From positions 1-64,000 of the forward strand of contig NZ_JNKO01000010.1 in assembly GCF_000702885.1 (NCBI RefSeq): 64,000 nt of DNA, written 5' to 3'. Below are positions 1 through 64,000 of this stretch, piece by piece. The position numbers were made by a program, and so were the translations under genes. Source of the stretch: Oribacterium sp. P6A1. Lineage in GTDB: Bacteria > Bacillota > Clostridia > Lachnospirales > Lachnospiraceae. Position 1 is the first letter of the stretch. Every line of letters starts with the position of its first letter. The notes under the pieces are model-generated. The model made no database searches. It saw only the letters and a list, made by a program, of their open reading frames with translations, and was not told where the DNA came from.

Positions 1-2
1 CA

Positions 3-275
3 ATCGTATTTACAAGATACATGTACCTTTCTGTATATCAGAGAAAAGATCAGGATGAACGTACTATAGGTGAAATCTTCTATGTACTTCTTAGTGAAAT
101 GGAGGACGTTACATTCCAGCATTCGCTCTTTATACTAATTGAGGCAATGACTTTAAGCATAAAAAATATACTTCACATCACAGATGAGCAGGTTGAGAAA
201 ATCTATAAGGATTTCTTCTTTAGGTTACCTGAATATATGCAGGATGCTCTAACGAGCAGCTATAAAGTGGCGTAA
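3..275 (+). CDS. C-terminal part of an unidentified protein, cut by the window edge
   Basis: The reading frame is open back to the first bases of the window, so about 90 C-terminal residues of a longer protein are visible; the internal Met at position 21 need not be the start. The fragment is predicted helical and charged, has no cysteine, and ends DALTSSYKVA. I do not recognise the family. A tail of a transposase or of a small helical regulator are both possible, given the decayed genes and insertion element that follow. A short CCCAC/GTGGG hairpin (317-333) lies after the stop. Confidence 0.45.
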   Translation: MVFTRYMYLSVYQRKDQDERTIGEIFYVLLSEMEDVTFQHSLFILIEAMTLSIKNILHITDEQVEKIYKDFFFRLPEYMQDALTSSYKVA

Positions 276-337
276 GATTATTTTTATCTAGAATATAGAG
301 TTTTCAAGGTTCAAAGCCCACTTTTAATGTGGGAAGT

Positions 338-476
338 TTAAGTAAATAAGTCATAATTTGATCCCTTTGATATATGACTATTTATTTCATGATTATGGTG
401 GATGGGAGAGCCGCATTCTGGGCAATATTTGACATTTGGTTCATGTATTCCAGCCCCCACAATTTTGACACTTCAT
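338..476 (-). pseudogene. Frameshifted small zinc-ribbon protein gene
   Basis: Reading the minus strand from an ATG at 476-474, preceded by AGGAAG about nine bases upstream, gives MKCQNCG, then a frame break at a run of five G (454-458 on the plus strand is CCCCC). Removing one G restores AGIHEPNVKYCPECGSPI, so CxxC and CPxC knuckles are correctly spaced for a zinc ribbon, followed by a short hydrophilic tail and TAA at 338-340. The intact product would be about 45 residues. The break sits in a homopolymer, so a sequencing error or a phase-variable tract are alternatives to true loss. A CCCAC/GTGGG stem (317-333) follows the stop on this strand. Confidence 0.6.
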
Positions 477-683
477 ATAATCTTACTTCCTATTGTATAA
501 TTCTTATTTTTATATACTTACTTATAGTACTTACACTCGATAAAGTTGAAAACTATACTACTCCACATCTAAGATACTATTCGGCGCTATCCCTAGAAAA
601 ATAACATGTTCTTTCCGACCATTGCAGAACTTACTTCATGTGATACAGTATCCAGAATCCAAACTAATCTCTGATTCATAACT

Positions 684-714
684 AAAAAAGTAGCCGGTAC
701 GATAACCGACTACT
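684..714 (-). terminator. Minus-strand hairpin with T-run; left end of a possible 230-bp element
   Basis: AGTAGCCGGT (689-698) pairs with ACCGACTACT (705-714). On the minus strand the stem is followed by six T (A684-A689), the form of an intrinsic terminator. It is nearly the same hairpin as the one at 886-913, facing the other way. Confidence 0.5.
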
Positions 715-765
715 CATTAAATCATTCTTTATAAAACTTCTTTCGACTTCTTCTTGTCAATAAAT

Positions 766-873
766 ATGAGCATTACATTCAAAGAAGCCTTAACTCATCC
801 TCAGATGATGGAATTACTTGAAAATGCACTGGCGGGCATCGGAGTCATTAACCAGAAGGGCTCTCCAACTTAA
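766..873 (+). CDS. Hypothetical 35-residue small ORF
   Basis: ATG at 766 to TAA at 871-873 encodes 35 residues, beginning MSITFKEALTHPQMMELL and ending in a Gly/Ile-rich stretch with INQKGSPT. It looks protein-like (amphipathic helix, balanced composition) and is followed 13 bases later by a good plus-strand terminator. No convincing Shine-Dalgarno sequence precedes the ATG, so it may be the tail of a decayed gene rather than a translated peptide. I do not recognise the family. Confidence 0.35.
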   Translation: MSITFKEALTHPQMMELLENALAGIGVINQKGSPT

Positions 874-885
874 ATATATCTGATA

Positions 886-913
886 AAGTAGCCGGGAACC
901 GACTACTTTTTTT
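886..913 (+). terminator. Intrinsic terminator after the 35-residue ORF
   Basis: AGTAGCCGG (887-895) pairs with CCGACTACT (899-907) around a three-base loop, followed by seven T (907-913). It also overlaps the stop codon of the minus-strand gene ending at 903. Confidence 0.75.
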
Positions 914-1142
914 CATCAGATTCTAAGCTTTCATTTTTCTTCTGCTTGTGGTAAGCAAAACACTTTTGTATAAATCTATTTGAAAAAAGGATCACACAAA
1001 GTATATGCAAGACAAAACTAAATAATGACTCATCATATTCTTTTTTTAAAATAGCCTGAACGAAAACACCACCCCATACTATGACACATAAGCCATATTC
1101 TATCAGAGTTCTTATAGTTACTTTCTCTTCTTTCACAATCAA
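903..1142 (-). CDS. Small two-helix membrane protein, hypothetical
   Basis: 79 residues from a TTG start preceded by AAGGAG at seven bases; an in-frame GTG two codons later is a weaker alternative. Two hydrophobic segments, roughly residues 13-33 and 41-57, are joined by a short charged loop (KKEYDE), and the C terminus is highly charged (KQKKNESLESDEKK). This predicts a small helical-hairpin inner-membrane protein. No family was recognised. The stop codon lies inside the bidirectional-looking hairpin at 886-913. Confidence 0.55.
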   Translation of the reverse strand: MIVKEEKVTIRTLIEYGLCVIVWGGVFVQAILKKEYDESLFSFVLHILCVILFSNRFIQKCFAYHKQKKNESLESDEKK

Positions 1143-1489
1143 TACCTCACTCCTTAAATCCTTCTTTAACGAGTATACAGCTTTGGATAATTACGGGTAC
1201 ATAGCAGTGTCCTTACAAAATATGAAGATATATGGATAACTGTAAGAAGATATTCAGCACTATATATTTTCACAACACAATGTTTTCTCATACAATCCGA
1301 CCTAATCCCTTATTTTTCATCGCATATTCCTATGATTTAACAGAGCGTGACTTTTTTATAAAAATATAATAATTGACCCTATAGACAAATAGCTTCTCAG
1401 TAGTAAGATAGCGATTGCTGTGATGAATTAAGGCAATTTGTTTATTAACTGATCTGATGTATCTGGTCATTTCAATGGAGGAAACCGTA
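1143..1489. other. Gene-free stretch
   Basis: About 350 AT-rich bases between the small membrane protein gene (divergent) and the small ORF ahead of the EAL gene. It must hold both promoters, but I could not pick a convincing hexamer pair. No repeat, RNA gene or longer ORF was seen. Confidence 0.4.
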
Positions 1490-1702
1490 ATGTTCAAAAT
1501 CACAAAGGACATGCTTGATGATCACATTACTGAAACTACTATCATTTATAGCTCAGAAAACACTTACAGAGATTTTTTAAAAACTTCCTGGAACAAATAC
1601 GCTTCTTCAAATATTCCTGATTTTGACAAGCTTGGAAACAGCCATCTTTCAGCTATGGTTAGTTATTTTGTGGCAAAAAAGCGCAATACTATAGTCGCAT
1701 AA
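1490..1702 (+). CDS. Hypothetical 70-residue protein upstream of an EAL gene
   Basis: The start at 1490 is chosen because GGAGG sits seven to eight bases before this ATG, whereas the frame extended upstream has no ribosome site. The product starts MFKITKDMLDD and is a small acidic-to-neutral soluble protein with no signal peptide or membrane segment. It ends 14 bases before the EAL-domain gene, so the two are probably cotranscribed and it may be a partner or regulator of that enzyme. The family was not recognised. Confidence 0.6.
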   Translation: MFKITKDMLDDHITETTIIYSSENTYRDFLKTSWNKYASSNIPDFDKLGNSHLSAMVSYFVAKKRNTIVA

Positions 1703-1716
1703 CATATGAGGTAAAT

Positions 1717-2421
1717 ATGATTCGGTTCGACGATATTCCATTTTCTCCAAAGATGTCCCAAGCTCTGTCGAAGCTTAAGATTAATTATGTATTTCAGTCT
1801 ATCTTCTACCCTGACGGAAAGACTATCTATGCCAGAGAAGCTCTTATGAGACCTCTCAATATGACCGTCACTGAGCTAATAACCGAATATACTCGTAGAA
1901 ATGAACTCTATACCCTAGAAGTTGCCACCCTGTTCGTAGCTATGAAAGAATATAGGGCTCGTGGCTACTCCGAGTTACCATCTCTAAATTCATTTCCTTG
2001 CGAGACGTTTGCTGATGAGGAAATTCAAGCTTTTGGTTCTTATTTTGCCGAAAACCTTCCTCACTTTATCGTTGAGACTTTGGAATATCCTGAATTTGAC
2101 CCTGTAATCTCCGCTCTGAAAAGGAAACATATATCTATTTGCGATAATCTCCTAGCTCTGGATGATTTTGGCACCGGTTTAAACACGGCAGAGATTGCTG
2201 AATTCATGAAACCGGACATAATTAAGCTTGACCGCTCTCTTCTTATGAGAATCGATTCTGATAAGAAGAAACAGGCTAACTGTGCTCAAATAATCACTGA
2301 TGCTCACAAACATGGCGTGAAGATTATTGCTGAAGGCATCGAAACTAAGGCTGAGTTTGAGTGCATGAAGCAACTTGGTTCTGATTTCTTCCAGGGATAT
2401 TATCTGGGGATGCCAATTTGA
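1717..2421 (+). CDS. EAL-domain cyclic-di-GMP phosphodiesterase
   Basis: A 234-residue stand-alone EAL domain, the family that hydrolyses cyclic di-GMP to linear pGpG. The signature residues appear in order: REALMRP (the EAL motif, near residue 42), LNSFP (Asn metal ligand), ETLEYPE, LALDDFGTGLN (loop 6), IIKLD (Lys), IAEGIET (Glu) and FFQGYYLG. All catalytic positions appear present, so it is predicted active. There is no GGDEF, PAS or membrane segment, and the domain is slightly short, ending just after the QGY motif. It probably forms an operon with the 70-residue ORF upstream, and a strong terminator follows. No sensor domain is fused, so its activity may be set by expression or by a partner. 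Confidence 0.88.
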   Translation: MIRFDDIPFSPKMSQALSKLKINYVFQSIFYPDGKTIYAREALMRPLNMTVTELITEYTRRNELYTLEVATLFVAMKEYRARGYSELPSLNSFPCETFADEEIQAFGSYFAENLPHFIVETLEYPEFDPVISALKRKHISICDNLLALDDFGTGLNTAEIAEFMKPDIIKLDRSLLMRIDSDKKKQANCAQIITDAHKHGVKIIAEGIETKAEFECMKQLGSDFFQGYYLGMPI

Positions 2422-2453
2422 CTAATAGGTTTTATTTATATATAACGACTTAA

Positions 2454-2513
2454 GACTGCGGTCCTACACCGCGAGAACCTTCGTTCTCAATGCGGGCGAC
2501 TGCGGTCTTTTTT
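2454..2513 (+). terminator. Long intrinsic terminator after the EAL gene
   Basis: Two direct copies of GACTGCGGTC (2454-2463, 2498-2507) can pair with each other using two G-U wobbles. Inside them CCGC/GCGG and GAGAAC/GTTCTC extend the stem, capped by CTTC, and six T follow (2508-2513). Confidence 0.85.
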
Positions 2514-2665
2514 GCATTCAAAAAAAGCTCCGCCGGGTGTGCTTAAGAAAACACTTTGACAGAGCTGATTCATTGATAATAATCTCCAGGGAATTAATTA
2601 AGTTTTATTTTGGTTCATTATCTCGGCTGATTCTAGTCTTACACCCGTTATATAATATACGTAAT

Positions 2666-2729
2666 AAGTACCGTGTACCATTTCAAAATTATTACGTACG
2701 TAACTATTTTGAAATGATACACGATACTT
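2666..2729. repeat. Large imperfect inverted repeat
   Basis: A 24-base arm (2666-2689, starting AAGTACCGTGTACC) and its inverted partner (2706-2729) match at 22 of 24 positions around a 16-base loop containing the palindrome TTACGTACGTAA. No T-run follows on either strand, so it does not look like a terminator. It lies in a non-coding gap of about 420 bases. Confidence 0.8.
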
Positions 2730-2766
2730 GATTCAATACGCCGTCCCCAGTCGGGCTACATATGGC

Positions 2767-2827
2767 GTGTGATGAAGTCTATCCTCTACTTATGTAAAAG
2801 CATAAGTGAAGGAAGACTTCATCACAC
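2767..2827. repeat. Second large stem-loop
   Basis: GTGTGATGAAGTCT (2767-2780) is perfectly inverted at 2814-2827. The inside continues the stem: TCCTCTACTTATG against CATAAGTGAAGGA, leaving a six-base loop, about 27 bp in all. Only a weak T-rich tract follows on the plus strand. It may stabilise or terminate transcripts from either side (the VOC gene ends at 2848), or be a remnant of a small mobile element. Confidence 0.8.
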
Positions 2828-2847
2828 TTATATCATATTGTTATAAA

Positions 2848-3234
2848 TTAATTATGGTTTCTTATGTGCTCGGCAATACTGATGGAGAAACCAGACGGTG
2901 AAACCATCATCGTAGACTTTGATGAACCAGTATTCGTAATCTTCCCACCCTGTGCGTTCGTGAAGCCTTTTTCCACAAGCATCTTATACGCCTCATCAAA
3001 GTCGCGGACGTTCATGCGAATAGTTGTGATGTCTTGCTCAACGGGAGCATTTGTTACATCAACGTGAAAGACCTTGCCGTCCTCGCCGGTATAACGCATA
3101 CGTACACTGGTAATATTATTGTTGTTGATTCCTGTTTTCATGTGGCGACGTTCAAAGCCCATCTCCTCAAAAAGCCTGACGACGTTCTCTGCATCCTTGG
3201 TAACGATAAGTGGATTAAAACTTGTGATAGTCAT
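2848..3234 (-). CDS. VOC (glyoxalase/dioxygenase-like) family protein
   Basis: 128 residues with the paired beta-alpha-beta-beta-beta modules of the vicinal-oxygen-chelate fold: the N-terminal half begins TSFNPLIVTKDAENVVRLFEEMGFE, and the second half has RMNVRDFDEAYKMLVEKGF and ends SPSGFSISIAEH. AAGGAG precedes the ATG by about seven bases. Such short VOC proteins may be metal-dependent isomerases or lyases, or binding or resistance proteins. The sequence does not say which. It stands alone, with the stem-loop at 2767-2827 beyond its stop. Confidence 0.75.
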   Translation of the reverse strand: MTITSFNPLIVTKDAENVVRLFEEMGFERRHMKTGINNNNITSVRMRYTGEDGKVFHVDVTNAPVEQDITTIRMNVRDFDEAYKMLVEKGFTNAQGGKITNTGSSKSTMMVSPSGFSISIAEHIRNHN

Positions 3235-3309
3235 AATGTAGCACTCCTTCCTAAATTAAATGATTTTATTTACTTCTTACTTATTACTTATGATAAAGAT
3301 TCAAACTAT

Positions 3310-3480
3310 TTAAATTGTTCTAATGTCATATAAACCATCTATACCTATCCATTTTCCGTCTTTCTCCGGAGTGACACGTCCTAACAGGTGTCTGTCCGCA
3401 ATCAGGAGGTCCTGAATGTCTACCTTCTGCAGATCCGCTACAGTTTTTTTCCTGATGTTCAGTTGACTCCGACTGATTAC
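3310..3480 (-). pseudogene. ORF remnant downstream of the SGNH hydrolase gene
   Basis: A coding-looking frame with no good start runs on the minus strand right after the hydrolase stop codon. It includes KTVADLQKVDIQDLLIADRH, then LLGRVTPEKDGKWIGIDG, ending YDIRTI and TAA (3310-3312). It has no ATG, GTG or TTG start and no ribosome site, so it is probably the tail of a gene whose front was lost. I could not name the family with confidence. Confidence 0.4.
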
Positions 3481-4403
3481 TTATCATCATTAAGGTGTGC
3501 TTCAGCATACTCTGAAAAGGCGTCCTGCCAGATCTTGTAAGCTGCTGTTGTCTGGTGAATACCCTTGTCGCTGCAATATTGTTTTGCAAGATTTCCCTCA
3601 CTGTCATAGAGCCTTGACGCTATATCTATATAGCCCCAGCCGTTTTCTGCTGCCAATGCTGCCATCTGTGCATTGAATGCACGGATAGTGTCATTGTTAA
3701 ATTCCTCTTTAGCACTTTTATATATAGGTGTTGTACTTACAATAGTGATCTTTATGCCGGGTATCTCCTGCTGTATCTTTGCAATATACTGAAGATACTT
3801 TCCAACTGTGTTGTCTGCACCAGCCCAAAGGTCATTAAGACCAAAGAAAGTATAAATGTGTTTTGCTCCCATAAGCTTCAGAGAATCCCAGGCATACATC
3901 TGCTGTCCCTGATATATGGGATGCTTGGATTTACCGGAAATGTTCATGAAAGCATTATGAACCGAATAACTGACACGGGTTAAAAATTTGAGATTCTGAA
4001 ACACAGGAAATGTGCCATTATTTGCAGCATAATTTGCAAAGCCCTGAGCTACCGAATCACCTATAACAACAGAATCCCTGAAAAATTCGCTGATCTTTTG
4101 TGCGTGTAATGCCTCTTCTTGAAGTCGGTTCTGTTCTTCAAGCCATGCTCTGTTCTGCTGTTCCCGAAGAATTTCTTCCTCTGTCCATGTTCCCGCTGTT
4201 GTTTCTTCAACTGAGCCTGTCGGAGTGTTATCTGCCTGTGTCACACCGGGTGTATATAAGCCAGTGCTTCCCGTTTCGGGAACAGTCGGTAATGCTTCAG
4301 ATGTGTATTCAGAACCCCCCTGCGTATCTGCATATAAACTAAATACAGGTATTACTGATAATGTTGTAATCAGCAAGGTCGCGGCAATAGTTCTTTTTTT
4401 CAT
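3477..4403 (-). CDS. Secreted SGNH/GDSL-like hydrolase
   Basis: 308 residues with a signal peptide (MKKRTIAATLLITTLSVIP, cleavage probably after YADT or nearby). A Thr/Glu/Pro-rich linker and a short coiled-coil-like stretch (EEILREQQNRAWLEEQ) follow, then an SGNH hydrolase domain from about residue 110. Catalytic blocks are visible: VVIGDSVAQGF (nucleophile Ser), a Gly region, FFGLNDLW (Asn) and DKGIHQTTAAY (Asp and His three apart). The family cleaves esters, for example acetyl groups on cell-wall glycans or polysaccharides. Export and the linker suggest an extracellular or cell-wall substrate. It is monocistronic as far as can be seen. Confidence 0.8.
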   Translation of the reverse strand: MKKRTIAATLLITTLSVIPVFSLYADTQGGSEYTSEALPTVPETGSTGLYTPGVTQADNTPTGSVEETTAGTWTEEEILREQQNRAWLEEQNRLQEEALHAQKISEFFRDSVVIGDSVAQGFANYAANNGTFPVFQNLKFLTRVSYSVHNAFMNISGKSKHPIYQGQQMYAWDSLKLMGAKHIYTFFGLNDLWAGADNTVGKYLQYIAKIQQEIPGIKITIVSTTPIYKSAKEEFNNDTIRAFNAQMAALAAENGWGYIDIASRLYDSEGNLAKQYCSDKGIHQTTAAYKIWQDAFSEYAEAHLNDDK

Positions 4404-4571
4404 AATATTTTCCCTTTCCGTATAGAGGTGTAATGTTTTTTCGCCTCTTTTTCAACTGTAAAATACTGTGATCGGATAATGACCATATCGGTTACAAAAG
4501 ACATTTTATTACTTCTCAATATAAATTATAATAATCAAAGACAGACTTTATTCATATCGAGGAGGTGACTC

Positions 4572-4622
4572 ATGGACAACAACTATAATATGTCGAGCAA
4601 CAAGGCATTATTAATAATCTGA
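4572..4622 (+). CDS. 16-codon micro-ORF with a strong ribosome site
   Basis: AGGAGGTG lies about five bases before an ATG at 4572; the frame stops at TGA 4620-4622 after MDNNYNMSSNKALLII. The ribosome site is among the best in the window, yet the frame is tiny, so this is either a real micro-peptide or the surviving 5' end of a deleted gene. It lies divergent to the hydrolase gene. Confidence 0.35.
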   Translation: MDNNYNMSSNKALLII

Positions 4623-4689
4623 TGATAACCATATTGATCAATGACTATTCTCAGTGGAATTGCTATGGGTTCCTGCTGTATTTTTTTAC

Positions 4690-4741
4690 AAAAAAAGTCG
4701 AGGTATTATGCAGTTACTTCTGAAAACTGATAATACCTCGA
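4690..4741 (-). terminator. Minus-strand intrinsic terminator
   Basis: TCGAGGTATTAT (4698-4709) is perfectly inverted at 4730-4741, with an inner CAGT/ACTG stem. On the minus strand it is followed by seven T (A4690-A4696). It sits 3' of the gene remnant at 4770-4941. Confidence 0.85.
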
Positions 4742-4769
4742 ATATAAGCATTTACCTTTTTGATTTTCA

Positions 4770-4941
4770 TCAACGGGAATCTCTAAGCCATTTTTTTCGT
4801 GCTTCATGATAATCTTCTATTTTTCGCCATAATGCAGGCTGTTTATATAATAGGTTAATCTTCTCCCACCAGATGAACCGTCATATATTTATGGCCTACC
4901 GCGGGAAGAAACTTTTCTATAACATCAAAAAAGCTACTTTA
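4770..4941 (-). pseudogene. 3' remnant of a gene cut off by the insertion element
   Basis: On the minus strand one frame reads DVIEKFLPAVGHKYMTVHL and, after a one-base shift, another continues WWEKINLLYKQPALWR then KIEDYHEARKKWLRDSR and a stop at 4770-4772. The wording is protein-like and the proper terminator at 4690-4741 follows, so this is the tail of a once-functional gene. Its 5' part is missing: the left end of the IS200/IS605 element begins within about 15 bases, and no continuation is found to the right of the element. The family was not recognised. Confidence 0.5.
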
Positions 4942-5083
4942 CACCCTAAATGAGCGAGAAAGCCCACGGTTTTAACCGTGGGATGAGAGCATATTAAACC
5001 AAAGATGATATTTTCAGCCAAAATACTGAAGATATCATCATTTTTATTTGACTCATGTGTATATTAAATGCTATATTATACAC

Positions 5084-5485
5084 ATGAAGAATGAGTATAA
5101 ACATACAAGAACTACTGTATCATTGATAAACTATCATCTTGTGTTCTGCCCAAGATACCGTAGGAAGATTTTTAATATTCCCGGTGTCGAAGATCGATTC
5201 AAAGAACTGACTTCCATTGAATGCCAGACGCACAATATAGATATACTTGCCATGGAATGTCATATAGACCACGTCCACATGTTTGTGAGTGTATATCCTC
5301 AACAAAGTATCCCTGATATTGTAAAACAAATCAAAGGCGCTACATCACATAAGCTGCGTGAAGAATTCTCGCAGCTAAGAAATATGCCGTCTTTATGGAC
5401 ACGTTCATATTTTGTCAGCACAGCAGGTAATGTCAGCTCTGAAACTATAGAATGGTATATCAATACACAAAAAACGAGGGATTAG
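5084..5485 (+). CDS. tnpA: IS200/IS605 Y1 transposase TnpA
   Basis: 133 residues from the ATG at 5084, which gives the normal family start (MKNEYKHTRTTVSLINYHLV); the frame extended to 5048 adds residues not typical of the family. The HUH motif is H63-V64-H65 (in HIDHVHMF) and the catalytic tyrosine is Y125 in IEWYINTQ. As a dimer it cuts and joins single-stranded ends by recognising the hairpins at 4963-4982 and 7237-7256. Its stop TAG is immediately followed by the tnpB ATG (TAGATG), so the two are translationally coupled. Confidence 0.92.
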   Translation: MKNEYKHTRTTVSLINYHLVFCPRYRRKIFNIPGVEDRFKELTSIECQTHNIDILAMECHIDHVHMFVSVYPQQSIPDIVKQIKGATSHKLREEFSQLRNMPSLWTRSYFVSTAGNVSSETIEWYINTQKTRD

Positions 5486-7048
5486 ATGCACGTACTTAGA
5501 CTGAGTCTTGCGACAACCGAATATGATGAACAGGTACTTGCAGACCGCTATTTTATGATATCCCATATCCATAACGTCGTAGTCAAGCATGCAAAGGAAC
5601 TGCTCAGACAGCTTGACTACAACAGGGAGTATCAGGCCTCAAAGGATGAATATACGACACTTCTCAAGGAAAAGAAGGCTGCTGATAGCAGCCACTCCAG
5701 ATTCCCAAAAGAGAAATCTAATCGGATGAAGGAGCTTTCTGGTGTCATGTACAGCATTCGGCAGGAAATCGGGTTTTGCAAGGCAAGTCTTGAGTCCTAC
5801 ATCAAGATCTGTGGCAGGAAGTACAAAAAGCATATCTCTTCACAGCAGGTGCAGAAGGAAGCTGATCGTGTATGGGCCGGTGTGGAGAAGGTATTGTTCG
5901 GTAACGGAGAAGAGCTTCATTTCAAGAAATACCGGGACTTTGATACCATCTGTGGCAAGTCTGCGACTAACGGGATCAAGTTCGACAAGGAATCGTTCAG
6001 TATCGAGTGGAACGGACTACATATAAGGTGCAGGCTCCCTCGTAAACACAAGGATGTTGAAGCAGGAATGCCATACATCATGGAATCTATCGATCATAAG
6101 GTTTCCTACTGTGAGATAAAAAGACGAATGTTTCCCAATGGCTGGCACTACTATCTGAACGTATATCTTGAAGGGGATGCTCCGAGAAAACTAAAGACAG
6201 TTGGCGATGCAGATAATCGGACAGGGCTTGACCTCGGAACATCGACAGCCGCTACAGTATCGGACAACATGGCGACATTGGAAGAGCTTGCTCCGAAATG
6301 TTATGAGTTCAACAGGAAGATACGTAACGTGTCAAGACGCATGGATCGGTCAAAACGTGCTTATAACCCCAATAAATACAAGCCTGACGGTACCATCGAC
6401 AGAACGAATAAGGATAAGTGGGTGTTCTCAAAGACCTATCTCAAATCTCGTGACAAGCTCAAATCATTGTACCGGCAAAAATCCGAATATATTGACCAGT
6501 CACACAGACAGTACATCAACAGACTGATAACTGACTCGGTAAACTTCATCACGGAAAATATGAACTTTAGTGCCCTTCAAAAGCGTTCGAAGAAGAAGAC
6601 CGAGCGTTCGGACAAGGTCTCTGTTGTGGCAAAGAAGGACGGTACTGAACAATCCATCCGTAAGTTCAAAAGGAAGAAACGTTATGGTTCATCCATGAAC
6701 AACCGCTCACCATCAAGATTCCTTATACTGCTGGAACAAAAGGTAAAGTTATATGGTGGTGCATTGTATAAGGTGGACACATGGAACTTCAGAGCGAGCC
6801 AGTACGACCACACAACGGACACAAACACCAAAGTCAATATTAGCGACAGGTTTAAATCGATAGACGGACATGAGGTACAGAGGGACTTATATAGCGGGTT
6901 CCTGTTAAAGAACAGCAATGGAAATCTGAATCACACTGACAGAGAGAAATGTATATATGAATTCGACAGCTTCATTAAGTTGCACGATGAGTTGATAAGT
7001 AATAAGAAGGCTGATGGTAAGAGCATGAAGGCGTGCTTCGGTTTTTGA
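5486..7048 (+). CDS. tnpB: TnpB RNA-guided nuclease, lacking the usual zinc finger
   Basis: 520 residues, longer than the roughly 400 of classical TnpB. The RuvC-like catalytic residues can be placed: D249 in TGLDLGTS, E357 in FITENMNF and D467 in VQRDLYSGFL. The region between E357 and D467, where canonical TnpB has a CxxC...CxxC zinc finger after a TSQ motif, instead reads FRASQYDHTTDTNTKV with no cysteine. The protein therefore belongs to a derived TnpB branch. TnpB proteins cut DNA guided by an RNA from the element's right end and help the element persist. The basic segment KRSKKKTERSDK and KFKRKKRYG may contact RNA. Confidence 0.85.
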   Translation: MHVLRLSLATTEYDEQVLADRYFMISHIHNVVVKHAKELLRQLDYNREYQASKDEYTTLLKEKKAADSSHSRFPKEKSNRMKELSGVMYSIRQEIGFCKASLESYIKICGRKYKKHISSQQVQKEADRVWAGVEKVLFGNGEELHFKKYRDFDTICGKSATNGIKFDKESFSIEWNGLHIRCRLPRKHKDVEAGMPYIMESIDHKVSYCEIKRRMFPNGWHYYLNVYLEGDAPRKLKTVGDADNRTGLDLGTSTAATVSDNMATLEELAPKCYEFNRKIRNVSRRMDRSKRAYNPNKYKPDGTIDRTNKDKWVFSKTYLKSRDKLKSLYRQKSEYIDQSHRQYINRLITDSVNFITENMNFSALQKRSKKKTERSDKVSVVAKKDGTEQSIRKFKRKKRYGSSMNNRSPSRFLILLEQKVKLYGGALYKVDTWNFRASQYDHTTDTNTKVNISDRFKSIDGHEVQRDLYSGFLLKNSNGNLNHTDREKCIYEFDSFIKLHDELISNKKADGKSMKACFGF

Positions 7049-7266
7049 GCATAAAAATACTGCCCAGAATACCGGACAGTATTGTACAGCTACTAATATT
7101 TTTTAAATGGTCCAGACGTAGACCATCCTTTTGGAAAGTAGGTACACGCGTATTGAACTCTCGGGTAAACACTGAAATAACCGGTCATATCCTGCCCTAT
7201 ATGGTCAGGTGGAATCGGGTGAATCTAAGTGAGAATCCCACGGATTTATCCGTGGGAGTACGTCAA
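7049..7266 (+). ncRNA. Predicted omega-RNA (reRNA) region at the IS right end
   Basis: Non-coding end of the element, rich in stems: ATACTG/CAGTAT just after the tnpB stop, TGGTC/GACCA around 7108-7125, GGTCATAT/ATATGGTC near 7184-7208 with wobbles, and the right-end hairpin at 7237-7256. In characterised elements the TnpB guide RNA overlaps the tnpB 3' end and this region, and its guide is the DNA just beyond the right end (here starting near 7267). Ends are approximate and expression is inferred. Confidence 0.55.
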
Positions 7267-7310
7267 AATTATACATTGTAAAGCAGCCTATTGTCATAGA
7301 ATCACCGCTG

Positions 7311-7751
7311 TTATTTGCAAAGCTCGGCTACAATCATATTAATGGCCTTGCCATCAGCCTTACCCTTGAGAGCCGGCATGATTTCCTTCATGATAGCTCC
7401 CTTATTCTTTGTTGCAATCACTTCAGCAAACTTCTCATTCAGGAATGCCTTGATCTCATCCTCTGACATCATAGCCGGAGCGTACTCATTGATGACATCA
7501 TATCTGAACTGGTACTCCGCCTTAAGCTCTGCTCTGTCGTCAGGGCAGGTATCGATCTGCTCCTTGACTGTTTTCAGGGATTTAAGGATTACCTGATCAA
7601 CGAGATCATCACCGATATTGTCTCTGCTGCCGGAATCAATAGCAACTTTCTTGACATCGGAGATGACAGATGAGATAGCATCCTTTCTGGCCTTGTCTCT
7701 GGCCTTCATTGCAGCAATCATATCTTTCTGAAGATTTTCAAACTTACTCAT
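7311..7751 (-). CDS. yqeY: GatB/YqeY domain-containing protein
   Basis: 146 residues matching the whole YqeY family: a helical N-terminal half (LQKDMIAAMKARDKARKDAISSVISDVKK) and a C-terminal YqeY domain with INEYAPAMMSEDEI and a KGAIMKEIMPALKGKADGK stretch. YqeY resembles the tail domain of the GatB subunit of tRNA amidotransferase and may bind tRNA, but its cellular role is not settled. It lies downstream of the 5'-nucleotidase gene on the same strand with a gap of about 70 bases. Confidence 0.88.
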   Translation of the reverse strand: MSKFENLQKDMIAAMKARDKARKDAISSVISDVKKVAIDSGSRDNIGDDLVDQVILKSLKTVKEQIDTCPDDRAELKAEYQFRYDVINEYAPAMMSEDEIKAFLNEKFAEVIATKNKGAIMKEIMPALKGKADGKAINMIVAELCK

Positions 7752-7822
7752 AACTATTCCTTCTTTCTGTATGTAAATACAGAGTATATTGTAGCACTTA
7801 ATAAGGATGTAAGTGAGTCAAA

Positions 7823-9694
7823 TCATTCAAGAATCCTGATTCTTCCATCACCGTAAGGATCAGAGTACTCACCTCCGACTGCTCCTCCCAGCTTCTCTGT
7901 TATGTACTCTATAAGAACCTGATTATCAAGCTTAAATCTGTCTTCTATGACCTTATCCCCATCAAACATGGTGAAGCCGTCTCCCTTATCCTGTATGGTG
8001 TAGTCATGACATGCCAGAGTATACGTTGCCTTGGGATCGATAGGTTTATCTCCTACAAGAACATTCTGAACTCTTCGCTCTCCCTTTATCCCGACAAACA
8101 TGGAATGATCATCAGCAATGCAGGGTGAATCAATCTTAGTGTTTACTTCATAGGACAGTCCGGACACCTGAAGAAATCCGCCGCACTCATCTGGAATAGA
8201 ACGGGCTCCCCATTCCAGTGCATCCAGTATCTGCTGTCCGGTTACTTCTATCATTGACACCATATTGCCATAAGGAAATACATCAATGATATTTCCGTAA
8301 GTGATGTCGCCTTTCTCGATATTAGCCCTTATACATCCTCCGTTAGCGATGGCAATGTCCGCGCCGGAAGACCATCTGTAGGCATCAGCACAGAAATCAC
8401 CGAGATTTGTCTCTGCACGTCTCACCATACGTATGGGATTTCCATTGTTATCTGTTTCCTTAGGATCATTAACTGTCAGCTCAACATCTGTTTTTGCCAC
8501 AACTTCATTCATCTTTTCGCCAAGCTCAGCTTTGACTTCCTGCACCATATCACCGATCTCGTTGTTTATTCCCAAAAGCGCAGGTGCGGAATCTTTATTA
8601 GGCCAACTCCATACATCAGTCTTTAGTACCTTTTTATCAGCGGAAATATGGCTGTAGCCTATACAGTTAAGCTTAGTTCCAACGGCAGATCTCGTAACCT
8701 CTTTTCCGCTCTTATCTTTCATGACTATCTGCTCTGTATCATGACTGTGACCATCTAAAAAGACATCTATGCCCTCAGTATGTTCAATTATATCCTTATA
8801 GGTCCACGGACTGTAGGTATCATAAAGTCCCATATGTCCGATCACATAAACAAGATCCGCTCCTTCTTTTCTGACATCATCCACCGCCTTTTGTACAGCT
8901 TCGTAAACCTTTTGCCCGGTGTCATCCTGAAGGAATCCGTATATATAATTCCCCTTGTCATCCTGGAAATATTTCGGAGTGGAAGTTGTTATGGATGTTG
9001 GTGTGGTGACTCCCACAAAACCGATTTTCATGCCTGCTATTTCCTTGATGGCGTAGGGTTCAAACACCAGCTTATCATTTTTCGTGAAATTGCAGCAGAT
9101 GTATTTATACTCCGCTTCATTTTCAGCAAGCTCAAGAAAATTATCCATTCCGTAATCAAATTCATGATTCCCTGGTATTGCAAGATCATAATTCAGTTTA
9201 TTCATGATCCTGACTATATTCTCACCCTTTGTAAGGGTTCCAACAGCTTCACCCTGAATGGCATCTCCGTCATCCACTAGAATAGTCTCATAGCCTTCAG
9301 ATTCAAGCTTATCTCTGATGGCAGCGAGTCCGGCATAACCGAAGCCTTCATCGATTCCACAGTGCACATCACTGGTAAAGAGAATATATACTTCACCGTT
9401 CTTGTCGATTTTTTCCTCTGTTGCACTATTCTCTACTGAAGTCTTTGTTGAAGCATCAACCTTTGTCTCTTTGGCATCAGCCTCCTCTTTGCTTTCCTTT
9501 TCTTCAGCAATAGATTTCGGCGCCTCTGTTTCTGTTTCCACTTCGGATATCTCGGTTTTATCTGCCTGAGACGGTGCCAATGCCGGCTCGATGTCCGTAA
9601 CACCGCATCCCGCTGCAGTTCCCACCACCAAAATCGAAATACATCCCGCCAAAATACTCCTTAGTTTTCCTGATAACAAATGATACTTTTTCAC
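7823..9694 (-). CDS. Lipoprotein 5'-nucleotidase / UDP-sugar hydrolase family enzyme
   Basis: 623 residues. The N terminus is a lipoprotein signal with lipobox TAAGC (Cys about residue 30), then a Glu/Lys/Thr-rich linker of about 65 residues. The metallophosphoesterase domain follows with FTSDVHCG, VDDGDAIQGE, IPGNHEFDYG, IGHMG and LDGHSHD, all the expected metal and substrate ligands. The second half is the 5'-nucleotidase C-terminal domain (IANGGCIRANI, then VFPYGNMV). The enzyme hydrolyses extracellular nucleotides (5'-NMP, UDP-sugars or cyclic 2',3'-NMP) for nucleoside and phosphate scavenging at the cell surface. It has its own ribosome site and is separated from the SDR gene by a terminator-like hairpin. 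Confidence 0.88.
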   Translation of the reverse strand: MKKYHLLSGKLRSILAGCISILVVGTAAGCGVTDIEPALAPSQADKTEISEVETETEAPKSIAEEKESKEEADAKETKVDASTKTSVENSATEEKIDKNGEVYILFTSDVHCGIDEGFGYAGLAAIRDKLESEGYETILVDDGDAIQGEAVGTLTKGENIVRIMNKLNYDLAIPGNHEFDYGMDNFLELAENEAEYKYICCNFTKNDKLVFEPYAIKEIAGMKIGFVGVTTPTSITTSTPKYFQDDKGNYIYGFLQDDTGQKVYEAVQKAVDDVRKEGADLVYVIGHMGLYDTYSPWTYKDIIEHTEGIDVFLDGHSHDTEQIVMKDKSGKEVTRSAVGTKLNCIGYSHISADKKVLKTDVWSWPNKDSAPALLGINNEIGDMVQEVKAELGEKMNEVVAKTDVELTVNDPKETDNNGNPIRMVRRAETNLGDFCADAYRWSSGADIAIANGGCIRANIEKGDITYGNIIDVFPYGNMVSMIEVTGQQILDALEWGARSIPDECGGFLQVSGLSYEVNTKIDSPCIADDHSMFVGIKGERRVQNVLVGDKPIDPKATYTLACHDYTIQDKGDGFTMFDGDKVIEDRFKLDNQVLIEYITEKLGGAVGGEYSDPYGDGRIRILE

Positions 9695-9770
9695 TGTCCA
9701 TCCTCCTATATAAAAATGGTCTATCCCACTATTTTAAATTCGGCAGAAAGAACGAATATATTATACGACC

Positions 9771-9808
9771 AAAAGGTCAGAAGAGTTTTAAGCTCCACTG
9801 ACCTTTAC
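9771..9808 (-). terminator. Terminator after the SDR gene
   Basis: AAAGGTCAG (9772-9780) is inverted at 9798-9806. On the minus strand the stem is followed by a short T-rich stretch. It probably ends the sulfur amino-acid operon. Confidence 0.55.
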
Positions 9809-9814
9809 CTCATA

Positions 9815-10642
9815 TCATTCATTCTCTTTTTTCAAAAAAGCGTATTCCGGATTCAGAACCGTATTGTGTCCGCCGGATATTTCAAGGGATGTTCCTGTAA
9901 TGTAGGATGACACTGGACTGGCCAGAAAGAGCACTGCCTTCGCTACTTCCTCAGGCTCTGCCATACGGCCCAAAAGGTTATTCTCCATAAGCTTATCAAG
10001 AGCTTCTTTTGTAAAGGTTGAAGCTACCAAAGGTGTCAATGTATATCCCGGCATAAGAGCATTGACACGAACATTGTAGGCCCCGTATTCTCCTGCCACT
10101 GTTTTTGAATACTGCACAACCGCGGCTTTCATAGCTGCATAAATTGTGGAACGCCCGGTGGTGGCTGCACGGGCCGCAAGACTTGCGATATTGACGATAC
10201 TGCCTCCATTATCTTTCATAAAGTGTGCGGCAGCCTGGGTTCCAAAAACAGTTGCTTTAAAATTCGCCGAAATCAGATAGTCAAGCTCTTCATCAGTATA
10301 GTCCTCTCCGGCTCTTGCCTTATTTGTGCCAATGTTATTGACCCAGGCGGCAATGGAATTATCTTTGCTTTCTCCGGCTGCAATTTTCGCAAGTTCTGTA
10401 ACAGCAGCTTCATCAGTTCCGTCACATACAACTCCATGTATCCTTGATTTTAGGCTTTCAGGAGTTTCTCCATCTATCTGAGTCAGGGATAGTTCTTCAA
10501 CTGCATTCTCAACTTCATCTTTTTTTCTTGCATTGAAAGTAACTATCGCCCCTTCCTTCAGAAACTCACGGCAGACAGCAAAACCTATACCTTTGCTTCC
10601 GCCGGTAACAACTACAGATTTATTTTTCAGTTTATAATTCAT
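9815..10642 (-). CDS. Short-chain dehydrogenase/reductase (SDR)
   Basis: 275 residues of the classical SDR fold. The NAD(P)-binding loop is VVVTGGSKGIGFA (about residues 10-22), followed by NNIGTN in place of NNAG, SLAARAAT after the catalytic Ser region IVNIAS, and the active pair in IYAAMKAAV (Tyr...Lys spaced four). The C terminus carries ISGGHNT, typical of the family. It oxidises or reduces an alcohol/ketone with a nicotinamide cofactor; the substrate is unknown. It is the last gene of the run that begins with the leader peptide at 18.26 kb, about 100 bases after the C-S lyase gene. Confidence 0.85.
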   Translation of the reverse strand: MNYKLKNKSVVVTGGSKGIGFAVCREFLKEGAIVTFNARKKDEVENAVEELSLTQIDGETPESLKSRIHGVVCDGTDEAAVTELAKIAAGESKDNSIAAWVNNIGTNKARAGEDYTDEELDYLISANFKATVFGTQAAAHFMKDNGGSIVNIASLAARAATTGRSTIYAAMKAAVVQYSKTVAGEYGAYNVRVNALMPGYTLTPLVASTFTKEALDKLMENNLLGRMAEPEEVAKAVLFLASPVSSYITGTSLEISGGHNTVLNPEYAFLKKENE

Positions 10643-10738
10643 ATTTACAATTCCTCTGTATCAGAAACATCGCCTCAATTATTCGATACAAAACTGATAG
10701 TTGATGCAGTCTTATATAAACCTGCATTCTATGAAAAC

Positions 10739-11908
10739 TTATGAGTATGAGATTTTTCCTGCCTCATCAAAGGCATGTCTCAGATCTTCTATAAGATCAT
10801 CAACGTTTTCGATTCCAATCGACAGACGTAATGTGGTTTCATGGATACCGTTTTTCTCAAGAATCTCTGCCGGTACATCTGCGTGGGTCTGGGTTACAGG
10901 ATATGTGACAAGGGATTCCGTGCCCCCCAGACTTTCTGCGAAGAGGATGATGTTAAGGTTTTCCAGAACCTTAATCGCAAATTCCTTTGATGGTACATCA
11001 AAAGTTATCATTGCACCGAAGCCCCTTGACTGTTCCTTCATGATGTCATGTCCGGGATGATCCTTTAATCCCGGATAAAGTACACGGGTCACATGATGAT
11101 TGCTCATAAGAAAATCTGCGATCCTATGAGCGTTTTCCTCTGCTCTGTCCATTCTTACCGCAAGGGTTTTGATACCTCTTATGATAAGCCATGAATCAAA
11201 AGGAGAAAGACCTGCACCCGTGCTTTTGAAAAGAAATCTGAGACGCCCGGAAAGTGTCTGATCCTTCACAACTATGAAACCTGCAATGGCGTCATGGTGT
11301 CCTGCCAGGAATTTGGTGCCGCTGTGAATCACTATGTCAGCGCCAAGATCAAGTGGATTCTGAAGATATGGAGACATGAATGTATTGTCAACGATAAGGA
11401 GGATACCGTGACTCTTTGTTATCTCGGAAAGCTTTCGGAGATCTGTTACATTCATCATTGGATTGGTGGGAGTTTCAAGATAGATTGCCTTTGTATTATC
11501 CTTTATCAGATTTTCAACATCTTCTTCATGCAGAGCTGCTGAACTAAATGTAACTCCGTTCTTCTGATTTATCTCCCGGAAAAGTCTTATGCTTCCGCCG
11601 TAGAGATCTTCATCTATCAGCACATGATCGCCGGGTTTAAACAACTCCATCACGCACCCTATGGCACTTATGCCGCTTGCCAATGCTATACAATCCGTTC
11701 CATGCTCAAGCCCTGCAACTATTCTTTCAAGATGGTCTCTCGTAGGATTCTGTAATCTGGAATAGTCATATCCTGAACTCTCTCCAAAACCTTTATGAGC
11801 AAAGGTAGAAGACATATAAATCGGATAGCTCACAGCACCGAAATGTTCATTTATATCATCATTCTGTAAGTGTTGACATCGGGTTTCTAAACTGTACTCC
11901 ATAATCAT
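10739..11908 (-). CDS. Cys/Met metabolism PLP enzyme (cystathionine gamma-synthase / beta-lyase type)
   Basis: 389 residues of the Cys/Met-metabolism PLP family. Landmarks are YDYSRLQNPTRDHLE (phosphate contact), ALASGISAIG, LYGGSIRLF (stacking Tyr), ETPTNPMMN, VDNTFMSP and the PLP lysine in IHSGTKFLAGHHD, ending with ESLGGTESLVTYPVTQTHAD and RLSIGIE. The family splits or forms C-S bonds of cystathionine, homocysteine or cysteine, and sequence alone does not separate synthase from lyase. It follows the MalY/PatB gene by 13 bases and probably feeds sulfur from imported cystine into methionine, or releases it as sulfide. Confidence 0.87.
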   Translation of the reverse strand: MIMEYSLETRCQHLQNDDINEHFGAVSYPIYMSSTFAHKGFGESSGYDYSRLQNPTRDHLERIVAGLEHGTDCIALASGISAIGCVMELFKPGDHVLIDEDLYGGSIRLFREINQKNGVTFSSAALHEEDVENLIKDNTKAIYLETPTNPMMNVTDLRKLSEITKSHGILLIVDNTFMSPYLQNPLDLGADIVIHSGTKFLAGHHDAIAGFIVVKDQTLSGRLRFLFKSTGAGLSPFDSWLIIRGIKTLAVRMDRAEENAHRIADFLMSNHHVTRVLYPGLKDHPGHDIMKEQSRGFGAMITFDVPSKEFAIKVLENLNIILFAESLGGTESLVTYPVTQTHADVPAEILEKNGIHETTLRLSIGIENVDDLIEDLRHAFDEAGKISYS

Positions 11909-11921
11909 CTGTCCTCCTGAT

Positions 11922-13154
11922 TTAGCCTACATTCAATAAACTGTTATCCAGTGAAACTTTGTATGCATCTATTGCATCTTTTAATTGTAAAAATGCCTGT
12001 TCCAGTGTTTTCCTTGGGCACGCTATATTAAACCTTTCAAACTGCGCTGTCTCAGGACCGAAGATTCCCCCCGGATCCAGCCAGAGATGTGCTTTATCAA
12101 CTATCAGATCTTCAAGTTCATCATCGGTTAATCCGAGACCTGAAAAATCGATCCATAAAAGATAGGTGCCTTCCGGCTCTATGAGTCTTATTTCAGGCAA
12201 ATATTTCTGTATAAAATCCCTCACGAAATCCACATTCTCTTTAAGATACTGAAGCAGCTCCTGATGCCATTTTTCGCCCTTTGTATATACTGATTCCAAT
12301 GCTTTGATACCTATGATATTGGCCTGACTGTATCCTTTAGCAGCATTGGCTTTCTGATATTTTAACCGAAGCTTTCTGTCGGGAATTATGGCATTGGCTA
12401 TTTGTAGACCTGCGATATTAAAGGTTTTAGTCGGTGAATGAAGAACCAGTATATGGTCATGATATGCAGTCCCCAGTGTAAGCATTGAAGTAAACTCATA
12501 TCCCGGATATATAAAATCACAATGAATTTCATCGCTGACCAGAACTACATCATATTTCACACATAAAACGGCTAACTGAAGCAGCTCTTCTCTCCTCCAT
12601 ACACGCCCCACCGGATTGTGAGGATTACAGAGTATAAATAGTTTAAGTGCCGGATCTGACAGTTTCTCCTCAAGATCATCAAAATTCATTTCATAATGAC
12701 CATTTGATTCCTTTAATGGTGAATCCACAATTATCCGGCCATTATCTCTTATTACCTCTCCAAAGGGATAGTAGACAGGCTGCTGGATAAGAATCTTGTC
12801 TCCTGCTTCTGTAAAAGCCCTTACACAATTCGAAAGAGCATAAACTACACTGGGAGCCAATGTTACCCAGTTCCTGTTTACTGAATAACCGTAATGTTTT
12901 TCTGTCCATGAACCAAGCGCTTCGAAGTAGTTGTCCCTGGGATCAGTGTATCCGAAAATCCCATGATCTATTCGTTTTCTTAAATCCTCAAGAATCTCCT
13001 CCGGAAGACGAAAATCCATGTCGGCCACCCAAAGAGGCAGCAGATCCTCCCGACCTTTTCGTTCTCTTGCAAAATCATATTTCAGACAATTAGTGTTACG
13101 ACGATCTACGATGGTATCAAAATCATAAGTCCTTTTTATTTCTTTCTCAGCCAT
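11922..13154 (-). CDS. MalY/PatB-family PLP aminotransferase-like C-S lyase
   Basis: 410 residues of fold-type I PLP enzyme. The hallmark LLPLWVADMDF is near residue 38, followed by FGYTDP, the aspartate/phosphate region ILCNPHNPVGRVW, SDEIHCDF, and the PLP lysine in HSPTKTFNIAGLQIAN. Members (MalY, PatB, CBL) cleave cystathionine or other cysteine S-conjugates to thiol, pyruvate and ammonia. It lies between the ABC transporter ATPase and the second C-S lyase gene on the same strand, consistent with use of imported cystine or S-conjugates. Confidence 0.88.
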   Translation of the reverse strand: MAEKEIKRTYDFDTIVDRRNTNCLKYDFARERKGREDLLPLWVADMDFRLPEEILEDLRKRIDHGIFGYTDPRDNYFEALGSWTEKHYGYSVNRNWVTLAPSVVYALSNCVRAFTEAGDKILIQQPVYYPFGEVIRDNGRIIVDSPLKESNGHYEMNFDDLEEKLSDPALKLFILCNPHNPVGRVWRREELLQLAVLCVKYDVVLVSDEIHCDFIYPGYEFTSMLTLGTAYHDHILVLHSPTKTFNIAGLQIANAIIPDRKLRLKYQKANAAKGYSQANIIGIKALESVYTKGEKWHQELLQYLKENVDFVRDFIQKYLPEIRLIEPEGTYLLWIDFSGLGLTDDELEDLIVDKAHLWLDPGGIFGPETAQFERFNIACPRKTLEQAFLQLKDAIDAYKVSLDNSLLNVG

Positions 13155-13227
13155 ATCTATTCTCCATCCCGTTAGTTTAGATTCGTAATACAGAAATGTG
13201 TTTTATGTATGGAATCATATGAGAATA

Positions 13228-14073
13228 TCAGCAAACACCCCAGTTATAGTTTTTCTTGACCGCCGGTTTGCCAAACACATGAGCCAGCAATGACTCATCC
13301 CTTTCAGGAAAATCCGAATCCTCATCAGCTCTGTAGTCTTCCTTGAGAATTCTCTTCAGGAACTGTGCGGTTCTTTCTTCTTTAGGATGTGTAAATATGT
13401 CTTCCGGTGTCCCCTCTTCCACAATCACACCCTTATCCATGAAGATGACCTTGCTTGCAACGTCTCTTGCAAAATCCATTTCATGAGTGACAACCACCAT
13501 GGTTGCACCGGACTCTGCCAGATCCTTCATAACATTGAGAACTTCACCTACAAGTTCGGGATCAAGAGCAGATGTAGGCTCATCAAAAAGGATCACATCG
13601 GGGTTGAGTGCAACTGCTCTGGCAATGCCTACACGTTGCTGCTGTCCTCCTGAAAGCTGTGAAGGATAGTAGTCATAGCGGTTCTTAAGTCCTACCCTGT
13701 CAAGTGCACTCTTCGCACGTTCCTCGGCTTCCTTCTTAGGTACTCCCCGGGCTATGGTAAGCCCCTCCATCACATTTTCAAGAGCAGTTTTGTTTGCGAA
13801 AAGATTGTAGTTCTGGAATACAAAACCCGATTTTTTTCTTATATCTCTGATGGTTTTCTGATTTGCCACACGAAAGTCTGTTTTTATATCATCAAACTCA
13901 ATGGACCCCTGATCAGCACGCTCAAGAAAATTTATGCAGCGGAGCATGGTGGTCTTTCCGGAACCTGAAGGACCAAGGACTACTATCACCTCGCCCTTGT
14001 TTACTTCAAGGTCAACCCCTTTAAGTATCTGATTGTTTCCGAAGGATTTATGAATATTTGTTATTTTCAGCAT
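13228..14073 (-). CDS. Amino-acid ABC transporter ATP-binding protein with a C-terminal extension
   Basis: 281 residues; the first 240 form a complete polar amino-acid ABC ATPase. Walker A is GPSGSGKTT, the Q-loop is FVFQNYNLF, the signature is LSGGQQQR, Walker B is [13 protein letters not shown], and the H-loop is VVVTHEMDF. The normal family end (TAQFLKRIL) is followed by about 40 extra acidic-then-basic residues ending NYNWGVC. It powers the two permeases encoded just upstream; substrate-wise the cluster fits cystine or another sulfur amino acid. Confidence 0.92.
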
Positions 14074-14112
14074 TTTGAATCCGTCCTTTGTGTTTTTTAC
14101 AGATGATGTGGC

Positions 14113-14895
14113 TTACACACCTCGCAATAATGTTGAAACCGCCGCTACACGACTTAATATGTAGCTAAATCTTCTGTCAGAGGGTTTCGTCAGCCTCTTC
14201 TTATAAACCGACAATGAGTTTTCTGCAAATCTGAAAAGAAGCTGTACCACTGTGCAAAGCAGTACATAGATCATGAGAATTACAAGATAAGCTTCGATGT
14301 AGTTATAGCCTATGGCTGCCTCTATCTTTGCCAGGGCGGTAATGTCTTTGACCGTCATCATATATGCAAGAGATGTATTCTTAAGAAGGCTCACAGTTGT
14401 GTTTCCTACATTCGGCAGTGCCGCCACAAGAGCCTGTGGAATGATGATTCTTGTATAGGCCTGAAATTTTGTTTCACCTATAGACATTGCGGCCTCAAGC
14501 TGTCCGGCGTTTACTGTAAGAAGCGCCGATCTGAAAACCTCAGAGAGAACCGCTATGGTGTTCAAAGAGAATACCGTATAGGCGTAAATGATGGGGTTCC
14601 AGGCGAAAACATTGTACTCAGTGTGAAGTACATTTTTGAAAATATAGTTCAGTGTCGTTGGCAAAAGGCTATAGAAAAAAAGTATCTGAAGAACTATGGG
14701 AGTTCCACGGACGAAGGACACATAAAGTCCGATTATCCTTGATGAAACCTTATGATCCACCAGCTTGCCAAGTGCCATAAAGAATGCCAGTGGAATTGAA
14801 ATGAGAAGTGTAACAAATGTCAGCTTCAGTGTTACGGGTATTCCCGAAAGAGCTACAAGGAAGGTCTCCCACATAAATCCTAATTCAATTTCCAT
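14113..14895 (-). CDS. Amino-acid ABC transporter permease (second)
   Basis: 260 residues of the His/Glu/Gln/Arg-type permease family, with about five membrane segments. FVRGTPIVLQILFFYSLLP is the N-terminal signature and EAAMSIGETKFQAYTRIIIP is the EAA loop that docks the ATPase. The gene starts 16 bases inside the previous permease gene (14880-14895 overlap), showing translational coupling. It probably forms a heterodimeric channel with its neighbour. Confidence 0.9.
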   Translation of the reverse strand: MEIELGFMWETFLVALSGIPVTLKLTFVTLLISIPLAFFMALGKLVDHKVSSRIIGLYVSFVRGTPIVLQILFFYSLLPTTLNYIFKNVLHTEYNVFAWNPIIYAYTVFSLNTIAVLSEVFRSALLTVNAGQLEAAMSIGETKFQAYTRIIIPQALVAALPNVGNTTVSLLKNTSLAYMMTVKDITALAKIEAAIGYNYIEAYLVILMIYVLLCTVVQLLFRFAENSLSVYKKRLTKPSDRRFSYILSRVAAVSTLLRGV

Positions 14896-15803
14896 GAGTT
14901 ATCCTCCTGAGTTCTCTGAAATCTGTTTTGGTCATTTTCTGTTTCACCGGGTTTTGAACCGGCAGACCTTGCTTTTCCCATAGATACATCAAAAAATCCA
15001 TTGCTTTGCTTTAGCTTATTAAGAATACCGGTTTCATATATCGGATATAGAATCTTTTCGGATACTGATTTTTCTTTTGATACTGATTTTTCTTTTGATA
15101 CTGCTTCTTCGTGTGGCCTCAGTCCCCTGAGAAGATGTTTCTCCAGTCTCTTCGATACTGCTTCAATAAGAAGTGTCAGTACCCAGTAGACTACGAACAT
15201 TGCTATATAGGTTTCCAATGCATAGGATCCGTGATTAAGACCTATGATGAGCTGCCCCTTTCCCATGATGTCTATGAGTCCTATGGTGTAGGCCAGGGTT
15301 CCTTCTTTCATGAGATTCACAAGAGCGTTTGTAAAATTCGGAAGTGCTACTGCTGAAGCCTGAGGAAGGATTATTCTTCTGAAGGTCTGCCAGCGGCTGA
15401 GTCCGATGCTGAGACCTGCTTCACTCTGCCCTGGATCTATAGCAAGATATGCGCTTCTGAAAACCTCTGACATGGATGCTCCGAACATAAATGTAAAGGT
15501 TGTTATAACAAAGACCGCTTTGTTTGCATTATTTATATTGATACCGAAGCTTAAAAGAAGTTCCGGAAGTCCATAATAAATGATGAAAAGCATTACTATG
15601 GAAGGTACACATCGGATAAAGTAAGTGTAGGCAGATGCCAGTCCCCGAAGGATTCTTCCGCCCTTTAACTTCCCTGCTGCAAGGAGGAGCCCCAGGAGCC
15701 CTCCGAAGAACACTGTACCCAGCATGATGCCTAGAGTCACAAGCGTATATGGAAGAATCTGGGGCAAAACTTCAAAAATGAAGGTAGGTTTAAATGGTCT
15801 CAC
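14880..15803 (-). CDS. Amino-acid ABC transporter permease (first), with a repeat-containing C-terminal tail
   Basis: 307 residues. Residues 1 to about 230 are a standard permease: YFIRCVPSIVMLFIIYYGLP and the EAA loop EAGLSIGLSRWQTFRRIILP. The remaining roughly 75 residues are not part of the usual domain. They contain the repeat SVSKEK twice, encoded by an 18-bp tandem repeat (15061-15096), then a hydrophilic tail. The start overlaps the stop of the substrate-binding protein gene by four bases (ATGA), so coupling is tight. Confidence 0.88.
   Translation of the reverse strand: MRPFKPTFIFEVLPQILPYTLVTLGIMLGTVFFGGLLGLLLAAGKLKGGRILRGLASAYTYFIRCVPSIVMLFIIYYGLPELLLSFGININNANKAVFVITTFTFMFGASMSEVFRSAYLAIDPGQSEAGLSIGLSRWQTFRRIILPQASAVALPNFTNALVNLMKEGTLAYTIGLIDIMGKGQLIIGLNHGSYALETYIAMFVVYWVLTLLIEAVSKRLEKHLLRGLRPHEEAVSKEKSVSKEKSVSEKILYPIYETGILNKLKQSNGFFDVSMGKARSAGSKPGETENDQNRFQRTQEDNSWKLN
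15061..15096. repeat. 18-bp tandem repeat, two full copies plus part of a third
   Basis: GATACTGATTTTTCTTTT occurs at 15061-15078 and 15079-15096, followed by GATACTG. It stays in frame in the permease gene (repeat unit SVSKEK), so copy-number changes would lengthen or shorten the tail without breaking the protein. Confidence 0.9.
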
Positions 15804-16738
15804 AGTGTATCACCTTTCTGATATCCTTCAGGTACATAGTCAAATAAGCTGTAACCGAAATACTGCTTCTGTAAGCTTTCGATGGTTCCGTCAGCCTTCA
15901 GTTCCTCAAAGGCCTTGTCGAAATCATCTGCAAACTGCTGCTCATCCTTGTTGAAGAGTGACCAGATAGGGATACCCTCATAAGGAACAAACGCAAGCTT
16001 GTCTGAGAAATCATGATACTCACCATCTTCCTTTTCTACATTTGCTTCAAAGGAAGTCTTAATGTTGAAGTAAGCATCATAGCGGCCTTCCAGTACCCAC
16101 TGATATGCGTCTGCCGCTTCGAAGGAATCACCTGCCACAAGGTCGATCTTTGCATCAGGGTGTTTTGAGTTGTAGTTCTCAACGATATTGTACTGAGCGT
16201 TTGCGGGTCCGATGGGAACCAGCTTTCCGGAGTACTTTGCAAAGGACTCAAGATCTGTTATTTCCGAAGCATTCTCCTTACGGATTGCGATACCGATGAT
16301 AGAAGCTCCTGTGTAGTTCTTAGGGAAAACGTACTTCTTTGAACGCTCTTCGGTCCACCATACGCCCTTGCTGCCGGCATTGTACTTGCCTGACTCTACA
16401 CCAACCAGAAGATCATCGTCTGTTGTTCCCACATACTCGAACTCATAGTTCTCGAGCTTTTCATCTATAGCCTTCCAGACCGCAACTTCATATCCGTCAT
16501 GATTTCCGTCCTTGTCAATGAAGTCGTAAGGAACATAAGACTGTGTATGAGCGATAACCTTCTTTATGACTCCGGAAGCATCAGATGAAGCGGAAGTGGC
16601 TTCTTCTGATGTTGCAGCTTCAGATGAAGCTGCAGCAGTTGTTGCATCAGGAGTTGATGAGCCGCAGGCTGCAAGGGATGCGGCGGTGATGGATACAAGT
16701 GAAACTGCTGCTACGATATTAATAAAATTCTTTTTCAT
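15800..16738 (-). CDS. Amino-acid (probably cystine-type) ABC transporter substrate-binding lipoprotein
   Basis: 312 residues from the ATG at 16738, preceded by GGGGAG at eight bases; the upstream frame extension has no ribosome site. The lipobox is LAAC (Cys 25), then an Ala/Ser/Thr-rich linker. The mature part is a family-3 solute-binding protein with PYDFIDKDGNHDGYEVAVWKA, DDLLVGVESGKYNAG, and a C terminus with GTIESLQKQYFGYSLF. It captures an amino acid outside the membrane for the permeases encoded next. The substrate is inferred from context: the C-S lyases and the cysteine-rich leader argue for cystine, a cysteine conjugate or methionine. Confidence 0.88.
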   Translation of the reverse strand: MKKNFINIVAAVSLVSITAASLAACGSSTPDATTAAASSEAATSEEATSASSDASGVIKKVIAHTQSYVPYDFIDKDGNHDGYEVAVWKAIDEKLENYEFEYVGTTDDDLLVGVESGKYNAGSKGVWWTEERSKKYVFPKNYTGASIIGIAIRKENASEITDLESFAKYSGKLVPIGPANAQYNIVENYNSKHPDAKIDLVAGDSFEAADAYQWVLEGRYDAYFNIKTSFEANVEKEDGEYHDFSDKLAFVPYEGIPIWSLFNKDEQQFADDFDKAFEELKADGTIESLQKQYFGYSLFDYVPEGYQKGDTL

Positions 16739-16761
16739 AATTTTTTCTCCCCTATACATAT

Positions 16762-16835
16762 TTGAACACTTTTTGCGGATTCACATTTCACCCATGTCAC
16801 CAGATGAAATGTGAAATCCTGTTGAACACTTTTTG
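16762..16835. promoter_or_regulatory. Palindrome flanked by direct repeats ahead of the binding-protein gene
   Basis: TTGAACACTTTTTG occurs at 16762-16775 and again at 16822-16835. Between them TCACATTTCA (16781-16790) is inverted at 16805-16814, and the flanking GGAT/ATCC lengthens the stem with one bulge. No T-run follows in the sense direction, so it is not an obvious terminator. It may be an operator or an RNA stem that sets the different expression of the binding protein and the methyltransferase gene upstream. Confidence 0.6.
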
Positions 16836-16931
16836 AACTTTAAGATTTTGAATTTATATATTATTTCAAAGGAACGAATGAGCTTTAAGCGATCCGATAT
16901 CATCTTTTTGATACTCGGATTATTTATATTT

Positions 16932-18008
16932 TTATACGCTTGCCTTCAGATCCGGAAATCTATGTGAATCTCTTATGGTATTTACAATATGAACCTTTGG
17001 TGTGGCTTCTGCCGCTGCTTCTCTTACCCACTTGAGATGCTCTACGGATGTATCATTTGGCACTGTGCAGTCTGCTCCAACGATGACACCGGTTCTTCCT
17101 GCTTCTTCAATGATCCTGCGGGTCTCGTTCTGGATTTCTGCCTTGTTTCCTCTGTAGAGGATGCTGTCCTCTGTATTGAGGAAACCGCCGATAACTGTCT
17201 TTCTGCCGAAGAATCTTCTTCCCTCACGAAGTGAAAGGCTTTCTGTATTAACAGCCCAGTTAAATGCTGCTGCAGGATAGTCCTGGTATACACTTATGAA
17301 ATTTGTATTTCCTCTCCATCCGCAGATGTGAAGGATGTTTGTTTCACTGAGCTTATTGGCAGCTTCAAGAATTTTCTTTTCTGATGGAGTTACATACAGA
17401 CGATAAAGTGCATCAGGGATAAATCGATGTGTGTCTGTTACTGAAAGATATATTCCGTCGGCGGTTTCACTGTTTATGACTGTCGGAAGAAGTTCAATTA
17501 TGTTGTCTGCGATCTTATCCAAAACTTCTTCAACCGCTTCAGGATTTGCTTTGATAAAATGAAGAATCAGATCATTTGCCTCTTGATCACTTAAGTTATG
17601 TCCGGTGGCAAGTCCGTAACGGAGATGAGCAAGTGGTGCGAAAAGATTGTAGAAAAGGAAGGTATCATTGCCATAGATCTGTCTGTAGCCCTTTGCAAGT
17701 CTTTCCTGATCTGTGAACCATGGGTGAAAATTTGAAACCGGAGTAAATTTTGAAAGCTCCTCAGGTGTTTTTGCATCAATCGTTATTGGTAAATAGAAAT
17801 AACCGTCAGTCATGATTTTAACGAAATCAGGATCAAATTCATCCTTGAAGCGCTGTGCTCCTGACAGTATCTTGTTGAAATTCTCAGGATGCTCAACACC
17901 GCTTACAAATTCATCCTCCTCAAGATAATGATGCCAGAATCCTACAGGAATTCTCTCTACAGGTTCGTTGTTAAATGCCTTTGCTACCAGTTCTCTCTTT
18001 GTGCTCAT
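16932..18008 (-). CDS. URO-D-like corrinoid/thiol methyltransferase family protein
   Basis: 358 residues from the ATG at 18008 (AGGAGG seven to eight bases upstream). It belongs to the uroporphyrinogen decarboxylase superfamily but carries the zinc signature of its methyltransferase branch (MtaA/MtbA, methionine synthase-like): H227-x-C229 in ILHICG and C314 in GADCTVP. True heme-pathway HemE lacks this triad. The likely role is methyl transfer to or from a thiol. It is the first full gene after the cysteine-rich leader and terminator and precedes the sulfur amino-acid importer, so a role in methionine or S-methyl compound metabolism is inferred. Confidence 0.78.
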   Translation of the reverse strand: MSTKRELVAKAFNNEPVERIPVGFWHHYLEEDEFVSGVEHPENFNKILSGAQRFKDEFDPDFVKIMTDGYFYLPITIDAKTPEELSKFTPVSNFHPWFTDQERLAKGYRQIYGNDTFLFYNLFAPLAHLRYGLATGHNLSDQEANDLILHFIKANPEAVEEVLDKIADNIIELLPTVINSETADGIYLSVTDTHRFIPDALYRLYVTPSEKKILEAANKLSETNILHICGWRGNTNFISVYQDYPAAAFNWAVNTESLSLREGRRFFGRKTVIGGFLNTEDSILYRGNKAEIQNETRRIIEEAGRTGVIVGADCTVPNDTSVEHLKWVREAAAEATPKVHIVNTIRDSHRFPDLKASV

Positions 18009-18091
18009 GATATTCTCCTCCTTAATCCATAATGATTTTTGTCTTCGGTATGAAAATCGTTTTTCAAATGTCTCTTTTCGTACAATCAGGT

Positions 18092-18130
18092 ACAAAAAAA
18101 GGACCCGGATTTTTTGCCATCCGGATCCTT
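18092..18130 (-). terminator. Leader terminator (attenuator) of the sulfur amino-acid operon
   Basis: AAGGATCCGGAT (sense, 18130-18119) pairs with ATCCGGGTCCTT (18110-18099) and is followed by seven T (A18092-A18098). It lies between the leader ORF stop (18151) and the ATG of the first structural gene (18008), with no gene for it to end, the layout of transcription attenuation. Confidence 0.85.
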
Positions 18131-18150
18131 ACATGCAGACGAAAATCGAC

Positions 18151-18261
18151 TCAGCTTAGAATAGGGTATGGCAAATAAACTCTATGCATATACATACAGC
18201 ACATACAGCAGCATCCGTTAAGCATGGTATTCATTTTTGTATTCAGTGTGAATGTTGTCAT
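18151..18261 (-). CDS. Cys/Met-rich leader peptide (36 residues)
   Basis: ATG at 18261-18259, preceded by AGAAAGGAAAGG, opens a 36-codon frame ending TGA at 18151-18153. Its centre reads NGCCCMCCMYMHR: five Cys and three Met within ten codons, after a plain Thr/Asn-rich start (MTTFTLNTKMN). A terminator stem begins 21 bases beyond the stop. Leader peptides of this kind stall the ribosome when the charged tRNA they need is scarce and so let RNA polymerase pass the terminator. Here the sensed pool would be Cys-tRNA and possibly Met-tRNA, matching the sulfur amino-acid genes downstream. A metal-binding micro-protein is the main alternative. Confidence 0.72.
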   Translation of the reverse strand: MTTFTLNTKMNTMLNGCCCMCCMYMHRVYLPYPILS

Positions 18262-18398
18262 ATCTTTGCCTTTCCTTTCTTCATTTACCGGACTTGTTTA
18301 ACTTCCCGGTACTGATGATTTGTTCCGGCTGTTTTCAGCCTGAAACTATATTTATGAGTTCAAGTGTTTCTGATTTGTTCCTGAACTTCATGTACAAA

Positions 18399-18427
18399 AC
18401 TATAATCCGCAATACCCTACCTGTCCA
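18399..18427 (-). promoter_or_regulatory. Promoter of the sulfur amino-acid operon leader
   Basis: On the minus strand TGGACA (18427-18422), a 17-bp spacer and TATAGT (18404-18399) form a good vegetative promoter. Transcription would begin near 18392, giving about 130 bases of leader before the peptide ATG. That leader holds two copies of GGAACAAATCA and a GGCTG/CAGCC hairpin. Confidence 0.65.
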
Positions 18428-18529
18428 CTAGGTTTTTTTGATACTTTGCGATAGATAATGTTTATAGCAAACCTATAGATCAGATTCCTATCGCAGAATT
18501 AAACGCACCAGGATTACCATCCTGATTAA

Positions 18530-18575
18530 ACAAAGCGCTGACGAAACTTTATAAAGTTTCATCAACGCTTTTGTT
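18530..18575 (-). terminator. Terminator after the metallophosphoesterase gene
   Basis: A near-perfect stem (AAAGCG, TGA, GAAACTTT against AAAGTTTC, TCA, CGCTTT) lies beyond the stop at 18660. T-rich sequence flanks it on both strands, so it may work in both directions. Confidence 0.7.
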
Positions 18576-18659
18576 TAAAATATAAAAATTCATGCCATTC
18601 CACCAGTTCAGGTGAAAAGATAGAACCGGTACTATCCGGTTTTTAAACATCTACATTGT

Positions 18660-19754
18660 TCACCGGTCTGATTCTCCGATGTTAATGATTACATATTCCG
18701 ATTTCGTTCCGGTTTTAAATAGTATGTCCCAATCGGCTATTCCCGATGTCACTATAAAATCTGTTCCTTCTCTGTTTTCATGACCGTATATTCTGTCATT
18801 TACTCCCGATAAGTAACTGATAATATTTATGGGAAACATCTGTCCCCCGTGTGTATGTCCGGACAATACTAAATCCGCATAACCACTTTCATTAGCATAG
18901 TCATTGGGTTCATGATCCAAAAGTATGATGTATTTACTTTTATCCACCCCGGATAGCAGACTTTCCATATCTTTACGATTGTCGTGCATACTGTCACGCC
19001 TGCCTGCAACATAAAACCGGTCATCAACCAGATCAAATTCATCTTCTAAAACATGTACTCCATTGTCCTTCAAGGCCTGACGAAGCTCCTGTGCATCAAA
19101 ATCACGGCTTTTAAAAAATCCTTCATCATGATTACCAAACACAAGCCATACCCCATATTTAAAACCGGTTCTACCCAGTGCTTCGCAGGCCTTTAACATG
19201 TCCTCTTTATTTGACCAGTCATCAACATAATCTCCGGAAATACATAAAATATCAGGAGACTGGCTCTCAATGCTTTTAAGATGCTTTTCAAAACCTTCAC
19301 CATCAAAGGTCGCTCCTATATGAGAATCCGCAAACATGGCAATTCTCAATGTTCCGAGCTCTTTTTTTGTAGTCAGCTGATAATCTGTCTGCCAGACATT
19401 GGTACAAAGGTAATATGCCACCAAAAGGTAGAGGATGGTTGTTACCAGGGACAACATTACATGTAAACCTGATTTTGACCCGAAAGTCACAAACGGCCTG
19501 ATAACACGCATAACCACATCAAAAAAAAGTGTAAACCCCACCAAATGAAGAAGGATCACCAAAGCATTGACAAAAGACATAAGTTTTGTGATCACAGTAA
19601 ATACCACTGCGATTAAAAGAAACGCAAGCAGCACGCAAAGGATCCGCTTATCCGATATCCTTCCCAGAAAAAATTGATTTGACAGAACCATCGAAAGATA
19701 AACCGTTCCGCCAATCATCAACAAAATAGCTATAGCACATATCAACAGCCACAT
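18660..19754 (-). CDS. Membrane-anchored metallophosphoesterase (YkuE-like)
   Basis: 364 residues. Four hydrophobic segments fill about the first 120 residues. A calcineurin-like phosphoesterase domain follows with the five metal-ligand blocks: MFADSHIG, ISGDYVDDW, VFGNHDEG, LLDHEPND and LSGHTHGGQ. The SGIADW near the C terminus is typical of the YkuE/YaeI group, which hydrolyses phosphodiester lipids such as UDP-diacylglucosamine or cell-surface phosphates. The catalytic domain should lie at the membrane surface. Monocistronic, with its own terminator. Confidence 0.83.
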   Translation of the reverse strand: MWLLICAIAILLMIGGTVYLSMVLSNQFFLGRISDKRILCVLLAFLLIAVVFTVITKLMSFVNALVILLHLVGFTLFFDVVMRVIRPFVTFGSKSGLHVMLSLVTTILYLLVAYYLCTNVWQTDYQLTTKKELGTLRIAMFADSHIGATFDGEGFEKHLKSIESQSPDILCISGDYVDDWSNKEDMLKACEALGRTGFKYGVWLVFGNHDEGFFKSRDFDAQELRQALKDNGVHVLEDEFDLVDDRFYVAGRRDSMHDNRKDMESLLSGVDKSKYIILLDHEPNDYANESGYADLVLSGHTHGGQMFPINIISYLSGVNDRIYGHENREGTDFIVTSGIADWDILFKTGTKSEYVIINIGESDR

Positions 19755-19797
19755 TACACGCTCACTCCCTACCTATAACTATATCAAATCCGATTTC

Positions 19798-20559
19798 CTA
19801 CCTGACCGCCTTCAAATAATCTTCTTCCGACACAGATTCACACCATTCATTGCTTGTACCCTCACCTTCAATCTCGATTGCAAGATGTGAGAACCATGAA
19901 TCCGATGCTGCCCCGTGCCAGTGTTTTACTTCAGCCGGTATATTAATAACTGTTCCGGGAGTCATAAGAACAGCTTCTTTTCCCCATTCCTGATAGTATC
20001 CTCTTCCTCCCACACATATAAGCATCTGTCCGCCACCTGTTTTGGCATGATGGATGTGCCAGTGGTTTCTGCAACCCGGTTCGAAAGTAACATTGTAAAT
20101 AGGAATCTGTTTTGTGGAAACCGGAGACAGATAGCTCTGTCCATCAAAGTACTGGGCAAATGCGTCATTTGGCGCCCCTATAGGAAAAAAGATTGTATTC
20201 TGATATTTATCCTTTTCCGTATGTTCTTCGATTTTCTCAGAATATACCTCTTTAGCAAGGTTAAATACAGCCCAAGCTTTCGGCCATCCTGCATAGAATG
20301 CCACATGTGTGATGATCGCAGCCATTTCTTTCTGTGACACACCATGGTTTTTCGCATTCATTAAATGATATTTAAGGCTATTGTCAGTTATGCCCTGTGA
20401 CATAAGCGAAACTACAGTGATGATACTTCTGGTCTTTACATCAATATCCTGATTGTTCCAGTTCTCACCAAAGAGAACATCATCATTGAAATGTGCAAAC
20501 TCCGGTGCAAAGTCACCAAGCTGCTGCCTTCCTGCTGTCTGTACTATTTTTTCTTTCAT
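19798..20559 (-). CDS. Carboxymuconolactone decarboxylase-cupin fusion protein
   Basis: 253 residues with two domains. Residues 10-105 are a CMD/AhpD-like domain (DVKTRSIITVVSLMSQG, LKYHLMNAKNHGVSQKEMAAIITHVAFYAGWPKA), but no CxxC redox pair is present. Residues about 145-235 form a cupin barrel with metal ligands in HWHIHHAKTGGGQ and a second set near VKHWHG. Fusions of this type are common in anaerobes and act on small organic acids or reactive carbonyls; the true substrate is unknown. It lies in a minus-strand run with a monooxygenase-like protein and a flavin reductase. Confidence 0.82.
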   Translation of the reverse strand: MKEKIVQTAGRQQLGDFAPEFAHFNDDVLFGENWNNQDIDVKTRSIITVVSLMSQGITDNSLKYHLMNAKNHGVSQKEMAAIITHVAFYAGWPKAWAVFNLAKEVYSEKIEEHTEKDKYQNTIFFPIGAPNDAFAQYFDGQSYLSPVSTKQIPIYNVTFEPGCRNHWHIHHAKTGGGQMLICVGGRGYYQEWGKEAVLMTPGTVINIPAEVKHWHGAASDSWFSHLAIEIEGEGTSNEWCESVSEEDYLKAVR

Positions 20560-20568
20560 TACACTTCC

Positions 20569-20898
20569 TCATTTTCTTATAAAATCAGCATCCTTCTCAG
20601 GCATACCATCATCAGATATATATCTTTCTACAGTCATATGCAGATCATACTTTTCCCGAAGCTCCATGATTGTTTTCATCATAGGTGATGCATGATGTAC
20701 ATCAATTGATTTCTGATCTTTCCAGCTGTCGATAAGAAGTATTGTTTCAGGGTCATCCAGCGACTGATAATATTCATATCGAAGGTTTCCTGCCTCGCTT
20801 CTTATTGCTTCAACTGTACCGCTTTTCATCATCTCATTAGCAAACTTTTTGGCGAAGCCATTTTTACCTTTGTATCTCAGATTCACAGTTATGCTCAT
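20569..20898 (-). CDS. ABM-family (antibiotic biosynthesis monooxygenase-like) protein
   Basis: 109 residues from the ATG at 20898, which has GAGAGG at seven bases; the upstream extension lacks a site. One ferredoxin-like ABM domain: SITVNLRYKGKNG, RYEYYQSLDDPETILLIDSWKD and HHASPMMKTI. Members are small dimeric oxygenases or isomerases, including quinol monooxygenase YgiN. In an anaerobe a quinone or reactive-carbonyl role is only a guess. It ends nine bases before the CMD-cupin gene, so the two are cotranscribed. Confidence 0.78.
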   Translation of the reverse strand: MSITVNLRYKGKNGFAKKFANEMMKSGTVEAIRSEAGNLRYEYYQSLDDPETILLIDSWKDQKSIDVHHASPMMKTIMELREKYDLHMTVERYISDDGMPEKDADFIRK

Positions 20899-20997
20899 GG
20901 TATACCTCTCTTCAACGATTCCATCCGGGTTTGTACACATCTTTCATTTTCTCTACAAAAATAAGTATGCGGATAGACCGCAGACTTATCCGACTTA

Positions 20998-21540
20998 TCA
21001 CTTGTTCATTTTTCCGCAGTCGCCAACCTTATCACCGGTGACGAAATACTCGTATGTCGGGAACTCGAAAAGCACCGGCTTAAACACATGATAATCAATC
21101 TTACCGGACTTGTTCAGTACAGACTCATCCGCATAGGTAGCAATGATCTTTCCAAAGAAGTTATCGAAATTCTCAAGCTCGTAATTGTGATCCATCTCAC
21201 ACTCGATGGAGATTTTTGCATCGTCAATGAGAGGCGCACCATTCTTACCTACTGTGAACTTGAAGGCTCCGGACTTATCTTCCTTGTTGCCTGAAACGAT
21301 GCCCATTCTGTCTGCTTCCTTAAGCCATGACTCATCTACTACGTTTACAGAAAAAATCTTATTTTCACGGATACCCCTGTTTGTATAATGTGCCTGAACC
21401 ATGGAAACCATAAGGTGGCTGTGAGCCACGGTTCCTGCGTGGGCCACAAGTGTCCAGTTGGGTTTTCCGTCTACCATAGCTCCAACTACAATCACAGGTG
21501 CCGGGTATAATGCTAATGTTGCTCCGATATTCTTCTTCAT
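20998..21540 (-). CDS. Flavin reductase / FMN-binding split-barrel protein
   Basis: 180 residues matching flavin reductase-like FMN-binding proteins: start ATLALYPAPVIVVGAMVDGKPN, then the conserved NWTLVAHAGTVAHSHLMVSM, HYTNRGIRENKIFSVNV and GNKEDKSG. It would bind FMN and pass electrons to a partner or reduce flavin directly. Transcribed with the ABM and CMD-cupin genes downstream and just after the TetR gene. Confidence 0.85.
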   Translation of the reverse strand: MKKNIGATLALYPAPVIVVGAMVDGKPNWTLVAHAGTVAHSHLMVSMVQAHYTNRGIRENKIFSVNVVDESWLKEADRMGIVSGNKEDKSGAFKFTVGKNGAPLIDDAKISIECEMDHNYELENFDNFFGKIIATYADESVLNKSGKIDYHVFKPVLFEFPTYEYFVTGDKVGDCGKMNK

Positions 21541-21565
21541 TTTAAAATTCCTTCTTTCTTAAAAT

Positions 21566-21595
21566 CGAGCAAGGGAATACTTTTACCCTTACTCG
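21566..21595 (-). terminator. Hairpin between the TetR and flavin reductase genes
   Basis: CGAGCAAGGG (21566-21575) opposes CCCTTACTCG (21586-21595) with one mismatch. On the minus strand the stem is followed by ATTTT. It may weaken read-through from tetR into the redox genes. Confidence 0.5.
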
Positions 21596-21649
21596 CCAAA
21601 GACCGTCAGTCTTTAAAGCAGACATCTTCCTTTCGGACGCCTTACGATA

Positions 21650-22264
21650 TTACAGAATGAGTTTCAAGAACTGATAGGTCATTTCATATATAGTTACATC
21701 AACATGGGAGAGTTTAACCTCATCCATTGCTGCTATCTGTTTTTCAGTCGGATATGAATAGGGATAGATTCCATACATATACGGGAAGAATGCATACCTT
21801 ATCTGCTCACTTTTCTGATCGGTTATCGCAAGATGCTTTTTAAGACATTCACCAAACAGCTCAACGGATTCTTTAAAGGCTCTTTTAAATTCAACCAGTA
21901 GTTCGTTTCTGCTGTTGTCTTCTATCTCGTAAAGATTCATAGCCGAGATCTTCAAAAGAGTTTTTCTTTCTTCCATGGATTTTGCGATGGCTCTTGAAAG
22001 GGCATCCTTATCCATATCCGTATTTCTCTTGATGATGCTCCTTAAAGCATCATTCCATTTCATATATTCACGGGTAAGCAGACCTAAGAATATCTCTTCC
22101 TTTGTCTGGAAATAATTGTAAATAGAAGGTCTGGAAAAGCTGGTTTCGGTACTAATATTTTTTATGGTAATGCTGTGAAAGCCCATAGTTTCATAAAGCT
22201 TTTCACAGGCATCCATAATTTCCTCTCTTCTTCTGTCAATTGTCTCCTTAAGTTCTACTGCCAT
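21650..22264 (-). CDS. TetR-family transcriptional regulator
   Basis: 204 residues. The N-terminal DNA-binding domain has a clear helix-turn-helix (ITIKNISTETSFSRPSIYNYFQTKEEIFLGLL, about residues 32-64). The C-terminal ligand domain is specific to its subfamily and gives no clue to the inducer. Its promoter (22363-22391) carries a TTGAC-N5-GTCAA palindrome over the -35 box, and the same motif recurs at the promoter of the neighbouring aldo/keto reductase remnant. Autorepression plus control of that promoter is therefore likely. Confidence 0.9.
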   Translation of the reverse strand: MAVELKETIDRRREEIMDACEKLYETMGFHSITIKNISTETSFSRPSIYNYFQTKEEIFLGLLTREYMKWNDALRSIIKRNTDMDKDALSRAIAKSMEERKTLLKISAMNLYEIEDNSRNELLVEFKRAFKESVELFGECLKKHLAITDQKSEQIRYAFFPYMYGIYPYSYPTEKQIAAMDEVKLSHVDVTIYEMTYQFLKLIL

Positions 22265-22362
22265 GATAGTTCTCCTTTATAAATGCAGGATTTTACTTTT
22301 GTCATCGATATAAAGACGCCCATCTGATAGACTTCTTTAAATTCATGTACCAAATATAACCA

Positions 22363-22391
22363 ATAATACTATCATGTTGACACATAGTCAA
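22363..22391 (-). promoter_or_regulatory. tetR promoter with overlapping operator
   Basis: TTGACT (22391-22386), 17 bp, TATTAT (22368-22363) on the minus strand. The palindrome TTGACACATAGTCAA (22377-22391) covers the -35 box, where a TetR-type repressor would block polymerase. Confidence 0.7.
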
Positions 22392-22407
22392 TCATTGAGC
22401 AAAAAAA

Positions 22408-22629
22408 TTAATCCATCTTCTTTTCCCACATACGGATAAGATTGAGACTAAGGCTATCTGCAGTCTTCTCAAGCTCAGCTATCTCATCGGCAGTTAAAGC
22501 GATATTGCCTGCCTTTATTGCTGCATCGAATATAGGTCTTAAAGAATCAGCAGTCCAGTTGTCTCCAAATGTTCCATCATTTCCCCATGCCCATGCGCCG
22601 AGTGCTATCTTTGGTAATGTCTTTGCCAT
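22408..22629 (-). pseudogene. Aldo/keto reductase gene with a large in-frame internal deletion
   Basis: A 73-codon open frame with a good ribosome site (AAAGGAG). Residues 1-41 are the N-terminal strand and helix of an aldo/keto reductase (LPKIALGAWAWG, SLRPIFDAAIKAG), and residues 42-73 are the C-terminal helix of the same family (LTADEIAELEKTADSL, then RMWEKKMD). The catalytic Asp, Tyr, Lys and His and the whole barrel, about 240 residues, are missing. Family members often read AAKAGN before this last helix, so recombination between two AA-KAG-like stretches could have made the join. The product cannot be a reductase, although the promoter and operators look intact. Confidence 0.8.
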
Positions 22630-22648
22630 AATTATTTTCTCCTTTCGG

Positions 22649-22703
22649 TTGACATCGTGTCACTTGATGATTGGATGATAACATCGCGCTGACTCTGTGT
22701 CAA
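22649..22703 (-). promoter_or_regulatory. Promoter with two TetR-type operators ahead of the reductase remnant
   Basis: TTGACA (22703-22698), 17 bp, TATCAT (22680-22675) is an almost ideal promoter. One operator-like palindrome lies on the -35 box (22690-22703, TGACTCTGTGTCAA) and one just after the -10 box (22649-22663, TTGACATCGTGTCAC). Both resemble the tetR operator. Confidence 0.72.
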
Positions 22704-22704
22704 C

Positions 22705-23036
22705 TCATTTCTTCCAAGTTTATAATTATTTTATTTTTCATCATTAAACTAAAGAATTTCCTTTTTAACAAGACTCCGGATTTTATGAAAACCGCATACA
22801 GCCATTACCCATATTCTGCTGATAAAATTTTAAGCTGCACCGGTAAAATTACGAGACAATCAAATGGAGGCTGACGAACATAGATTTCTCCCGGATTTAT
22901 TAACTATCTACCATGCCTTTGTTTCAAAAGAATACCGGCTTAGAATAATTCGAATAACAGAAACCGGCTAAAACTCGAATATATCGATATTAGCCGGTTG
23001 ATTTATATATTTAGTATCGAGAAAACTAATTCTACG
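22705..23036. other. Gene-free stretch holding the Fe-ADH terminator
   Basis: About 330 bases between the reductase remnant promoter and the end of the alcohol dehydrogenase gene. The stem AACCGGCTA (22962-22970) and TAGCCGGTT (22991-22999) is a likely terminator for the dehydrogenase on the minus strand. A partial copy (ACCGGCTTAG near 22934) sits just beyond. Nothing else was recognised. Confidence 0.55.
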
Positions 23037-24203
23037 TTACAGACTCTCTTTCAGAATCTTTACAACCTCATCTCGGGTAAGAACTTTGTATCCGCCTTCC
23101 AGGATAAATGTTCCATCAGCGATACCTTCGATCATATCTTCTGTAGCGCCAAGTTCAGAAATACTCATTGCTACGCCAAGCTTCTTCATCCAGTTTTCCA
23201 TTGCTTCGAGACCTGCCTTTGCAACTTCCTCATCAGACTTGCCTTCTGCTGAGATGCCCCAAACCTCCATTGCAAATCTCTTAAACTTCTGAAGTCCGTA
23301 AGGCATGATGAATCTGTAATATGGCAGTGATACAGCGGCGAGTGTCATTCCATGTGTTGCATCGGTATATCCTCCGGCAGACTGTCCAAGCATGTGCACC
23401 ATCCAGTCAGTGGTCTTTCCTCTTGAAATAAGTGTGTTAAGGGCCCAGGTTGCAGTCCACATGATATTGGATCTAGCCTCATAATCTTCCGGATCTTCGA
23501 TAGCGATGAGAGAAGAATGAATTACAGATTTCATCAGAGCTTCAGCAATGTAATCACTGGTATTATCGTCTTCTCCCGAGAAGTACTGCTCACAGATGTG
23601 ATTGAAGATATCATAGATACCTGCCACCATCTGTCTCTTCGGAAGACTCATGGTGTATCTCGGATTAAGGATAGAGAATTTTGGCATAACCTCCTCACCA
23701 AATACGTGTCCTATCTTTTGATGAGTCTCATGATTAGTGATAACAGAACCTGCATTCATTTCCGAACCGGTACCTGCCATTGTGAGGATGCAGCCTACAG
23801 GAACGATTTCGCATGTGGGCTCTTCAAAGCGGATATAATATTTCTCCCAGGGATCTTCATCACAGTGAACCGACACAGATACAGCCTTTGCATAATCACA
23901 GCATGAACCACCTCCGATAGCCAAAAGCAGGTCAACATTATTCTCTTTCGCAAGCTTAACACCTTCGCGAAGCTTATCTACCGTAGGGTTAGGCATTACC
24001 CCCGCATCTTCAATGATATTTTTCCCATTTGCTTTAAGGATCTCAACAACTGCATCATAGATACCATTCTTCTTTACAGATCCTCCACCATAAATAAGCT
24101 GTACATTCTTCCCGTACTTTGGAAGTTCCTCGTTTAAAAACTTCAAAGATTCATCTCCAAAATAGAGTTTTGTAGCATTCTTGTAACTGAAATTTCCTAA
24201 CAT
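23037..24203 (-). CDS. Iron-containing alcohol dehydrogenase (YqhD/BDH type)
   Basis: 388 residues of the Fe-ADH family. The N terminus KNATKLYFGDESL is typical of butanol dehydrogenase/YqhD members. The nucleotide-binding region has IYGGGSVKKNG and LAIGGGSCCDYAKAV; metal ligands lie in YDIFNHICEQY and in MVHMLGQSAGGYTDATHGMTLA. Such enzymes reduce aldehydes, often toxic ones, with NADPH. The gene follows the MerR regulator gene by 18 bases, in an operon whose promoter looks MerR-controlled, so a role in aldehyde detoxification is likely. Confidence 0.9.
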   Translation of the reverse strand: MLGNFSYKNATKLYFGDESLKFLNEELPKYGKNVQLIYGGGSVKKNGIYDAVVEILKANGKNIIEDAGVMPNPTVDKLREGVKLAKENNVDLLLAIGGGSCCDYAKAVSVSVHCDEDPWEKYYIRFEEPTCEIVPVGCILTMAGTGSEMNAGSVITNHETHQKIGHVFGEEVMPKFSILNPRYTMSLPKRQMVAGIYDIFNHICEQYFSGEDDNTSDYIAEALMKSVIHSSLIAIEDPEDYEARSNIMWTATWALNTLISRGKTTDWMVHMLGQSAGGYTDATHGMTLAAVSLPYYRFIMPYGLQKFKRFAMEVWGISAEGKSDEEVAKAGLEAMENWMKKLGVAMSISELGATEDMIEGIADGTFILEGGYKVLTRDEVVKILKESL

Positions 24204-24221
24204 TTCTTTGTCCTCCTAAAT

Positions 24222-24596
24222 TTATTCCCAGGTAAGTTTTCCTGTTTTCTGTGCTATTTCATATCTGCCTATCTTGTATTCAAGTTTTTCCAGCGCGATG
24301 TCATACTTCTTCCTGTTTTCCAGTATCTGCTCTCTTACTTCCTTAAGAAGATTTGTTCTGGCATCTATGGTTTGATCACCTTCCTGGAATAACCTCACAT
24401 ATTCTATCAGCATTTCTACCGGAACCCCGGCATCGCGCATACAGACGGCATTTTCCACCCATCCTATGTCAGTTTCCTGATAATCCCTGATTCCTCCGGC
24501 TGTTCGTGTAACTTCCGGGATAACACCCACACGCTCATAATACCTGAGTGTATCAGGAGTCAGATTGTACTTATCGCAGACTTCTTTGATAGTCAT
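24222..24596 (-). CDS. MerR-family transcriptional regulator
   Basis: 124 residues from the ATG at 24596, preceded by GGAGAGGAG; the longer frame to 24740 is unlikely because MTIKEVCDKYNLTPDTLRYYERVGVIPEVTR is the usual MerR N terminus. The winged helix-turn-helix is followed by a dimerisation coiled coil (about residues 75-110). No cysteine pair for metals is present at the C terminus, which fits the aldehyde/electrophile-sensing AdhR/NmlR branch rather than metal sensors. It lies between DUF3737 and Fe-ADH genes and probably regulates its own operon. Confidence 0.88.
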   Translation of the reverse strand: MTIKEVCDKYNLTPDTLRYYERVGVIPEVTRTAGGIRDYQETDIGWVENAVCMRDAGVPVEMLIEYVRLFQEGDQTIDARTNLLKEVREQILENRKKYDIALEKLEYKIGRYEIAQKTGKLTWE

Positions 24597-24780
24597 GACT
24601 TTATCTCCTCTCCTATAAACGAATGTCTTTTGCCTTTTATTTCTGATACAAAGTTCCGAGCCTCCGGCGTAGGGGCACAGATTTTCAAAGAAAGCTGATG
24701 CTTCGCATCGAAAATCCATCCACGGAAATGCTTTAATCAACGTTTCCCTAATCGGCTCCTGTATTACAAACTTCGTCTGA

Positions 24781-25638
24781 TCAGGCGCAATTATCCTTTC
24801 CGCCTACTATGATCTTTCCCTTCGAATTCTCATCATCCCTGATGATCTCTGAAACCTCGGGAACCGATATGGAACCCGAAAGAGGATTTTTGATACTTAT
24901 CATCGGAGTGGTTATGGTTGCTTCCACATCTGACTTCTCAAAAGCAAGATCTGTATCAATCATTTTGCAGTTTATAAGCTTTAGTCCCTTGCAGTAGCAA
25001 AGGGGCTGAGTCCCGATGATGGTACAGTTTTCAAAGGTGACGTTTTCACAGTACCATGCCAGGTATTCACCCTTTACGATACTGTTTCTTACAACAACAT
25101 TTTTTGCATGCCAGAAGGCATCCTTTGTATCAAAATTGCAATTCTCGAAAACAGAATCCGTGATGTACTGGAAAGAATACTTACCCTTCAGAGTCACATT
25201 TGAAAACTCAAGTCGCTCCGATCTCATCATGAAATATTCGCTCTGAACATCAGTATCCATCATTACGATATTCTTTACAGACCAGCCAAACTCAGGAGAA
25301 ATGATGTCACAGTTTTCTATCCTTATATTTGAACATTCTCTCAGTGCCTTTATTCCGTGCATTTTTGAATTCTTAATTTCTGCATCATTTGTATACCAAA
25401 GGGCCGCCCTGCAATTCTCAGTCATTTCAATGTTTTCAATCCTAAGTCCATCATCATGCCAAAAGGGATATCTAAGATTGAAGTAGCTATCCTTCACCAC
25501 AAGGTTTTTGCTCTCTTTAAAGGCACTCTCTCCATCTGCAGGACCATCAAATCTGCAGCCTTCCACAATGATATCTCTGCTCCCGTAAAGGGCTCGCTCT
25601 TCATCAAAAGTTTTGTTCTTTATGATCATATCTTTCAT
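24781..25638 (-). CDS. DUF3737 family right-handed beta-helix protein
   Basis: 285 residues rich in short repeats of the form NxxIxNCxI and CRF/NC turns (VEGCRFDGPADGESAFKES, IENCDIISPEFGWSVKN, FENCTIIG), predicting a single parallel beta helix. The sequence matches DUF3737, a family common in gut anaerobes and often near MerR or redox genes. Its function is unknown, and no signal peptide is seen, so it should be cytoplasmic. First gene of the operon with merR and Fe-ADH, expressed from the 25676-25706 promoter. Confidence 0.85.
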   Translation of the reverse strand: MKDMIIKNKTFDEERALYGSRDIIVEGCRFDGPADGESAFKESKNLVVKDSYFNLRYPFWHDDGLRIENIEMTENCRAALWYTNDAEIKNSKMHGIKALRECSNIRIENCDIISPEFGWSVKNIVMMDTDVQSEYFMMRSERLEFSNVTLKGKYSFQYITDSVFENCNFDTKDAFWHAKNVVVRNSIVKGEYLAWYCENVTFENCTIIGTQPLCYCKGLKLINCKMIDTDLAFEKSDVEATITTPMISIKNPLSGSISVPEVSEIIRDDENSKGKIIVGGKDNCA

Positions 25639-25675
25639 TAATTTCTTCTTACCTCATTTCAGTTTCTATATGGTT

Positions 25676-25706
25676 ATCCTACACCCTGGAGTTTACTCCA
25701 GGTCAA
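25676..25706 (-). promoter_or_regulatory. MerR-type promoter/operator with 19-bp spacer
   Basis: TTGACC (25706-25701) and TAGGAT (25681-25676) are separated by 19 bp, over-long for normal promoters but standard for MerR targets. The spacer holds the palindrome CTGGAGTAAACTCCAG, close to known AdhR/NmlR operators. Confidence 0.85.
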
Positions 25707-25745
25707 TCTTTTTTCGATTTTTAATTTCTAAAATAATTCTAAAAT

Positions 25746-25779
25746 GAAGAGAGTGGCAAAAACATTTGCCACTCTCTTC
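25746..25779 (-). terminator. Terminator-like perfect hairpin
   Basis: GAAGAGAGTGGCAAA (25746-25760) is perfectly inverted at 25765-25779 with a four-base loop. T-rich sequence follows on the minus strand. It lies downstream of the transporter fragment. Confidence 0.75.
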
Positions 25780-25887
25780 TGATACATCACACAAAATCAT
25801 TTATTTATCATTAATCATTTTATCAGCCTGATCTTATTATATTCGATTTCCACCGAGTCAATTTCCACCGAATAAAAATAAAGAAAC

Positions 25888-26136
25888 TTACCCTTCGTTC
25901 CATCTTGCGTACTTCAATGCCAGTGCCATGATGGACGGACTTATAACCGCTCCTACTCCGTAGAAGCAATGAAGAAAATTCATTACCGAACCGGAATAGT
26001 TATTGGCCACATAGTGATTTACCGATGCATCAATAGCTCCGGCTCCAAGTCCGTAAGGTATGGCGAATAAAAATAACATCGCATACTGCCATGAAATTGA
26101 GAAACCAAGAAGACCAATGATAGTAAGGAATTGAGT
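25888..26136 (-). pseudogene. Internal fragment of an MFS transporter gene
   Basis: About 80 codons on the minus strand read as middle membrane helices of a major-facilitator protein: LTIIGLLGFSISWQYAMLF, FAIPYGLGAGAIDASVNHY and MNFLHCFYGVGAVISPSIMA, ending ARWNEG then a stop. Full transporters have about 400 residues; both the start and the second half are missing, and an in-frame stop lies just upstream. It is a decayed leftover next to recQ, not a functional gene. Confidence 0.75.
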
Positions 26137-26246
26137 ATAATTTTGGCAACCACATCATATGGATTTTTATACGAAAGACATATATAGTAATCACTGGGTT
26201 CAACCATGGTATATATGAAATCAGTTATATAGATAGAGGTAATCAA

Positions 26247-28640
26247 ATGAATGATAGAGATATTGATGATCTTCAATGGAATAGTCTGTTTGAAATGGCG
26301 AAGGAATATGAAGAACAGAGTGACTACGAAGATTATTCAGAAGCATTAACTCCTGCCTCATTTCCTCCGGTCATAAAAGAATTTAAAACTCCGGAGGAAA
26401 CACTGAAAGCACTTTTTGGTTATGATGAATTCAGGCCCGGTCAGAAAGGGATAATTGATGCTATCCTTAAGGGGCGGGATGTTTTTGCGGTAATGCCTAC
26501 AGGTGCCGGAAAATCCGTCTGTTATCAGATTCCTGCAATGCTTTTACCTGGCATAACGTTGGTTATCTCTCCGCTTATTTCTCTCATGCAGGATCAGGTG
26601 AAGTCACTTAATGAAGCCGGGATACCGGCGGCTTTTATAAACAGCTCTCTTTCAAGGAATAACTTTTACGAGACACTTCGTGGTGTAAGAAATGGAATAT
26701 ACAAGATTGTATATGTGGCACCGGAACGGCTCATGACTGATGAGTTCATAGAGCTTACCGGATCCGTTCGTATATCTATGATCACAGTGGATGAAGCCCA
26801 TTGTATTTCCCAGTGGGGGCAGGATTTCCGTCCGAGCTACATGAAGATCATAGAGTTTGTAAAAATGCTTGAAGAAAAGCCAATCATCAGCGCATTTACC
26901 GCAACTGCAACGAAGAATGTCCGTGAGGATATCATCTGTATCCTTGGACTTAAGAATCCGTATACTCTGGTTTTAGGTTTTGACAGAGAGAACCTTTTCT
27001 TTCAGGTGGAAAAGCCTAAGGACAAAGATAGATATATTCTGGATTTCATTGCAGAACATCCCGGTGAAAGCGGCATTATATACTGTTCCACCAGAAAGAA
27101 CGTGGACAGTGTTTTCGAGATGCTATTTAAAAAAGGAATTTCAGTCGGCAGATATCATGCCGGAATGAATGCCTCCGACAGAAAGAAAATGCAGGATGAT
27201 TTTGTTTATGACTATACCGGCATAATCGTTGCCACCAATGCTTTCGGAATGGGAATAGACAAGTCTAATGTCAGATTTGTCATCCACTACAATATGCCTC
27301 AGAGCATGGAGAACTATTATCAGGAAGCAGGAAGAGCAGGAAGAGACGGACTTGAATCAAAGTGTATTCTTTTGTATTCGGCGCAGGATGTAGTCATTAA
27401 TAAATTTCTGTTGGAACGTAAAGAAACAACTGACATTGATCCAATGGATCTTGAGAACATAAGGGAGATGGACAGCCAGAGGCTTCAATCGATGGAAAGA
27501 TACTGCTACACCACAGAGTGCCTTAGGAACTATATCCTCAAGTATTTCGGAGAACAGCCAAAAGAGCCCTGCGGTGATTGTGGAAACTGCCTTCGTGAAT
27601 TTGAAACAATTGATATGACGGAAGCTGCAAAGAAAATCATCAATTGTGTTTACGAAGCAAAAGAAAGATTCGGAAGAGGAATCATAGCAGATGCTGTCTT
27701 GGGAGTAAAGACTTCAAGAATAAAACAGATTGGAGCAGATAATTATAAGTCTTTTGGAGCGCTTTCCTCATCGAATAAAAATCTTCTTATGAGACTTGTG
27801 GAACAACTTGTCCTGGAAGGGTATCTGGAGGTCGGAGCATATCAGGTTCTCAAAATGGGTGATATCAATAAACTTAAAAATCCAGAAAATAAGGTTTTTG
27901 TAAAGATCACAGATGAGGATAAGCTTCCTACTGCCAAGACTAAACCTGAAAAAAGACAAATTGGAATCAGTTCACTTACATCATCCGGCTACAAACTTTT
28001 TGATAAACTTCGTGAACTTAGACTTGAGATTGCCCGAGAAGAAAATTTGCCGCCATATATCATTTTTAACGATAAAACATTAATAGAAATGGCTGTTAAG
28101 GTACCGACCAATCAGCTGGAAATGCTTGGCATTTCCGGTGTTGGTGATAATAAATATAAGAAATACGGAGGTCGGTTCCTTGATATCATAAGAGATTATA
28201 CAGACATATATCCCGATCTTCTCACAGAAAGGATTTTACATGAGAAGGAAACAAAGGTTCCTGCCGCAAGGAGCAGAAAAAAGGAAGATAAGCAGGAATT
28301 CAGTCTTCTTCCGGCAGAAGCTGAAAACTACAATTATGATGGATATAAGCTGGTATCGGAAATACGTGATGAATTAAACCGGATCTGTGAACGAGAAAAT
28401 GTAAAGAAGATTCCGGCAACAAGGCTGACGGAGATATTGGTGGCGGAAGGCATTATTTCAAGTGAAACAGAATCGGATGGGTTTTCAAAAATTCCTACAG
28501 AAAAAGGAAAAGTTCTTGGTGTAATCGTTGAAGACAGAGTAAGTCAGAAAGGCAATGAATACCATGTACTGAAATACTCTCCGGAGATTCAGAAAATTCT
28601 CGTAGAACATTATGTTTGTGAAATTGATATGATGACATAA
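26247..28640 (+). CDS. recQ: RecQ-family ATP-dependent DNA helicase
   Basis: 797 residues. After an acidic 45-residue N-terminal extension come the helicase lobes: Walker A MPTGAGKSVCYQ (residues 83-94), DEAH box 182-185, and motif VI QEAGRAGRDG. The zinc-binding domain follows (CYTTECLRNYIL, CGDCGNC), then the winged helix, an HRDC domain (KLFDKLRELRLEIAREENLP) and an extra C-terminal region of about 100 residues. RecQ unwinds recombination and repair intermediates 3' to 5'. It is longer than E. coli RecQ (about 610), mostly through the N-terminal and C-terminal additions. It starts an operon with the phosphatase gene. Confidence 0.92.
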   Translation: MNDRDIDDLQWNSLFEMAKEYEEQSDYEDYSEALTPASFPPVIKEFKTPEETLKALFGYDEFRPGQKGIIDAILKGRDVFAVMPTGAGKSVCYQIPAMLLPGITLVISPLISLMQDQVKSLNEAGIPAAFINSSLSRNNFYETLRGVRNGIYKIVYVAPERLMTDEFIELTGSVRISMITVDEAHCISQWGQDFRPSYMKIIEFVKMLEEKPIISAFTATATKNVREDIICILGLKNPYTLVLGFDRENLFFQVEKPKDKDRYILDFIAEHPGESGIIYCSTRKNVDSVFEMLFKKGISVGRYHAGMNASDRKKMQDDFVYDYTGIIVATNAFGMGIDKSNVRFVIHYNMPQSMENYYQEAGRAGRDGLESKCILLYSAQDVVINKFLLERKETTDIDPMDLENIREMDSQRLQSMERYCYTTECLRNYILKYFGEQPKEPCGDCGNCLREFETIDMTEAAKKIINCVYEAKERFGRGIIADAVLGVKTSRIKQIGADNYKSFGALSSSNKNLLMRLVEQLVLEGYLEVGAYQVLKMGDINKLKNPENKVFVKITDEDKLPTAKTKPEKRQIGISSLTSSGYKLFDKLRELRLEIAREENLPPYIIFNDKTLIEMAVKVPTNQLEMLGISGVGDNKYKKYGGRFLDIIRDYTDIYPDLLTERILHEKETKVPAARSRKKEDKQEFSLLPAEAENYNYDGYKLVSEIRDELNRICERENVKKIPATRLTEILVAEGIISSETESDGFSKIPTEKGKVLGVIVEDRVSQKGNEYHVLKYSPEIQKILVEHYVCEIDMMT

Positions 28641-28652
28641 GTGTCATCATAT
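28627..28652. repeat. Perfect 11-bp hairpin spanning the recQ stop
   Basis: ATATGATGACA and TGTCATCATAT with a TAAG loop cover the stop codon of recQ. No T-run follows, so it probably shields or processes the mRNA between recQ and the phosphatase gene rather than terminating it. Confidence 0.7.
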
Positions 28653-28677
28653 ATAGCTTATTAGTTGGAGGTACTAT

Positions 28678-29412
28678 ATGAAATTACTGATCATTCGTCA
28701 TGGAGATCCGGATTACGAGCATGATTCACTTACAGAAACCGGATGGACGGAAGCGACACTACTGGCAGAACGTCTTTATAAAACAGAAGATATCAAGGAA
28801 TTTTATGTATCGCCTATGGGACGTGCCCGGGATACTGCTTCTCTTACTTTGGAGAAATTCGGTAAAACCGCAGTGACCCTTCCATGGTTACGGGAATTCA
28901 ATGAAGCTTTGATTAACAGACCGGATGTGACAGAACGAAAAATGATCTCATGGGACTGGTTACCACAGGACTGGACAGTGGAGCCTCTTTTTTATGATGC
29001 TGATCATTGGATGGATGCCGGTGTTTTCAAAGAAAGCTCTGTCCCCGAAACATTTCGTAAAGTCACTTCCTGTTTTGACGAATTTCTTTTAAATCATGGG
29101 TACCGTCATGACGGAAATCTATTTCATGTTGAAAATGCCAATACAAACACTATAGCTTTATTCTGTCACTTCGGGGTAGAATGCGTTCTTTTATCACACC
29201 TTCTGCATATATCTCCCATGCAGCTTTGGCATGGCTTTTGTGCCGCACCATCTTCTGTCACGGTGATAAACACAGAAGAACGACGGAAGGGAATCGCTCA
29301 TTTTAGAGTAGCTTCTTTTGGAGACATCTCACATCTTTATGCAGGTGGCAGATCTTCCAGCTTTGCTGCACGATTTGCAGAAGTATATGGTAACGGAGAT
29401 CGTATTGACTGA
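28678..29412 (+). CDS. Histidine phosphatase superfamily protein
   Basis: 244 residues starting KLLIIRHGDPDYEHDSLTETGWTEA, the RHG signature of the phosphoglycerate-mutase-like fold, with the second catalytic His in IALFCHFGVECVLLSHLL. GGAGG precedes the ATG by about seven bases. The family includes phosphatases of small phosphosugars, nucleotides and proteins; the substrate cannot be told from sequence. Cotranscription with recQ is likely from the 37-base gap. Confidence 0.85.
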   Translation: MKLLIIRHGDPDYEHDSLTETGWTEATLLAERLYKTEDIKEFYVSPMGRARDTASLTLEKFGKTAVTLPWLREFNEALINRPDVTERKMISWDWLPQDWTVEPLFYDADHWMDAGVFKESSVPETFRKVTSCFDEFLLNHGYRHDGNLFHVENANTNTIALFCHFGVECVLLSHLLHISPMQLWHGFCAAPSSVTVINTEERRKGIAHFRVASFGDISHLYAGGRSSSFAARFAEVYGNGDRID

Positions 29413-29596
29413 TTCTAAAATCAGTATTCTCAAAACAGCAAATTATTTATAGAAAAAACGGTAAAATCCGAATGTACCGTATTTAGCCACTTAAATATAT
29501 ATTGAAGATGATTCTGAGCTTATTACATGATCATCGTATTTTAGAGGGGGACCGGCAGATTAGGGGCTGTCGGTTTAGAGTAGTATAAAAAAATTA

Positions 29597-31231
29597 TCAA
29601 TCAAAAAACATCTTTATATCATCTTCCACATTTGTGATAGAACCTATTCCGAAACTGTCCACCAGAACCTTTGCCACATTAGGTGAAAGGAATGCCGGAA
29701 GTGTAGGTCCGAGATGTATGTTCTTAACTCCAAGATAAAGAAGTGCAAGAAGTACGATAACCGCTTTCTGCTCATACCAGGAAATGTTATAAACTATGGG
29801 CAGATCATTTATATCATCAAACCCAAATGCCTCCTTAAGCTTAAGCGCAATAAGTGCAAGTGAATAGGAATCATTACACTGACCTGCGTCCAGTACTCTT
29901 GGAATTCCATCAATGTCTCCGAGATTCAGTTTGTTGTACTTATACTTGGCACAGCCTGCTGTCAGTATCACAGCATCCTTAGGAAGAGCCTTTGCAAATT
30001 CTGTATAGTACTCTCTTGACTTTGCACGTCCGTCACAGCCTGCCATAACAACAAATTTCTTTATGGCTCCGGACTTTACCGCGTCAACCACCTTATCTGC
30101 TAAAGCAAACACCTGAGCATGGGCAAAACCGCCTATGATCTCACCCTTCTCTATCTCTGTAGGTGCTTTACAGGTCTTAGCAAGTTCGATTATCTCAGAA
30201 AAATCCTTCTTCTCTCCGTATTTTCCATCGATGTGTCTGCATCCGGGATATCCTGTCGCCCCTGTTGTGAAGAGTCTGTTCTTATATGATTCAGCAGGAG
30301 GAACGATACAGTTTGTGGTCATAAGAATAGGACCATTAAAGCTTTCAAACTCCTCTTTCTGCTTCCACCATGCATTACCGTAGTTACCGGCAAAGTTATC
30401 ATACTTTTTAAAGAATGGATAATAGTGAGCCGGAAGCATTTCTGAATGAGTATAAACATCCACTCCGGTTCCCTTAGTCTGCTCCAAAAGCATCTCAAGA
30501 TCCTTAAGATCATGACCGGATATAAGAATTCCCGGATTATTCCTTACTCCGATATCAACCTTTGAGATTTCAGGGTTGCCATAGGCAGAAGTATTGGCCT
30601 CATCAAGCAGTGCCATTCCGTCTACTCCGTACTTTCCGGTCTCAAGTGTAAGAGCTACATAATCATTAACAGAAAGTGAGTCATCAAGAGTTTTTGCAAG
30701 TGCCTCCTGAAGAAAACTGTCTACAGCTTCATTATCCTTTAGAAGAGCATTGGCATGCTTTGAATATGCAGCCAGACCCTTAAGTCCATAAGTAATCAGC
30801 TCTCTAAGTGAACGGATATCCTCATTTTCTGTTGAAAGAACACCTACATGCTTTGCTTTTTCATCATAGTCACTTCTCGTTCCATTAAAAAGAGCTGCTT
30901 CAGGAAGATTTCCTTTTGCATCAATCTGTTCTATAAGCTGTGCTTTTACTTTAAGGGTTTCCTCGATTTTCTCCGCAATCTTCTCATAATCAAAATTTGC
31001 ATTTGTAATGGTTGTGAAAAGATTTACGGTAATAAGATGATTGATATTCTCATCAACTTTTTTACCTTCATTGCGAAGCTGTGTTGTAACAGCGCTAAGC
31101 CCTTTTGTCACATACACAAGAAGATCCTGAAGATTGGCCACCTCAGGCTTTTTCCCGCATACACCAACCATTGTGCATCCTTTGCAGCCTGCTGTTTCCT
31201 GACACTGATAGCAGAACATTTTATTATCCAT
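29597..31231 (-). CDS. hcp: Hybrid-cluster protein (hydroxylamine/NO reductase)
   Basis: 544 residues. The N-terminal cysteines C7, C10, C19 and C25 follow the Cx2Cx8Cx5C spacing of class I Hcp found in strict anaerobes (they bind a 4Fe-4S cluster). Hybrid-cluster ligands are in the C-terminal half: [52 protein letters not shown] and [10 protein letters not shown]. It reduces nitric oxide or hydroxylamine and protects against nitrosative stress. Single gene, with about 300 bases of upstream region shared with the divergent hydro-lyase-like gene. Confidence 0.95.
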
Positions 31232-31478
31232 GGTAAAACCTCCTAAACGAAAACTAATGTGTTTTTCGAAGGAGATGATAATGCATCAGGCCAAACCTAC
31301 GTGTTGCGGCTGCAACATAATTATCCATTTATTTTTAAATCCATAACAACATCCGAGTCATATTTCCGACAGCTTTTGCTCTTGATAATTTATACATGAT
31401 TTTTTCACTGTTATTCTTCCATATCCACAGTTTCATGATCACATAACAATAATGTATATTAAAAATGAAGCAAATACA
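31232..31478. other. Upstream region of hcp
   Basis: A divergent intergenic region. A GTTGC/GCAAC palindrome lies at about 31305-31318. I looked for a TTGAC-N4-GTTAA style HcpR or CRP/FNR site and saw none. Nothing else was recognised. Confidence 0.35.
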
Positions 31479-31506
31479 TTGTGTTTTAAAGGCCTCTTCC
31501 TATAAT
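31479..31506 (+). promoter_or_regulatory. Promoter of the hydro-lyase-like gene
   Basis: TTGTGT (31479-31484), a 16-bp spacer and a perfect TATAAT (31501-31506) lie 39 bases before the chosen ATG. Confidence 0.6.
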
Positions 31507-31544
31507 GAAATTATAAAACCATGACAAAGATAGGAGGTAGTTCT

Positions 31545-32369
31545 ATGAATGCAAATGACTTTACCAACACAAGGCCCGAAGATGCCTGGAAACTGATCCG
31601 TGAAGGAACCATAGACTTTCCAACCGCAGGTATGTGCGCAGGCTATGCCCAGGCCAATCTCGTAATTCTTCCCAAACAATATGCAGACGATTTTAAGATA
31701 TTTGCATCAAAAAACCCGAAACCATGTCCTATTCTGGAAGTCGTGGAAGGAACTCCTGATGTTCATGATATGGGCGAAGGTGCCATTATCACCAGTGATG
31801 TACCGAAGTATCGTATCTGGAAAAACGGAGAATTGATAGATACCGTTAAGGACGTTACATCATACTGGAAAGAGGATTCTGTGGCTTTTTTGATCGGCTG
31901 CAGTTTTTCTTTCGAAGAGGCCCTTATAAAAAACGGTGTAGAGGTACGTCATATATCCCTCGGCTGCAATGTTCCGATGTTCAAAACTAATATCCAGTGT
32001 GAGCCCGCCGGAGTTTTCAATGGTCCTATGGTTGTCAGCATGCGCCCCATGACCCCGGATGATGCCGAGATTGCAAAACGTATTACCGATGCTTATCCCA
32101 ACGTTCATGGAGGACCTATACAGATAGGTGACCCGGAAGCAATCGGAATTAAGGACATCATGAATCCTGACTATGGTGATTCGGTTCCTTTCAAAGAAGG
32201 AGAGATTCCTGTATTCTGGGCCTGTGGTGTAACTCCTCAGGCGGCAATTGAAAATGCAAAACTGCCGCTGGTAATCACACATGCTCCGGGGCACATGTTT
32301 ATAACCAATGTTCTCAATAAAGATTTAAACGATTATTTGGAAACAAAAAAACTAAATCCTGATAAGTAA
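31545..32369 (+). CDS. DUF1445 / putative hydro-lyase family protein
   Basis: 274 residues from the ATG at 31545 (AGGAGG seven bases before it); the frame extended to 31521 adds eight residues without a site. The sequence matches the DUF1445 family (YcsI; D-glutamate cyclase-like): TRPEDAWKLIREGTIDFPTAG, GCSFSFEEALI, GGPIQIGDPEAIGI and ITHAPGHMFITN. Members are proposed lyases on small amino or hydroxy acids. Convergent with the PrpF/hydratase operon, and possibly part of the same acid-degrading module, but on a different transcript. Confidence 0.82.
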   Translation: MNANDFTNTRPEDAWKLIREGTIDFPTAGMCAGYAQANLVILPKQYADDFKIFASKNPKPCPILEVVEGTPDVHDMGEGAIITSDVPKYRIWKNGELIDTVKDVTSYWKEDSVAFLIGCSFSFEEALIKNGVEVRHISLGCNVPMFKTNIQCEPAGVFNGPMVVSMRPMTPDDAEIAKRITDAYPNVHGGPIQIGDPEAIGIKDIMNPDYGDSVPFKEGEIPVFWACGVTPQAAIENAKLPLVITHAPGHMFITNVLNKDLNDYLETKKLNPDK

Positions 32370-32420
32370 AAAACATCCGGTGATGTATGGACTCAGTTCC
32401 ACACTTCACCGGATGTTTTA
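32368..32420 (+). terminator. Terminator after the hydro-lyase-like gene
   Basis: AAACATCCGGTGA (32371-32383) pairs with TCACCGGATGTTT (32406-32418), with T-run in the 3' arm. Near-perfect symmetry means it may also act on the minus strand. Confidence 0.85.
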
Positions 32421-32528
32421 CCGCTTAAATTATATTTTGATATGATAGCCAAACAAACTGTACATATGAGTATAGACTCTCCACAAAGTGGGGATTTGCA
32501 TTATTGGACTCTATAAAAAGCTTCTGTT

Positions 32529-33662
32529 TTACCTTATGTATACATATCCGTCCATTATTCGTCTGGCTGTGCGGGTAACTCCGCCCTTCAGCACTTTCTC
32601 GCCGTCCATCTTCATATCAACTTCAGTTACTCCTGAAGAGTGTCCGAGACGAATGATATCTCCGGGTACATCTTTCACGATTTCATTTACGATGGTTCCC
32701 GGAATCTTGGCTGCAGCTCCTGTTGCGACGGCAACCGTCATAGGATATGCCTTGTGAAGCTGTCCGACGGAAATGGCACGTACACATATATCCATTTTTT
32801 CACCGGAAACATCAGCACCGTCCATGTTCACATAATCCTGAGCTTCGCTTATGATGGATACCTTCGGTGCAGAAGTAGCCTTTGTGCGGGCTTCCATGAA
32901 GTCCTCAACAAACCCGAATTTCACAGCTGCCATACCTCTTATTCTCTCGATATGCTCCATGACATCTTTGTTGCTGTTCAGCTCAGTGAGTTCGGTTCCT
33001 TTAATGCCCAGGTCGGAAGACTTGATAAATACCACAGGATTTGAACAGTCAATGACTGTAACTGTTGCAGCCCCGTATCCGGGAACATCAAATACTTCCT
33101 GCTTTGCGCCTGTGGGGAAGAGTTTTCCGCTGCGGGAACCTGAAGGATCTTCAAAGTACATGTCTATACGGGAACCTGTTCCCGGAACACCCTGAATCTC
33201 CTCGTCTCCATACATGCAGGCATGCCCGTCCTTAACTCTTACATGTTCCTCTATTACCTTGTCAGTGTTGGTGTTATATACACGGACTATAGTGACAGGC
33301 TCCACTGCTTCCACCAGTCCTTCATCGATAGCGTAAGGCCCTACTGCAGAAGAAATGTTTCCGCAGTTTGCAGACCCGTCAACTCTCGGAATCTTGATGT
33401 CTACCTGTCTGAAGGTGTAATCAACATCAATTCCCGGACGGTCTGATTTCTTGATTACAGCTATCTTTGAGGTTGACGAAACGGTGCCACCCATTCCATC
33501 AATCTGCTTCACATCCGGCGTGCCCATGACCTTCATAAAAATCTCAGGCCACTCTTCCTCATTTTCCGGAAGGTCCTCCTGATGGAAGAAAACTGCTTTA
33601 CTGGTGCCTCCCCGCATATATACACATGGAAATCTGCGCTGCTTCTGATCTGATGCTGACAT
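32529..33662 (-). CDS. prpF: PrpF-family isomerase (methylaconitate or related)
   Basis: 377 residues: FPCVYMRGGTSKAVFF at the start, DGMGGTVSSTSKIAVI, SANCGNISSAVGPYA and a second-half VAVATGAAAKIPG match PrpF, a two-domain diaminopimelate-epimerase-like protein. PrpF moves the double bond of 2-methylaconitate; related enzymes isomerise 4-oxalomesaconate or aconitate. The conserved CGN in the first domain and a Lys in RGGTSK are candidate acid/base residues. It is the last gene of a minus-strand operon with a VOC protein and an aconitase-like hydratase, which suits a tricarboxylate-type substrate. Confidence 0.87.
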   Translation of the reverse strand: MSASDQKQRRFPCVYMRGGTSKAVFFHQEDLPENEEEWPEIFMKVMGTPDVKQIDGMGGTVSSTSKIAVIKKSDRPGIDVDYTFRQVDIKIPRVDGSANCGNISSAVGPYAIDEGLVEAVEPVTIVRVYNTNTDKVIEEHVRVKDGHACMYGDEEIQGVPGTGSRIDMYFEDPSGSRSGKLFPTGAKQEVFDVPGYGAATVTVIDCSNPVVFIKSSDLGIKGTELTELNSNKDVMEHIERIRGMAAVKFGFVEDFMEARTKATSAPKVSIISEAQDYVNMDGADVSGEKMDICVRAISVGQLHKAYPMTVAVATGAAAKIPGTIVNEIVKDVPGDIIRLGHSSGVTEVDMKMDGEKVLKGGVTRTARRIMDGYVYIR

Positions 33663-33674
33663 TATTCTCCTCCT

Positions 33675-34091
33675 TTATCCTGCAACCGGTATCGCTTCCA
33701 GTTCATTTTCCTTATAGAACGGCGCCTTTTTAACAGTTATATGAATCCTGAACCCATTGATCTCCTCCACAAGGAAAATCAGCTTTATGGTCTTTCCGTC
33801 TTCATCGTAACGTGCAGTATCATAGTCCATGGTATAACCTTTTGACTCAAGATACTTAATGGCAAGAGGCATATCATTAACAAAGAAACCAAGATGTCCC
33901 ATGGTGCCCTTGCCCATCTTTTTCATGAGTTCCATCTTATTGTCTTCAGTGAAATATGAAGCAGGTATCTCACGATAATTCTTATATCCAAACACATCCG
34001 TAAAAAATGCTTTCATCTTTTGGCCTTCTTCAGGGCTCTGTGCGTTAATGCCTACATGCCCGAATTCAAATTTCAGATCATTGAAATCCAT
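33675..34091 (-). CDS. VOC family protein in the acid-degrading operon
   Basis: 138 residues, glyoxalase-like: FEFGHVGINAQSPEEGQKM, TMGHLGFFVNDMPLAIKYLESKGY and a C-terminal FRIHITVKKAPFY. Candidate metal ligands are the His of GHVGIN and GHLGFF. It is 12 bases upstream of prpF and 33 bases after the hydratase gene, so it is part of that pathway. An epimerase, isomerase or lyase on a carboxylic acid is plausible; the substrate is not known. Confidence 0.8.
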   Translation of the reverse strand: MDFNDLKFEFGHVGINAQSPEEGQKMKAFFTDVFGYKNYREIPASYFTEDNKMELMKKMGKGTMGHLGFFVNDMPLAIKYLESKGYTMDYDTARYDEDGKTIKLIFLVEEINGFRIHITVKKAPFYKENELEAIPVAG

Positions 34092-34124
34092 GATTTTCCT
34101 CCTTTGTATGTTTTTTTACATTCT

Positions 34125-36479
34125 TTAATTCAACCCTAAATCTTCTCTGTATGAGTTGATCATGGAACCTGCGAGAAGTATCTTTTTCTCAGATTCTGTT
34201 ACATCCTTTAGTTCCAGTTTCATCTCACGTATATTTCCATCGACACCAATGACTGTTGCCATAACTTCGGTTTCACCGTTCTTAACCGCCTTTCTGATTT
34301 CGGGAAGCCATACATATTCTCCTACTGAAAGGTTAATGTTGTCGTCCGGATATGTGAATGGCAGCATGCCCCAGTTCACACAATTGCTGCGGTAACGTTT
34401 TGTTGCATAATCTATGCAGATGTTTGCAAGACCTCCCAGCACCTTCTGACATGAAGCAGCATATTCTCTTGCGGAACCATCACCCGGACGCTTTGCATAG
34501 AGTACTGAACCTATACCTGTGGATTTCATCAGATTCTGAAGAACAGTATCATCAGAAGCATCGATACCAACCGATTTCAGTATACTGTAGAACTCTGCCA
34601 CTTTCGCCCTGTCTCCCTGAAGTCGTGCTTTTTCATATACTTGAGTTTCCTTTGCATTTGGAACGTAAGACGGATCCTTTCTCTGAAGAGTAAACTCAGA
34701 AATTTTATAAGGGTTGGAACGATAAGAAGCTGTTTCTCCCGAAGGAATAAGTTCATCTGTGGTAGTTACTTCATCACGAATGACCGATGCCACACGAAGC
34801 AGCAGATTGTCTGTCAATGCCGACATCTCAGGCCAGTCCTTTATGGCAGGACCATACTGTATTTCTGTATCCGGTTCCGCTTTTCCGAAACCGTTGTAAA
34901 CAACATTCTCATACAGCTTTTCGTTGAATTCATACTCGGGAACCTGCATGGTACTAAATACATCCTGTATTTCTTCAGCCGATGTGAGTAATCCTCCGTT
35001 AAATGCAGTAGCCGCAATGGACTTGGAATCCATAAGTGCTGCACTTGCCACCTGGCCCTGACCGGGTTTGCTGCCCTCTCTGTTCGGGAAGTTTCTGGTT
35101 GAATGTCTTATGGTAAATGCATTGTTTTCGGGACAGTCAGATGCTCCGAAGCACGGACCGCAGAAGGCGGTCTTTACACGAATGCCATGTATCATTAAGT
35201 CATTCATTACACCTACTCTGTTAAGTTCAACCATTATGGGCTGGGATGCAGGATAAATATTGAAGGGGAACTGTCCGAGGCCGTGTCCTACAGCTTTTGC
35301 CACTGCATCAACGGCATAGATATTTTCAAAGGATCCCGCTGCGCAGCCTGCGATATTGCCCTGATCAACACGTATACGGCGGTCTACCGTAAATCCATGA
35401 GTGAGGAACCCTCTGTCAGAAACATTACCGGAAACAGGAACTATCTTGCCCTTGATGTCAGGATGGATGTCCGGCGTGTTCTCAAATGTGCTTACTGCCT
35501 GCTCCTCGATCCATGCTGCATACTTCTCCGGATTCTGAATCACTTCCCTTAGCGGGAATGCATTTGAAGGATGATATGGCAGGGCTATCATGGGTTCGAC
35601 AGTATCAAGATCGATTTCAACCACAGCGTCATAAAGGGCTGCCTTACCGGGTTTAAGATGCTTATAGTCCTGAGGGCGCTTGTGTATTTCAAAATATTTT
35701 CTGACCACTTCATCAGTCTCCCAGACAGAGGAAAGACATGCTGATTCTGTTGTCATGGTATCTATTCCGTTACGGAAATCCATGGACATGGAATGGACTC
35801 CGGGACCGATAAACTCAAGGACTGCATTCTTCACGAATTTGTTTTTAAATGTTGCACCGATGAGAGTAAGAGCAACATCCATGGGACCCACCCAGGGCTT
35901 CGGAGCTCCGTGAAGCAGTACTGCAATAACCTTCGGGTACTTTATCTCATAGAATTTACCGATCATGGCCTTTGCAAGCTCAGGTCCGCCTTCTCCTATG
36001 GAAACCGAACCCTGCGTACCATAGCGGGTATGTGAATCGGAAACTATGGCCATATCTCCTGACTTTATCAGCATTTCACGCATGTACTGATGGATGACTG
36101 CCTCATGAGGAGGGACAAATATGCCTCCGAACTTGTGACAGGCGGTTTCAGCGTATTTATGTACATCCGTGTTTATGGTACCTCCTACTGCTGCAAGGCA
36201 GTTATGGCAGTTTGTAAATACTGTCGGCATCGGGAATTTCTTGAGTCCTGACGCTACGGCCGTCTGGAGTATGCCTACATAGGTATTGTCATAAACACCC
36301 ATTTCATCAAACTTAATTTGAAGATTTTCCATATCTCGAGACTGATTGTGGGCCTTTAGTATCTGATATGTGAGAGTCTCTTTTTTTGCATCCTCCTGGT
36401 TTATCTCCGGATGCTCTTTGATAGAAACAAGCTTTTCATCGTTTAATATGAGATGTTTTCCCTCGTGTAACCTTATCAT
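34125..36479 (-). CDS. Aconitase-superfamily hydratase (YbhJ-like)
   Basis: 784 residues of an aconitase-like hydratase. The swivelling-domain and cluster features are visible: VFTNCHNCLAAVGG, VSDSHTRYGTQGSVSIGEGGPELA, the 4Fe-4S ligand cysteines in TESACLS and AFCGPCFGASDC, TRNFPNREGSKPG and, near the end, RSNCVNWGMLPF in place of the aconitase swivel motif. It is closer to the uncharacterised YbhJ hydratase group than to citrate-cycle AcnA/B. Partnered with PrpF it could hydrate a methylaconitate- or aconitate-like compound. RBS AGGTATATATG is weak, and the gene follows a 47-residue ORF by 120 bases that contain a strong hairpin. Confidence 0.85.
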   Translation of the reverse strand: MIRLHEGKHLILNDEKLVSIKEHPEINQEDAKKETLTYQILKAHNQSRDMENLQIKFDEMGVYDNTYVGILQTAVASGLKKFPMPTVFTNCHNCLAAVGGTINTDVHKYAETACHKFGGIFVPPHEAVIHQYMREMLIKSGDMAIVSDSHTRYGTQGSVSIGEGGPELAKAMIGKFYEIKYPKVIAVLLHGAPKPWVGPMDVALTLIGATFKNKFVKNAVLEFIGPGVHSMSMDFRNGIDTMTTESACLSSVWETDEVVRKYFEIHKRPQDYKHLKPGKAALYDAVVEIDLDTVEPMIALPYHPSNAFPLREVIQNPEKYAAWIEEQAVSTFENTPDIHPDIKGKIVPVSGNVSDRGFLTHGFTVDRRIRVDQGNIAGCAAGSFENIYAVDAVAKAVGHGLGQFPFNIYPASQPIMVELNRVGVMNDLMIHGIRVKTAFCGPCFGASDCPENNAFTIRHSTRNFPNREGSKPGQGQVASAALMDSKSIAATAFNGGLLTSAEEIQDVFSTMQVPEYEFNEKLYENVVYNGFGKAEPDTEIQYGPAIKDWPEMSALTDNLLLRVASVIRDEVTTTDELIPSGETASYRSNPYKISEFTLQRKDPSYVPNAKETQVYEKARLQGDRAKVAEFYSILKSVGIDASDDTVLQNLMKSTGIGSVLYAKRPGDGSAREYAASCQKVLGGLANICIDYATKRYRSNCVNWGMLPFTYPDDNINLSVGEYVWLPEIRKAVKNGETEVMATVIGVDGNIREMKLELKDVTESEKKILLAGSMINSYREDLGLN

Positions 36480-36540
36480 ATATACCTCCCGGACAGCTTT
36501 GTGATGTGAGTATCAAAAGTATTTATCACCAACTTATGAT

Positions 36541-36572
36541 GCACGGCAGGCACACATAAGTGTGCCCCGTGC
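36541..36572. repeat. Strong hairpin between the small ORF and the hydratase gene
   Basis: GGCACAC/GTGTGCC around an ATAA loop, extended by GCACGG/CCGTGC with a two-base bulge. No T-run follows on the minus strand, so a processing or stability element is more likely than a terminator. Confidence 0.75.
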
Positions 36573-36599
36573 CAATGAACATCTTTATATTGCAAAGGA

Positions 36600-36743
36600 T
36601 TATCTTGGCTGATTCAGTACAGTTATCTGTGAGTTTCTTCCATTTACCATTTCACGTGTGATATGTGAGGTCTTATGTAAATCTGATTTCTCATATGTTC
36701 CGATTACAACTGCGATGATTGCTAATGTGATGATAGTTGACAT
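36600..36743 (-). CDS. 47-residue small protein at the head of the hydratase operon
   Basis: AAGGAGG lies eight bases before an ATG at 36743; the frame ends TAA at 36600-36602. It starts STIITLAIIAVVIGTYEKSD, a hydrophobic helix of about 14 residues, followed by a basic, polar tail ending VLNQPR. A single short membrane helix or a regulatory peptide is possible. The ribosome site is stronger than that of the hydratase gene downstream. The family was not recognised. Confidence 0.6.
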   Translation of the reverse strand: MSTIITLAIIAVVIGTYEKSDLHKTSHITREMVNGRNSQITVLNQPR

Positions 36744-37049
36744 AGTATATTCCTCCTTGTGTTTATCTGAAAATTCATTTGTACTGATATTGCTTCTCTG
36801 TTTTTGTATTTCTTTCTCTTGACACTTCAGATGATAACATTGATATATTCATGCGTAAAATTCACATATTTCCTGTTTATGCATTCCATATAGGCATGTA
36901 TAATAATATTGGTTGCAGGCTATTTCTAGTTATAGACACATATACTTCGTATGTATTTGGAAATGAATTATGGCAGGGAATATAAACTAATATCTGTATT
37001 ATGAATATAAAAAGAAGAAACGGCTTTTCACAAAGGAGGCGCCAGAGCT
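36744..37049. promoter_or_regulatory. Divergent control region with candidate LysR operator
   Basis: Between the small ORF and the lysR gene. TTATGCAT-N12-ATGTATAA (about 36876-36905) is a dyad with one mismatch, of the T-N11-A type used by LysR regulators, placed where it could serve both promoters. No other feature seen. Confidence 0.5.
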
Positions 37050-37898
37050 ATGACAGACAAAGATATAGAGATACTTAAGGATCTTTCTGAAACCCACAAC
37101 ATTACAAAAACTGCAGAGCGTCTGTACACCACCCAGTCAGCTCTTACAAAGCGTGTCCAGAGTATAGAACAGGAGCTTGGATGTCAGTTGTTCATCAGAT
37201 CAAAAAAAGGACTTGTTCCCACTCCGGTTTCTGAATCTATCCTTCCCTATGTCAAAAAAATCCAAAATGATATGGAGCAGATACGAAACCTTGCGGAAAA
37301 TCCTGACGGGGAACTGAGCGGCACACTGAAAGTTGGTGTGGCAGTGAACTATGCCCGTTACAGACTGGCAGAGACATTGGAACAATTCATAGAAAAATAT
37401 CCGAAGGTTGATATACAGCTAAGTGCCAAAAGAAGTCCGGATTTATACAAGGAACTGATATCCGGAGAAATAAATGTAGCTATCATCAGGGGAGACTATC
37501 CCTGGGCGGAAGGCGACGTGGTACTTTTCGAAGAAAATGTCTGCCTTGCAATGAATGAAAAAATGAAGGGCAAAGACCTGAATGAAATACCTTTTCTGGA
37601 CAGAACTTCTGATTTCAGCTTCGAAGCTGATCTGAGTAAATGGATGAATGAAAATAAAATACGCCGGCATACAGGACTGCAGATCAACGACGTTGAAACC
37701 ATCATGCAGATGATAGAACGTAATATCGGCTGGTCCATACTGCCGGCAATATGTCTTTCAGAATTAAAAGGGATTACGGAGCCTTTGTCGTTTCACTCAG
37801 GTGAACCTTTCCTTCGTAAAACCCACCTTCTATACAGGCCGGAATATATCAAGCTTCCCCAGGTGCAGGCATTTATAGAGACGGTTAAGTCTTGCTAG
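37050..37898 (+). CDS. LysR-family transcriptional regulator
   Basis: 282 residues: winged helix-turn-helix at the N terminus (ITKTAERLYTTQSALTKRVQSIEQELGCQLFIR, residues 17-49), then the two-lobed effector domain starting GTLKVGVAVNYARYRL. AAGGAGG precedes the ATG by 11 bases. Divergent position relative to the hydratase/VOC/prpF operon makes it the probable activator, with a substrate or intermediate of that pathway as effector. Confidence 0.9.
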   Translation: MTDKDIEILKDLSETHNITKTAERLYTTQSALTKRVQSIEQELGCQLFIRSKKGLVPTPVSESILPYVKKIQNDMEQIRNLAENPDGELSGTLKVGVAVNYARYRLAETLEQFIEKYPKVDIQLSAKRSPDLYKELISGEINVAIIRGDYPWAEGDVVLFEENVCLAMNEKMKGKDLNEIPFLDRTSDFSFEADLSKWMNENKIRRHTGLQINDVETIMQMIERNIGWSILPAICLSELKGITEPLSFHSGEPFLRKTHLLYRPEYIKLPQVQAFIETVKSC

Positions 37899-38061
37899 TG
37901 CAGCCGTCGTATCAATGAAAATGAATACAGCAAGGTAAACACATACATTAAAACACAGAAGAACCGGAGTCATACTGTAGTTTCGTCCGGTTTTATCCGA
38001 AAGTTTTTTAACTATTATAATGTATCTTGGCTTTTCTTCATCGTTCTCCTTATTATAAAAA

Positions 38062-39324
38062 TTATTCCTTTATCACAAGCTCATCTGCATTATTAAACCA
38101 TGCTGCGGTACCGTCAGAATTGGCAAGTGTCAAAGCCCCATCGTTTCTCTTTTTCCATTGAAGCTCATGATTGATGTAGCGATTACCCCCATAGGAGCCT
38201 GAGCCCAGATTCGCGGCCTGATCGAAACGATCTGTGTACTCGTGTTCATAAAGTTTTGAGCTTCCGTCAGTTAATATCGTAAAGATGAACCAGTCATTAT
38301 CCTTGAAGCTGAAGCTGTAGCCATTCTCAGTCTTATTCATGGAAAGCTGTCCCACATCATTGCTGTACTGTTCTTTAACAGTTATAGTTCCGTTACGGAT
38401 TTCCTCCCGATAGTATTCTTCCTCATACTCTATAAAAAAATCATCAAATGGTTTTCTTACATACCGCTCGTATTCAGTACTGTTGCCGCTGCACCGAGCC
38501 TCTATGTAGTATGGTCCCATGCTGTCCTTGGCAAATACATCTTCTTTCAGCTTTCCGGGATGCTGGCAGAGAGAAACATACCGGAAATACAGTCTTTCCT
38601 TTTTGTATAAATCATCGAAAAACTTCATATTGTATTTTTGCAGATCACAATCTTCGGGAATGTTAATGTCTCCGTTTACGTGAATCACAGGTCTGTTATC
38701 CGACTGCCTTATAAATTCGTCAATAAGTGCACATGCTTCCTGATTCCAGTTTATAATATCGTCTTCCTTCCGATTCAGGAATTCCATCATCCCGTCCGGA
38801 TCCGTTCCGGTCAACGCCACCACGAATTCACCGGGAAGCATTCCGACATCCACAGACTTTTCACCATATGCTTTTCCTTTTCGGAAAAGAGTTGCCTCCT
38901 CCTGCAGAGAAACATTAAAACCATTGATACTGCACTCAGAGCTTCTCCCTGAAAGACTCAGAACCTCAAGGATATAGGGCTTTACCCGTTCGGCAAGAAA
39001 AGACATGTCTCCTTCGAGAAATACTTCCCCGCTTTCGATCTTGACCTCATACTTTCTGTCCTTTTCTCCGTCATTAAAGCTTCCGTCCACAATATCCGTA
39101 AGATAGTAGGGACCACTTGGATATCTCTCTATATACGACTCCGCCGAAAGCACCTTGGATCCCGGAATGTGTTCATCCAGCCAGGCCTGCATTACCGCAC
39201 TGCCCTTTTCCTCCATCTCTGTCTTTTCGGATTCCTCATACTGGGGTCCATGACAGCTTGAGAATCCGGATAAAATGATCACAGAAAAAACCATGGTTAT
39301 GAAAATGATAAATTTTTTATTCAT
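38062..39324 (-). CDS. Hypothetical lipoprotein
   Basis: 420 residues with a lipoprotein-type signal peptide (FIIFITMVFSVIILSGFSSC, Cys at about residue 24). The mature protein is acidic and Tyr/Glu-rich, with AVMQAWLDEHIPGSKVLSAESYIERYPSGPYYLTDIVDGSF near the front and no enzymatic motif that I recognise. Two halves may each resemble a ~100-residue repeat (both contain GPYYxxx), which would fit a duplicated domain. Surface role unknown. It is preceded by a 14-residue ORF. Confidence 0.75.
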   Translation of the reverse strand: MNKKFIIFITMVFSVIILSGFSSCHGPQYEESEKTEMEEKGSAVMQAWLDEHIPGSKVLSAESYIERYPSGPYYLTDIVDGSFNDGEKDRKYEVKIESGEVFLEGDMSFLAERVKPYILEVLSLSGRSSECSINGFNVSLQEEATLFRKGKAYGEKSVDVGMLPGEFVVALTGTDPDGMMEFLNRKEDDIINWNQEACALIDEFIRQSDNRPVIHVNGDINIPEDCDLQKYNMKFFDDLYKKERLYFRYVSLCQHPGKLKEDVFAKDSMGPYYIEARCSGNSTEYERYVRKPFDDFFIEYEEEYYREEIRNGTITVKEQYSNDVGQLSMNKTENGYSFSFKDNDWFIFTILTDGSSKLYEHEYTDRFDQAANLGSGSYGGNRYINHELQWKKRNDGALTLANSDGTAAWFNNADELVIKE

Positions 39325-39335
39325 ATCTCTTTATC

Positions 39336-39380
39336 CTATTCGTCCTCATCCAAGTCAAAAATATCAAATGGACCAAACAT
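39336..39380 (-). CDS. 14-residue micro-ORF ahead of the lipoprotein gene
   Basis: AGGAGG at seven to eight bases from an ATG at 39380 opens the frame MFGPFDIFDLDEDE, then TAG (39336-39338). Phe/Asp-rich and acidic. It stops 11 bases before the lipoprotein ATG, and its ribosome site can be buried in the stem 39382-39452, so it may act as a translated control element for the lipoprotein gene. Confidence 0.45.
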   Translation of the reverse strand: MFGPFDIFDLDEDE

Positions 39381-39381
39381 A

Positions 39382-39452
39382 AAAACACCTCCTCGTAAAG
39401 GTATATAAGAACAAAACTGTTTCTATATATACAATACACGAAGAGGTGTCTT
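39382..39452 (-). promoter_or_regulatory. RBS-sequestering or terminator stem
   Basis: In the minus-strand RNA AAGACACCTCTTCG (39452-39439) pairs over all 14 positions, two of them G-U, with CGAGGAGGTGTTTT (39395-39382). The 3' arm contains the Shine-Dalgarno of the 14-residue ORF and ends in T-rich sequence. The large loop has its own AU-rich stem. Confidence 0.55.
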
Positions 39453-39478
39453 ATAAAAAGAGTTGTTGAATAGTATTC

Positions 39479-40759
39479 TTATACTGCTGCAAATCCCTTT
39501 TCAAGATCTGCAATGATATCATCTATATGTTCTGTTCCGATGGAAAGTCTGATGGTGCTCTGTGTGATGCCCTGATCCAGAAGCTCTTCCTCGGAAAGCT
39601 GTGAATGAGTTGTGGTTGCAGGATGGATAACCAGACTCTTTACGTCGGCAACATTGGCAAGAAGTGAGAATATCTCAAGGTTGTCTATGAATTTCCATGC
39701 TGCTTCCTTTCCGCCCTTAATCTCGAAAGTGAAAATAGATGCCCCGCCGTTCGGGAAATACTTCTCATAAAGTGCATGATCAGGATGATCCGGAAGAGAC
39801 GGATGATTTACCTTCTCAACCTTAGGATGATTCTTCAGGAACTCAACAACCTTCTTTGTATTCTCGGCATGTCTGTCCAGTCGGAGTGACAGAGTCTCCG
39901 TTCCTTGAAGCAGGAGGAATGCATTGAACGGAGAAATAGTCGCTCCCGTATCTCTCAAAAGGATGGCTCTTACATATGTAACAAATGCTGCGGGTCCCAC
40001 AACATCATAGAAAGATACTCCATGGTAACTTGGATTTGGTGAAGCTATGTTCGGATACTTTCCGCTTACCTTCCAGTCGAACTTTCCGGCCTCAACTATA
40101 ACTCCGCCAAGGGTTGTTCCATGTCCGCCGATGAACTTTGTGGCTGAATGAACAACGATGTCTGCGCCGTGCTCAATTGGTCTTATGAGATACGGTGTTC
40201 CGAAGGTGTTGTCTATAACAAGCGGAAGTCCATGCCTGTGTGCGATTTCAGCGATGGCATCGATATCCGGGATGTCACTGTTTGGATTTCCGAGAGTCTC
40301 GAGATAGATTGCTCTGGTGTTATCCTGTATAGCTCCCTCCACTTCATTAAGGTCATGAGCATTTACAAAGGTTGTGGAAATTCCGTACTGCGGTAATGTA
40401 TGCTCCAGGAGATTATAGCTTCCGCCGTAGATGGTCTTCTGTGCTACGATATGTCCGCCGTTTGCGGCAAGAGCCTGAACGGTGTAGCTTATGGCTGCTG
40501 CGCCGGATGCCACCGCAAGAGCTGCACTTCCGCCTTCAAGAGCAGCGATTCTCTTTTCGAACACATCCTGGGTGGAGTTTGTGAGTCTGCCATAGATATT
40601 ACCGGCATCCGCAAGTCCAAATCTGTCAGCTGCATGCTGGCTGTTTCTGAATACGTAAGATGTTGTCTGGTAAATCGGAACTGCCCTTGAATCTGTTGCC
40701 GGATCCGGCTGCTCCTGACCTACGTGTAACTGAAGTGTCTCAAATCTGTACTTGCTCAT
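39479..40759 (-). CDS. metY: O-acetylhomoserine sulfhydrylase (MetY type)
   Basis: 426 residues, the length of MetY rather than of the 380-390-residue MetB/MetC enzymes. PLP-family landmarks are RLTNSTQDVFEKRIAALEGG, YGGSYNLLEHTLPQ, ETLGNPNSDIPDI, DNTFGTPYL and the PLP lysine in HSATKFIGGHGTTLGG, ending VIHPATTTHSQLSEEE. It makes homocysteine from O-acetylhomoserine and sulfide, the direct-sulfhydrylation route to methionine. Good RBS (GGGAGG). Upstream I looked for and did not find a SAM riboswitch or T-box. Confidence 0.93.
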   Translation of the reverse strand: MSKYRFETLQLHVGQEQPDPATDSRAVPIYQTTSYVFRNSQHAADRFGLADAGNIYGRLTNSTQDVFEKRIAALEGGSAALAVASGAAAISYTVQALAANGGHIVAQKTIYGGSYNLLEHTLPQYGISTTFVNAHDLNEVEGAIQDNTRAIYLETLGNPNSDIPDIDAIAEIAHRHGLPLVIDNTFGTPYLIRPIEHGADIVVHSATKFIGGHGTTLGGVIVEAGKFDWKVSGKYPNIASPNPSYHGVSFYDVVGPAAFVTYVRAILLRDTGATISPFNAFLLLQGTETLSLRLDRHAENTKKVVEFLKNHPKVEKVNHPSLPDHPDHALYEKYFPNGGASIFTFEIKGGKEAAWKFIDNLEIFSLLANVADVKSLVIHPATTTHSQLSEEELLDQGITQSTIRLSIGTEHIDDIIADLEKGFAAV

Positions 40760-41061
40760 ATCTCATTTCCTCCCTTTATACATCTTTTGATAATGTCTTT
40801 CTGCTTGCTCCTTCATAAATCCCTGCTGATTTTTTATTTGTTTTGTCAGGTATTTACAAAAGATTCTTTGTATTATTTCCTAGATGTTTGCTAGGCTTTC
40901 TGATGAAATGATGATATATCAAATCAAGTAGGTATACATAACTCAAAATTTTTATGTCTATCTATAGTTTGGATCTATAACATGCAAAAAAGACAAAATT
41001 TTGAATCGTACTTATTGCCAAACAATTAACATGACTTTGATTGTGTTGTTTTATGAGTCTC
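40760..41061. other. Upstream region of metY with a shared 34-base motif
   Basis: About 300 bases. The part near 40999-41032 is a motif found again at 47900-47933 (31 of 34 bases identical). No riboswitch stem pattern, leader peptide with Met/Cys run, or clear promoter was found. Confidence 0.45.
40999..41032 (-). promoter_or_regulatory. 34-base conserved motif, copy 1
   Basis: On the minus strand ATGTTAATTGTTT, GG, CAATAAGTACGATTCAAAA. Differs from copy 2 at three bases. Contains the dyad ATTG/CAAT. Confidence 0.6.
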
Positions 41062-42183
41062 TTATCTAAAATATCTCAGTGCTTCCACAAGAGCCAGAAT
41101 AGTCAGGGATTGTCCGTAGGCCATAGGAGCAATGAGTATATTTTTATAATGTTCTTTATTCATACCCATTCCTGTACCGCCGGAAACATTGAGCACTGTT
41201 CCATCTTCCGAGATATTGCCCAGTATCCCCCTGATAGCCTTAGCGGCGCATGCTTTATAAGAATCATCCAGAATCCCCAGTTTCAATCCCTTAAGTATTC
41301 CTGCTGCAATAGCCGCAGATCCTGATACCTCTTCATAGCTTTCCGTATCATCCAAAACCGTATGCCAGAGACCGCTCTCCGCCTGAAGATTCTTCAATGC
41401 AGAAACCTGAGATTTGTAGCAGTCAAGAATAAAACTTTTCACACCTGAATTGAGAGGTTCCCTAAACTCCTCCAGGTAGTCAAGAATCCCAAGTGTGAAC
41501 CAGCTGTTGCCGCGGCACCAGAACACCTCACCGAAATTGTTGTTTTCATTGAATGTCCAGCCATGATAAAACAGACCGGTTTTCTTGTCATAAAGGTACT
41601 TTATGTGCATCAAAACCTGATGGATTCCCTCATTTATCCATGCTTCATTCCGGTACTTCTGCCCCATCCTGTTAAGGAAAAGCACTGTCATAAAGATGGT
41701 GTCGATCCACATCTCATTTTCGTTAAGACGTACCCCCTGACGGTCACCGTTTGCGCTTGTGACATGCTGGAACCCCCCTTCCTTTGTTCTGGGAAGACAG
41801 TTCATGAGCCAGTCTGCCCAGCTGAGACACAGCTCCTCATATCTTTTGTCTTTAAGCCTATCGTTAAGTTCAGAAAGGGTAAGCAGCGGAGTTGTGGTGT
41901 TAATGTTTCTGGATGGAAGTCCTGCCTCCAGATTTCTGTCAAACCAGTCCTTAAGAAAAGTCATATACTCGTCGTTTCTGTCTATATCCATTTTATTGAT
42001 AAGTCCGTACAGACCAACTCCCTGTGGCCAGTCCCACTCACTTATGCCGAAATCTCTCTTGAAGTACCCTATGGACTCTCCTTTTTCCTTAAGATCAGAT
42101 TCATTCTCCGGTCCGTCAAGATTCATGAGCTTCTTGATCACCAGGTCAAGTTTATTTCCTATTTCCTTTTTACTTAATTCCAT
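41062..42183 (-). CDS. GH105 unsaturated rhamnogalacturonyl hydrolase
   Basis: 373 residues of an alpha6/alpha6-barrel glycoside hydrolase family 105 protein (YteR/YesR type). Diagnostic stretches are WDWPQGVGLYGLINKM, NINTTTPLLTLSEL, ENEMWIDTIFMTVLFLNRMG (with the catalytic Asp region) and WCRGNSWFTLGILDYLEEF. It removes the unsaturated galacturonic acid from rhamnogalacturonan disaccharides, releasing rhamnose. No signal peptide, so it works in the cytoplasm on imported sugar. Divergent from an AraC gene that may control it. Confidence 0.9.
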   Translation of the reverse strand: MELSKKEIGNKLDLVIKKLMNLDGPENESDLKEKGESIGYFKRDFGISEWDWPQGVGLYGLINKMDIDRNDEYMTFLKDWFDRNLEAGLPSRNINTTTPLLTLSELNDRLKDKRYEELCLSWADWLMNCLPRTKEGGFQHVTSANGDRQGVRLNENEMWIDTIFMTVLFLNRMGQKYRNEAWINEGIHQVLMHIKYLYDKKTGLFYHGWTFNENNNFGEVFWCRGNSWFTLGILDYLEEFREPLNSGVKSFILDCYKSQVSALKNLQAESGLWHTVLDDTESYEEVSGSAAIAAGILKGLKLGILDDSYKACAAKAIRGILGNISEDGTVLNVSGGTGMGMNKEHYKNILIAPMAYGQSLTILALVEALRYFR

Positions 42184-42236
42184 CTGAATTCCAACTCCTC
42201 ACTTATTAACATTTTTTCCGTAATATCCGACATAGG

Positions 42237-42265
42237 TTTACAGGTTTACTTCACCACTTTATAAT
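42237..42265 (+). promoter_or_regulatory. Promoter of the first AraC gene
   Basis: TTTACA (42237-42242), 17 bp, TATAAT (42260-42265). An inverted repeat of GATGTTTAG (42266-42279 against 42328-42342) begins at the expected start of transcription and reaches the AraC ATG. Confidence 0.65.
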
Positions 42266-42342
42266 GATGTTTAGCCTTAAATTACCTGCAGGCTTTAACC
42301 CATTATCATTTCCGCAACTTAGCTGTATAAGGACTAAACATC

Positions 42343-43260
42343 ATGCTTGAACCAATTACCGAAGCCAATGAAAAACTCACCCTCTTCTGCGCCATAGACG
42401 GTCTTGCCGTTGAACACAAGGTACGCTATGGGCAGTATGATATGAGAGTGAAGCATTTCCATCCCGAATATGAGATTTTCTATATTCTTGAAGGTCAGCG
42501 GGATTTCTTTTTCGATAATCGAATACATCATGCTTCAAAGGGGGATCTGATCCTTATTGATTCAAATCTCATTCATATGACCACATCAACCGGCGAAGAT
42601 GATTTCGGACATAACAGAATCATTCTTTACATCACACCGGATCGCCTGAAGTCCATTGAAACCGCTTTTCCATCCCTTAACCTCACCCGTTTTTTCAGAA
42701 CCAACTACGGTGTATATCATCTTAATGAAGAACAGCAAAACAACTTCATGGATTTCTATTACAGGTTCAAGAAAGAATATCAGGATAAAAAACCAAACTA
42801 TCAGCTTTCCATGGAATTTGCCGTCATGGAACTTCTGCTTCATATGACCAGAGATCTTAAGCGCACCATAACTTTCGATGAACCCGGATCTGACAGCAAA
42901 AACTATCAGCATGCTTACGAGATCGCGGATTATCTCTCGGAACACTTCCGGGATGATATCGATCTTGATTTTCTTGCAAAGAATTTCTTTCTCAGCAAGT
43001 ACTACCTGTGCCGTACTTTCCGTGAAGTCACGGGCTATAACATTCGCGAATACATAAACATTTACCGCATCCGCGCGGCCAAGCAGCTTCTGGAAGAATC
43101 GGATGAAAGCATTGATTCCGTAGCTTCCAAAGTGGGCTACCACTCAGCAACCCACTTTGAAAAGATCTTCAAGTCATATATGAATGTCTCGCCTCTGAAG
43201 TATCGCAAGCAGAGAAACGTGTATGTAAGCATGATACCTGTGATGGATCATCTGACATGA
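42343..43260 (+). CDS. AraC-family regulator with cupin sensor (first)
   Basis: 305 residues. The N-terminal half is a cupin sugar-binding domain (VKHFHPEYEIFYILEGQRDFFFDN, GDLILIDSNLIHM). The C-terminal AraC double helix-turn-helix starts about residue 200 (IDLDFLAKNFFLSKYYLCRTFREVTGYNIREYINIYRIRAAKQLL, DSVASKVGYHSATHFEKIFKSYMNVSPLKYRK). It is divergent to the GH105 gene and convergent to the TRAP genes; rhamnogalacturonan oligosaccharides or rhamnose are the likely effectors. Confidence 0.9.
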   Translation: MLEPITEANEKLTLFCAIDGLAVEHKVRYGQYDMRVKHFHPEYEIFYILEGQRDFFFDNRIHHASKGDLILIDSNLIHMTTSTGEDDFGHNRIILYITPDRLKSIETAFPSLNLTRFFRTNYGVYHLNEEQQNNFMDFYYRFKKEYQDKKPNYQLSMEFAVMELLLHMTRDLKRTITFDEPGSDSKNYQHAYEIADYLSEHFRDDIDLDFLAKNFFLSKYYLCRTFREVTGYNIREYINIYRIRAAKQLLEESDESIDSVASKVGYHSATHFEKIFKSYMNVSPLKYRKQRNVYVSMIPVMDHLT

Positions 43261-43298
43261 TGATTCCGACAACTGTATGTACTTAATTCCTTTCGATT

Positions 43299-43340
43299 AA
43301 TGCTAATCCCCCTGCCCTTTAATGCTATGGGATTAGCATT
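43299..43340. terminator. Perfect 12-bp stem between convergent genes
   Basis: AATGCTAATCCC (43299-43310) is inverted at 43329-43340, between the ends of the AraC gene and the TRAP large-permease gene. T-rich tract is weak, so efficiency is uncertain. Confidence 0.55.
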
Positions 43341-43440
43341 ATATTTCCCCGACAGAAGTTTCAATTCGTTGATTAAGATATCAATAAAAACATGTTCTTT
43401 TGCTATGTTCTAAAGATAACTCCTACATATCTATGCTTAT

Positions 43441-44754
43441 TCAAATCAGTCCAAGTGTCTTCGGCAGCCACTCTGAAATTGCGGGCACAAATGTCACAAA
43501 CAAAAGCGCAACTATAATCACCGCAAAGTAGGAAACAAGTCTCTTTATGACATTTTCCACCTTCAGTTTTGCCACTGAACATCCCACAAAGAGTACGCTT
43601 CCAACAGGCGGAGTGACTGTTCCTATGGCCAGATTCATTACCATCATAACTCCGAACTGGATCTCATCCATTCCCACACTCTTCGCCACCGGGAGGAATA
43701 TCGGGGTAAAGATCATGAGAGCCGGTGCCATATCCATAAATGTTCCAACGATGAGCAGGATAATGTTTATGATGAGAAGTATCACTATCCTGTTTTCAGA
43801 CACCGAGAGAAGCAGTGCACTGATGGCCTGTGGAAGACCTGTGAAGGAAAGAACGAAACTGAGAACCTGTGATGCGCCGATGATGAGCATAACGATGGTT
43901 GTCATGGTTCCGGCATCAACGAGAACCTTGTAAATATCCTGAAGTCCTATGCTTCTGTAAACAAATACTGCAAGGATAAAAGCGTATATAACCGCAACAC
44001 CGGCTGCCTCAGTCGGCGAGAAAAGTCCGGAGAGAATACCGCCGATGATGATAACTATCATGAGAAGTGAAGGAACCGCACGGCAGAAAGTGCTCCATGC
44101 TTCCTTAAGTGTTATATTCTCGGTTCTCTTTACAACGTATCCGTTTTTTGCCGCATAGGCAAATGCTACCGCTCCGCAAAGCACTGCCCAGAGAAGTCCC
44201 GGAATCCAGCCTGCCATGAGAAGCGCTGCCACAGAGGTTCCGCCGGCTGCAGCCGAGTACACGATGAAAGCATTGGTAGGAGGTATCAGCTGACCTACAG
44301 GAGCTGTTGCGATATTGGTTGCAGCCGCAAAAGCCTCGTCATACCCCTGCTCCTTTTCAAGAGGATTCATCACTCCTCCTATGGCAGTGGCTGCCGCGAT
44401 ACCTGAACCTGAAAGTGATCCGAAAACCGTGTTTCCCGCGATGTTCGTAAGAGCCAGTGAGCCCGGAACTCTTCCAAGCACCAGCATGGCGAGATCGATG
44501 ATTCTCTGTGCTATTCCACCGTTACTCATAAGAGTTCCCGCAAGAATGAAAAAAGGAACTGCAAGAAGTGAGAAGGAATCTATTCCGCTTGCCATTTTCT
44601 GGGCTGAAATAAACATTCCAAAACGCGGATCCATAAACATTATTATGGTCACCAGTGCGGAAGAAATGATACTGAAGGAAATTGGAACCTTCATAAAAAG
44701 AAGGAAGAAAAACACTACCAAAAGTACTATAGCTGCCTGTGCCTGCATCATCAC
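43441..44754 (-). CDS. TRAP transporter large permease (DctM)
   Basis: 437 residues, about 12 hydrophobic segments, matching DctM: LLAVPFFILAGTLMSNGGIA, GSLSGSGIAAATAIGGVMNP, PTNAFIVYSAAAGGTS and MNLAIGTVTPPVGSVLFVG. It carries the ion-coupled import path. The ATG overlaps the DctQ stop (four bases), so the two subunits are coupled. Confidence 0.92.
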   Translation of the reverse strand: MMMQAQAAIVLLVVFFFLLFMKVPISFSIISSALVTIIMFMDPRFGMFISAQKMASGIDSFSLLAVPFFILAGTLMSNGGIAQRIIDLAMLVLGRVPGSLALTNIAGNTVFGSLSGSGIAAATAIGGVMNPLEKEQGYDEAFAAATNIATAPVGQLIPPTNAFIVYSAAAGGTSVAALLMAGWIPGLLWAVLCGAVAFAYAAKNGYVVKRTENITLKEAWSTFCRAVPSLLMIVIIIGGILSGLFSPTEAAGVAVIYAFILAVFVYRSIGLQDIYKVLVDAGTMTTIVMLIIGASQVLSFVLSFTGLPQAISALLLSVSENRIVILLIINIILLIVGTFMDMAPALMIFTPIFLPVAKSVGMDEIQFGVMMVMNLAIGTVTPPVGSVLFVGCSVAKLKVENVIKRLVSYFAVIIVALLFVTFVPAISEWLPKTLGLI

Positions 44755-45245
44755 GCTGCCTTCCTTTCTGTCACATCTGACTCTTCTCTAATTTGCCTGC
44801 TAAGCTCCATAAGTCTCGGTACTGTATAGAAAACCATGAGAAATCCGGCGACAGGTACTCCCATGTAGTAGAACTCCATAGGCATCTGAAGTGCTGCGGA
44901 TAACTGTCCTCTGGCGTTTAGTGTCACCATGATACCGCCAATGATAAATACCGATACACTTAGTATCAGAATCAAAGTTTCTACAAAGATGGCATTGAGT
45001 TTCTTTCCTTTTTCCGAAAATGTATCAACGATGAACTCAATGGCTATATGCTGATTCTTTCCGTATGCGTAGGGCACTCCCAGCATCGTGAGCCAGATAA
45101 GTGCATATCTCATAAATTCCTCTGTCCAGTCAGCTGCGTGGTTGAGAACAAATCTGGTGAAAATCTGCCAGAAATTGGCACCGACCATGCATACTATAAG
45201 GACAGCCATGATTGTTTCGATAATCCTGTTTACTGTCTTAGTCAT
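44751..45245 (-). CDS. TRAP transporter small permease (DctQ)
   Basis: 164 residues with four membrane segments and the DctQ signature FVLNHAADWTEEFMRYALIWLTMLG followed by GKNQHIAIEFIVD. It pairs with DctM. Position is directly after the binding-protein gene. Confidence 0.9.
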   Translation of the reverse strand: MTKTVNRIIETIMAVLIVCMVGANFWQIFTRFVLNHAADWTEEFMRYALIWLTMLGVPYAYGKNQHIAIEFIVDTFSEKGKKLNAIFVETLILILSVSVFIIGGIMVTLNARGQLSAALQMPMEFYYMGVPVAGFLMVFYTVPRLMELSRQIREESDVTERKAA

Positions 45246-45272
45246 TTTTTCTCCTTTCCAGCCTTTGGCTCA

Positions 45273-46295
45273 TCAGCTTCTGTAAAGCTCGATGTCATCA
45301 TAGAGCGCTTTATATTCGTTGCCCTGGGATTTGTATTCTTCATGGATAGGCTGAACAGCTTCGATGAATGCTGTCTTATCGATATCCTTGTAGATATTTA
45401 CGCCATGTTCCTTTGCTTCTTCAATTGCCGAATCCATCATGTCATTGTAAACTGCCTTGAAGTTGTCATTGGTCTCGGAAAGCGCCTTTTGAAGTGCTTT
45501 CTTTTCATCATCTGAAAGAGAATTCCAGGTCTTTGTGCTGATAATGTATATGTCCGGAGAATACTGGTGCTCAGTGTAGGTGTAGGAACTCACCAGATCT
45601 TCATGTCCGTTTACTGTGAGCGCAAGCTCTGTGTTTTCAGCTCCGTCAACGATTCCCTGCTGGAGAGCTGAATAGGTTTCGCTGGAAGACATGGGCACAG
45701 GAGTTGCACCCATGGCCTCTATCATGCCCATGGAGGTTGTGCTGACCATGGAACGGATCTTCATGCCCTGAAGATCTGAAGGGTCATCCACACAGACATC
45801 CTTCTTGAGATAGTAATTTCTTGAACCGTTTGCGTAGTATCCTATCGCGATAAATCCCTGATCTGCAGTGGATTCAAAAAGCTTTTTTACAGCCTCGCTT
45901 TTTTCCATGGCCTCATAGTAATGCTCCTGACTTGTGAAAAGATAAGGCAAAGCAAAAATAGCATATCTGTTGTCGAACTGACCGAGAGTGTTGGAGCTGA
46001 CCTTAGCCATATCAAGAATCCCGGCCTGTACCATCTCTACCTCTTCTGTCTCGGATCCCAGTTGTCCGCTTGGATATATCTTGATGCTGAGGTCTCCGCC
46101 TGAATCCTTTTCCGTGAAATCACTGAATTTTGCAATAGTGTCCGCAATCTCCGAACCATCCTGCTGATTATGAGCAAGTTTTAGCTGAGTGTTTCCGCTA
46201 AAATCAGAAGCCTTTACACTTATAAAGGTTCCTCCTGCTGCTATAAGCGCACAGGCTGTAAATGCTGCTCCTATGCGACCGACAATCTTTTTCAT
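45273..46295 (-). CDS. TRAP transporter solute-binding protein (DctP)
   Basis: 340 residues: signal peptide (about 28 residues, no lipobox), then a DctP-family binding protein. LKLAHNQQDGSEIADTIAKFSD, SGGDLSIKIYPSGQLGSETEEVEMVQAG and DPSDLQGMKIRSMVSTTSMGMIEAMGATPVPMSSSETYSALQQGIVDG, which holds the Arg that grips a carboxylate. That Arg implies an acidic ligand such as the unsaturated uronyl-rhamnose disaccharide; this fits the GH105 gene nearby. AGGAGG precedes the ATG. Confidence 0.92.
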   Translation of the reverse strand: MKKIVGRIGAAFTACALIAAGGTFISVKASDFSGNTQLKLAHNQQDGSEIADTIAKFSDFTEKDSGGDLSIKIYPSGQLGSETEEVEMVQAGILDMAKVSSNTLGQFDNRYAIFALPYLFTSQEHYYEAMEKSEAVKKLFESTADQGFIAIGYYANGSRNYYLKKDVCVDDPSDLQGMKIRSMVSTTSMGMIEAMGATPVPMSSSETYSALQQGIVDGAENTELALTVNGHEDLVSSYTYTEHQYSPDIYIISTKTWNSLSDDEKKALQKALSETNDNFKAVYNDMMDSAIEEAKEHGVNIYKDIDKTAFIEAVQPIHEEYKSQGNEYKALYDDIELYRS

Positions 46296-46717
46296 AAACT
46301 ACCTCCTGGCAGAAAACAATTGATACGAAAAAAACAGATTATAATTGGCCAATTATCATGATGTAAGTGTAAAAAGTATATTCTGCTCATCAATTATCCG
46401 GCACTCATGTAATCTATAATACTTTCAGCCCTTGCATCATATTAAATTCTGATGTTTCGTCACTTCATTTAACTGTAGATATAGTAGCATTTTTGCATTT
46501 CGATTAATCTTTTTTAATTGCAATTTTTGATGATTTTTCGAACAAAATTGCGGTTTAGAAAAGGAAAACCGGTTTTTGTTCGTAATTCTTATCAAAAATC
46601 AAAAAAAGAGCCAGACCCTCAAAAAGGATCTGACTCATAGAAAATCCATATCGTTCAAATGCTGTTGTACCCAAAATATGCACAGACTTAGAATTATTGA
46701 AATCTGAAATGGATCAC
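46296..46717. other. TRAP promoter region with palindromes
   Basis: A 420-base gap. The 16-bp perfect palindrome ATAATTGGCCAATTAT (46340-46355) lies about 45 bases before the DctP ATG and resembles GntR-type operators of the AATTGG...CCAATT form. AAAACCGGTTTT (about 46565-46576) is a second palindrome. The minus-strand terminator for the dehydrogenase is at 46601-46636. Confidence 0.6.
46601..46636 (-). terminator. Terminator after the GldA-like gene
   Basis: GAGCCAGACCC (46608-46618) opposes GGATCTGACTC (46626-46636), with seven T following on the minus strand. It ends the rhamnose operon. Confidence 0.85.
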
Positions 46718-47815
46718 TTACTTTCCAAGAGCTATTCTTCCCATGGCATCTGCCTGCATGATGGCATCGTAAAGCTCACATGGCTGGACATCACCTGCAA
46801 GGTTATGAATGGTCTCACCGGGTACGCAGGCATTCTCTGCAATGATTCTAACCTGCTCTTCTGTTGTGATTCCGATCTGCTCAAGGGTTACAGGAAGACC
46901 GACTTCAAGGCAGAAGCTCTGAACATCATCAAATTCTTCCTTTGTTGCACCTTCAAGCACAAGCTGTACCAATGTTCCGAGAGCCACACAATCACCGTGA
47001 TCCGCATGTTTACAGCCTACAGCAGTGACACCGTTATAGAAAGAGTGGGCAGCTGCACAGTTTACATTGTCTGCACCAACACCTGAGAGGTAAACATTGG
47101 CCTCAATTATATTTTCAAGAGCAGGAGTAACCACGTGAAGCTTACATGCCTCTATGGCCTGCTTTCCATACTGACGGAGTGTCTCATAGCAGAGCTTTGC
47201 AAGTGCCTGACCTGCTCTGGTTATTCCGGTTCCCTCAAGACTTGAAGACTCTGTACGGATGGAAGCTCTTCCCTCAAAATATGTTCCGAGAGCATCACCC
47301 ATTCCGGAGACAAGGAAATGAACCGGTGCGTTGGCTATAACGTTACAGTCAACCATAACGGCATCAGGGTTTGTAGGATAGAACAGATACTTGTCGAAGC
47401 TGTGGTCATCGTTATAGATAACGGAAAGTCCTGTACATGGTGCATCTGTTGCTGCAACCGTAGGGACTATAACTATATGCTTTCCCTCGTAATATGCGGT
47501 AGCCTTTGCTGTATCAACTGCGCTTCCGCCACCGATGGCAACAACAACGTCGATGTTGTCGCTCTTTACTATCTCCTGCATCTTCTTTATTTCACCGTTG
47601 CTGGAGATTCCGCCGAAGATTTCATAACGTCTGTAATCGTCATGTCCTTCAAAGCTCTTTTCAATCTTGTCGTGGCAAGCCTTGTATCCGCTGTTGGAAC
47701 ATACAAACAGCCAGCGCTTGCCCATGTAACCCATCTCATCGTAAAACTTGTTTAATGCGTCTCGCCCCTGAACGTACTTGAGTGGTTCACGCATTGCTCT
47801 TAACCTGCCCATCAT
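46718..47815 (-). CDS. GldA-like iron/zinc alcohol dehydrogenase in the rhamnose operon
   Basis: 365 residues of the glycerol dehydrogenase branch of the Fe-ADH superfamily: AIGGGSAVDTAKATAYY, IVPTVAATDAPCTGLSVIY, GMGDALGTYFEGRAS (Asp ligand), CAAAHSFYNGV and CKHADHGDCVALG (His ligands). GldA proteins oxidise glycerol and also reduce lactaldehyde and methylglyoxal. Placed after rhaM, it probably turns the L-lactaldehyde from RhaD into 1,2-propanediol, regenerating NAD. RBS AAGGAGG, ten bases from ATG. A 14-bp palindrome GTTAATTAATTAAC (47843-47856) lies upstream. Confidence 0.88.
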   Translation of the reverse strand: MMGRLRAMREPLKYVQGRDALNKFYDEMGYMGKRWLFVCSNSGYKACHDKIEKSFEGHDDYRRYEIFGGISSNGEIKKMQEIVKSDNIDVVVAIGGGSAVDTAKATAYYEGKHIVIVPTVAATDAPCTGLSVIYNDDHSFDKYLFYPTNPDAVMVDCNVIANAPVHFLVSGMGDALGTYFEGRASIRTESSSLEGTGITRAGQALAKLCYETLRQYGKQAIEACKLHVVTPALENIIEANVYLSGVGADNVNCAAAHSFYNGVTAVGCKHADHGDCVALGTLVQLVLEGATKEEFDDVQSFCLEVGLPVTLEQIGITTEEQVRIIAENACVPGETIHNLAGDVQPCELYDAIMQADAMGRIALGK

Positions 47816-47842
47816 AATAAATGTGCCTCCTTATCAGAAAAC

Positions 47843-47933
47843 GTTAATTAATTAACAATGCGTATATAATTTTAAACCTCTCAAAATCGGGTTTCAACGT
47901 TTTGAATTGTACTTATTGATAAACAATTAACAT
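47843..47933 (-). promoter_or_regulatory. GldA-like gene upstream region: palindrome and 34-base motif copy 2
   Basis: GTTAATTAATTAAC (47843-47856) and, at 47900-47933, the motif shared with 40999-41032. Together they suggest a separate control point inside the rhamnose operon. Confidence 0.55.
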
Positions 47934-47998
47934 AGAGGATGCAGCCATGCCCACTATCTCCGTCTCTTTATAACTTATACATCTACTTATTAAATTGG

Positions 47999-48316
47999 TC
48001 AATCAAGTCTGAATACCGGTTCCAGCTTGGGCTGTGCACCGGTTACAGGGTCCATGACCAGTTCAAGGATATCTTTCATATACTCATTCCATTTTTCAAC
48101 CACCGCACTTTCTGCCTGGGTTCTCTCTGCATAGACCACGCCTTTTTCGCATTCATAATATCCGAAAAGCTCGTCTCCGTCCGCAAATATGGTGTAGTTT
48201 ACTATGCCTGCCTTTTTCAGAACCTCCACCATCTCCGGCCAGATTTCATTGTGTCGCTTTATATATTCTGCCTTGCATCCCGGTTTGATGCGGCCTCTCC
48301 ATGCCATTCTTTCCAT
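47999..48316 (-). CDS. rhaM: L-rhamnose mutarotase
   Basis: 105 residues, full length for RhaM: MAWRGRIKPGCKAEYIKRHNEIWPEMVEVLKKAGIVNYTIF, EYECEK and the C-terminal EPVFRLD. It interconverts alpha and beta L-rhamnose for the isomerase. The conserved His of KRHNEIWPEM and the Tyr of NYTIF are the usual catalytic positions. Eleven bases after rhaB. Confidence 0.93.
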   Translation of the reverse strand: MERMAWRGRIKPGCKAEYIKRHNEIWPEMVEVLKKAGIVNYTIFADGDELFGYYECEKGVVYAERTQAESAVVEKWNEYMKDILELVMDPVTGAQPKLEPVFRLD

Positions 48317-48327
48317 TTTTTCTCCTT

Positions 48328-49878
48328 TTAACTCTCATAACACTTTACATCAAAGGATTCAGACACAGCTTTTCTGAACATCCAAAGGTCTTCATATACT
48401 CCGGACGCTATCATCTGAGCTCCTATATTTCCGATGGCTGTAGCCTCTCCGGGACCTGCGATTACCTTAAGTCCGGTCTCCTTTGCAGTAAGCTCATTCA
48501 GCCACTCTGCATTGGAACCGCCACCTACGATATGAATAGTCTCATACCGTTTTTTTGTTATATCTTCGATTTCCTTCACTGCTTTCTTATAACATACAGC
48601 AAGGGAATGATATATGACTCTCGCTATCTCCCATGGCGTTTCCGGTACCTGCTGCCCGGATTCACGGCAGGCCTTCTTTACCTCTTCTATCATGGATTTG
48701 GGGGCGAGGAATCTTGAATCATTGGCATCGACTACAGAGTTGATGGAAGCCTCTTTGGCTTTTGCGCATAGATTTGCGAAGCTGAAATATTTCTTTGCAT
48801 CTTCTATGCTTATTTCTTCTGTTTCTCCCAAGATATCGCCCGAATTATGGGATTCTCCTGCGTTCTCCCGTTTATCCTGCATCTTGGGGCCGGATGCCTC
48901 ATAAGCTTTTTCAATATATAAATCGTAATCAGCAATCAGTTCTTTCTGAACTGACTGTATCATCCAAAGTCCCATGATGTTTTTAAGGAAACGGAATCTG
49001 TGATCGAAGCCGCCTTCGTTGGTGAAGTTGGCATCATGAGCCTCCTCTGAAAGTTCCGGGGCAAGAAGCTCTGTTCCAAGAAGTGACCAGGTTCCGGAAG
49101 ATATGTAAAGCACATCCTCTGAAACGGTCGGAACACTCATAACTGCAGAACCGGTATCATGGGTGGCGGGAAGGATAACCTTACAGTCAAAGCCAACCTC
49201 TTCGATAACTTTCGGAAGGAGATTGCCAACAACAGTTCCCGGCATGGACAGTTCACCGAACAGCTTATCAGGAAATCCCAGCTTCTTTATCAGCTCCCTA
49301 TCCCAGTAACAGCTAACTGCATCCAGAAGCTGAGTGGTTGAAGCATTGGTATACTCCTGCTTCTTTACTCCTGTAAGAAGGAAGTTTAGATAATCCGGCA
49401 CCATGAGAAAACTCCCGGCCTTCCGGAGCCATTCAGGATGCTGTTCTTTAACTGCATTAAGCTGATAGATGGTATTGAAAATGGCCTTCTGTATGCCTGT
49501 CCGGTCATAAAGCTCTTTTTCGGAAATCACTTTATACACTTCCGAATCCTGCCCCTCGGTACGACTGTCCCTGTATGCAAAACATGGTCCAAGCTTTTCA
49601 TCATTTTCATCCAGAAGTACATAATCCACCGCCCAGGTGTCTATAGCCATGGAAACAGGAATCTTGCCGGCCTCACAGCACTTCTTCATACCCGTCTTTA
49701 TCTCACGGAACAGTCTTTCCGTATCCCATACCTTATGTCCGTTTTCTTCATCCATGCCGTTTGGGAATCTGTACATCTCTTCCAGAACTATCTTTCCGTT
49801 TTCAAGATGTGCAAGTATATGTCTTCCGCTGGATGCACCGATATCCACTGCAAGATAATAAATTTTTTCTTCGTTCAT
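48328..49878 (-). CDS. rhaB: Rhamnulokinase with a hydrophilic insertion
   Basis: 516 residues from the ATG at 49878, which gives the family start EEKIYYLAVDIGASSGRHIL; the longer frame to 49950 adds unrelated residues. FGGY-type kinase motifs: DIGASSGRH, AIDTWAVDYVLL, THDTGSAV, YISSGTWSLLG and HIVGGGSNAEWLN. It phosphorylates L-rhamnulose. Between residues about 335 and 375 a Glu/Ser/Asn-rich stretch (DKRENAGESHNSGDILGETE) is inserted compared with the usual 470-490-residue kinases. RBS is weak and a hairpin (49917-49947) lies just upstream. Confidence 0.9.
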   Translation of the reverse strand: MNEEKIYYLAVDIGASSGRHILAHLENGKIVLEEMYRFPNGMDEENGHKVWDTERLFREIKTGMKKCCEAGKIPVSMAIDTWAVDYVLLDENDEKLGPCFAYRDSRTEGQDSEVYKVISEKELYDRTGIQKAIFNTIYQLNAVKEQHPEWLRKAGSFLMVPDYLNFLLTGVKKQEYTNASTTQLLDAVSCYWDRELIKKLGFPDKLFGELSMPGTVVGNLLPKVIEEVGFDCKVILPATHDTGSAVMSVPTVSEDVLYISSGTWSLLGTELLAPELSEEAHDANFTNEGGFDHRFRFLKNIMGLWMIQSVQKELIADYDLYIEKAYEASGPKMQDKRENAGESHNSGDILGETEEISIEDAKKYFSFANLCAKAKEASINSVVDANDSRFLAPKSMIEEVKKACRESGQQVPETPWEIARVIYHSLAVCYKKAVKEIEDITKKRYETIHIVGGGSNAEWLNELTAKETGLKVIAGPGEATAIGNIGAQMIASGVYEDLWMFRKAVSESFDVKCYES

Positions 49879-49916
49879 TTGATATACCAATCCTATAGTT
49901 GTTCTGTACATAAATA

Positions 49917-49947
49917 CGTCAGCTCCCGGATTAAGAAAGAGCCGACG
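49917..49947 (-). repeat. Hairpin between rhaD and rhaB
   Basis: In the minus-strand RNA CGTCGGCTC pairs with GAGCTGACG, one G-U, just before the rhaB start. No T-run; a candidate for differential stability or translation of rhaB. Confidence 0.6.
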
Positions 49948-49968
49948 CATTTATTTCAAGAATCTGAT

Positions 49969-50826
49969 TTAGTCCTGCGGCATTTCCCCGATAAATCCGG
50001 TCTTTCTCTCATACAGGAACTGCTCGTCAATTTCGATTCCGAAGGGCTCGTTAAGCTCTCTGAACTGTTGAGGTGTAATGGTGCTGAGTTTTCTGTCTGT
50101 CATAGACATTACCTTTACAAGTACCTCTGCAGCCTTCTCAACCGTATGCATGAGACCGAAGGTAATGTCAAAGTCGGTTCCGCAGGCAAATGCTCCGTGA
50201 TGTGCCCACACCGCAAAGTCCTTTGTCTCCATAACCTTCGCAGTGGCTTCGCCAATGAGCTTTCCTCCGCAGAGAAGCCATGGAATAACACCGATTCCCT
50301 TAGGGAACACAACAGGACACTCGGTAGCCATCTCAAATATCTCTCTGGTGAACACTCTGTCGTTGAGGGGAAGCACATAGGTAAGAGCGATGACATTGGT
50401 AGGATGGCAATGGTAAACTACTCTGATGTTCTCGTCTCTCTTCTTGCAAACCTCAAGATTCATAAGATGTGTAGGAAGTTCTGAAGTCGGCTTACCGCCA
50501 TCCACAAGACCCCAGACGATCTGATACTTTGTTCCTGTTTCATCGAGACGGATGATGCAAAGGTTCTCCTCCGGTGCTGTCTGCATGTTCCTCATATACT
50601 TTCCTGATCCTGTGACCATAAAGTATTCATTCTTGAGAGTCGGTACCTCTGTACCAAGTTCCTTCCACTCAGCATCAAAACTGAAGTTTTCCTCAAGATC
50701 CTTTACTTCTTCATCTTTCATTCTGTAGCTTAAGTTTCCGCCGTTTCTCTCATGCCAGCCCTGATTGAAACCGTCCTGACACATTCTTGTAAAACCTTTT
50801 AATAATTTTGAATCTGTTACTTTCAT
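49969..50826 (-). CDS. rhaD: Rhamnulose-1-phosphate aldolase
   Basis: 285 residues from the ATG at 50826 (GGGGAG about nine bases upstream). Class II aldolase: GWHERNGGNLSYRM at the front, MVTGSGKYMRN, PTSELPTHLM, VVYHCHPTNVIALTYV (zinc His pair) and HHGAFACGTDFDITFGLMHTVEKAAEV (third His). It splits L-rhamnulose-1-phosphate into DHAP and L-lactaldehyde. Between rhaA and rhaB in the operon. Confidence 0.94.
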   Translation of the reverse strand: MKVTDSKLLKGFTRMCQDGFNQGWHERNGGNLSYRMKDEEVKDLEENFSFDAEWKELGTEVPTLKNEYFMVTGSGKYMRNMQTAPEENLCIIRLDETGTKYQIVWGLVDGGKPTSELPTHLMNLEVCKKRDENIRVVYHCHPTNVIALTYVLPLNDRVFTREIFEMATECPVVFPKGIGVIPWLLCGGKLIGEATAKVMETKDFAVWAHHGAFACGTDFDITFGLMHTVEKAAEVLVKVMSMTDRKLSTITPQQFRELNEPFGIEIDEQFLYERKTGFIGEMPQD

Positions 50827-50927
50827 TTTATATATCTCCCCAAAATCCATTATTCTTAAATCAGCACATAGTCGCCCGGCACCTTAAATTAAAAACCAAA
50901 GGTGCCAGGCATTATTCCCAATCGAAA

Positions 50928-52175
50928 TCAGACTCTCTTCGAAAGAACCTCAGATTCGTATTTCCTGCAGTCCTCGAACCACTCATCCTCTTTAAGTACC
51001 CCCTGCTTCTCGCAGTAGCAGTCCCAGATGTCTCCGAAAGGAAGAGTCTTCACTCTTTCTCTTAAGCTCATAAGTTCTGTGAAGTTTCGCTTGTCCTGAA
51101 GCTCCTTAAGCTTCTCATTCGGGGTGAGGCATGCATAGAGAAGCGCCTTCTCCATATTTCTCATACCGTTTGTCCAGGCTGAAACTCTGTTGATAGATGC
51201 ATCAAAGTAGTCCATTCCGATGAAGAACCTGTCGGCGCCGTTACGTACGATTTCAAGCGCAAGCTCACGAAGGTCATCATTGAACAGAACAACATGGTCT
51301 GAATCCCAGCGAACCGGACGGGAAACGTGAAGTGCAACCTTGTCATCGAAAAGAAGCATTGATGAAAGCTTGTCTGCAACATTTTCTGTCGGATGGAAGT
51401 GACCGGTATCGATGAGGCAGTAAATGTCGTTACGTGAAGCATAGTTCATGTAGAACTCGTGGGAACCCACGGTCATAGACTCCATTCCGATACCGAAAAC
51501 CTTGGACTCAACGGATACCTTAACCTTCTCACTGTCGTAAGGAGTGCTTAAAATCTGATCCAGGGAATCCTTCAGTCTTGCGCGAGGTCCCTTTCTGTCA
51601 GCCGGGATATCCTTGAAACCGTCAGGGATCCAAATATTCATGAGACATGGCACACCGGTTTCTGTTGCCAGATACTCAGAAATTTTAAGAGACTGTATGC
51701 CATGCTGAATCCAGAATTTGCGTACTTCTTCATTCTCAGAAGAAAGTGTTGCGCTTTCTGCCAGAGGATGGCTGAAAAATGTTGGATTAAAATCAAGTCC
51801 TAGTCCGTTTTTCTTTGCAAGCTCCACCCACTTTTTAAAATGCTTCGGCTCAAGTCTGTTTCTGTCTGCCCACTCGCCATCCTCAAAGATTGCGTAGCAG
51901 GCGTGAAGATTCAGCTTATGCTGCTTACCCGGAACGTAACTTAAAACCTTCTCTATATCCTGAAAAAGCTCCTCAGGAGTGCGTGCGCTGTAAGGATAGT
52001 TTCCTGTTGTCTGGATTCCTCCGGAAAGAGGTCCCTTCTGATCGAAACCACGTACATCATCCCCCTGCCAGCAGTGCATGGATAATGTTATTCTCCCGGC
52101 TTCCTTCATAGCCTTATCAACATCCACTCCCACCGCTTCATATTTTGCTTTTGCTGTTTCAAATCTCTGATTCAT
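50928..52175 (-). CDS. rhaA: L-rhamnose isomerase
   Basis: 415 residues, the normal RhaA length, starting from the ATG at 52175 (AAGGGAG ten bases before). Signatures are ITLSMHCWQGDDVRGF, GIQTTGNYP, LNLHACYA, FNPTFFSHPLA, VESKVFGIGMESMTVGSHEFYMNYA, CLIDTGHFHPTENVADKLS and FIGMDYFDASINRV, which include the metal ligands. It converts L-rhamnose to L-rhamnulose; first gene of the catabolic operon. Confidence 0.95.
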   Translation of the reverse strand: MNQRFETAKAKYEAVGVDVDKAMKEAGRITLSMHCWQGDDVRGFDQKGPLSGGIQTTGNYPYSARTPEELFQDIEKVLSYVPGKQHKLNLHACYAIFEDGEWADRNRLEPKHFKKWVELAKKNGLGLDFNPTFFSHPLAESATLSSENEEVRKFWIQHGIQSLKISEYLATETGVPCLMNIWIPDGFKDIPADRKGPRARLKDSLDQILSTPYDSEKVKVSVESKVFGIGMESMTVGSHEFYMNYASRNDIYCLIDTGHFHPTENVADKLSSMLLFDDKVALHVSRPVRWDSDHVVLFNDDLRELALEIVRNGADRFFIGMDYFDASINRVSAWTNGMRNMEKALLYACLTPNEKLKELQDKRNFTELMSLRERVKTLPFGDIWDCYCEKQGVLKEDEWFEDCRKYESEVLSKRV

Positions 52176-52218
52176 GTATTTATATCTCCCTTCAATTGAC
52201 GTCATCATTTATATTCAT

Positions 52219-52298
52219 AGTATATATGTTTCGTTTTTGCTGTTTAAGGTCATTGATTGAAGTGTTTTACGTCCTGATTTGCATATCGAGTCATATCG
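52219..52298 (-). promoter_or_regulatory. rhaA promoter and possible AraC-type sites
   Basis: TTAAAC (52247-52242), 17 bp, TATACT (52224-52219) on the minus strand. About 35-50 bases upstream CATATCG occurs twice (52282-52288, 52292-52298), ten bases apart, the same-face direct-repeat layout used by RhaS/AraC activators. Confidence 0.55.
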
Positions 52299-52427
52299 GC
52301 GTATACTGTTGAGATATATTAATGTTACGGCTCAGCAGGCATATGCAGGGATGATTCGGAGGGCATCAAGCTCTTCATACGTAAGCCGACTGAACTGTCA
52401 CATATCAAGACCGCAAAAAGGAGATTT

Positions 52428-53399
52428 ATGAACCCGGAAATACTTGAACAGCTTTCTTACCTGACATCAGAAGAAATGGAACTCCTGAACGGTCATCAGA
52501 CTATTGACCGTTCTCTTTATTATGCCCCGGAAAAAGGCGAAAAAAATACCGTCATCGATCACCGGAAGGTGCTGGATAACGGTAAACTCATAGACATTCG
52601 CCCACACACAAGATTTGTACATTTCCCGAAACACAGCCACAACTATATAGAATTCGTATATATGTGTGTGGGCTCTACCAGGCATGTCATTGACGGACAG
52701 GACATCACTCTCCGGGAGGGGGATCTTCTTTTCATGAACCAGCATGCAACCCAGGAGATATATCCCGCCGGAAGAGATGATATAGCTGTGAACTTCATGA
52801 TACGTCCTGAGTTTTTCGATTCGGTACTGCCGAAATTATCCGAAGACCACAATCCCCTGAGAGATTTTCTTATCAGTTGCCTGACTGATAAAGACATGGG
52901 GGGAAATTACCTGTATTTTCAGGTGCATGGCCTGCTTCCGGTCCAGAACCTTATGGAAAACCTTATATGGCTGATGATAAAAAATCCCGAACAGAAAAGA
53001 AATCTGGCGCAGCAGTCCATGGCACTTCTTTTCGAACATCTGGTTTCGCAGGATGTAAACATTTGCCTTCCGGAAAATTCTTTTGAACAGGAACTCATGA
53101 TAAAGCTCTTTAACTACATTGAAACAGAATATAAAAATGCTGCCCTTTCCGAATTTATCGAAAAGAACAGCATCGACATCTATACTATGGGACGCATCAT
53201 TAAAAAGAACACCGGAAAAACCTTCAAGTACCTTCTCATGGATAAACGCATGAAGACCGCCGCATATCTTTTGAAGAATACAGAGCTTACAACCGTAGAC
53301 ATTTCGTACAATATTGGATATGAAAATACATCTTATTTCCATCGTCTGTTTAAAATGACTTACGGAATGTCACCTAGAGAGTTTAGAGTTTCATCATGA
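52428..53399 (+). CDS. AraC-family regulator with cupin sensor (second, RhaS/R-like)
   Basis: 323 residues. The N-terminal cupin has FPKHSHNYIEFVYMCVGSTRHVIDGQDITLREGDLLFMNQ; the C-terminal DNA-binding domain starts near residue 225 (FIEKNSIDIYTMGRIIKKNTGKTFKYLLMDKRMKTAAYLL, VDISYNIGYENTSYFHRLFKMTYGMSPREFR). It is divergent from rhaA, the classic position of a rhamnose activator. RBS AAAAGGAG at six bases. Confidence 0.9.
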   Translation: MNPEILEQLSYLTSEEMELLNGHQTIDRSLYYAPEKGEKNTVIDHRKVLDNGKLIDIRPHTRFVHFPKHSHNYIEFVYMCVGSTRHVIDGQDITLREGDLLFMNQHATQEIYPAGRDDIAVNFMIRPEFFDSVLPKLSEDHNPLRDFLISCLTDKDMGGNYLYFQVHGLLPVQNLMENLIWLMIKNPEQKRNLAQQSMALLFEHLVSQDVNICLPENSFEQELMIKLFNYIETEYKNAALSEFIEKNSIDIYTMGRIIKKNTGKTFKYLLMDKRMKTAAYLLKNTELTTVDISYNIGYENTSYFHRLFKMTYGMSPREFRVSS

Positions 53400-53467
53400 A
53401 TTGCTCTTGATGGTACAGTTTTTACTACATATCGCCTATTTCATTTCCATCGCTTGAGTTCTCCATA

Positions 53468-53761
53468 ATAATTACAATTTCCCTCTCATGAGGAGGTTCA
53501 TTAAGAACTTATCCTGCTTCCATCTGTGACTTATTTCAATACTTTCCCTCTCACGAGGGGATTCTGTTTTGGAGACCTGTAAAATATGATACCTCTAAAT
53601 TTCAATACTTCCCCTCTCACGAGGGGGTTCATTACCTGCTTCAGATCCTTTAATGCCTCTGTTATTTCAATACTCTCCCTCTCACGAGGGGATTTAAATT
53701 TATACAAAACAAAGTGCGCTATTCGTGGGATTTCAATACTTCCCCTCTCACGAGGGGATTC
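53468..53761 (-). CRISPR. Short type I-C-like CRISPR array, 5 repeats and 4 spacers
   Basis: Repeats of 32 nt at 53468-53499 (degenerate), 53533-53564, 53599-53630, 53664-53695 and 53730-53761. Plus-strand consensus is ATTTCAATACTTCCCC followed by TCTCACGAGGGGATTC. Spacers are 33-34 nt. On the minus strand repeats end ATTGAAAT and carry the palindrome CCCCTCGTGAGAGGGG, as in type I-C. The degenerate copy at the far end and the cas3 remnant at the other end both say the transcript is minus-strand. No leader is left next to the first repeat: cas3 coding sequence abuts it. Confidence 0.9.
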
Positions 53762-54404
53762 TGCTACCTATCAACTCTTCAGCAACAAATTTTGCACCTT
53801 CTGAAATATCTCTGTACTCAGGATCATCAAAAGAAGCTGTCTCTGTGAAATCTGCATCTACCAAACAAGAATAAAGCATTCTTGTATAGAATTCTTTTTC
53901 ATTTTTTGACATTGACTTTACATCAAAGTGATCATTTTTGCTTATTGGTAACAACAGGTTATTACTTTTGACATAGTCATCTATGTCATCCCATTCTTTT
54001 TTACAGGCGATAGCTATTTTTTTGAAAGAATCCGATGTGATATATTCATAATCATCTGTAATCAGATAATCATTTTCTTTGCATCTTAGTAAAGAATGAT
54101 GAGCAGCGATAATTCCGGCAATAGTACGCTTCATGAATTTACTATCAATAAATCCTTTTAAACCATAGTAATAAATCGCACCAACTATTGCATGATCTAT
54201 CTTTGTTTCTTTCCCTTTAAGGACATTCTGAAACCGGACAGTATGCTTTCCTAAATCATGTAGTAATCCAATCTGTTCACCAATTTTACTATTGTCAAAT
54301 TCAGCCGCATATTGACCTGCAGTCTTAGACACTTTCGTAAGGTGCTCATACAATGTTTCTGTTTTTCCATTATGATTATCATGGGCTAGATATTCTTCGG
54401 ACAT
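53748..54404 (-). pseudogene. cas3: cas3 HD-nuclease domain fragment fused to a CRISPR repeat
   Basis: 218 codons that equal the N-terminal HD nuclease part of type I Cas3. Metal-ligand positions are H21, H49-D50 (GLLHDLGK), H71 (DHAIVGA), H102-H103 (AAHHSLL) and D183 (SCLVDAD), so the domain looks complete. The helicase domain is absent. The reading frame runs straight into the first CRISPR repeat, where TCGTGA of the repeat supplies the stop (last residues GSRIPS). The rest of cas3 and cas5, cas8c, cas7, cas4, cas1 and cas2 are missing. GTGAGG ribosome site and TATAAT promoter remain upstream, so it may still be expressed. Confidence 0.88.
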
Positions 54405-54506
54405 ATTTACCTCACTAGTAATGTTGTAAACATTATAACACGTTCAGGGTTAAACGGTGCTAAATTTGTGCACATTGCATATTGCCATAAAAAAAAGAGA
54501 CTGAAT

Positions 54507-55790
54507 TCAGCCTCTTTTCCTCAAAACAACACTTTCATATAATCTCATCATATTTTGACCAATTTCATCAATATTCAAAAATCCTTCAAGTCTTAGTTCC
54601 TTCATACTTTCTTCCAACGCAACAGGAAATTTCTCAACTAATCTTTTGTACTCTCTTTCGATAACTTTACTTGATATGCCCATTTCCGGTGATGCTGCTA
54701 TAAATGTATCTTTATTTATCCTGTCCCAAAGAATTTCATCGGCAATAACAATAGACATTTCTGCTGTAGACTCTTTATACAACATAGTAGAAACAAGATC
54801 ATATGCCGGAGCAAGTGCTATTCCGGATAAATCAGACGAATAGAGTAAAGATAAATTTTTTATATGATTGTCTGTATTTCCGATCAAAACATCATAAATC
54901 AAAATATCCAGCAATAAAATCTGATCACGAAGCGGATTATTGGAATTTTTTCGTATAAGATTAAATATTTTTTCTAAATATCCGTCACCAACTGATTCAT
55001 ATTTTCTTTGTCCTGGTATTCCCAATGCTTGTGCAAAATCTTCTTGATGGAGACGTAACGGACATGGCATTCCATCGATACTTTTCACTGAATTTTCAAT
55101 ATTTCTGTCATAACGCTTTGATGCCAGCAGTATTTCAGAATCCTGATAAGTTCCATGATTTACAATAAAACTATCTATAGTTGGTATCCCTAAATGTGCA
55201 GCCGTTCGAAGTGAAAGCTGTTCATTTTCAACTATATGCTTTAATCTGACATGGCTTTGTTTGACAATATGTGTACTTGGAGCAGTACCAATAGGTTGAA
55301 ACCATCGTCCTTCATTATAATATAGTCCAACCTTGCCCGATGCCCCGGTCAAAGAAAGATGTGACTTTACTAATAATTCTGTAGATTTTGTTGCACCTTC
55401 AGCCGCCAGCTCTTTAACTTGTTTAGCCGTTAACAGCTCATATTGCGGGTCATCTACTTCGTTTCTACCAGCTTCTTCTATCCTTATTGCACCAAGGCAT
55501 TCCTTGCCCAATCCGGCAAGTATAGTCAAATAGTCATTTTCATCTGCATGTAGCCATGCTGCCACGCTTTTTCTACTGAATCCTTCAGGAAGCAACCCTT
55601 CAAAAAAACAGCTTGTTTCACTTGGACTGAACATCTCTTTTCTCAGTGGAAGCATCACAGAAATCGCATGTCCCTTATTTAAATATTCATGATCATATTT
55701 AAATGAGGCATCCATAACATTATTTCCATGAATTCCTCCGACATAATACTCTTTTCCATGAATTTCTATAAACACATCAAGATTTCTCAT
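54507..55790 (-). CDS. hipA: HipA-family Ser/Thr kinase toxin
   Basis: 427 residues. N-terminal HipA subdomain includes FFEGLLPEGFSRKSVAAWL; the kinase part has SLTGASGKVGLYY (the P-loop-like serine loop), STHIVKQ (ATP Lys), ASKRYDR, LHQEDFAQALGI, IGNTDNHIKNLSLL (catalytic Asp and Asn) and LAPAYDLVST (metal Asp). All kinase residues seem present. Known HipA toxins phosphorylate glutamyl-tRNA synthetase and cause growth arrest. The ATG overlaps the hipB stop by one base (TAATG). Confidence 0.93.
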   Translation of the reverse strand: MRNLDVFIEIHGKEYYVGGIHGNNVMDASFKYDHEYLNKGHAISVMLPLRKEMFSPSETSCFFEGLLPEGFSRKSVAAWLHADENDYLTILAGLGKECLGAIRIEEAGRNEVDDPQYELLTAKQVKELAAEGATKSTELLVKSHLSLTGASGKVGLYYNEGRWFQPIGTAPSTHIVKQSHVRLKHIVENEQLSLRTAAHLGIPTIDSFIVNHGTYQDSEILLASKRYDRNIENSVKSIDGMPCPLRLHQEDFAQALGIPGQRKYESVGDGYLEKIFNLIRKNSNNPLRDQILLLDILIYDVLIGNTDNHIKNLSLLYSSDLSGIALAPAYDLVSTMLYKESTAEMSIVIADEILWDRINKDTFIAASPEMGISSKVIEREYKRLVEKFPVALEESMKELRLEGFLNIDEIGQNMMRLYESVVLRKRG

Positions 55791-56005
55791 TATTCCCCCC
55801 TGGCTTCTATTGTTATATTCAATCCAAGAAGCATGGCTACCTGAATAGCTTTATCAAGCTGAATAGTTTTCTTTCCATTTTCGAGTTCCGATAAAAAACT
55901 GATGCTGAATCCTGTAAAATCCGAAATATACGCTTGAGTATACCCCAACTGTTTTCTTCTTTCACGCAAAGCTGTTCCAAAGGATCTTGAGTCTGTTATC
56001 TTCAT
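55790..56005 (-). CDS. hipB: HipB-family antitoxin / XRE repressor
   Basis: 71 residues, a single Xre helix-turn-helix: FGTALRERRKQLGYTQAYISDFTGFSISFLSELENGKKTIQLDKAIQVAMLLG, then a short acidic tail. HipB neutralises HipA and represses the operon. TATAAT at 56037-56032 is the likely -10 box; several TAGYCG-NN-CRRCTA palindromes lie further upstream. Confidence 0.92.
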   Translation of the reverse strand: MKITDSRSFGTALRERRKQLGYTQAYISDFTGFSISFLSELENGKKTIQLDKAIQVAMLLGLNITIEARGE

Positions 56006-56102
56006 TTGATTTTTCTCCGGTTTCTAACGCCATTATAGTAATCTACATTATTTGTTTTCAGAAAATATAGTCAGCAAGCGTATAGTTTCAAAGAATATGA
56101 AC

Positions 56103-56234
56103 TTTGCCGGACAGCTATTCTTTCTCTATTTTATGCACAATTTAGCCGTTCGGCTATATTGCGGTTTGAATATACTTTATTTAGCCGAACGACTAATATC
56201 TTCTTGCTTTAAGAATAACTTAGTCGTTCAACTA
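56103..56234. promoter_or_regulatory. Array of hipBA operator-like palindromes spaced 39 bp
   Basis: TAGCCGTTCGGCTA (56143-56156), TAGCCGAACGACTA (56182-56195) and TAGTCGTTCAACTA (56221-56234) are exactly 39 bp apart; a weaker copy TTGCCGGACAGCTA (56103-56116) sits 40 bp before. E. coli HipB operators also have TATCC-N8-GGATA symmetry. They lie about 70-200 bp upstream of the hipB promoter. Confidence 0.75.
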
Positions 56235-56290
56235 ATTCAAGTCCTATCCTCAGACATTATCAGCTTTTTATACTTTTTCAGTTTTTTTGA

Positions 56291-56333
56291 TATAATGAGA
56301 TGATGCATTTCTAATAAACATCATTATGCATCA
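56291..56333 (+). promoter_or_regulatory. Promoter and inverted repeat ahead of the DMT gene
   Basis: TATAAT at 56291-56296, followed by the perfect inverted repeat TGATGCAT (56301-56308) and ATGCATCA (56326-56333) in the early transcript. The -35 box is weak. Confidence 0.5.
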
Positions 56334-56404
56334 ATAATGAAGTGGGTACATATTATATATTCAAGAACGACTTACAGCCCACTGTATATCATTCCGGAGG
56401 TCTT

Positions 56405-57262
56405 ATGGAAAAGAAGAAATCAAAAGCAATTCTTTACATCTGTTCATCAGCATTTTTCTTCAATCTCATGAATATATTTGTACGTCTTTCAGGAGACGTT
56501 CCAAGCATACAGAAAAGTTTCTTCAGGAATCTGGTGGCTGTATTTGTAGCCTTATTCATGCTTTTGAAAAGCGGTGAAGGATTTCATCCTCAAAAAAAGA
56601 ACCTTCCAGTACTTTTGGGAAGATCCTTTTTTGGTACCATCGGAATCCTTTGCAACTTTTATGCCGTTGACCATCTGCCTTTGGCCAATGCTTCCATCCT
56701 GAACAAAATGGCTCCTTTTATGGTTCTTATCTTTTCATATTTCATTTTGAAAGAAAAATTGAAGTCCGTACATATCTTTATCATTCTGCTGGCATTTGCA
56801 GGATGTTTGTTCGTAGTAAAACCTTCTCCCGACAACATAAATCTCATAGGTTCTGTTTCAGGTCTCATGGGCGGAATCACGGCAGGGCTTGCCTACACTC
56901 TTGTAAGACTTGCAGGGCTTCGGGGTGAAAAAGGTGCCACCATCGTGCTGTTCTTCTCGGCATTCTCCTGCCTTTCAGTACTTCCTTACATAGCACTTAA
57001 CTTCCATCCTATGACATTGCACCAGCTCTCCATGCTACTCCTTGCAGGAGCCTCAGCTACAGCCGCACAGTTCTCAGTCACCGCCGCCTACAGCCATGCA
57101 CCATCAAAGGAAATATCCGTTTATGATTATACTCAGGTGCTTTGGGCCGCAGCATTTGGCTTCCTTCTGTTTGGAGACATTCCAGATGTATTTAGTGTAG
57201 TCGGTTACTGCTTGATCATAGGTGCAGCCATAGTGATGTACATGTACAATCAACGTCATTAG
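56405..57262 (+). CDS. DMT-superfamily (EamA) transporter
   Basis: 285 residues from the ATG at 56405 (GGAGG six bases upstream); the longer frame to 56342 has no site. Ten hydrophobic segments as two five-helix EamA repeats: first FFFNLMNIFVRLSGDVPSIQKSFFRNL, NFYAVDHLPLANASILNKMAPFMVLIFSYFILKEKL; second GLAYTLVRLAGL, SVYDYTQVLWAAAFGFLLFGDIP. These proteins export amino acids, metabolites or drugs; the substrate cannot be told. Monocistronic. Confidence 0.87.
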   Translation: MEKKKSKAILYICSSAFFFNLMNIFVRLSGDVPSIQKSFFRNLVAVFVALFMLLKSGEGFHPQKKNLPVLLGRSFFGTIGILCNFYAVDHLPLANASILNKMAPFMVLIFSYFILKEKLKSVHIFIILLAFAGCLFVVKPSPDNINLIGSVSGLMGGITAGLAYTLVRLAGLRGEKGATIVLFFSAFSCLSVLPYIALNFHPMTLHQLSMLLLAGASATAAQFSVTAAYSHAPSKEISVYDYTQVLWAAAFGFLLFGDIPDVFSVVGYCLIIGAAIVMYMYNQRH

Positions 57263-57280
57263 GAAACAAAAGTATTCCTG

Positions 57281-58360
57281 TTATTTATTGAAAATAATCC
57301 TGCCCTGCTCCTGAGATTCTCTCATCATTATAGCCATATATGAATCAAGAAGAGCCTCCCGTAAAGGATATGGGGAATTGCAGCTGCCTTTTGAGTATTC
57401 AGCAGTTTCTTTCATAAGCATCGCAATGGCAGTTTCATCATCAGAAAGACCGCACAGTCCAAAAGGAGGCTCATACAAAACCTCTCCCCGGAAAGAAATC
57501 CTGCTGATCTCTTTGATATAACGAAGATTCGGATTGGAATCGTTTGTTTCAATGACCCGGGACTCAATTTCCAGTTCAGCTTCTGCAGCACGATTGTCCG
57601 CATCAAGATAACAGACATGATTATCTATTATCTCCCCTCTGACTCCCTGCAGTTTATAAGTCTTTTTCCTGATAGGAGAACGATACTGTTCGGAATCAAA
57701 CTCGTATACTGCGGTTTTTCCATTTTCAAACTCAAATAAAGCCACAGTGCGGTTTTTCCCGGATACTCTTCCATCCACTATCTCTTCGTATCTTGTTAAT
57801 GTTTCTGTCGTTGGGAAAGTGTATGTCCTGGAATAAACCGAGAATCCGGTGTCAGCATTAATTCCAAGCAACGCCCTCATGATACTCGCTCCATGATATT
57901 CATGGGCCAGTGAAATATTGAGATAATTGACTTCTCCTATGATTCCCTTTTTCACAAGCTTAAGAAGGGCACTGTACTGCGGATATCGGATATACTGTTC
58001 CGCCACCACAAGCTTTTGTCCCTGTTCATCTCTTTTGCTTAGTTCCAAAAGTGTTTCTTTGTCAATTCCTGCCGGTGTTTCCAGAAGTACCGTACAGCCT
58101 TTATCAAGCCAATGCATAGCTGTTTCCGCACCTGCAGTCTTTGCTACAGAAACCACCACAAAATCCGGCTTATGGGAAAGACATTCCTCTTCTGAAGTCG
58201 TGCAGGATATGCCGTATTCATCACGTATCCTTTTGGCTTTTTCTTCACTCCTTGAGAGCATGGTACATAGTTCAAAAACATCAGGAAGCGCTTTTGCAAT
58301 CCTCACATAGTACATAGCTCTCCATCCTGTTCCGACAATAACAAATCTGTATTTTCCCAA
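57281..58360 (-). CDS. Gfo/Idh/MocA family oxidoreductase
   Basis: 359 residues: Rossmann fold at the start (YRFVIVGTGWRAMYYVRIA), then HKPDFVVVSVAKTAGAETAMHWLDKGCTVLLETPAGID, the EKP-like motif here read as ETPAG, so the usual Lys of E-K-P is replaced by Thr. The second domain is an alpha/beta dimer domain. The Lys change suggests an altered or lost catalytic step, and the enzyme may bind rather than oxidise its sugar. Convergent with the DMT gene. Confidence 0.82.
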   Translation of the reverse strand: MGKYRFVIVGTGWRAMYYVRIAKALPDVFELCTMLSRSEEKAKRIRDEYGISCTTSEEECLSHKPDFVVVSVAKTAGAETAMHWLDKGCTVLLETPAGIDKETLLELSKRDEQGQKLVVAEQYIRYPQYSALLKLVKKGIIGEVNYLNISLAHEYHGASIMRALLGINADTGFSVYSRTYTFPTTETLTRYEEIVDGRVSGKNRTVALFEFENGKTAVYEFDSEQYRSPIRKKTYKLQGVRGEIIDNHVCYLDADNRAAEAELEIESRVIETNDSNPNLRYIKEISRISFRGEVLYEPPFGLCGLSDDETAIAMLMKETAEYSKGSCNSPYPLREALLDSYMAIMMRESQEQGRIIFNK

Positions 58361-58396
58361 AAGATTTCTCCTTCCAGCGCACTGTCTTGTAATTAT

Positions 58397-58951
58397 TTAT
58401 ATTCTGCCAAATGCCACTCCCAGCACTGCAGCAAAAATTATCAGATGTATCGGTGATGCTTTTCTTTTCAGGAAGCGTTTATGCAAAAGAATAAACATTA
58501 TAAGTATGATGGTTATCACTATATTTACACGATTCAGGCCACCATCCATCCTGCAGTTGTTTATAATCATATAAAGTCCGGTAGATAGGATGATTCCTAC
58601 GATGCATGGCTTGATGCCCCTGAGCACCGCCTGAAATTCAGGGTTATCCGTAATATTCTTCAGTATGGTTGATACGATCAGAATGATGACAAATGATGGA
58701 ATAGCAACGGCCGTTGTTGCTATGACAGCTCCAAGGACTCCCGCCTGACTGCTTCCAATGTAAGTTGCCATATTTACCATGATGGGGCCCGGGGTGCTTT
58801 CGCTGACAGCTATCATGTAAGTGAGCTGATCTTCACTCAGCCACCCGTAGGTCATAACCACATCCCTTATCAGAGGTATAGCACCATATGCCCCGCCAAA
58901 AGCGAATATTCCTATCTGTAAAAACCCTAAAAATAATTGAAGATATATCAA
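58397..58951 (-). CDS. Chromate transporter family protein (half 2)
   Basis: 184 residues, single CHR domain: FLQIGIFAFGGAYGAIPLIRDVVMTYGWLSEDQLTYMIAVSESTPGPIMVNMATYIGSSQAG with six to seven hydrophobic stretches. Bacteria often encode two such short proteins that together form a CHR-family anion antiporter. The natural substrate may be an oxyanion such as sulfate rather than chromate. 61 bases from its partner. Confidence 0.87.
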   Translation of the reverse strand: MIYLQLFLGFLQIGIFAFGGAYGAIPLIRDVVMTYGWLSEDQLTYMIAVSESTPGPIMVNMATYIGSSQAGVLGAVIATTAVAIPSFVIILIVSTILKNITDNPEFQAVLRGIKPCIVGIILSTGLYMIINNCRMDGGLNRVNIVITIILIMFILLHKRFLKRKASPIHLIIFAAVLGVAFGRI

Positions 58952-59012
58952 ATGTCTCTCCCTTTTCTGTATATGTCAAAAGTTATTTAACTTTCATCGG
59001 TTACAATCAGAA

Positions 59013-59564
59013 TCAGTGTTTCCTCATTTCCGAAACATAATTATATATCAGTCCAATGACTCCCGCCGTCATCATCATGACAACAGTAGAAATCTTAAAT
59101 CCCAGGAATTCAGAACAAAGCATCAGAAGCATGGATGTACAAAAAATGATACGCGGAAAAAGCTTCTTTTTCATATTGGAAAGCATGCCGAGACCTGCAT
59201 TAAATATCAAAAGTCCAACCGCAAGCTTGATTCCGCGAAAAGCATCTGCCACTACTTTTATTTCCATAAAATTACCCAGAAAGCAGGAAATCACATAGAT
59301 AATCAGAAATGACGGAAGTATGACACCTATAGTTGCCGCAAACGCACCCTTCAGACCTTTCATCTTATATCCCACAAAGGTTGCGCAGTTTATGGCTATA
59401 GGGCCCGGAGTTGATTCAGCTATAACTGTCATATTCATCATCTCATCATGAGTTATCCATTTCTTTTTTGTAACGCAAATGTCCTCAATAAGAGAGATCA
59501 TGGCGTATCCCCCTCCGAAGGTAAAACACCCGATCTTCGCAAAAGTCAAAAATAGTTCCAGCAT
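59013..59564 (-). CDS. Chromate transporter family protein (half 1)
   Basis: 183 residues, the partner CHR domain: FAKIGCFTFGGGYAMISLIEDICVTKKKWITHDEMMNMTVIAESTPGPIAINCATFVGYKM. Same topology as the neighbouring half. Tandem order on one transcript, with an aldo/keto reductase gene directly upstream. Confidence 0.87.
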   Translation of the reverse strand: MLELFLTFAKIGCFTFGGGYAMISLIEDICVTKKKWITHDEMMNMTVIAESTPGPIAINCATFVGYKMKGLKGAFAATIGVILPSFLIIYVISCFLGNFMEIKVVADAFRGIKLAVGLLIFNAGLGMLSNMKKKLFPRIIFCTSMLLMLCSEFLGFKISTVVMMMTAGVIGLIYNYVSEMRKH

Positions 59565-59592
59565 GTATTCTCCCTACAATGTTCAGGCTCTG

Positions 59593-60627
59593 TCAAACCG
59601 TTCTGTTCCCTTTAAGCACCTCACGATAATCCTCCAAATTTTTCTTTAAAAGCGTTGGAATTTGAAGCTCATAAGGACACTTCGTCATACATACTCCGCA
59701 ATTCACACAGTCCTCGATCTTCTCCATTTCTTTCTGCCAATGATCACTGAGCCAGCTCTTACTTGGAGCTCGTCTGAGCATTAACGACATTCTGTTACAG
59801 TTATTAATCTCTATACCAACCGTACATGGCATACAGTAGCCGCATCCACGGCAGAATTCTCCCATAAGTTCATCACGCTCGGCTTTGATAAACTGAAAGA
59901 TATCGTCGTTCATGACAGGTGTCTCATTCATATATGAAAGCCACTCATCAAGCTCAGACTCTCTCTGGATTCCCCAAATCGGTACCGCACCATCAAATTG
60001 TGATATGAAAGCCATGGCTGCCTTTGAATTCGTTATAAGTCCTCCGGCGAGGCCTTTCATGCAGATGAATCCTATGTTGTGCTCATTGGCAAGCTCTATG
60101 AGTTCTATTTCCTTTTCAGAAGCAAGATAGCTCATGGGGTACTGAACCGTATCATACAGTTCCGATTCGATAAGTTCCCTGGCAATTCCATACTTATGAG
60201 CAGTACCGGAAATAAAACGTATCTTGCCCTTTTGTCTTGCCTCCTCCATACATTCATACATGCCGCTTCCGTCTCCCGGTCTGTAGCAGGTATTCATCAT
60301 ATGGAACTGATAGATATCGAGATAGTCCGTTTTAAGATTTGTAAGTGTCGTATCCAGATCCTTCCAAAATTCCTCCGGCGTAGTCGCCTTGGTTTTTGAG
60401 GCAATGAATATATCTTTCCGGTCCACATATCCTGTTCCGAAGGACTCTCCAAGTTTCACTTCACTGTCACTGTAAGCTCTTGCCGTATCAAAAAAGCGAA
60501 TGCCTCCTTCATAAGCCTTTCTGAGAATCCTGATGGCTTCTTCAATGGATACTCTCTGAATCGGTAATGCTCCAAAACCGTTCTGCGGCACTTCAATTCC
60601 CGTTCTTCCTAAAACAACATTTTTCAT
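59593..60627 (-). CDS. Aldo/keto reductase with C-terminal 4Fe-4S ferredoxin domain
   Basis: 344 residues from the ATG at 60627 (AAGGAG nine bases before), giving the family start KNVVLGRTGIEVPQNGFGALPIQRV. The first 260 residues are an AKR barrel (FDTARAYSDSE with Asp/Tyr, FIASKTK with Lys, YQFHMM with His). The tail carries CRGCGYCMPC and CVNCGVCMTKCP, two cysteine clusters for 4Fe-4S. Such fusions are common in anaerobes and may take electrons from ferredoxin rather than NADPH. Located before the chromate-transporter halves; substrate unknown. Confidence 0.87.
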   Translation of the reverse strand: MKNVVLGRTGIEVPQNGFGALPIQRVSIEEAIRILRKAYEGGIRFFDTARAYSDSEVKLGESFGTGYVDRKDIFIASKTKATTPEEFWKDLDTTLTNLKTDYLDIYQFHMMNTCYRPGDGSGMYECMEEARQKGKIRFISGTAHKYGIARELIESELYDTVQYPMSYLASEKEIELIELANEHNIGFICMKGLAGGLITNSKAAMAFISQFDGAVPIWGIQRESELDEWLSYMNETPVMNDDIFQFIKAERDELMGEFCRGCGYCMPCTVGIEINNCNRMSLMLRRAPSKSWLSDHWQKEMEKIEDCVNCGVCMTKCPYELQIPTLLKKNLEDYREVLKGNRTV

Positions 60628-60848
60628 ACACTTCTCTCCTTGTAGAACTAAGACCCATTTAATGTTCGTTTCATAAAAATAACCCTTTTCCAATTGATGT
60701 CCATAGTTCCTTGCTTTCCCTTCCTGCAGCTTCCTTCCTATGTCATCCATGATATAATAAACATAAAAATCAGCACTGAATTAATAATACCATTTTGTCA
60801 GGGATACGTACATATTCTGCCATTCATACAATGATGGACAGCGAATAA

Positions 60849-60878
60849 ATCAGGTCAGGCTATAAAGCCTGACCTGAT
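60849..60878 (-). terminator. Terminator after the chemoreceptor gene
   Basis: ATCAGGTCAGGCT pairs perfectly with AGCCTGACCTGAT around an ATAA loop, T-rich on the minus strand. Confidence 0.8.
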
Positions 60879-60904
60879 CTTCGTTTATTCATTTGGATAT
60901 ATCA

Positions 60905-63079
60905 TTATTCTTTTAACTGGAATTTTGTAACAAGACCATCCAGCTTTTCCGCCTGAGTGGAAAGCTCCTGACTGGCTGCTGCACTCTCCTCTGCAGTTGC
61001 AGAGTTTGTTTGTACAACAGAGGAAATCTGATCGATTCCGTCTGTTACCTGCTGAATGCCTGCATTCTGCTGTTGGGAAGCTTCAGAAATCTTGCTGATC
61101 AGCTCATCGATTCTTGTAAAGCTGTCCGATACCTTTCCAAGAGCAATTGCTGTCTCATCTGTGATTCCTGCTCCCTTATGTACAGCCTCAATGGTATCTT
61201 CAATAAGCTTCGCAGTATTGCCGGCAGCATCCTGTGACTTCTTCGCAAGATTACCTACCTCGTCAGCAACAACCGCAAATCCCTTTCCGGCAGTTCCTGC
61301 TCTTGCCGCCTCAATAGCTGCATTAAGCGCAAGAATGTTGGTCTGGAATGCAATGTCATCAATGGTCTTTATGATCTTTCCGATCTCATTTGCCTTCTCG
61401 GTTATTTCTGTCATGGATTCTGACATTTCCCGCATCTTATCATTGGAAGTACGGACTGCCTCATTGGAACCCTGGCTGATAAGCGCAGCCTCCTTGGTGA
61501 GGTCTGTGGTGCCAAGTACCTTTTTTGATATCTCTCCCATCGTCTTAGAAAGATCCTCAACGGATGAAGCCTGCTCTGTAGATCCTTGTGCCAGTGCCTG
61601 AGAACCTGAAGCAACCTGCTCAGCTTCACCTGATACCAGATTTGCGGAACTCTTGATTTCCCGCATGGTAGCAGATAGTTCTGAACTGATACTGTTTACA
61701 GCGTTTTTAAGCGGTGCATATGCTCCTACATAGAGCTCTCTGTGACGATTGGAATCAGTATTAAAGTTTCCTGCGGCAAGCTGTGTCAGATTCTCGGACA
61801 GATCTTCAATAATCTTACGAAGTCTCTCGATAAACTGATGAATAGAATCCGCAAGTACTCCTATCTCATCATTGCCCTTGTAGGATACATCTATATCAAA
61901 ATTACCGACTGCAACCTTCTGTGCCGCATCTCCGATCCTATTAAGAGGTGCAAGGGTTTTTGTAAGAAGACTTACTACAACAAGACTGAGTACAACAAGC
62001 GCTATGATTGCAAAAATAACGATGAAAACAACAATCTCATAATTGGGGGCATAATAATCATTCTGCTGAAGTGCACACTGGGTCCACCAGTATCCGCCGC
62101 CAACCTCAATCGGTGAGAAATAACGGATTACTTTTCCGTTCTTTTGAGACATACTTGTGAACTTGAATCTGTCTTCAGTCTTTACACCATTAGTGAAATC
62201 AGCAAAGGTCTCATCTCCGATGACATCCTTGAAACTGGTTCCTATAATAGCCAGATTACTGCTGAGGAGGAAATCACCGCTTCCGCTGAATACATTGTAG
62301 ATCATATTATCGAAAGGCGGATGTTTGTCCACTATTATACCGAAGGAAGCCGTATCAATGGTAATGACAACAGTTCCCTTGAAATTACCATCGGATACAA
62401 TTGGATAGTAAAATGATACAACCTTTAATTCATTAAACTCATATGCTGATGAAGTGCCGTTCTCAAGAGATTCTTTTGCAGGAGCGTAGTAATCAGCATC
62501 TGCATAGCTATCATATTCCAGATTCCTGACCACTCCATTCTCATTGTCTTCTCTTGTGATATAAGGGGCAAACTGTATCATGTCCCTGGAATAAGCCCCA
62601 GGTTCCATGAGAACACCAACACCAACTATATAATCATATGTTGAGATTGCGTGTATCATGGAATTTATCATAACGGTTTCTGCCGCATATCTGCTTCCGC
62701 TGATCTGTTCACCTGTAACACGGCTGAAAAAGGTACCGTTGGTAGGCTGCGGCTGTTCCTTTACAGCCCCTTCCACTGTCCATGTTGCCGCGATGCCGGA
62801 TTCCATACTGTCTTCTGCTGCATACATACGTTTCATAACAGTCTGTATGTTTTCATCGATATCATTGGCAACATCAACAATTGACTTGACTTTTGCCGCA
62901 CCTTTGTCTGCCATTGCATACATGGTCTTATCTGTCGCCTTCAGCATGGAGCCGCCGACAAAAACGATGATGGCAACGGTCATGGCTGCAAAGACTCCCA
63001 AAAGCACGATAGAAACTATCGCCGCCAGTCTTCTGCTTATACTGCCCTTTTTACGTACTGTCGATTTTCCGTATTTCAT
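60905..63079 (-). CDS. Methyl-accepting chemotaxis protein
   Basis: 724 residues from the ATG at 63079 (GAGGAG eight bases upstream); an in-frame TTG five codons earlier is less likely. One membrane helix near residues 20-45, a periplasm-facing dCache-like sensor region to about residue 355, a second helix, HAMP ([26 protein letters not shown]) and the cytoplasmic signalling coiled coil with the hairpin tip [35 protein letters not shown]. The sensor has the long alpha helix plus double PAS layout of dCache domains that bind amino acids or organic acids. Transmits to a CheA kinase; no che genes are in the window. Confidence 0.93.
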
Positions 63080-63270
63080 TTTAGTTCTCCTCAATTCAAT
63101 ATTCGTTCAAGCTTTAAAATATAGTTTTCACGTTCATATCGCTGAAAGTTATATCGGCAGTCTTATCAATAATAATAACTTGTATTAGTTATAACGATGA
63201 AGTTTTCTTTATTAGGAATTATGTTTTTTAATATTCATGAGACCATGATATGCGTTTAAGAGGCTTATCG

Positions 63271-63303
63271 AAAAAAACAGCAGGTGCCGTAAAGCATCTG
63301 CTG
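63271..63303 (-). terminator. Terminator after the CPBP gene
   Basis: CAGCAGGTGC (63278-63287) opposes GCATCTGCTG (63294-63303) with one wobble; seven T (A63271-A63277) follow on the minus strand. Confidence 0.88.
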
Positions 63304-63327
63304 CCGAGAACTCTGGAAACCCGCCAA

Positions 63328-64000
63328 TTAATATGCCTCTCTAGTTGTAAGCTTCAGAATTCTTGTATCACCGCTCAAAAGAACTGTGGGAACCATGAAC
63401 AGAACCAGAGCTATAATTATCTCGATATTATATAAATCCCTGTTCAAAACCATGGGAAGCAAAACACTTATGGAATTATTCAGAACATGAGCCAATATAG
63501 AAACGCCTACCGTATTGTACCTGTATGCCAAATAGGTAAGGGTCATACCGACGGGGATTGCATAGAGGCTCTGAAGAGGATTCATATGCATGGCTGCAAA
63601 AAGCAAGGTATTCAATATAATGCACCCCTTAATTCCGCAAACAGTTTTTGATTTCCGTAACAGAATTCCTCTGTATGCAAGTTCTTCGGCAATGGGAGCT
63701 AACAGCATAATGGTAAGATATCCAATGATATTTTCATCCCCCATGGCCGTATTCATCATTGAATTGAATAAATTTAAAGATGCCGGTGAAAGAGCAGTTA
63801 CAAAGTGGCTTATCAGTAATGCTATACAAAATGTAACTATAGTCAAACATACGATGAATCCCATGGATTTCACATTAAATGGTTTTTCATGTTCTTCCTG
63901 CAAATCTTCCGCCTGATCTTTAGCTATCACATATTTTAAAAAGTACCAGATTCCAAAAACTGCCATACATACCAGTTCAGATGCAAACAGTATTACAGGC
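63328..64000 (-). CDS. CPBP-family intramembrane metalloprotease, 5' part beyond the window
   Basis: The frame is open to the last base of the window, so the true start lies outside; the Met at 63966 is internal. About 223 residues are visible. The three conserved CPBP motifs are present: APIAEELAYRGILLRK (EExxxR), FAAMHMNPLQ (FxxxH) and HVLNNSI (HxxxN), with many hydrophobic helices between. CPBP/Abi proteins cleave membrane substrates or mature peptides; this one is not next to a bacteriocin gene. A terminator follows its stop. Confidence 0.85.
   Translation of the reverse strand, partial: PVILFASELVCMAVFGIWYFLKYVIAKDQAEDLQEEHEKPFNVKSMGFIVCLTIVTFCIALLISHFVTALSPASLNLFNSMMNTAMGDENIIGYLTIMLLAPIAEELAYRGILLRKSKTVCGIKGCIILNTLLFAAMHMNPLQSLYAIPVGMTLTYLAYRYNTVGVSILAHVLNNSISVLLPMVLNRDLYNIEIIIALVLFMVPTVLLSGDTRILKLTTREAY

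Follow-up and report, generated by a model that had tools for sequence, protein, structure and literature searches.

The operon for a putative cystine-type importer and two enzymes of sulfur amino acid metabolism in the window (the whole 64,000-nucleotide stretch of Oribacterium sp. P6A1 DNA analysed here) is preceded by a short upstream open reading frame (uORF) rich in Cys and Met codons and, directly after it, by an intrinsic terminator. We propose that this leader attenuates transcription through the ribosome in response to the charging of Cys-tRNA, and probably of Met-tRNA as well, a reading to which we assign a probability of roughly 0.8. A first-pass annotation, made from the letters of the window, had suggested a cysteine-sensing attenuator at this site. 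Comparison with related loci now supports that interpretation through the recurrence of the arrangement, the constraint on its Cys codons and the placement of its terminator.

Layout of the leader region

Every element named in the first-pass annotation was confirmed, and all of them were found to lie on the minus strand, no strand having been given before. Along that strand the order is a dyad, a promoter, a 5' untranslated region, a Shine-Dalgarno sequence, the uORF, the terminator and a URO-D-like gene that starts at 18008. The uORF (18261-18151) has 36 codons, ends in a TGA stop at 18153-18151 and encodes the peptide MTTFTLNTKMNTMLNGCCCMCCMYMHRVYLPYPILS. Its Shine-Dalgarno sequence, AGGAAAGG, occupies 18276-18269, 7 nt ahead of the ATG at 18261. 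The regulatory codons, read from the sequence at 18213-18187, are Cys-Cys-Cys-Met-Cys-Cys-Met-Tyr-Met, giving the core CCCMCCMYM.

The intrinsic terminator (18130-18094) consists of a 12-bp stem at 18130-18099 (12 pairs, -19.6 kcal/mol) and seven T at 18100-18094, and it separates the uORF from the first gene, as had been claimed. The 302-nt leader folds more stably than 100 of 100 shuffles (z -4.2). An Rfam scan of the window returned no family at gathering score, and no riboswitch, T-box or S-box.

Further upstream, a long inverted repeat was seen by eye at 18531-18573, between a phosphoesterase gene and the promoter; it is perhaps the terminator of the phosphoesterase gene. Elsewhere in the window, two adjacent ORFs of 145 and 520 aa (5048-7048) look like an IS200/IS605-type TnpA and TnpB pair, judged by eye from their translations.

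The downstream operon

The first full gene past the terminator is URO-D-like, in agreement with the earlier description, and encodes a URO-D superfamily protein (16932-18008, minus strand; Pfam URO-D, 2.5e-21) that scores far under the cut-off of the NCBIfam methylcobamide:CoM methyltransferases. The remaining genes, also on the minus strand, encode a family-3 substrate-binding protein (15800-16759; Pfam SBP_bac_3), two ABC permeases (14880-15803, best NCBIfam name cystine permease, under cut-off; and 14113-14895, assigned by Pfam/NCBIfam comparison), an ABC ATPase (13228-14073; nearest NCBIfam name cystine TcyN, at 339 bits under a cut-off of 406), a PatB-family C-S lyase (11922-13154; NCBIfam TIGR04350 at 457 bits, cut-off 340) and a Cys/Met-metabolism PLP enzyme (10739-11908; Pfam PF01053, 8.8e-141). 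The last is of the cystathionine gamma-lyase/methionine gamma-lyase type, with the equivalog models under cut-off.

With its PatB C-S lyase and Cys/Met PLP enzyme, the operon would, by gene content, serve sulfur amino acids. No importer protein scored above the cut-off of an NCBIfam model that specifies a substrate; the only model passed was that of the generic permease domain, TIGR01726, and handling of cystine is a putative function taken from the best names below cut-off. In most related loci, and also in Selenomonas, Paenibacillus and Acidaminococcus, the URO-D gene accompanies the set of binding protein, permease and ATPase, which hints at a putative role for the URO-D protein in handling the imported compound.

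Recurrence at related operon heads

One genome per species was scanned with an alignment of nine binding proteins; 183 relatives were confirmed, and the loci of the best 80 of these 183 were analysed. Both strands of the 80 loci were searched for small ORFs of 8-76 codons with a Shine-Dalgarno sequence and at least four Cys in 10 residues. Such an ORF stood at the operon head in 24 of the 80 loci (best 80 of 183). Matches numbered 52 in total, with 24 (in 24 different loci) in the head zone, defined as the same-strand stretch that begins 1700 bp ahead of the binding-protein gene and ends 150 bp ahead of it, and 28 elsewhere. The resulting density is 0.21 per kb in the head zone versus 0.010 per kb-strand elsewhere, or 20 times as high, and the opposite strand of the head zone contained no Cys-rich ORF of this kind in the 80 loci. 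The leaders precede the URO-D gene or the binding-protein gene, whichever stands first; in L083, L085 and L087 both lyase genes lie upstream of the leader. The window leader and the 24 survey leaders (from the best 80 of 183) make up the 25-leader set used below.

A tree was built from 54 binding proteins, those of the window and of 53 of the 80 loci. Of the 42 rows in its Lachnospiraceae-type clade, 24 carry a leader (the window's row being one of them), 14 do not, and four belong to contigs that lack the upstream stretch, so that the leader is present in 24 of the 38 heads with upstream DNA. On the 54-row tree the leader label requires at least 13 changes, compared with a mean of 18.1 for shuffled labels, an equally low number being reached in 3 of 500 shuffles.

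The binding protein of L099, labelled as a Myxococcales MAG, sits at zero branch length beside that of L101, from Lachnospiraceae, and L099 is probably mis-binned; it was kept in the counts. In L103, a Spirochaetaceae MAG, a small ORF at 8641-8718 ends in MCLCCCLA and has a good Shine-Dalgarno sequence ahead of URO-D, with no terminator found. It may be a chance occurrence or a translational version of the leader, and it is counted in the 24 of 80 and in the 25 leaders but left out of the 24 of 38.

Alignment of the leaders from Lachnospiraceae, a check proposed at the outset, gave the expected picture: Cys codons, a uORF with a ribosome-binding site and a terminator recur at the same operon, and the other residues vary. 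Peptide identity to the first row of 17 aligned leaders was 23-59%, the low values consisting mostly of Cys and Met matches.

Codon composition and constraint

Read in frame, the 25 leaders contain 153 Cys and 129 Met among 967 codons after the start, compared with 79 Cys and 21 Met in one of the other two frames and 27 and 13 in the other. The leaders had been selected for Cys only, and the 28 Cys-rich ORFs outside the head zone served as controls. Met accounts for 13.3% of leader codons (129/967) versus 1.7% (16/930) in these controls, and is nearly as enriched in the leaders as Cys. Representative cores are MCMCCCTMSCF (L057), VCMCCCGMSCF (L058), MEMCMCCMCC (L078) and MCMDRMCCKNMCCRSMYCC (L131).

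Constraint was assessed in ten hand-chosen pairs of near relatives, with some rows reused. Cys codons were identical in 47 cases, synonymous in 12 and nonsynonymous in 3; the corresponding figures were 46, 0 and 6 for Met and 157, 20 and 93 for all other codons. The nonsynonymous share was 3/62 for Cys (Fisher 3.5e-7) and 6/52 for Met (Fisher 8.7e-4) versus 93/270 for the others, values to be read with the pairs not being independent. Judged from these counts, the constraint on Cys acts on the residue more than on the nucleotide.

These figures bear on which amino acids are sensed. The same attenuator might respond to cysteine only, with Met codons frequent for some other reason such as translation pacing or local sequence constraint. 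Cys runs are the densest feature of the leaders and Cys codons the best kept, the best names in the operon point to cystine and C-S lyases, and Cys is the amino acid read by comparable leaders already known, as far as the available text of PMC8632094 and PMC1262725 describes them. Against cysteine as the sole signal stand the excess of Met over the Cys-rich controls and the lower rate at which Met codons change. We hold a sensor of cysteine only to be quite possible, though we would sooner bet against it.

A different signal would be read if the nascent Cys/Met chain itself paused the ribosome, as in an arrest peptide or a redox- or metal-sensing leader, without regard to tRNA charging. The same anatomy would serve and the residue make-up is unusual, but the order within the core is loose (MCMCCC, MCCQEMCC, CCMCMCC), more in the manner of a codon counter than of a single arrest sequence, and we regard this alternative as unlikely.

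Terminator and alternative pairing

A terminator was scored where a hairpin at least as stable as -7 kcal/mol runs into a stretch of T. One lies within 125 nt past the uORF stop in 20 of the 25 leaders, versus 0.2 expected from dinucleotide shuffles; a search by this definition returned none in L071, L083, L085, L087 and L103.

The first-pass annotation had left the choice of antiterminator undecided. We now propose a candidate in which the tail of the uORF at 18175-18158 (UUUGCCAU-A-CC-CU-AUUCU, minus strand), 6-26 nt ahead of the last base of the stop codon, pairs with 18129-18113 (AGGAU-CC-GGAUGGCAAA, minus strand), a segment shared with the 5' arm of the terminator and part of its loop. 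The pairing is written as UUUGCCAU/AUGGCAAA, and the duplex in the window has an energy of -16.5 kcal/mol (shuffle p 0.028).

Duplex and folding tests covered 19 of the 25 leaders, L083, L085, L087, L090, L093 and L103 being left out. In RNA extending from 15 nt past the mid-cluster Cys codon to the terminator loop, the tail often pairs with the 5' arm of the terminator. The duplex p was below 0.1 in 10 of the 19 (combined p 5.7e-4 over 15 less redundant leaders) and above 0.1 in nine, with L067, L131 and L071 at 0.62-0.90. Between L078 and L081 one base differs jointly in the tail, the 5' arm and the 3' arm, and both pairings are preserved (by eye). In the window, GGCAAA (18270-18265) beside the Shine-Dalgarno sequence can also pair with UUUGCC of the uORF tail.

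The tail segment of the window lies where a ribosome at the stop codon would sit, and a ribosome stalled on the Cys codons would not extend as far as this segment. Over the 19 leaders, the best tail segment falls within 30 nt of the stop-codon end in 12 and further upstream in 7, and these seven include six of the ten leaders with p below 0.1 (L064, L070, L078, L081, L084 and L099). Segments this far upstream would stay exposed with a ribosome at the stop. Predicted geometry of this kind, with the segment covered by a ribosome at the stop, fits the window and not the whole 19-leader set.

Equilibrium folding produced a clear switch in 3 of the 19 leaders (L063, L086 and L064) and a shift in the wrong direction in L058 and L067. 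In the window the terminator pairing was nearly equal, at 0.74 with a stalled ribosome versus 0.77 with a ribosome at the stop. Because the equilibrium switch is clear in three of 19 leaders only, the attenuator model needs kinetic, co-transcriptional folding. Of the mutually exclusive stems for which a folding check had been suggested, the window thus has the above-chance duplex but no switch at equilibrium.

The terminator also bears on whether the ORF encodes a functional small Cys/Met-rich protein, for example a metal-binding one, that merely precedes the operon. Peptides rich in CxC and MxC resemble metal ligands, and Cys and Met are conserved as residues. However, peptide sequence is free to vary away from the Cys/Met core (among the other codons of close pairs, 34% are nonsynonymous), the terminator follows directly past the ORF in the 20 leaders counted above, and the ORF tail is able to pair with the 5' arm of that terminator, which makes such a protein very unlikely.

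Close relatives and natural absence of the unit

Within the genus, a comparison of 17 genomes (that of the window included) found another clear uORF in G310 only, with 79% identity (E 2.5e-13). The G310 operon keeps the same order from URO-D through the PLP enzyme at 89-99.6% protein identity. Its core, CCMCCMCM, lacks one of the Cys codons in the CCCMCCMYM of the window and has Cys where the window has Tyr. Over the stretch that starts at the Cys codons and ends with the terminator the two DNAs are nearly identical; past the terminator identity drops. Oribacterium sp. WCC10 (L054) has the same leader as G310, and the two were taken as one record.

In Oribacterium sp. KHPX15 (L055, 8198-8838) and an Oribacterium MAG (L056, 909-1549), about 320 bp carrying the uORF and the terminator are absent (by eye). 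The dyad, the promoter and the early transcript are kept and join directly to the ribosome-binding region of URO-D, and the operon is kept as well. Most simply, the absence would represent loss of a uORF-terminator unit. Retention of the terminator without the ORF, which would have told against the earlier interpretation, was not seen in these two loci, where both are missing. In a further MAG (L062, 8876-8916) a uORF of the type seen in L059 and L065 is represented by its first six codons, which join the start of URO-D in frame (by eye); both the Cys run and the terminator are gone. From these comparisons the uORF-terminator unit is modular. The in-frame fusion suggests that the start codon of the uORF is usable; an assembly fault in the L062 MAG is also possible.

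Promoter, overlapping dyad and further searches

The promoter, TGGACA-17 nt-TATAGT (18427-18399, minus strand), had been described as good. It does match the consensus at 10 of 12 positions, but the scan that yields it is at chance level, with 6 promoter-like sites versus 6.5 expected from shuffles. The sequence is kept in L023/G310, L055 and L056 (by eye), and the window promoter is credible mainly for that reason.

A dyad, CCTA-N9-TAGG (18432-18416, minus strand), overlaps the -35 region and is a candidate operator. Of 39 related operon heads, 24 have the pattern C[AC]TA-N9-TA[GT]G no more than 160 bp ahead of the uORF or first gene, versus an expectation of 0.53 for those 39 heads derived from the rest of the same loci; the dyad of the window itself falls just outside this distance and was not counted. 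The 24 include 9 of the 14 heads without a leader. The pattern resembles a LysR-type T-N11-A site. The promoter-proximal dyad is a probable operator, which would provide a second layer of control over the operon.

URO-D relatives were matched in 19 of 299 family genomes (that of the window included), the rest being 34-48% identical. A first filter on the short URO-D loci gave no convincing leader besides that of the window. Longer stretches around the binding-protein gene contained leaders in G385 and G110, and the other five of the seven genomes from other genera (G142, G293, G121, G143 and G045) had no Cys cluster upstream of the operon. A profile of 17 leaders recovered from the 299 family genomes, at E 0.01, the leader of the window only, itself a profile row; this profile is insensitive, as it missed the known G110 leader within the sample. 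The exact pattern TGYTGYTGYATGTGYTGYATG matched in 3 of 397 genomes, window's included, and the two other matches, which by eye look antisense to a prolyl-tRNA synthetase-like gene, were dropped. ATGTGYATGTGYTGY, searched in four genomes, matched the leader of G110 and one site in G310 that was taken for chance for want of a Shine-Dalgarno sequence; the TGYTGYNNNTGYTGY pattern was too noisy among the matches listed.

A chance ORF ahead of an ordinary constitutive terminator would accord with the promoter scan and with the 18 other genomes with URO-D relatives that gave no leader in the first filter, but one of those 18, G110, has a leader outside the short stretch first examined, and the comparative data (the same arrangement in 24 of the best 80 of 183 loci, conserved Cys codons and terminators in 20 of 25 leaders versus 0.2 expected) already contradict so improbable a reading.

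Proposed mechanism

In the attenuator that we favour, which would read Cys-tRNA and probably Met-tRNA, ample sulfur amino acids would allow the leading ribosome to cross the Cys/Met codons at 18213-18187 and reach the stop at 18153-18151. There it would hide a large part of the tail (18175-18158), the terminator stem at 18130-18099 would form, and transcription would end. Under shortage of Cys (or Met) it would instead stall on 18213-18187 and leave the tail free to capture the 5' arm of the terminator (18129-18113) before the 3' arm exists, and polymerase would continue into the importer/C-S lyase operon. In a leader that went untranslated, the UUUGCC-GGCAAA pairing near the Shine-Dalgarno sequence would favour termination. 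The sequences themselves show the parts, their recurrence at the same operon, the conserved Cys codons, the terminator placement and the alternative pairing, which exceeds chance over the set; uORF translation, ribosome stalling, co-transcriptional timing and the nature of the signal are inferred steps of this model.

A broader version of the proposal is more tentative. The leader may represent an element present across a large part of the Lachnospiraceae in which a Cys- and Met-reading uORF acts as a sensor of total sulfur amino acids laid over a protein operator, in place of the T-box and S-box of other Clostridia; we rate this at slightly under even odds.

Comparison with known systems

In Proteobacteria, leader-peptide attenuators are a classical means of controlling amino acid genes. 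The leader proposed here would work as those attenuators do; what is new is its mixed Cys/Met make-up and its host group. Among the titles and abstracts of open-licence papers listed, none dealt with a Cys/Met leader from Lachnospiraceae.

The uORFC-8-2 motif stands upstream of cysS in Rhodobacterales, and attenuation by scarce Cys-tRNA has been proposed for it (PMC8632094, available text). As in the window, a uORF with tandem Cys codons is followed by an intrinsic terminator. It differs in having two Cys codons near positions 14-15, in its alphaproteobacterial hosts and in its target, a cysteinyl-tRNA synthetase gene, and the available text of PMC8632094 does not mention the Met enrichment seen in the Lachnospiraceae leaders. 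The leader of the window is not upstream of cysS, the first gene at such leaders being URO-D-like or that of the binding protein, and its gene position sets it apart from uORFC-8-2.

In Actinobacteria, leader peptides with Cys runs have been described at the cys operons of Mycobacterium and P. acnes and at cbs of B. longum (PMC1262725). These too are short ORFs with runs of Cys codons ahead of sulfur genes, but the portion of that source available to us reports no conserved terminator hairpins and suggests Rho. Polycysteine leaderless ORFs of mycobacteria belong to the same background (Canestrari 2020, as cited in the available text of PMC13236596).

Among Clostridia, Cys T-box and S-box elements control sulfur genes in Clostridium perfringens, according to the available text of PMC2940859. 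The likeness is that premature transcription termination governs Cys/Met genes; the difference, as described there, is that the RNA senses tRNA or SAM directly, with no uORF. An Rfam search of 16 related loci without a leader found no T-box or S-box, and only tRNA, rRNA and one purine riboswitch off the operon head.

The available text of PMC2965389, a 2010 survey, describes His leader peptides of hisS and hisZ in bacilli as a 'regular' leader in Firmicutes in place of a T-box, and states that no such leaders were known earlier outside Proteobacteria and Actinobacteria, ermC aside. These differ from the leader of the window in their His codons, their occurrence in Bacilli and their tRNA-synthetase-like genes (PMC2965389, same text). 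To these systems the present analysis adds 25 related leaders, nearly all from Lachnospiraceae, a major gut and rumen group, together with natural examples without the unit. The leader would tie an uncharacterised URO-D/ABC/C-S lyase operon to limitation for sulfur amino acids, and a combined readout of Cys and Met, if true, would give switches of this type a new kind of input.
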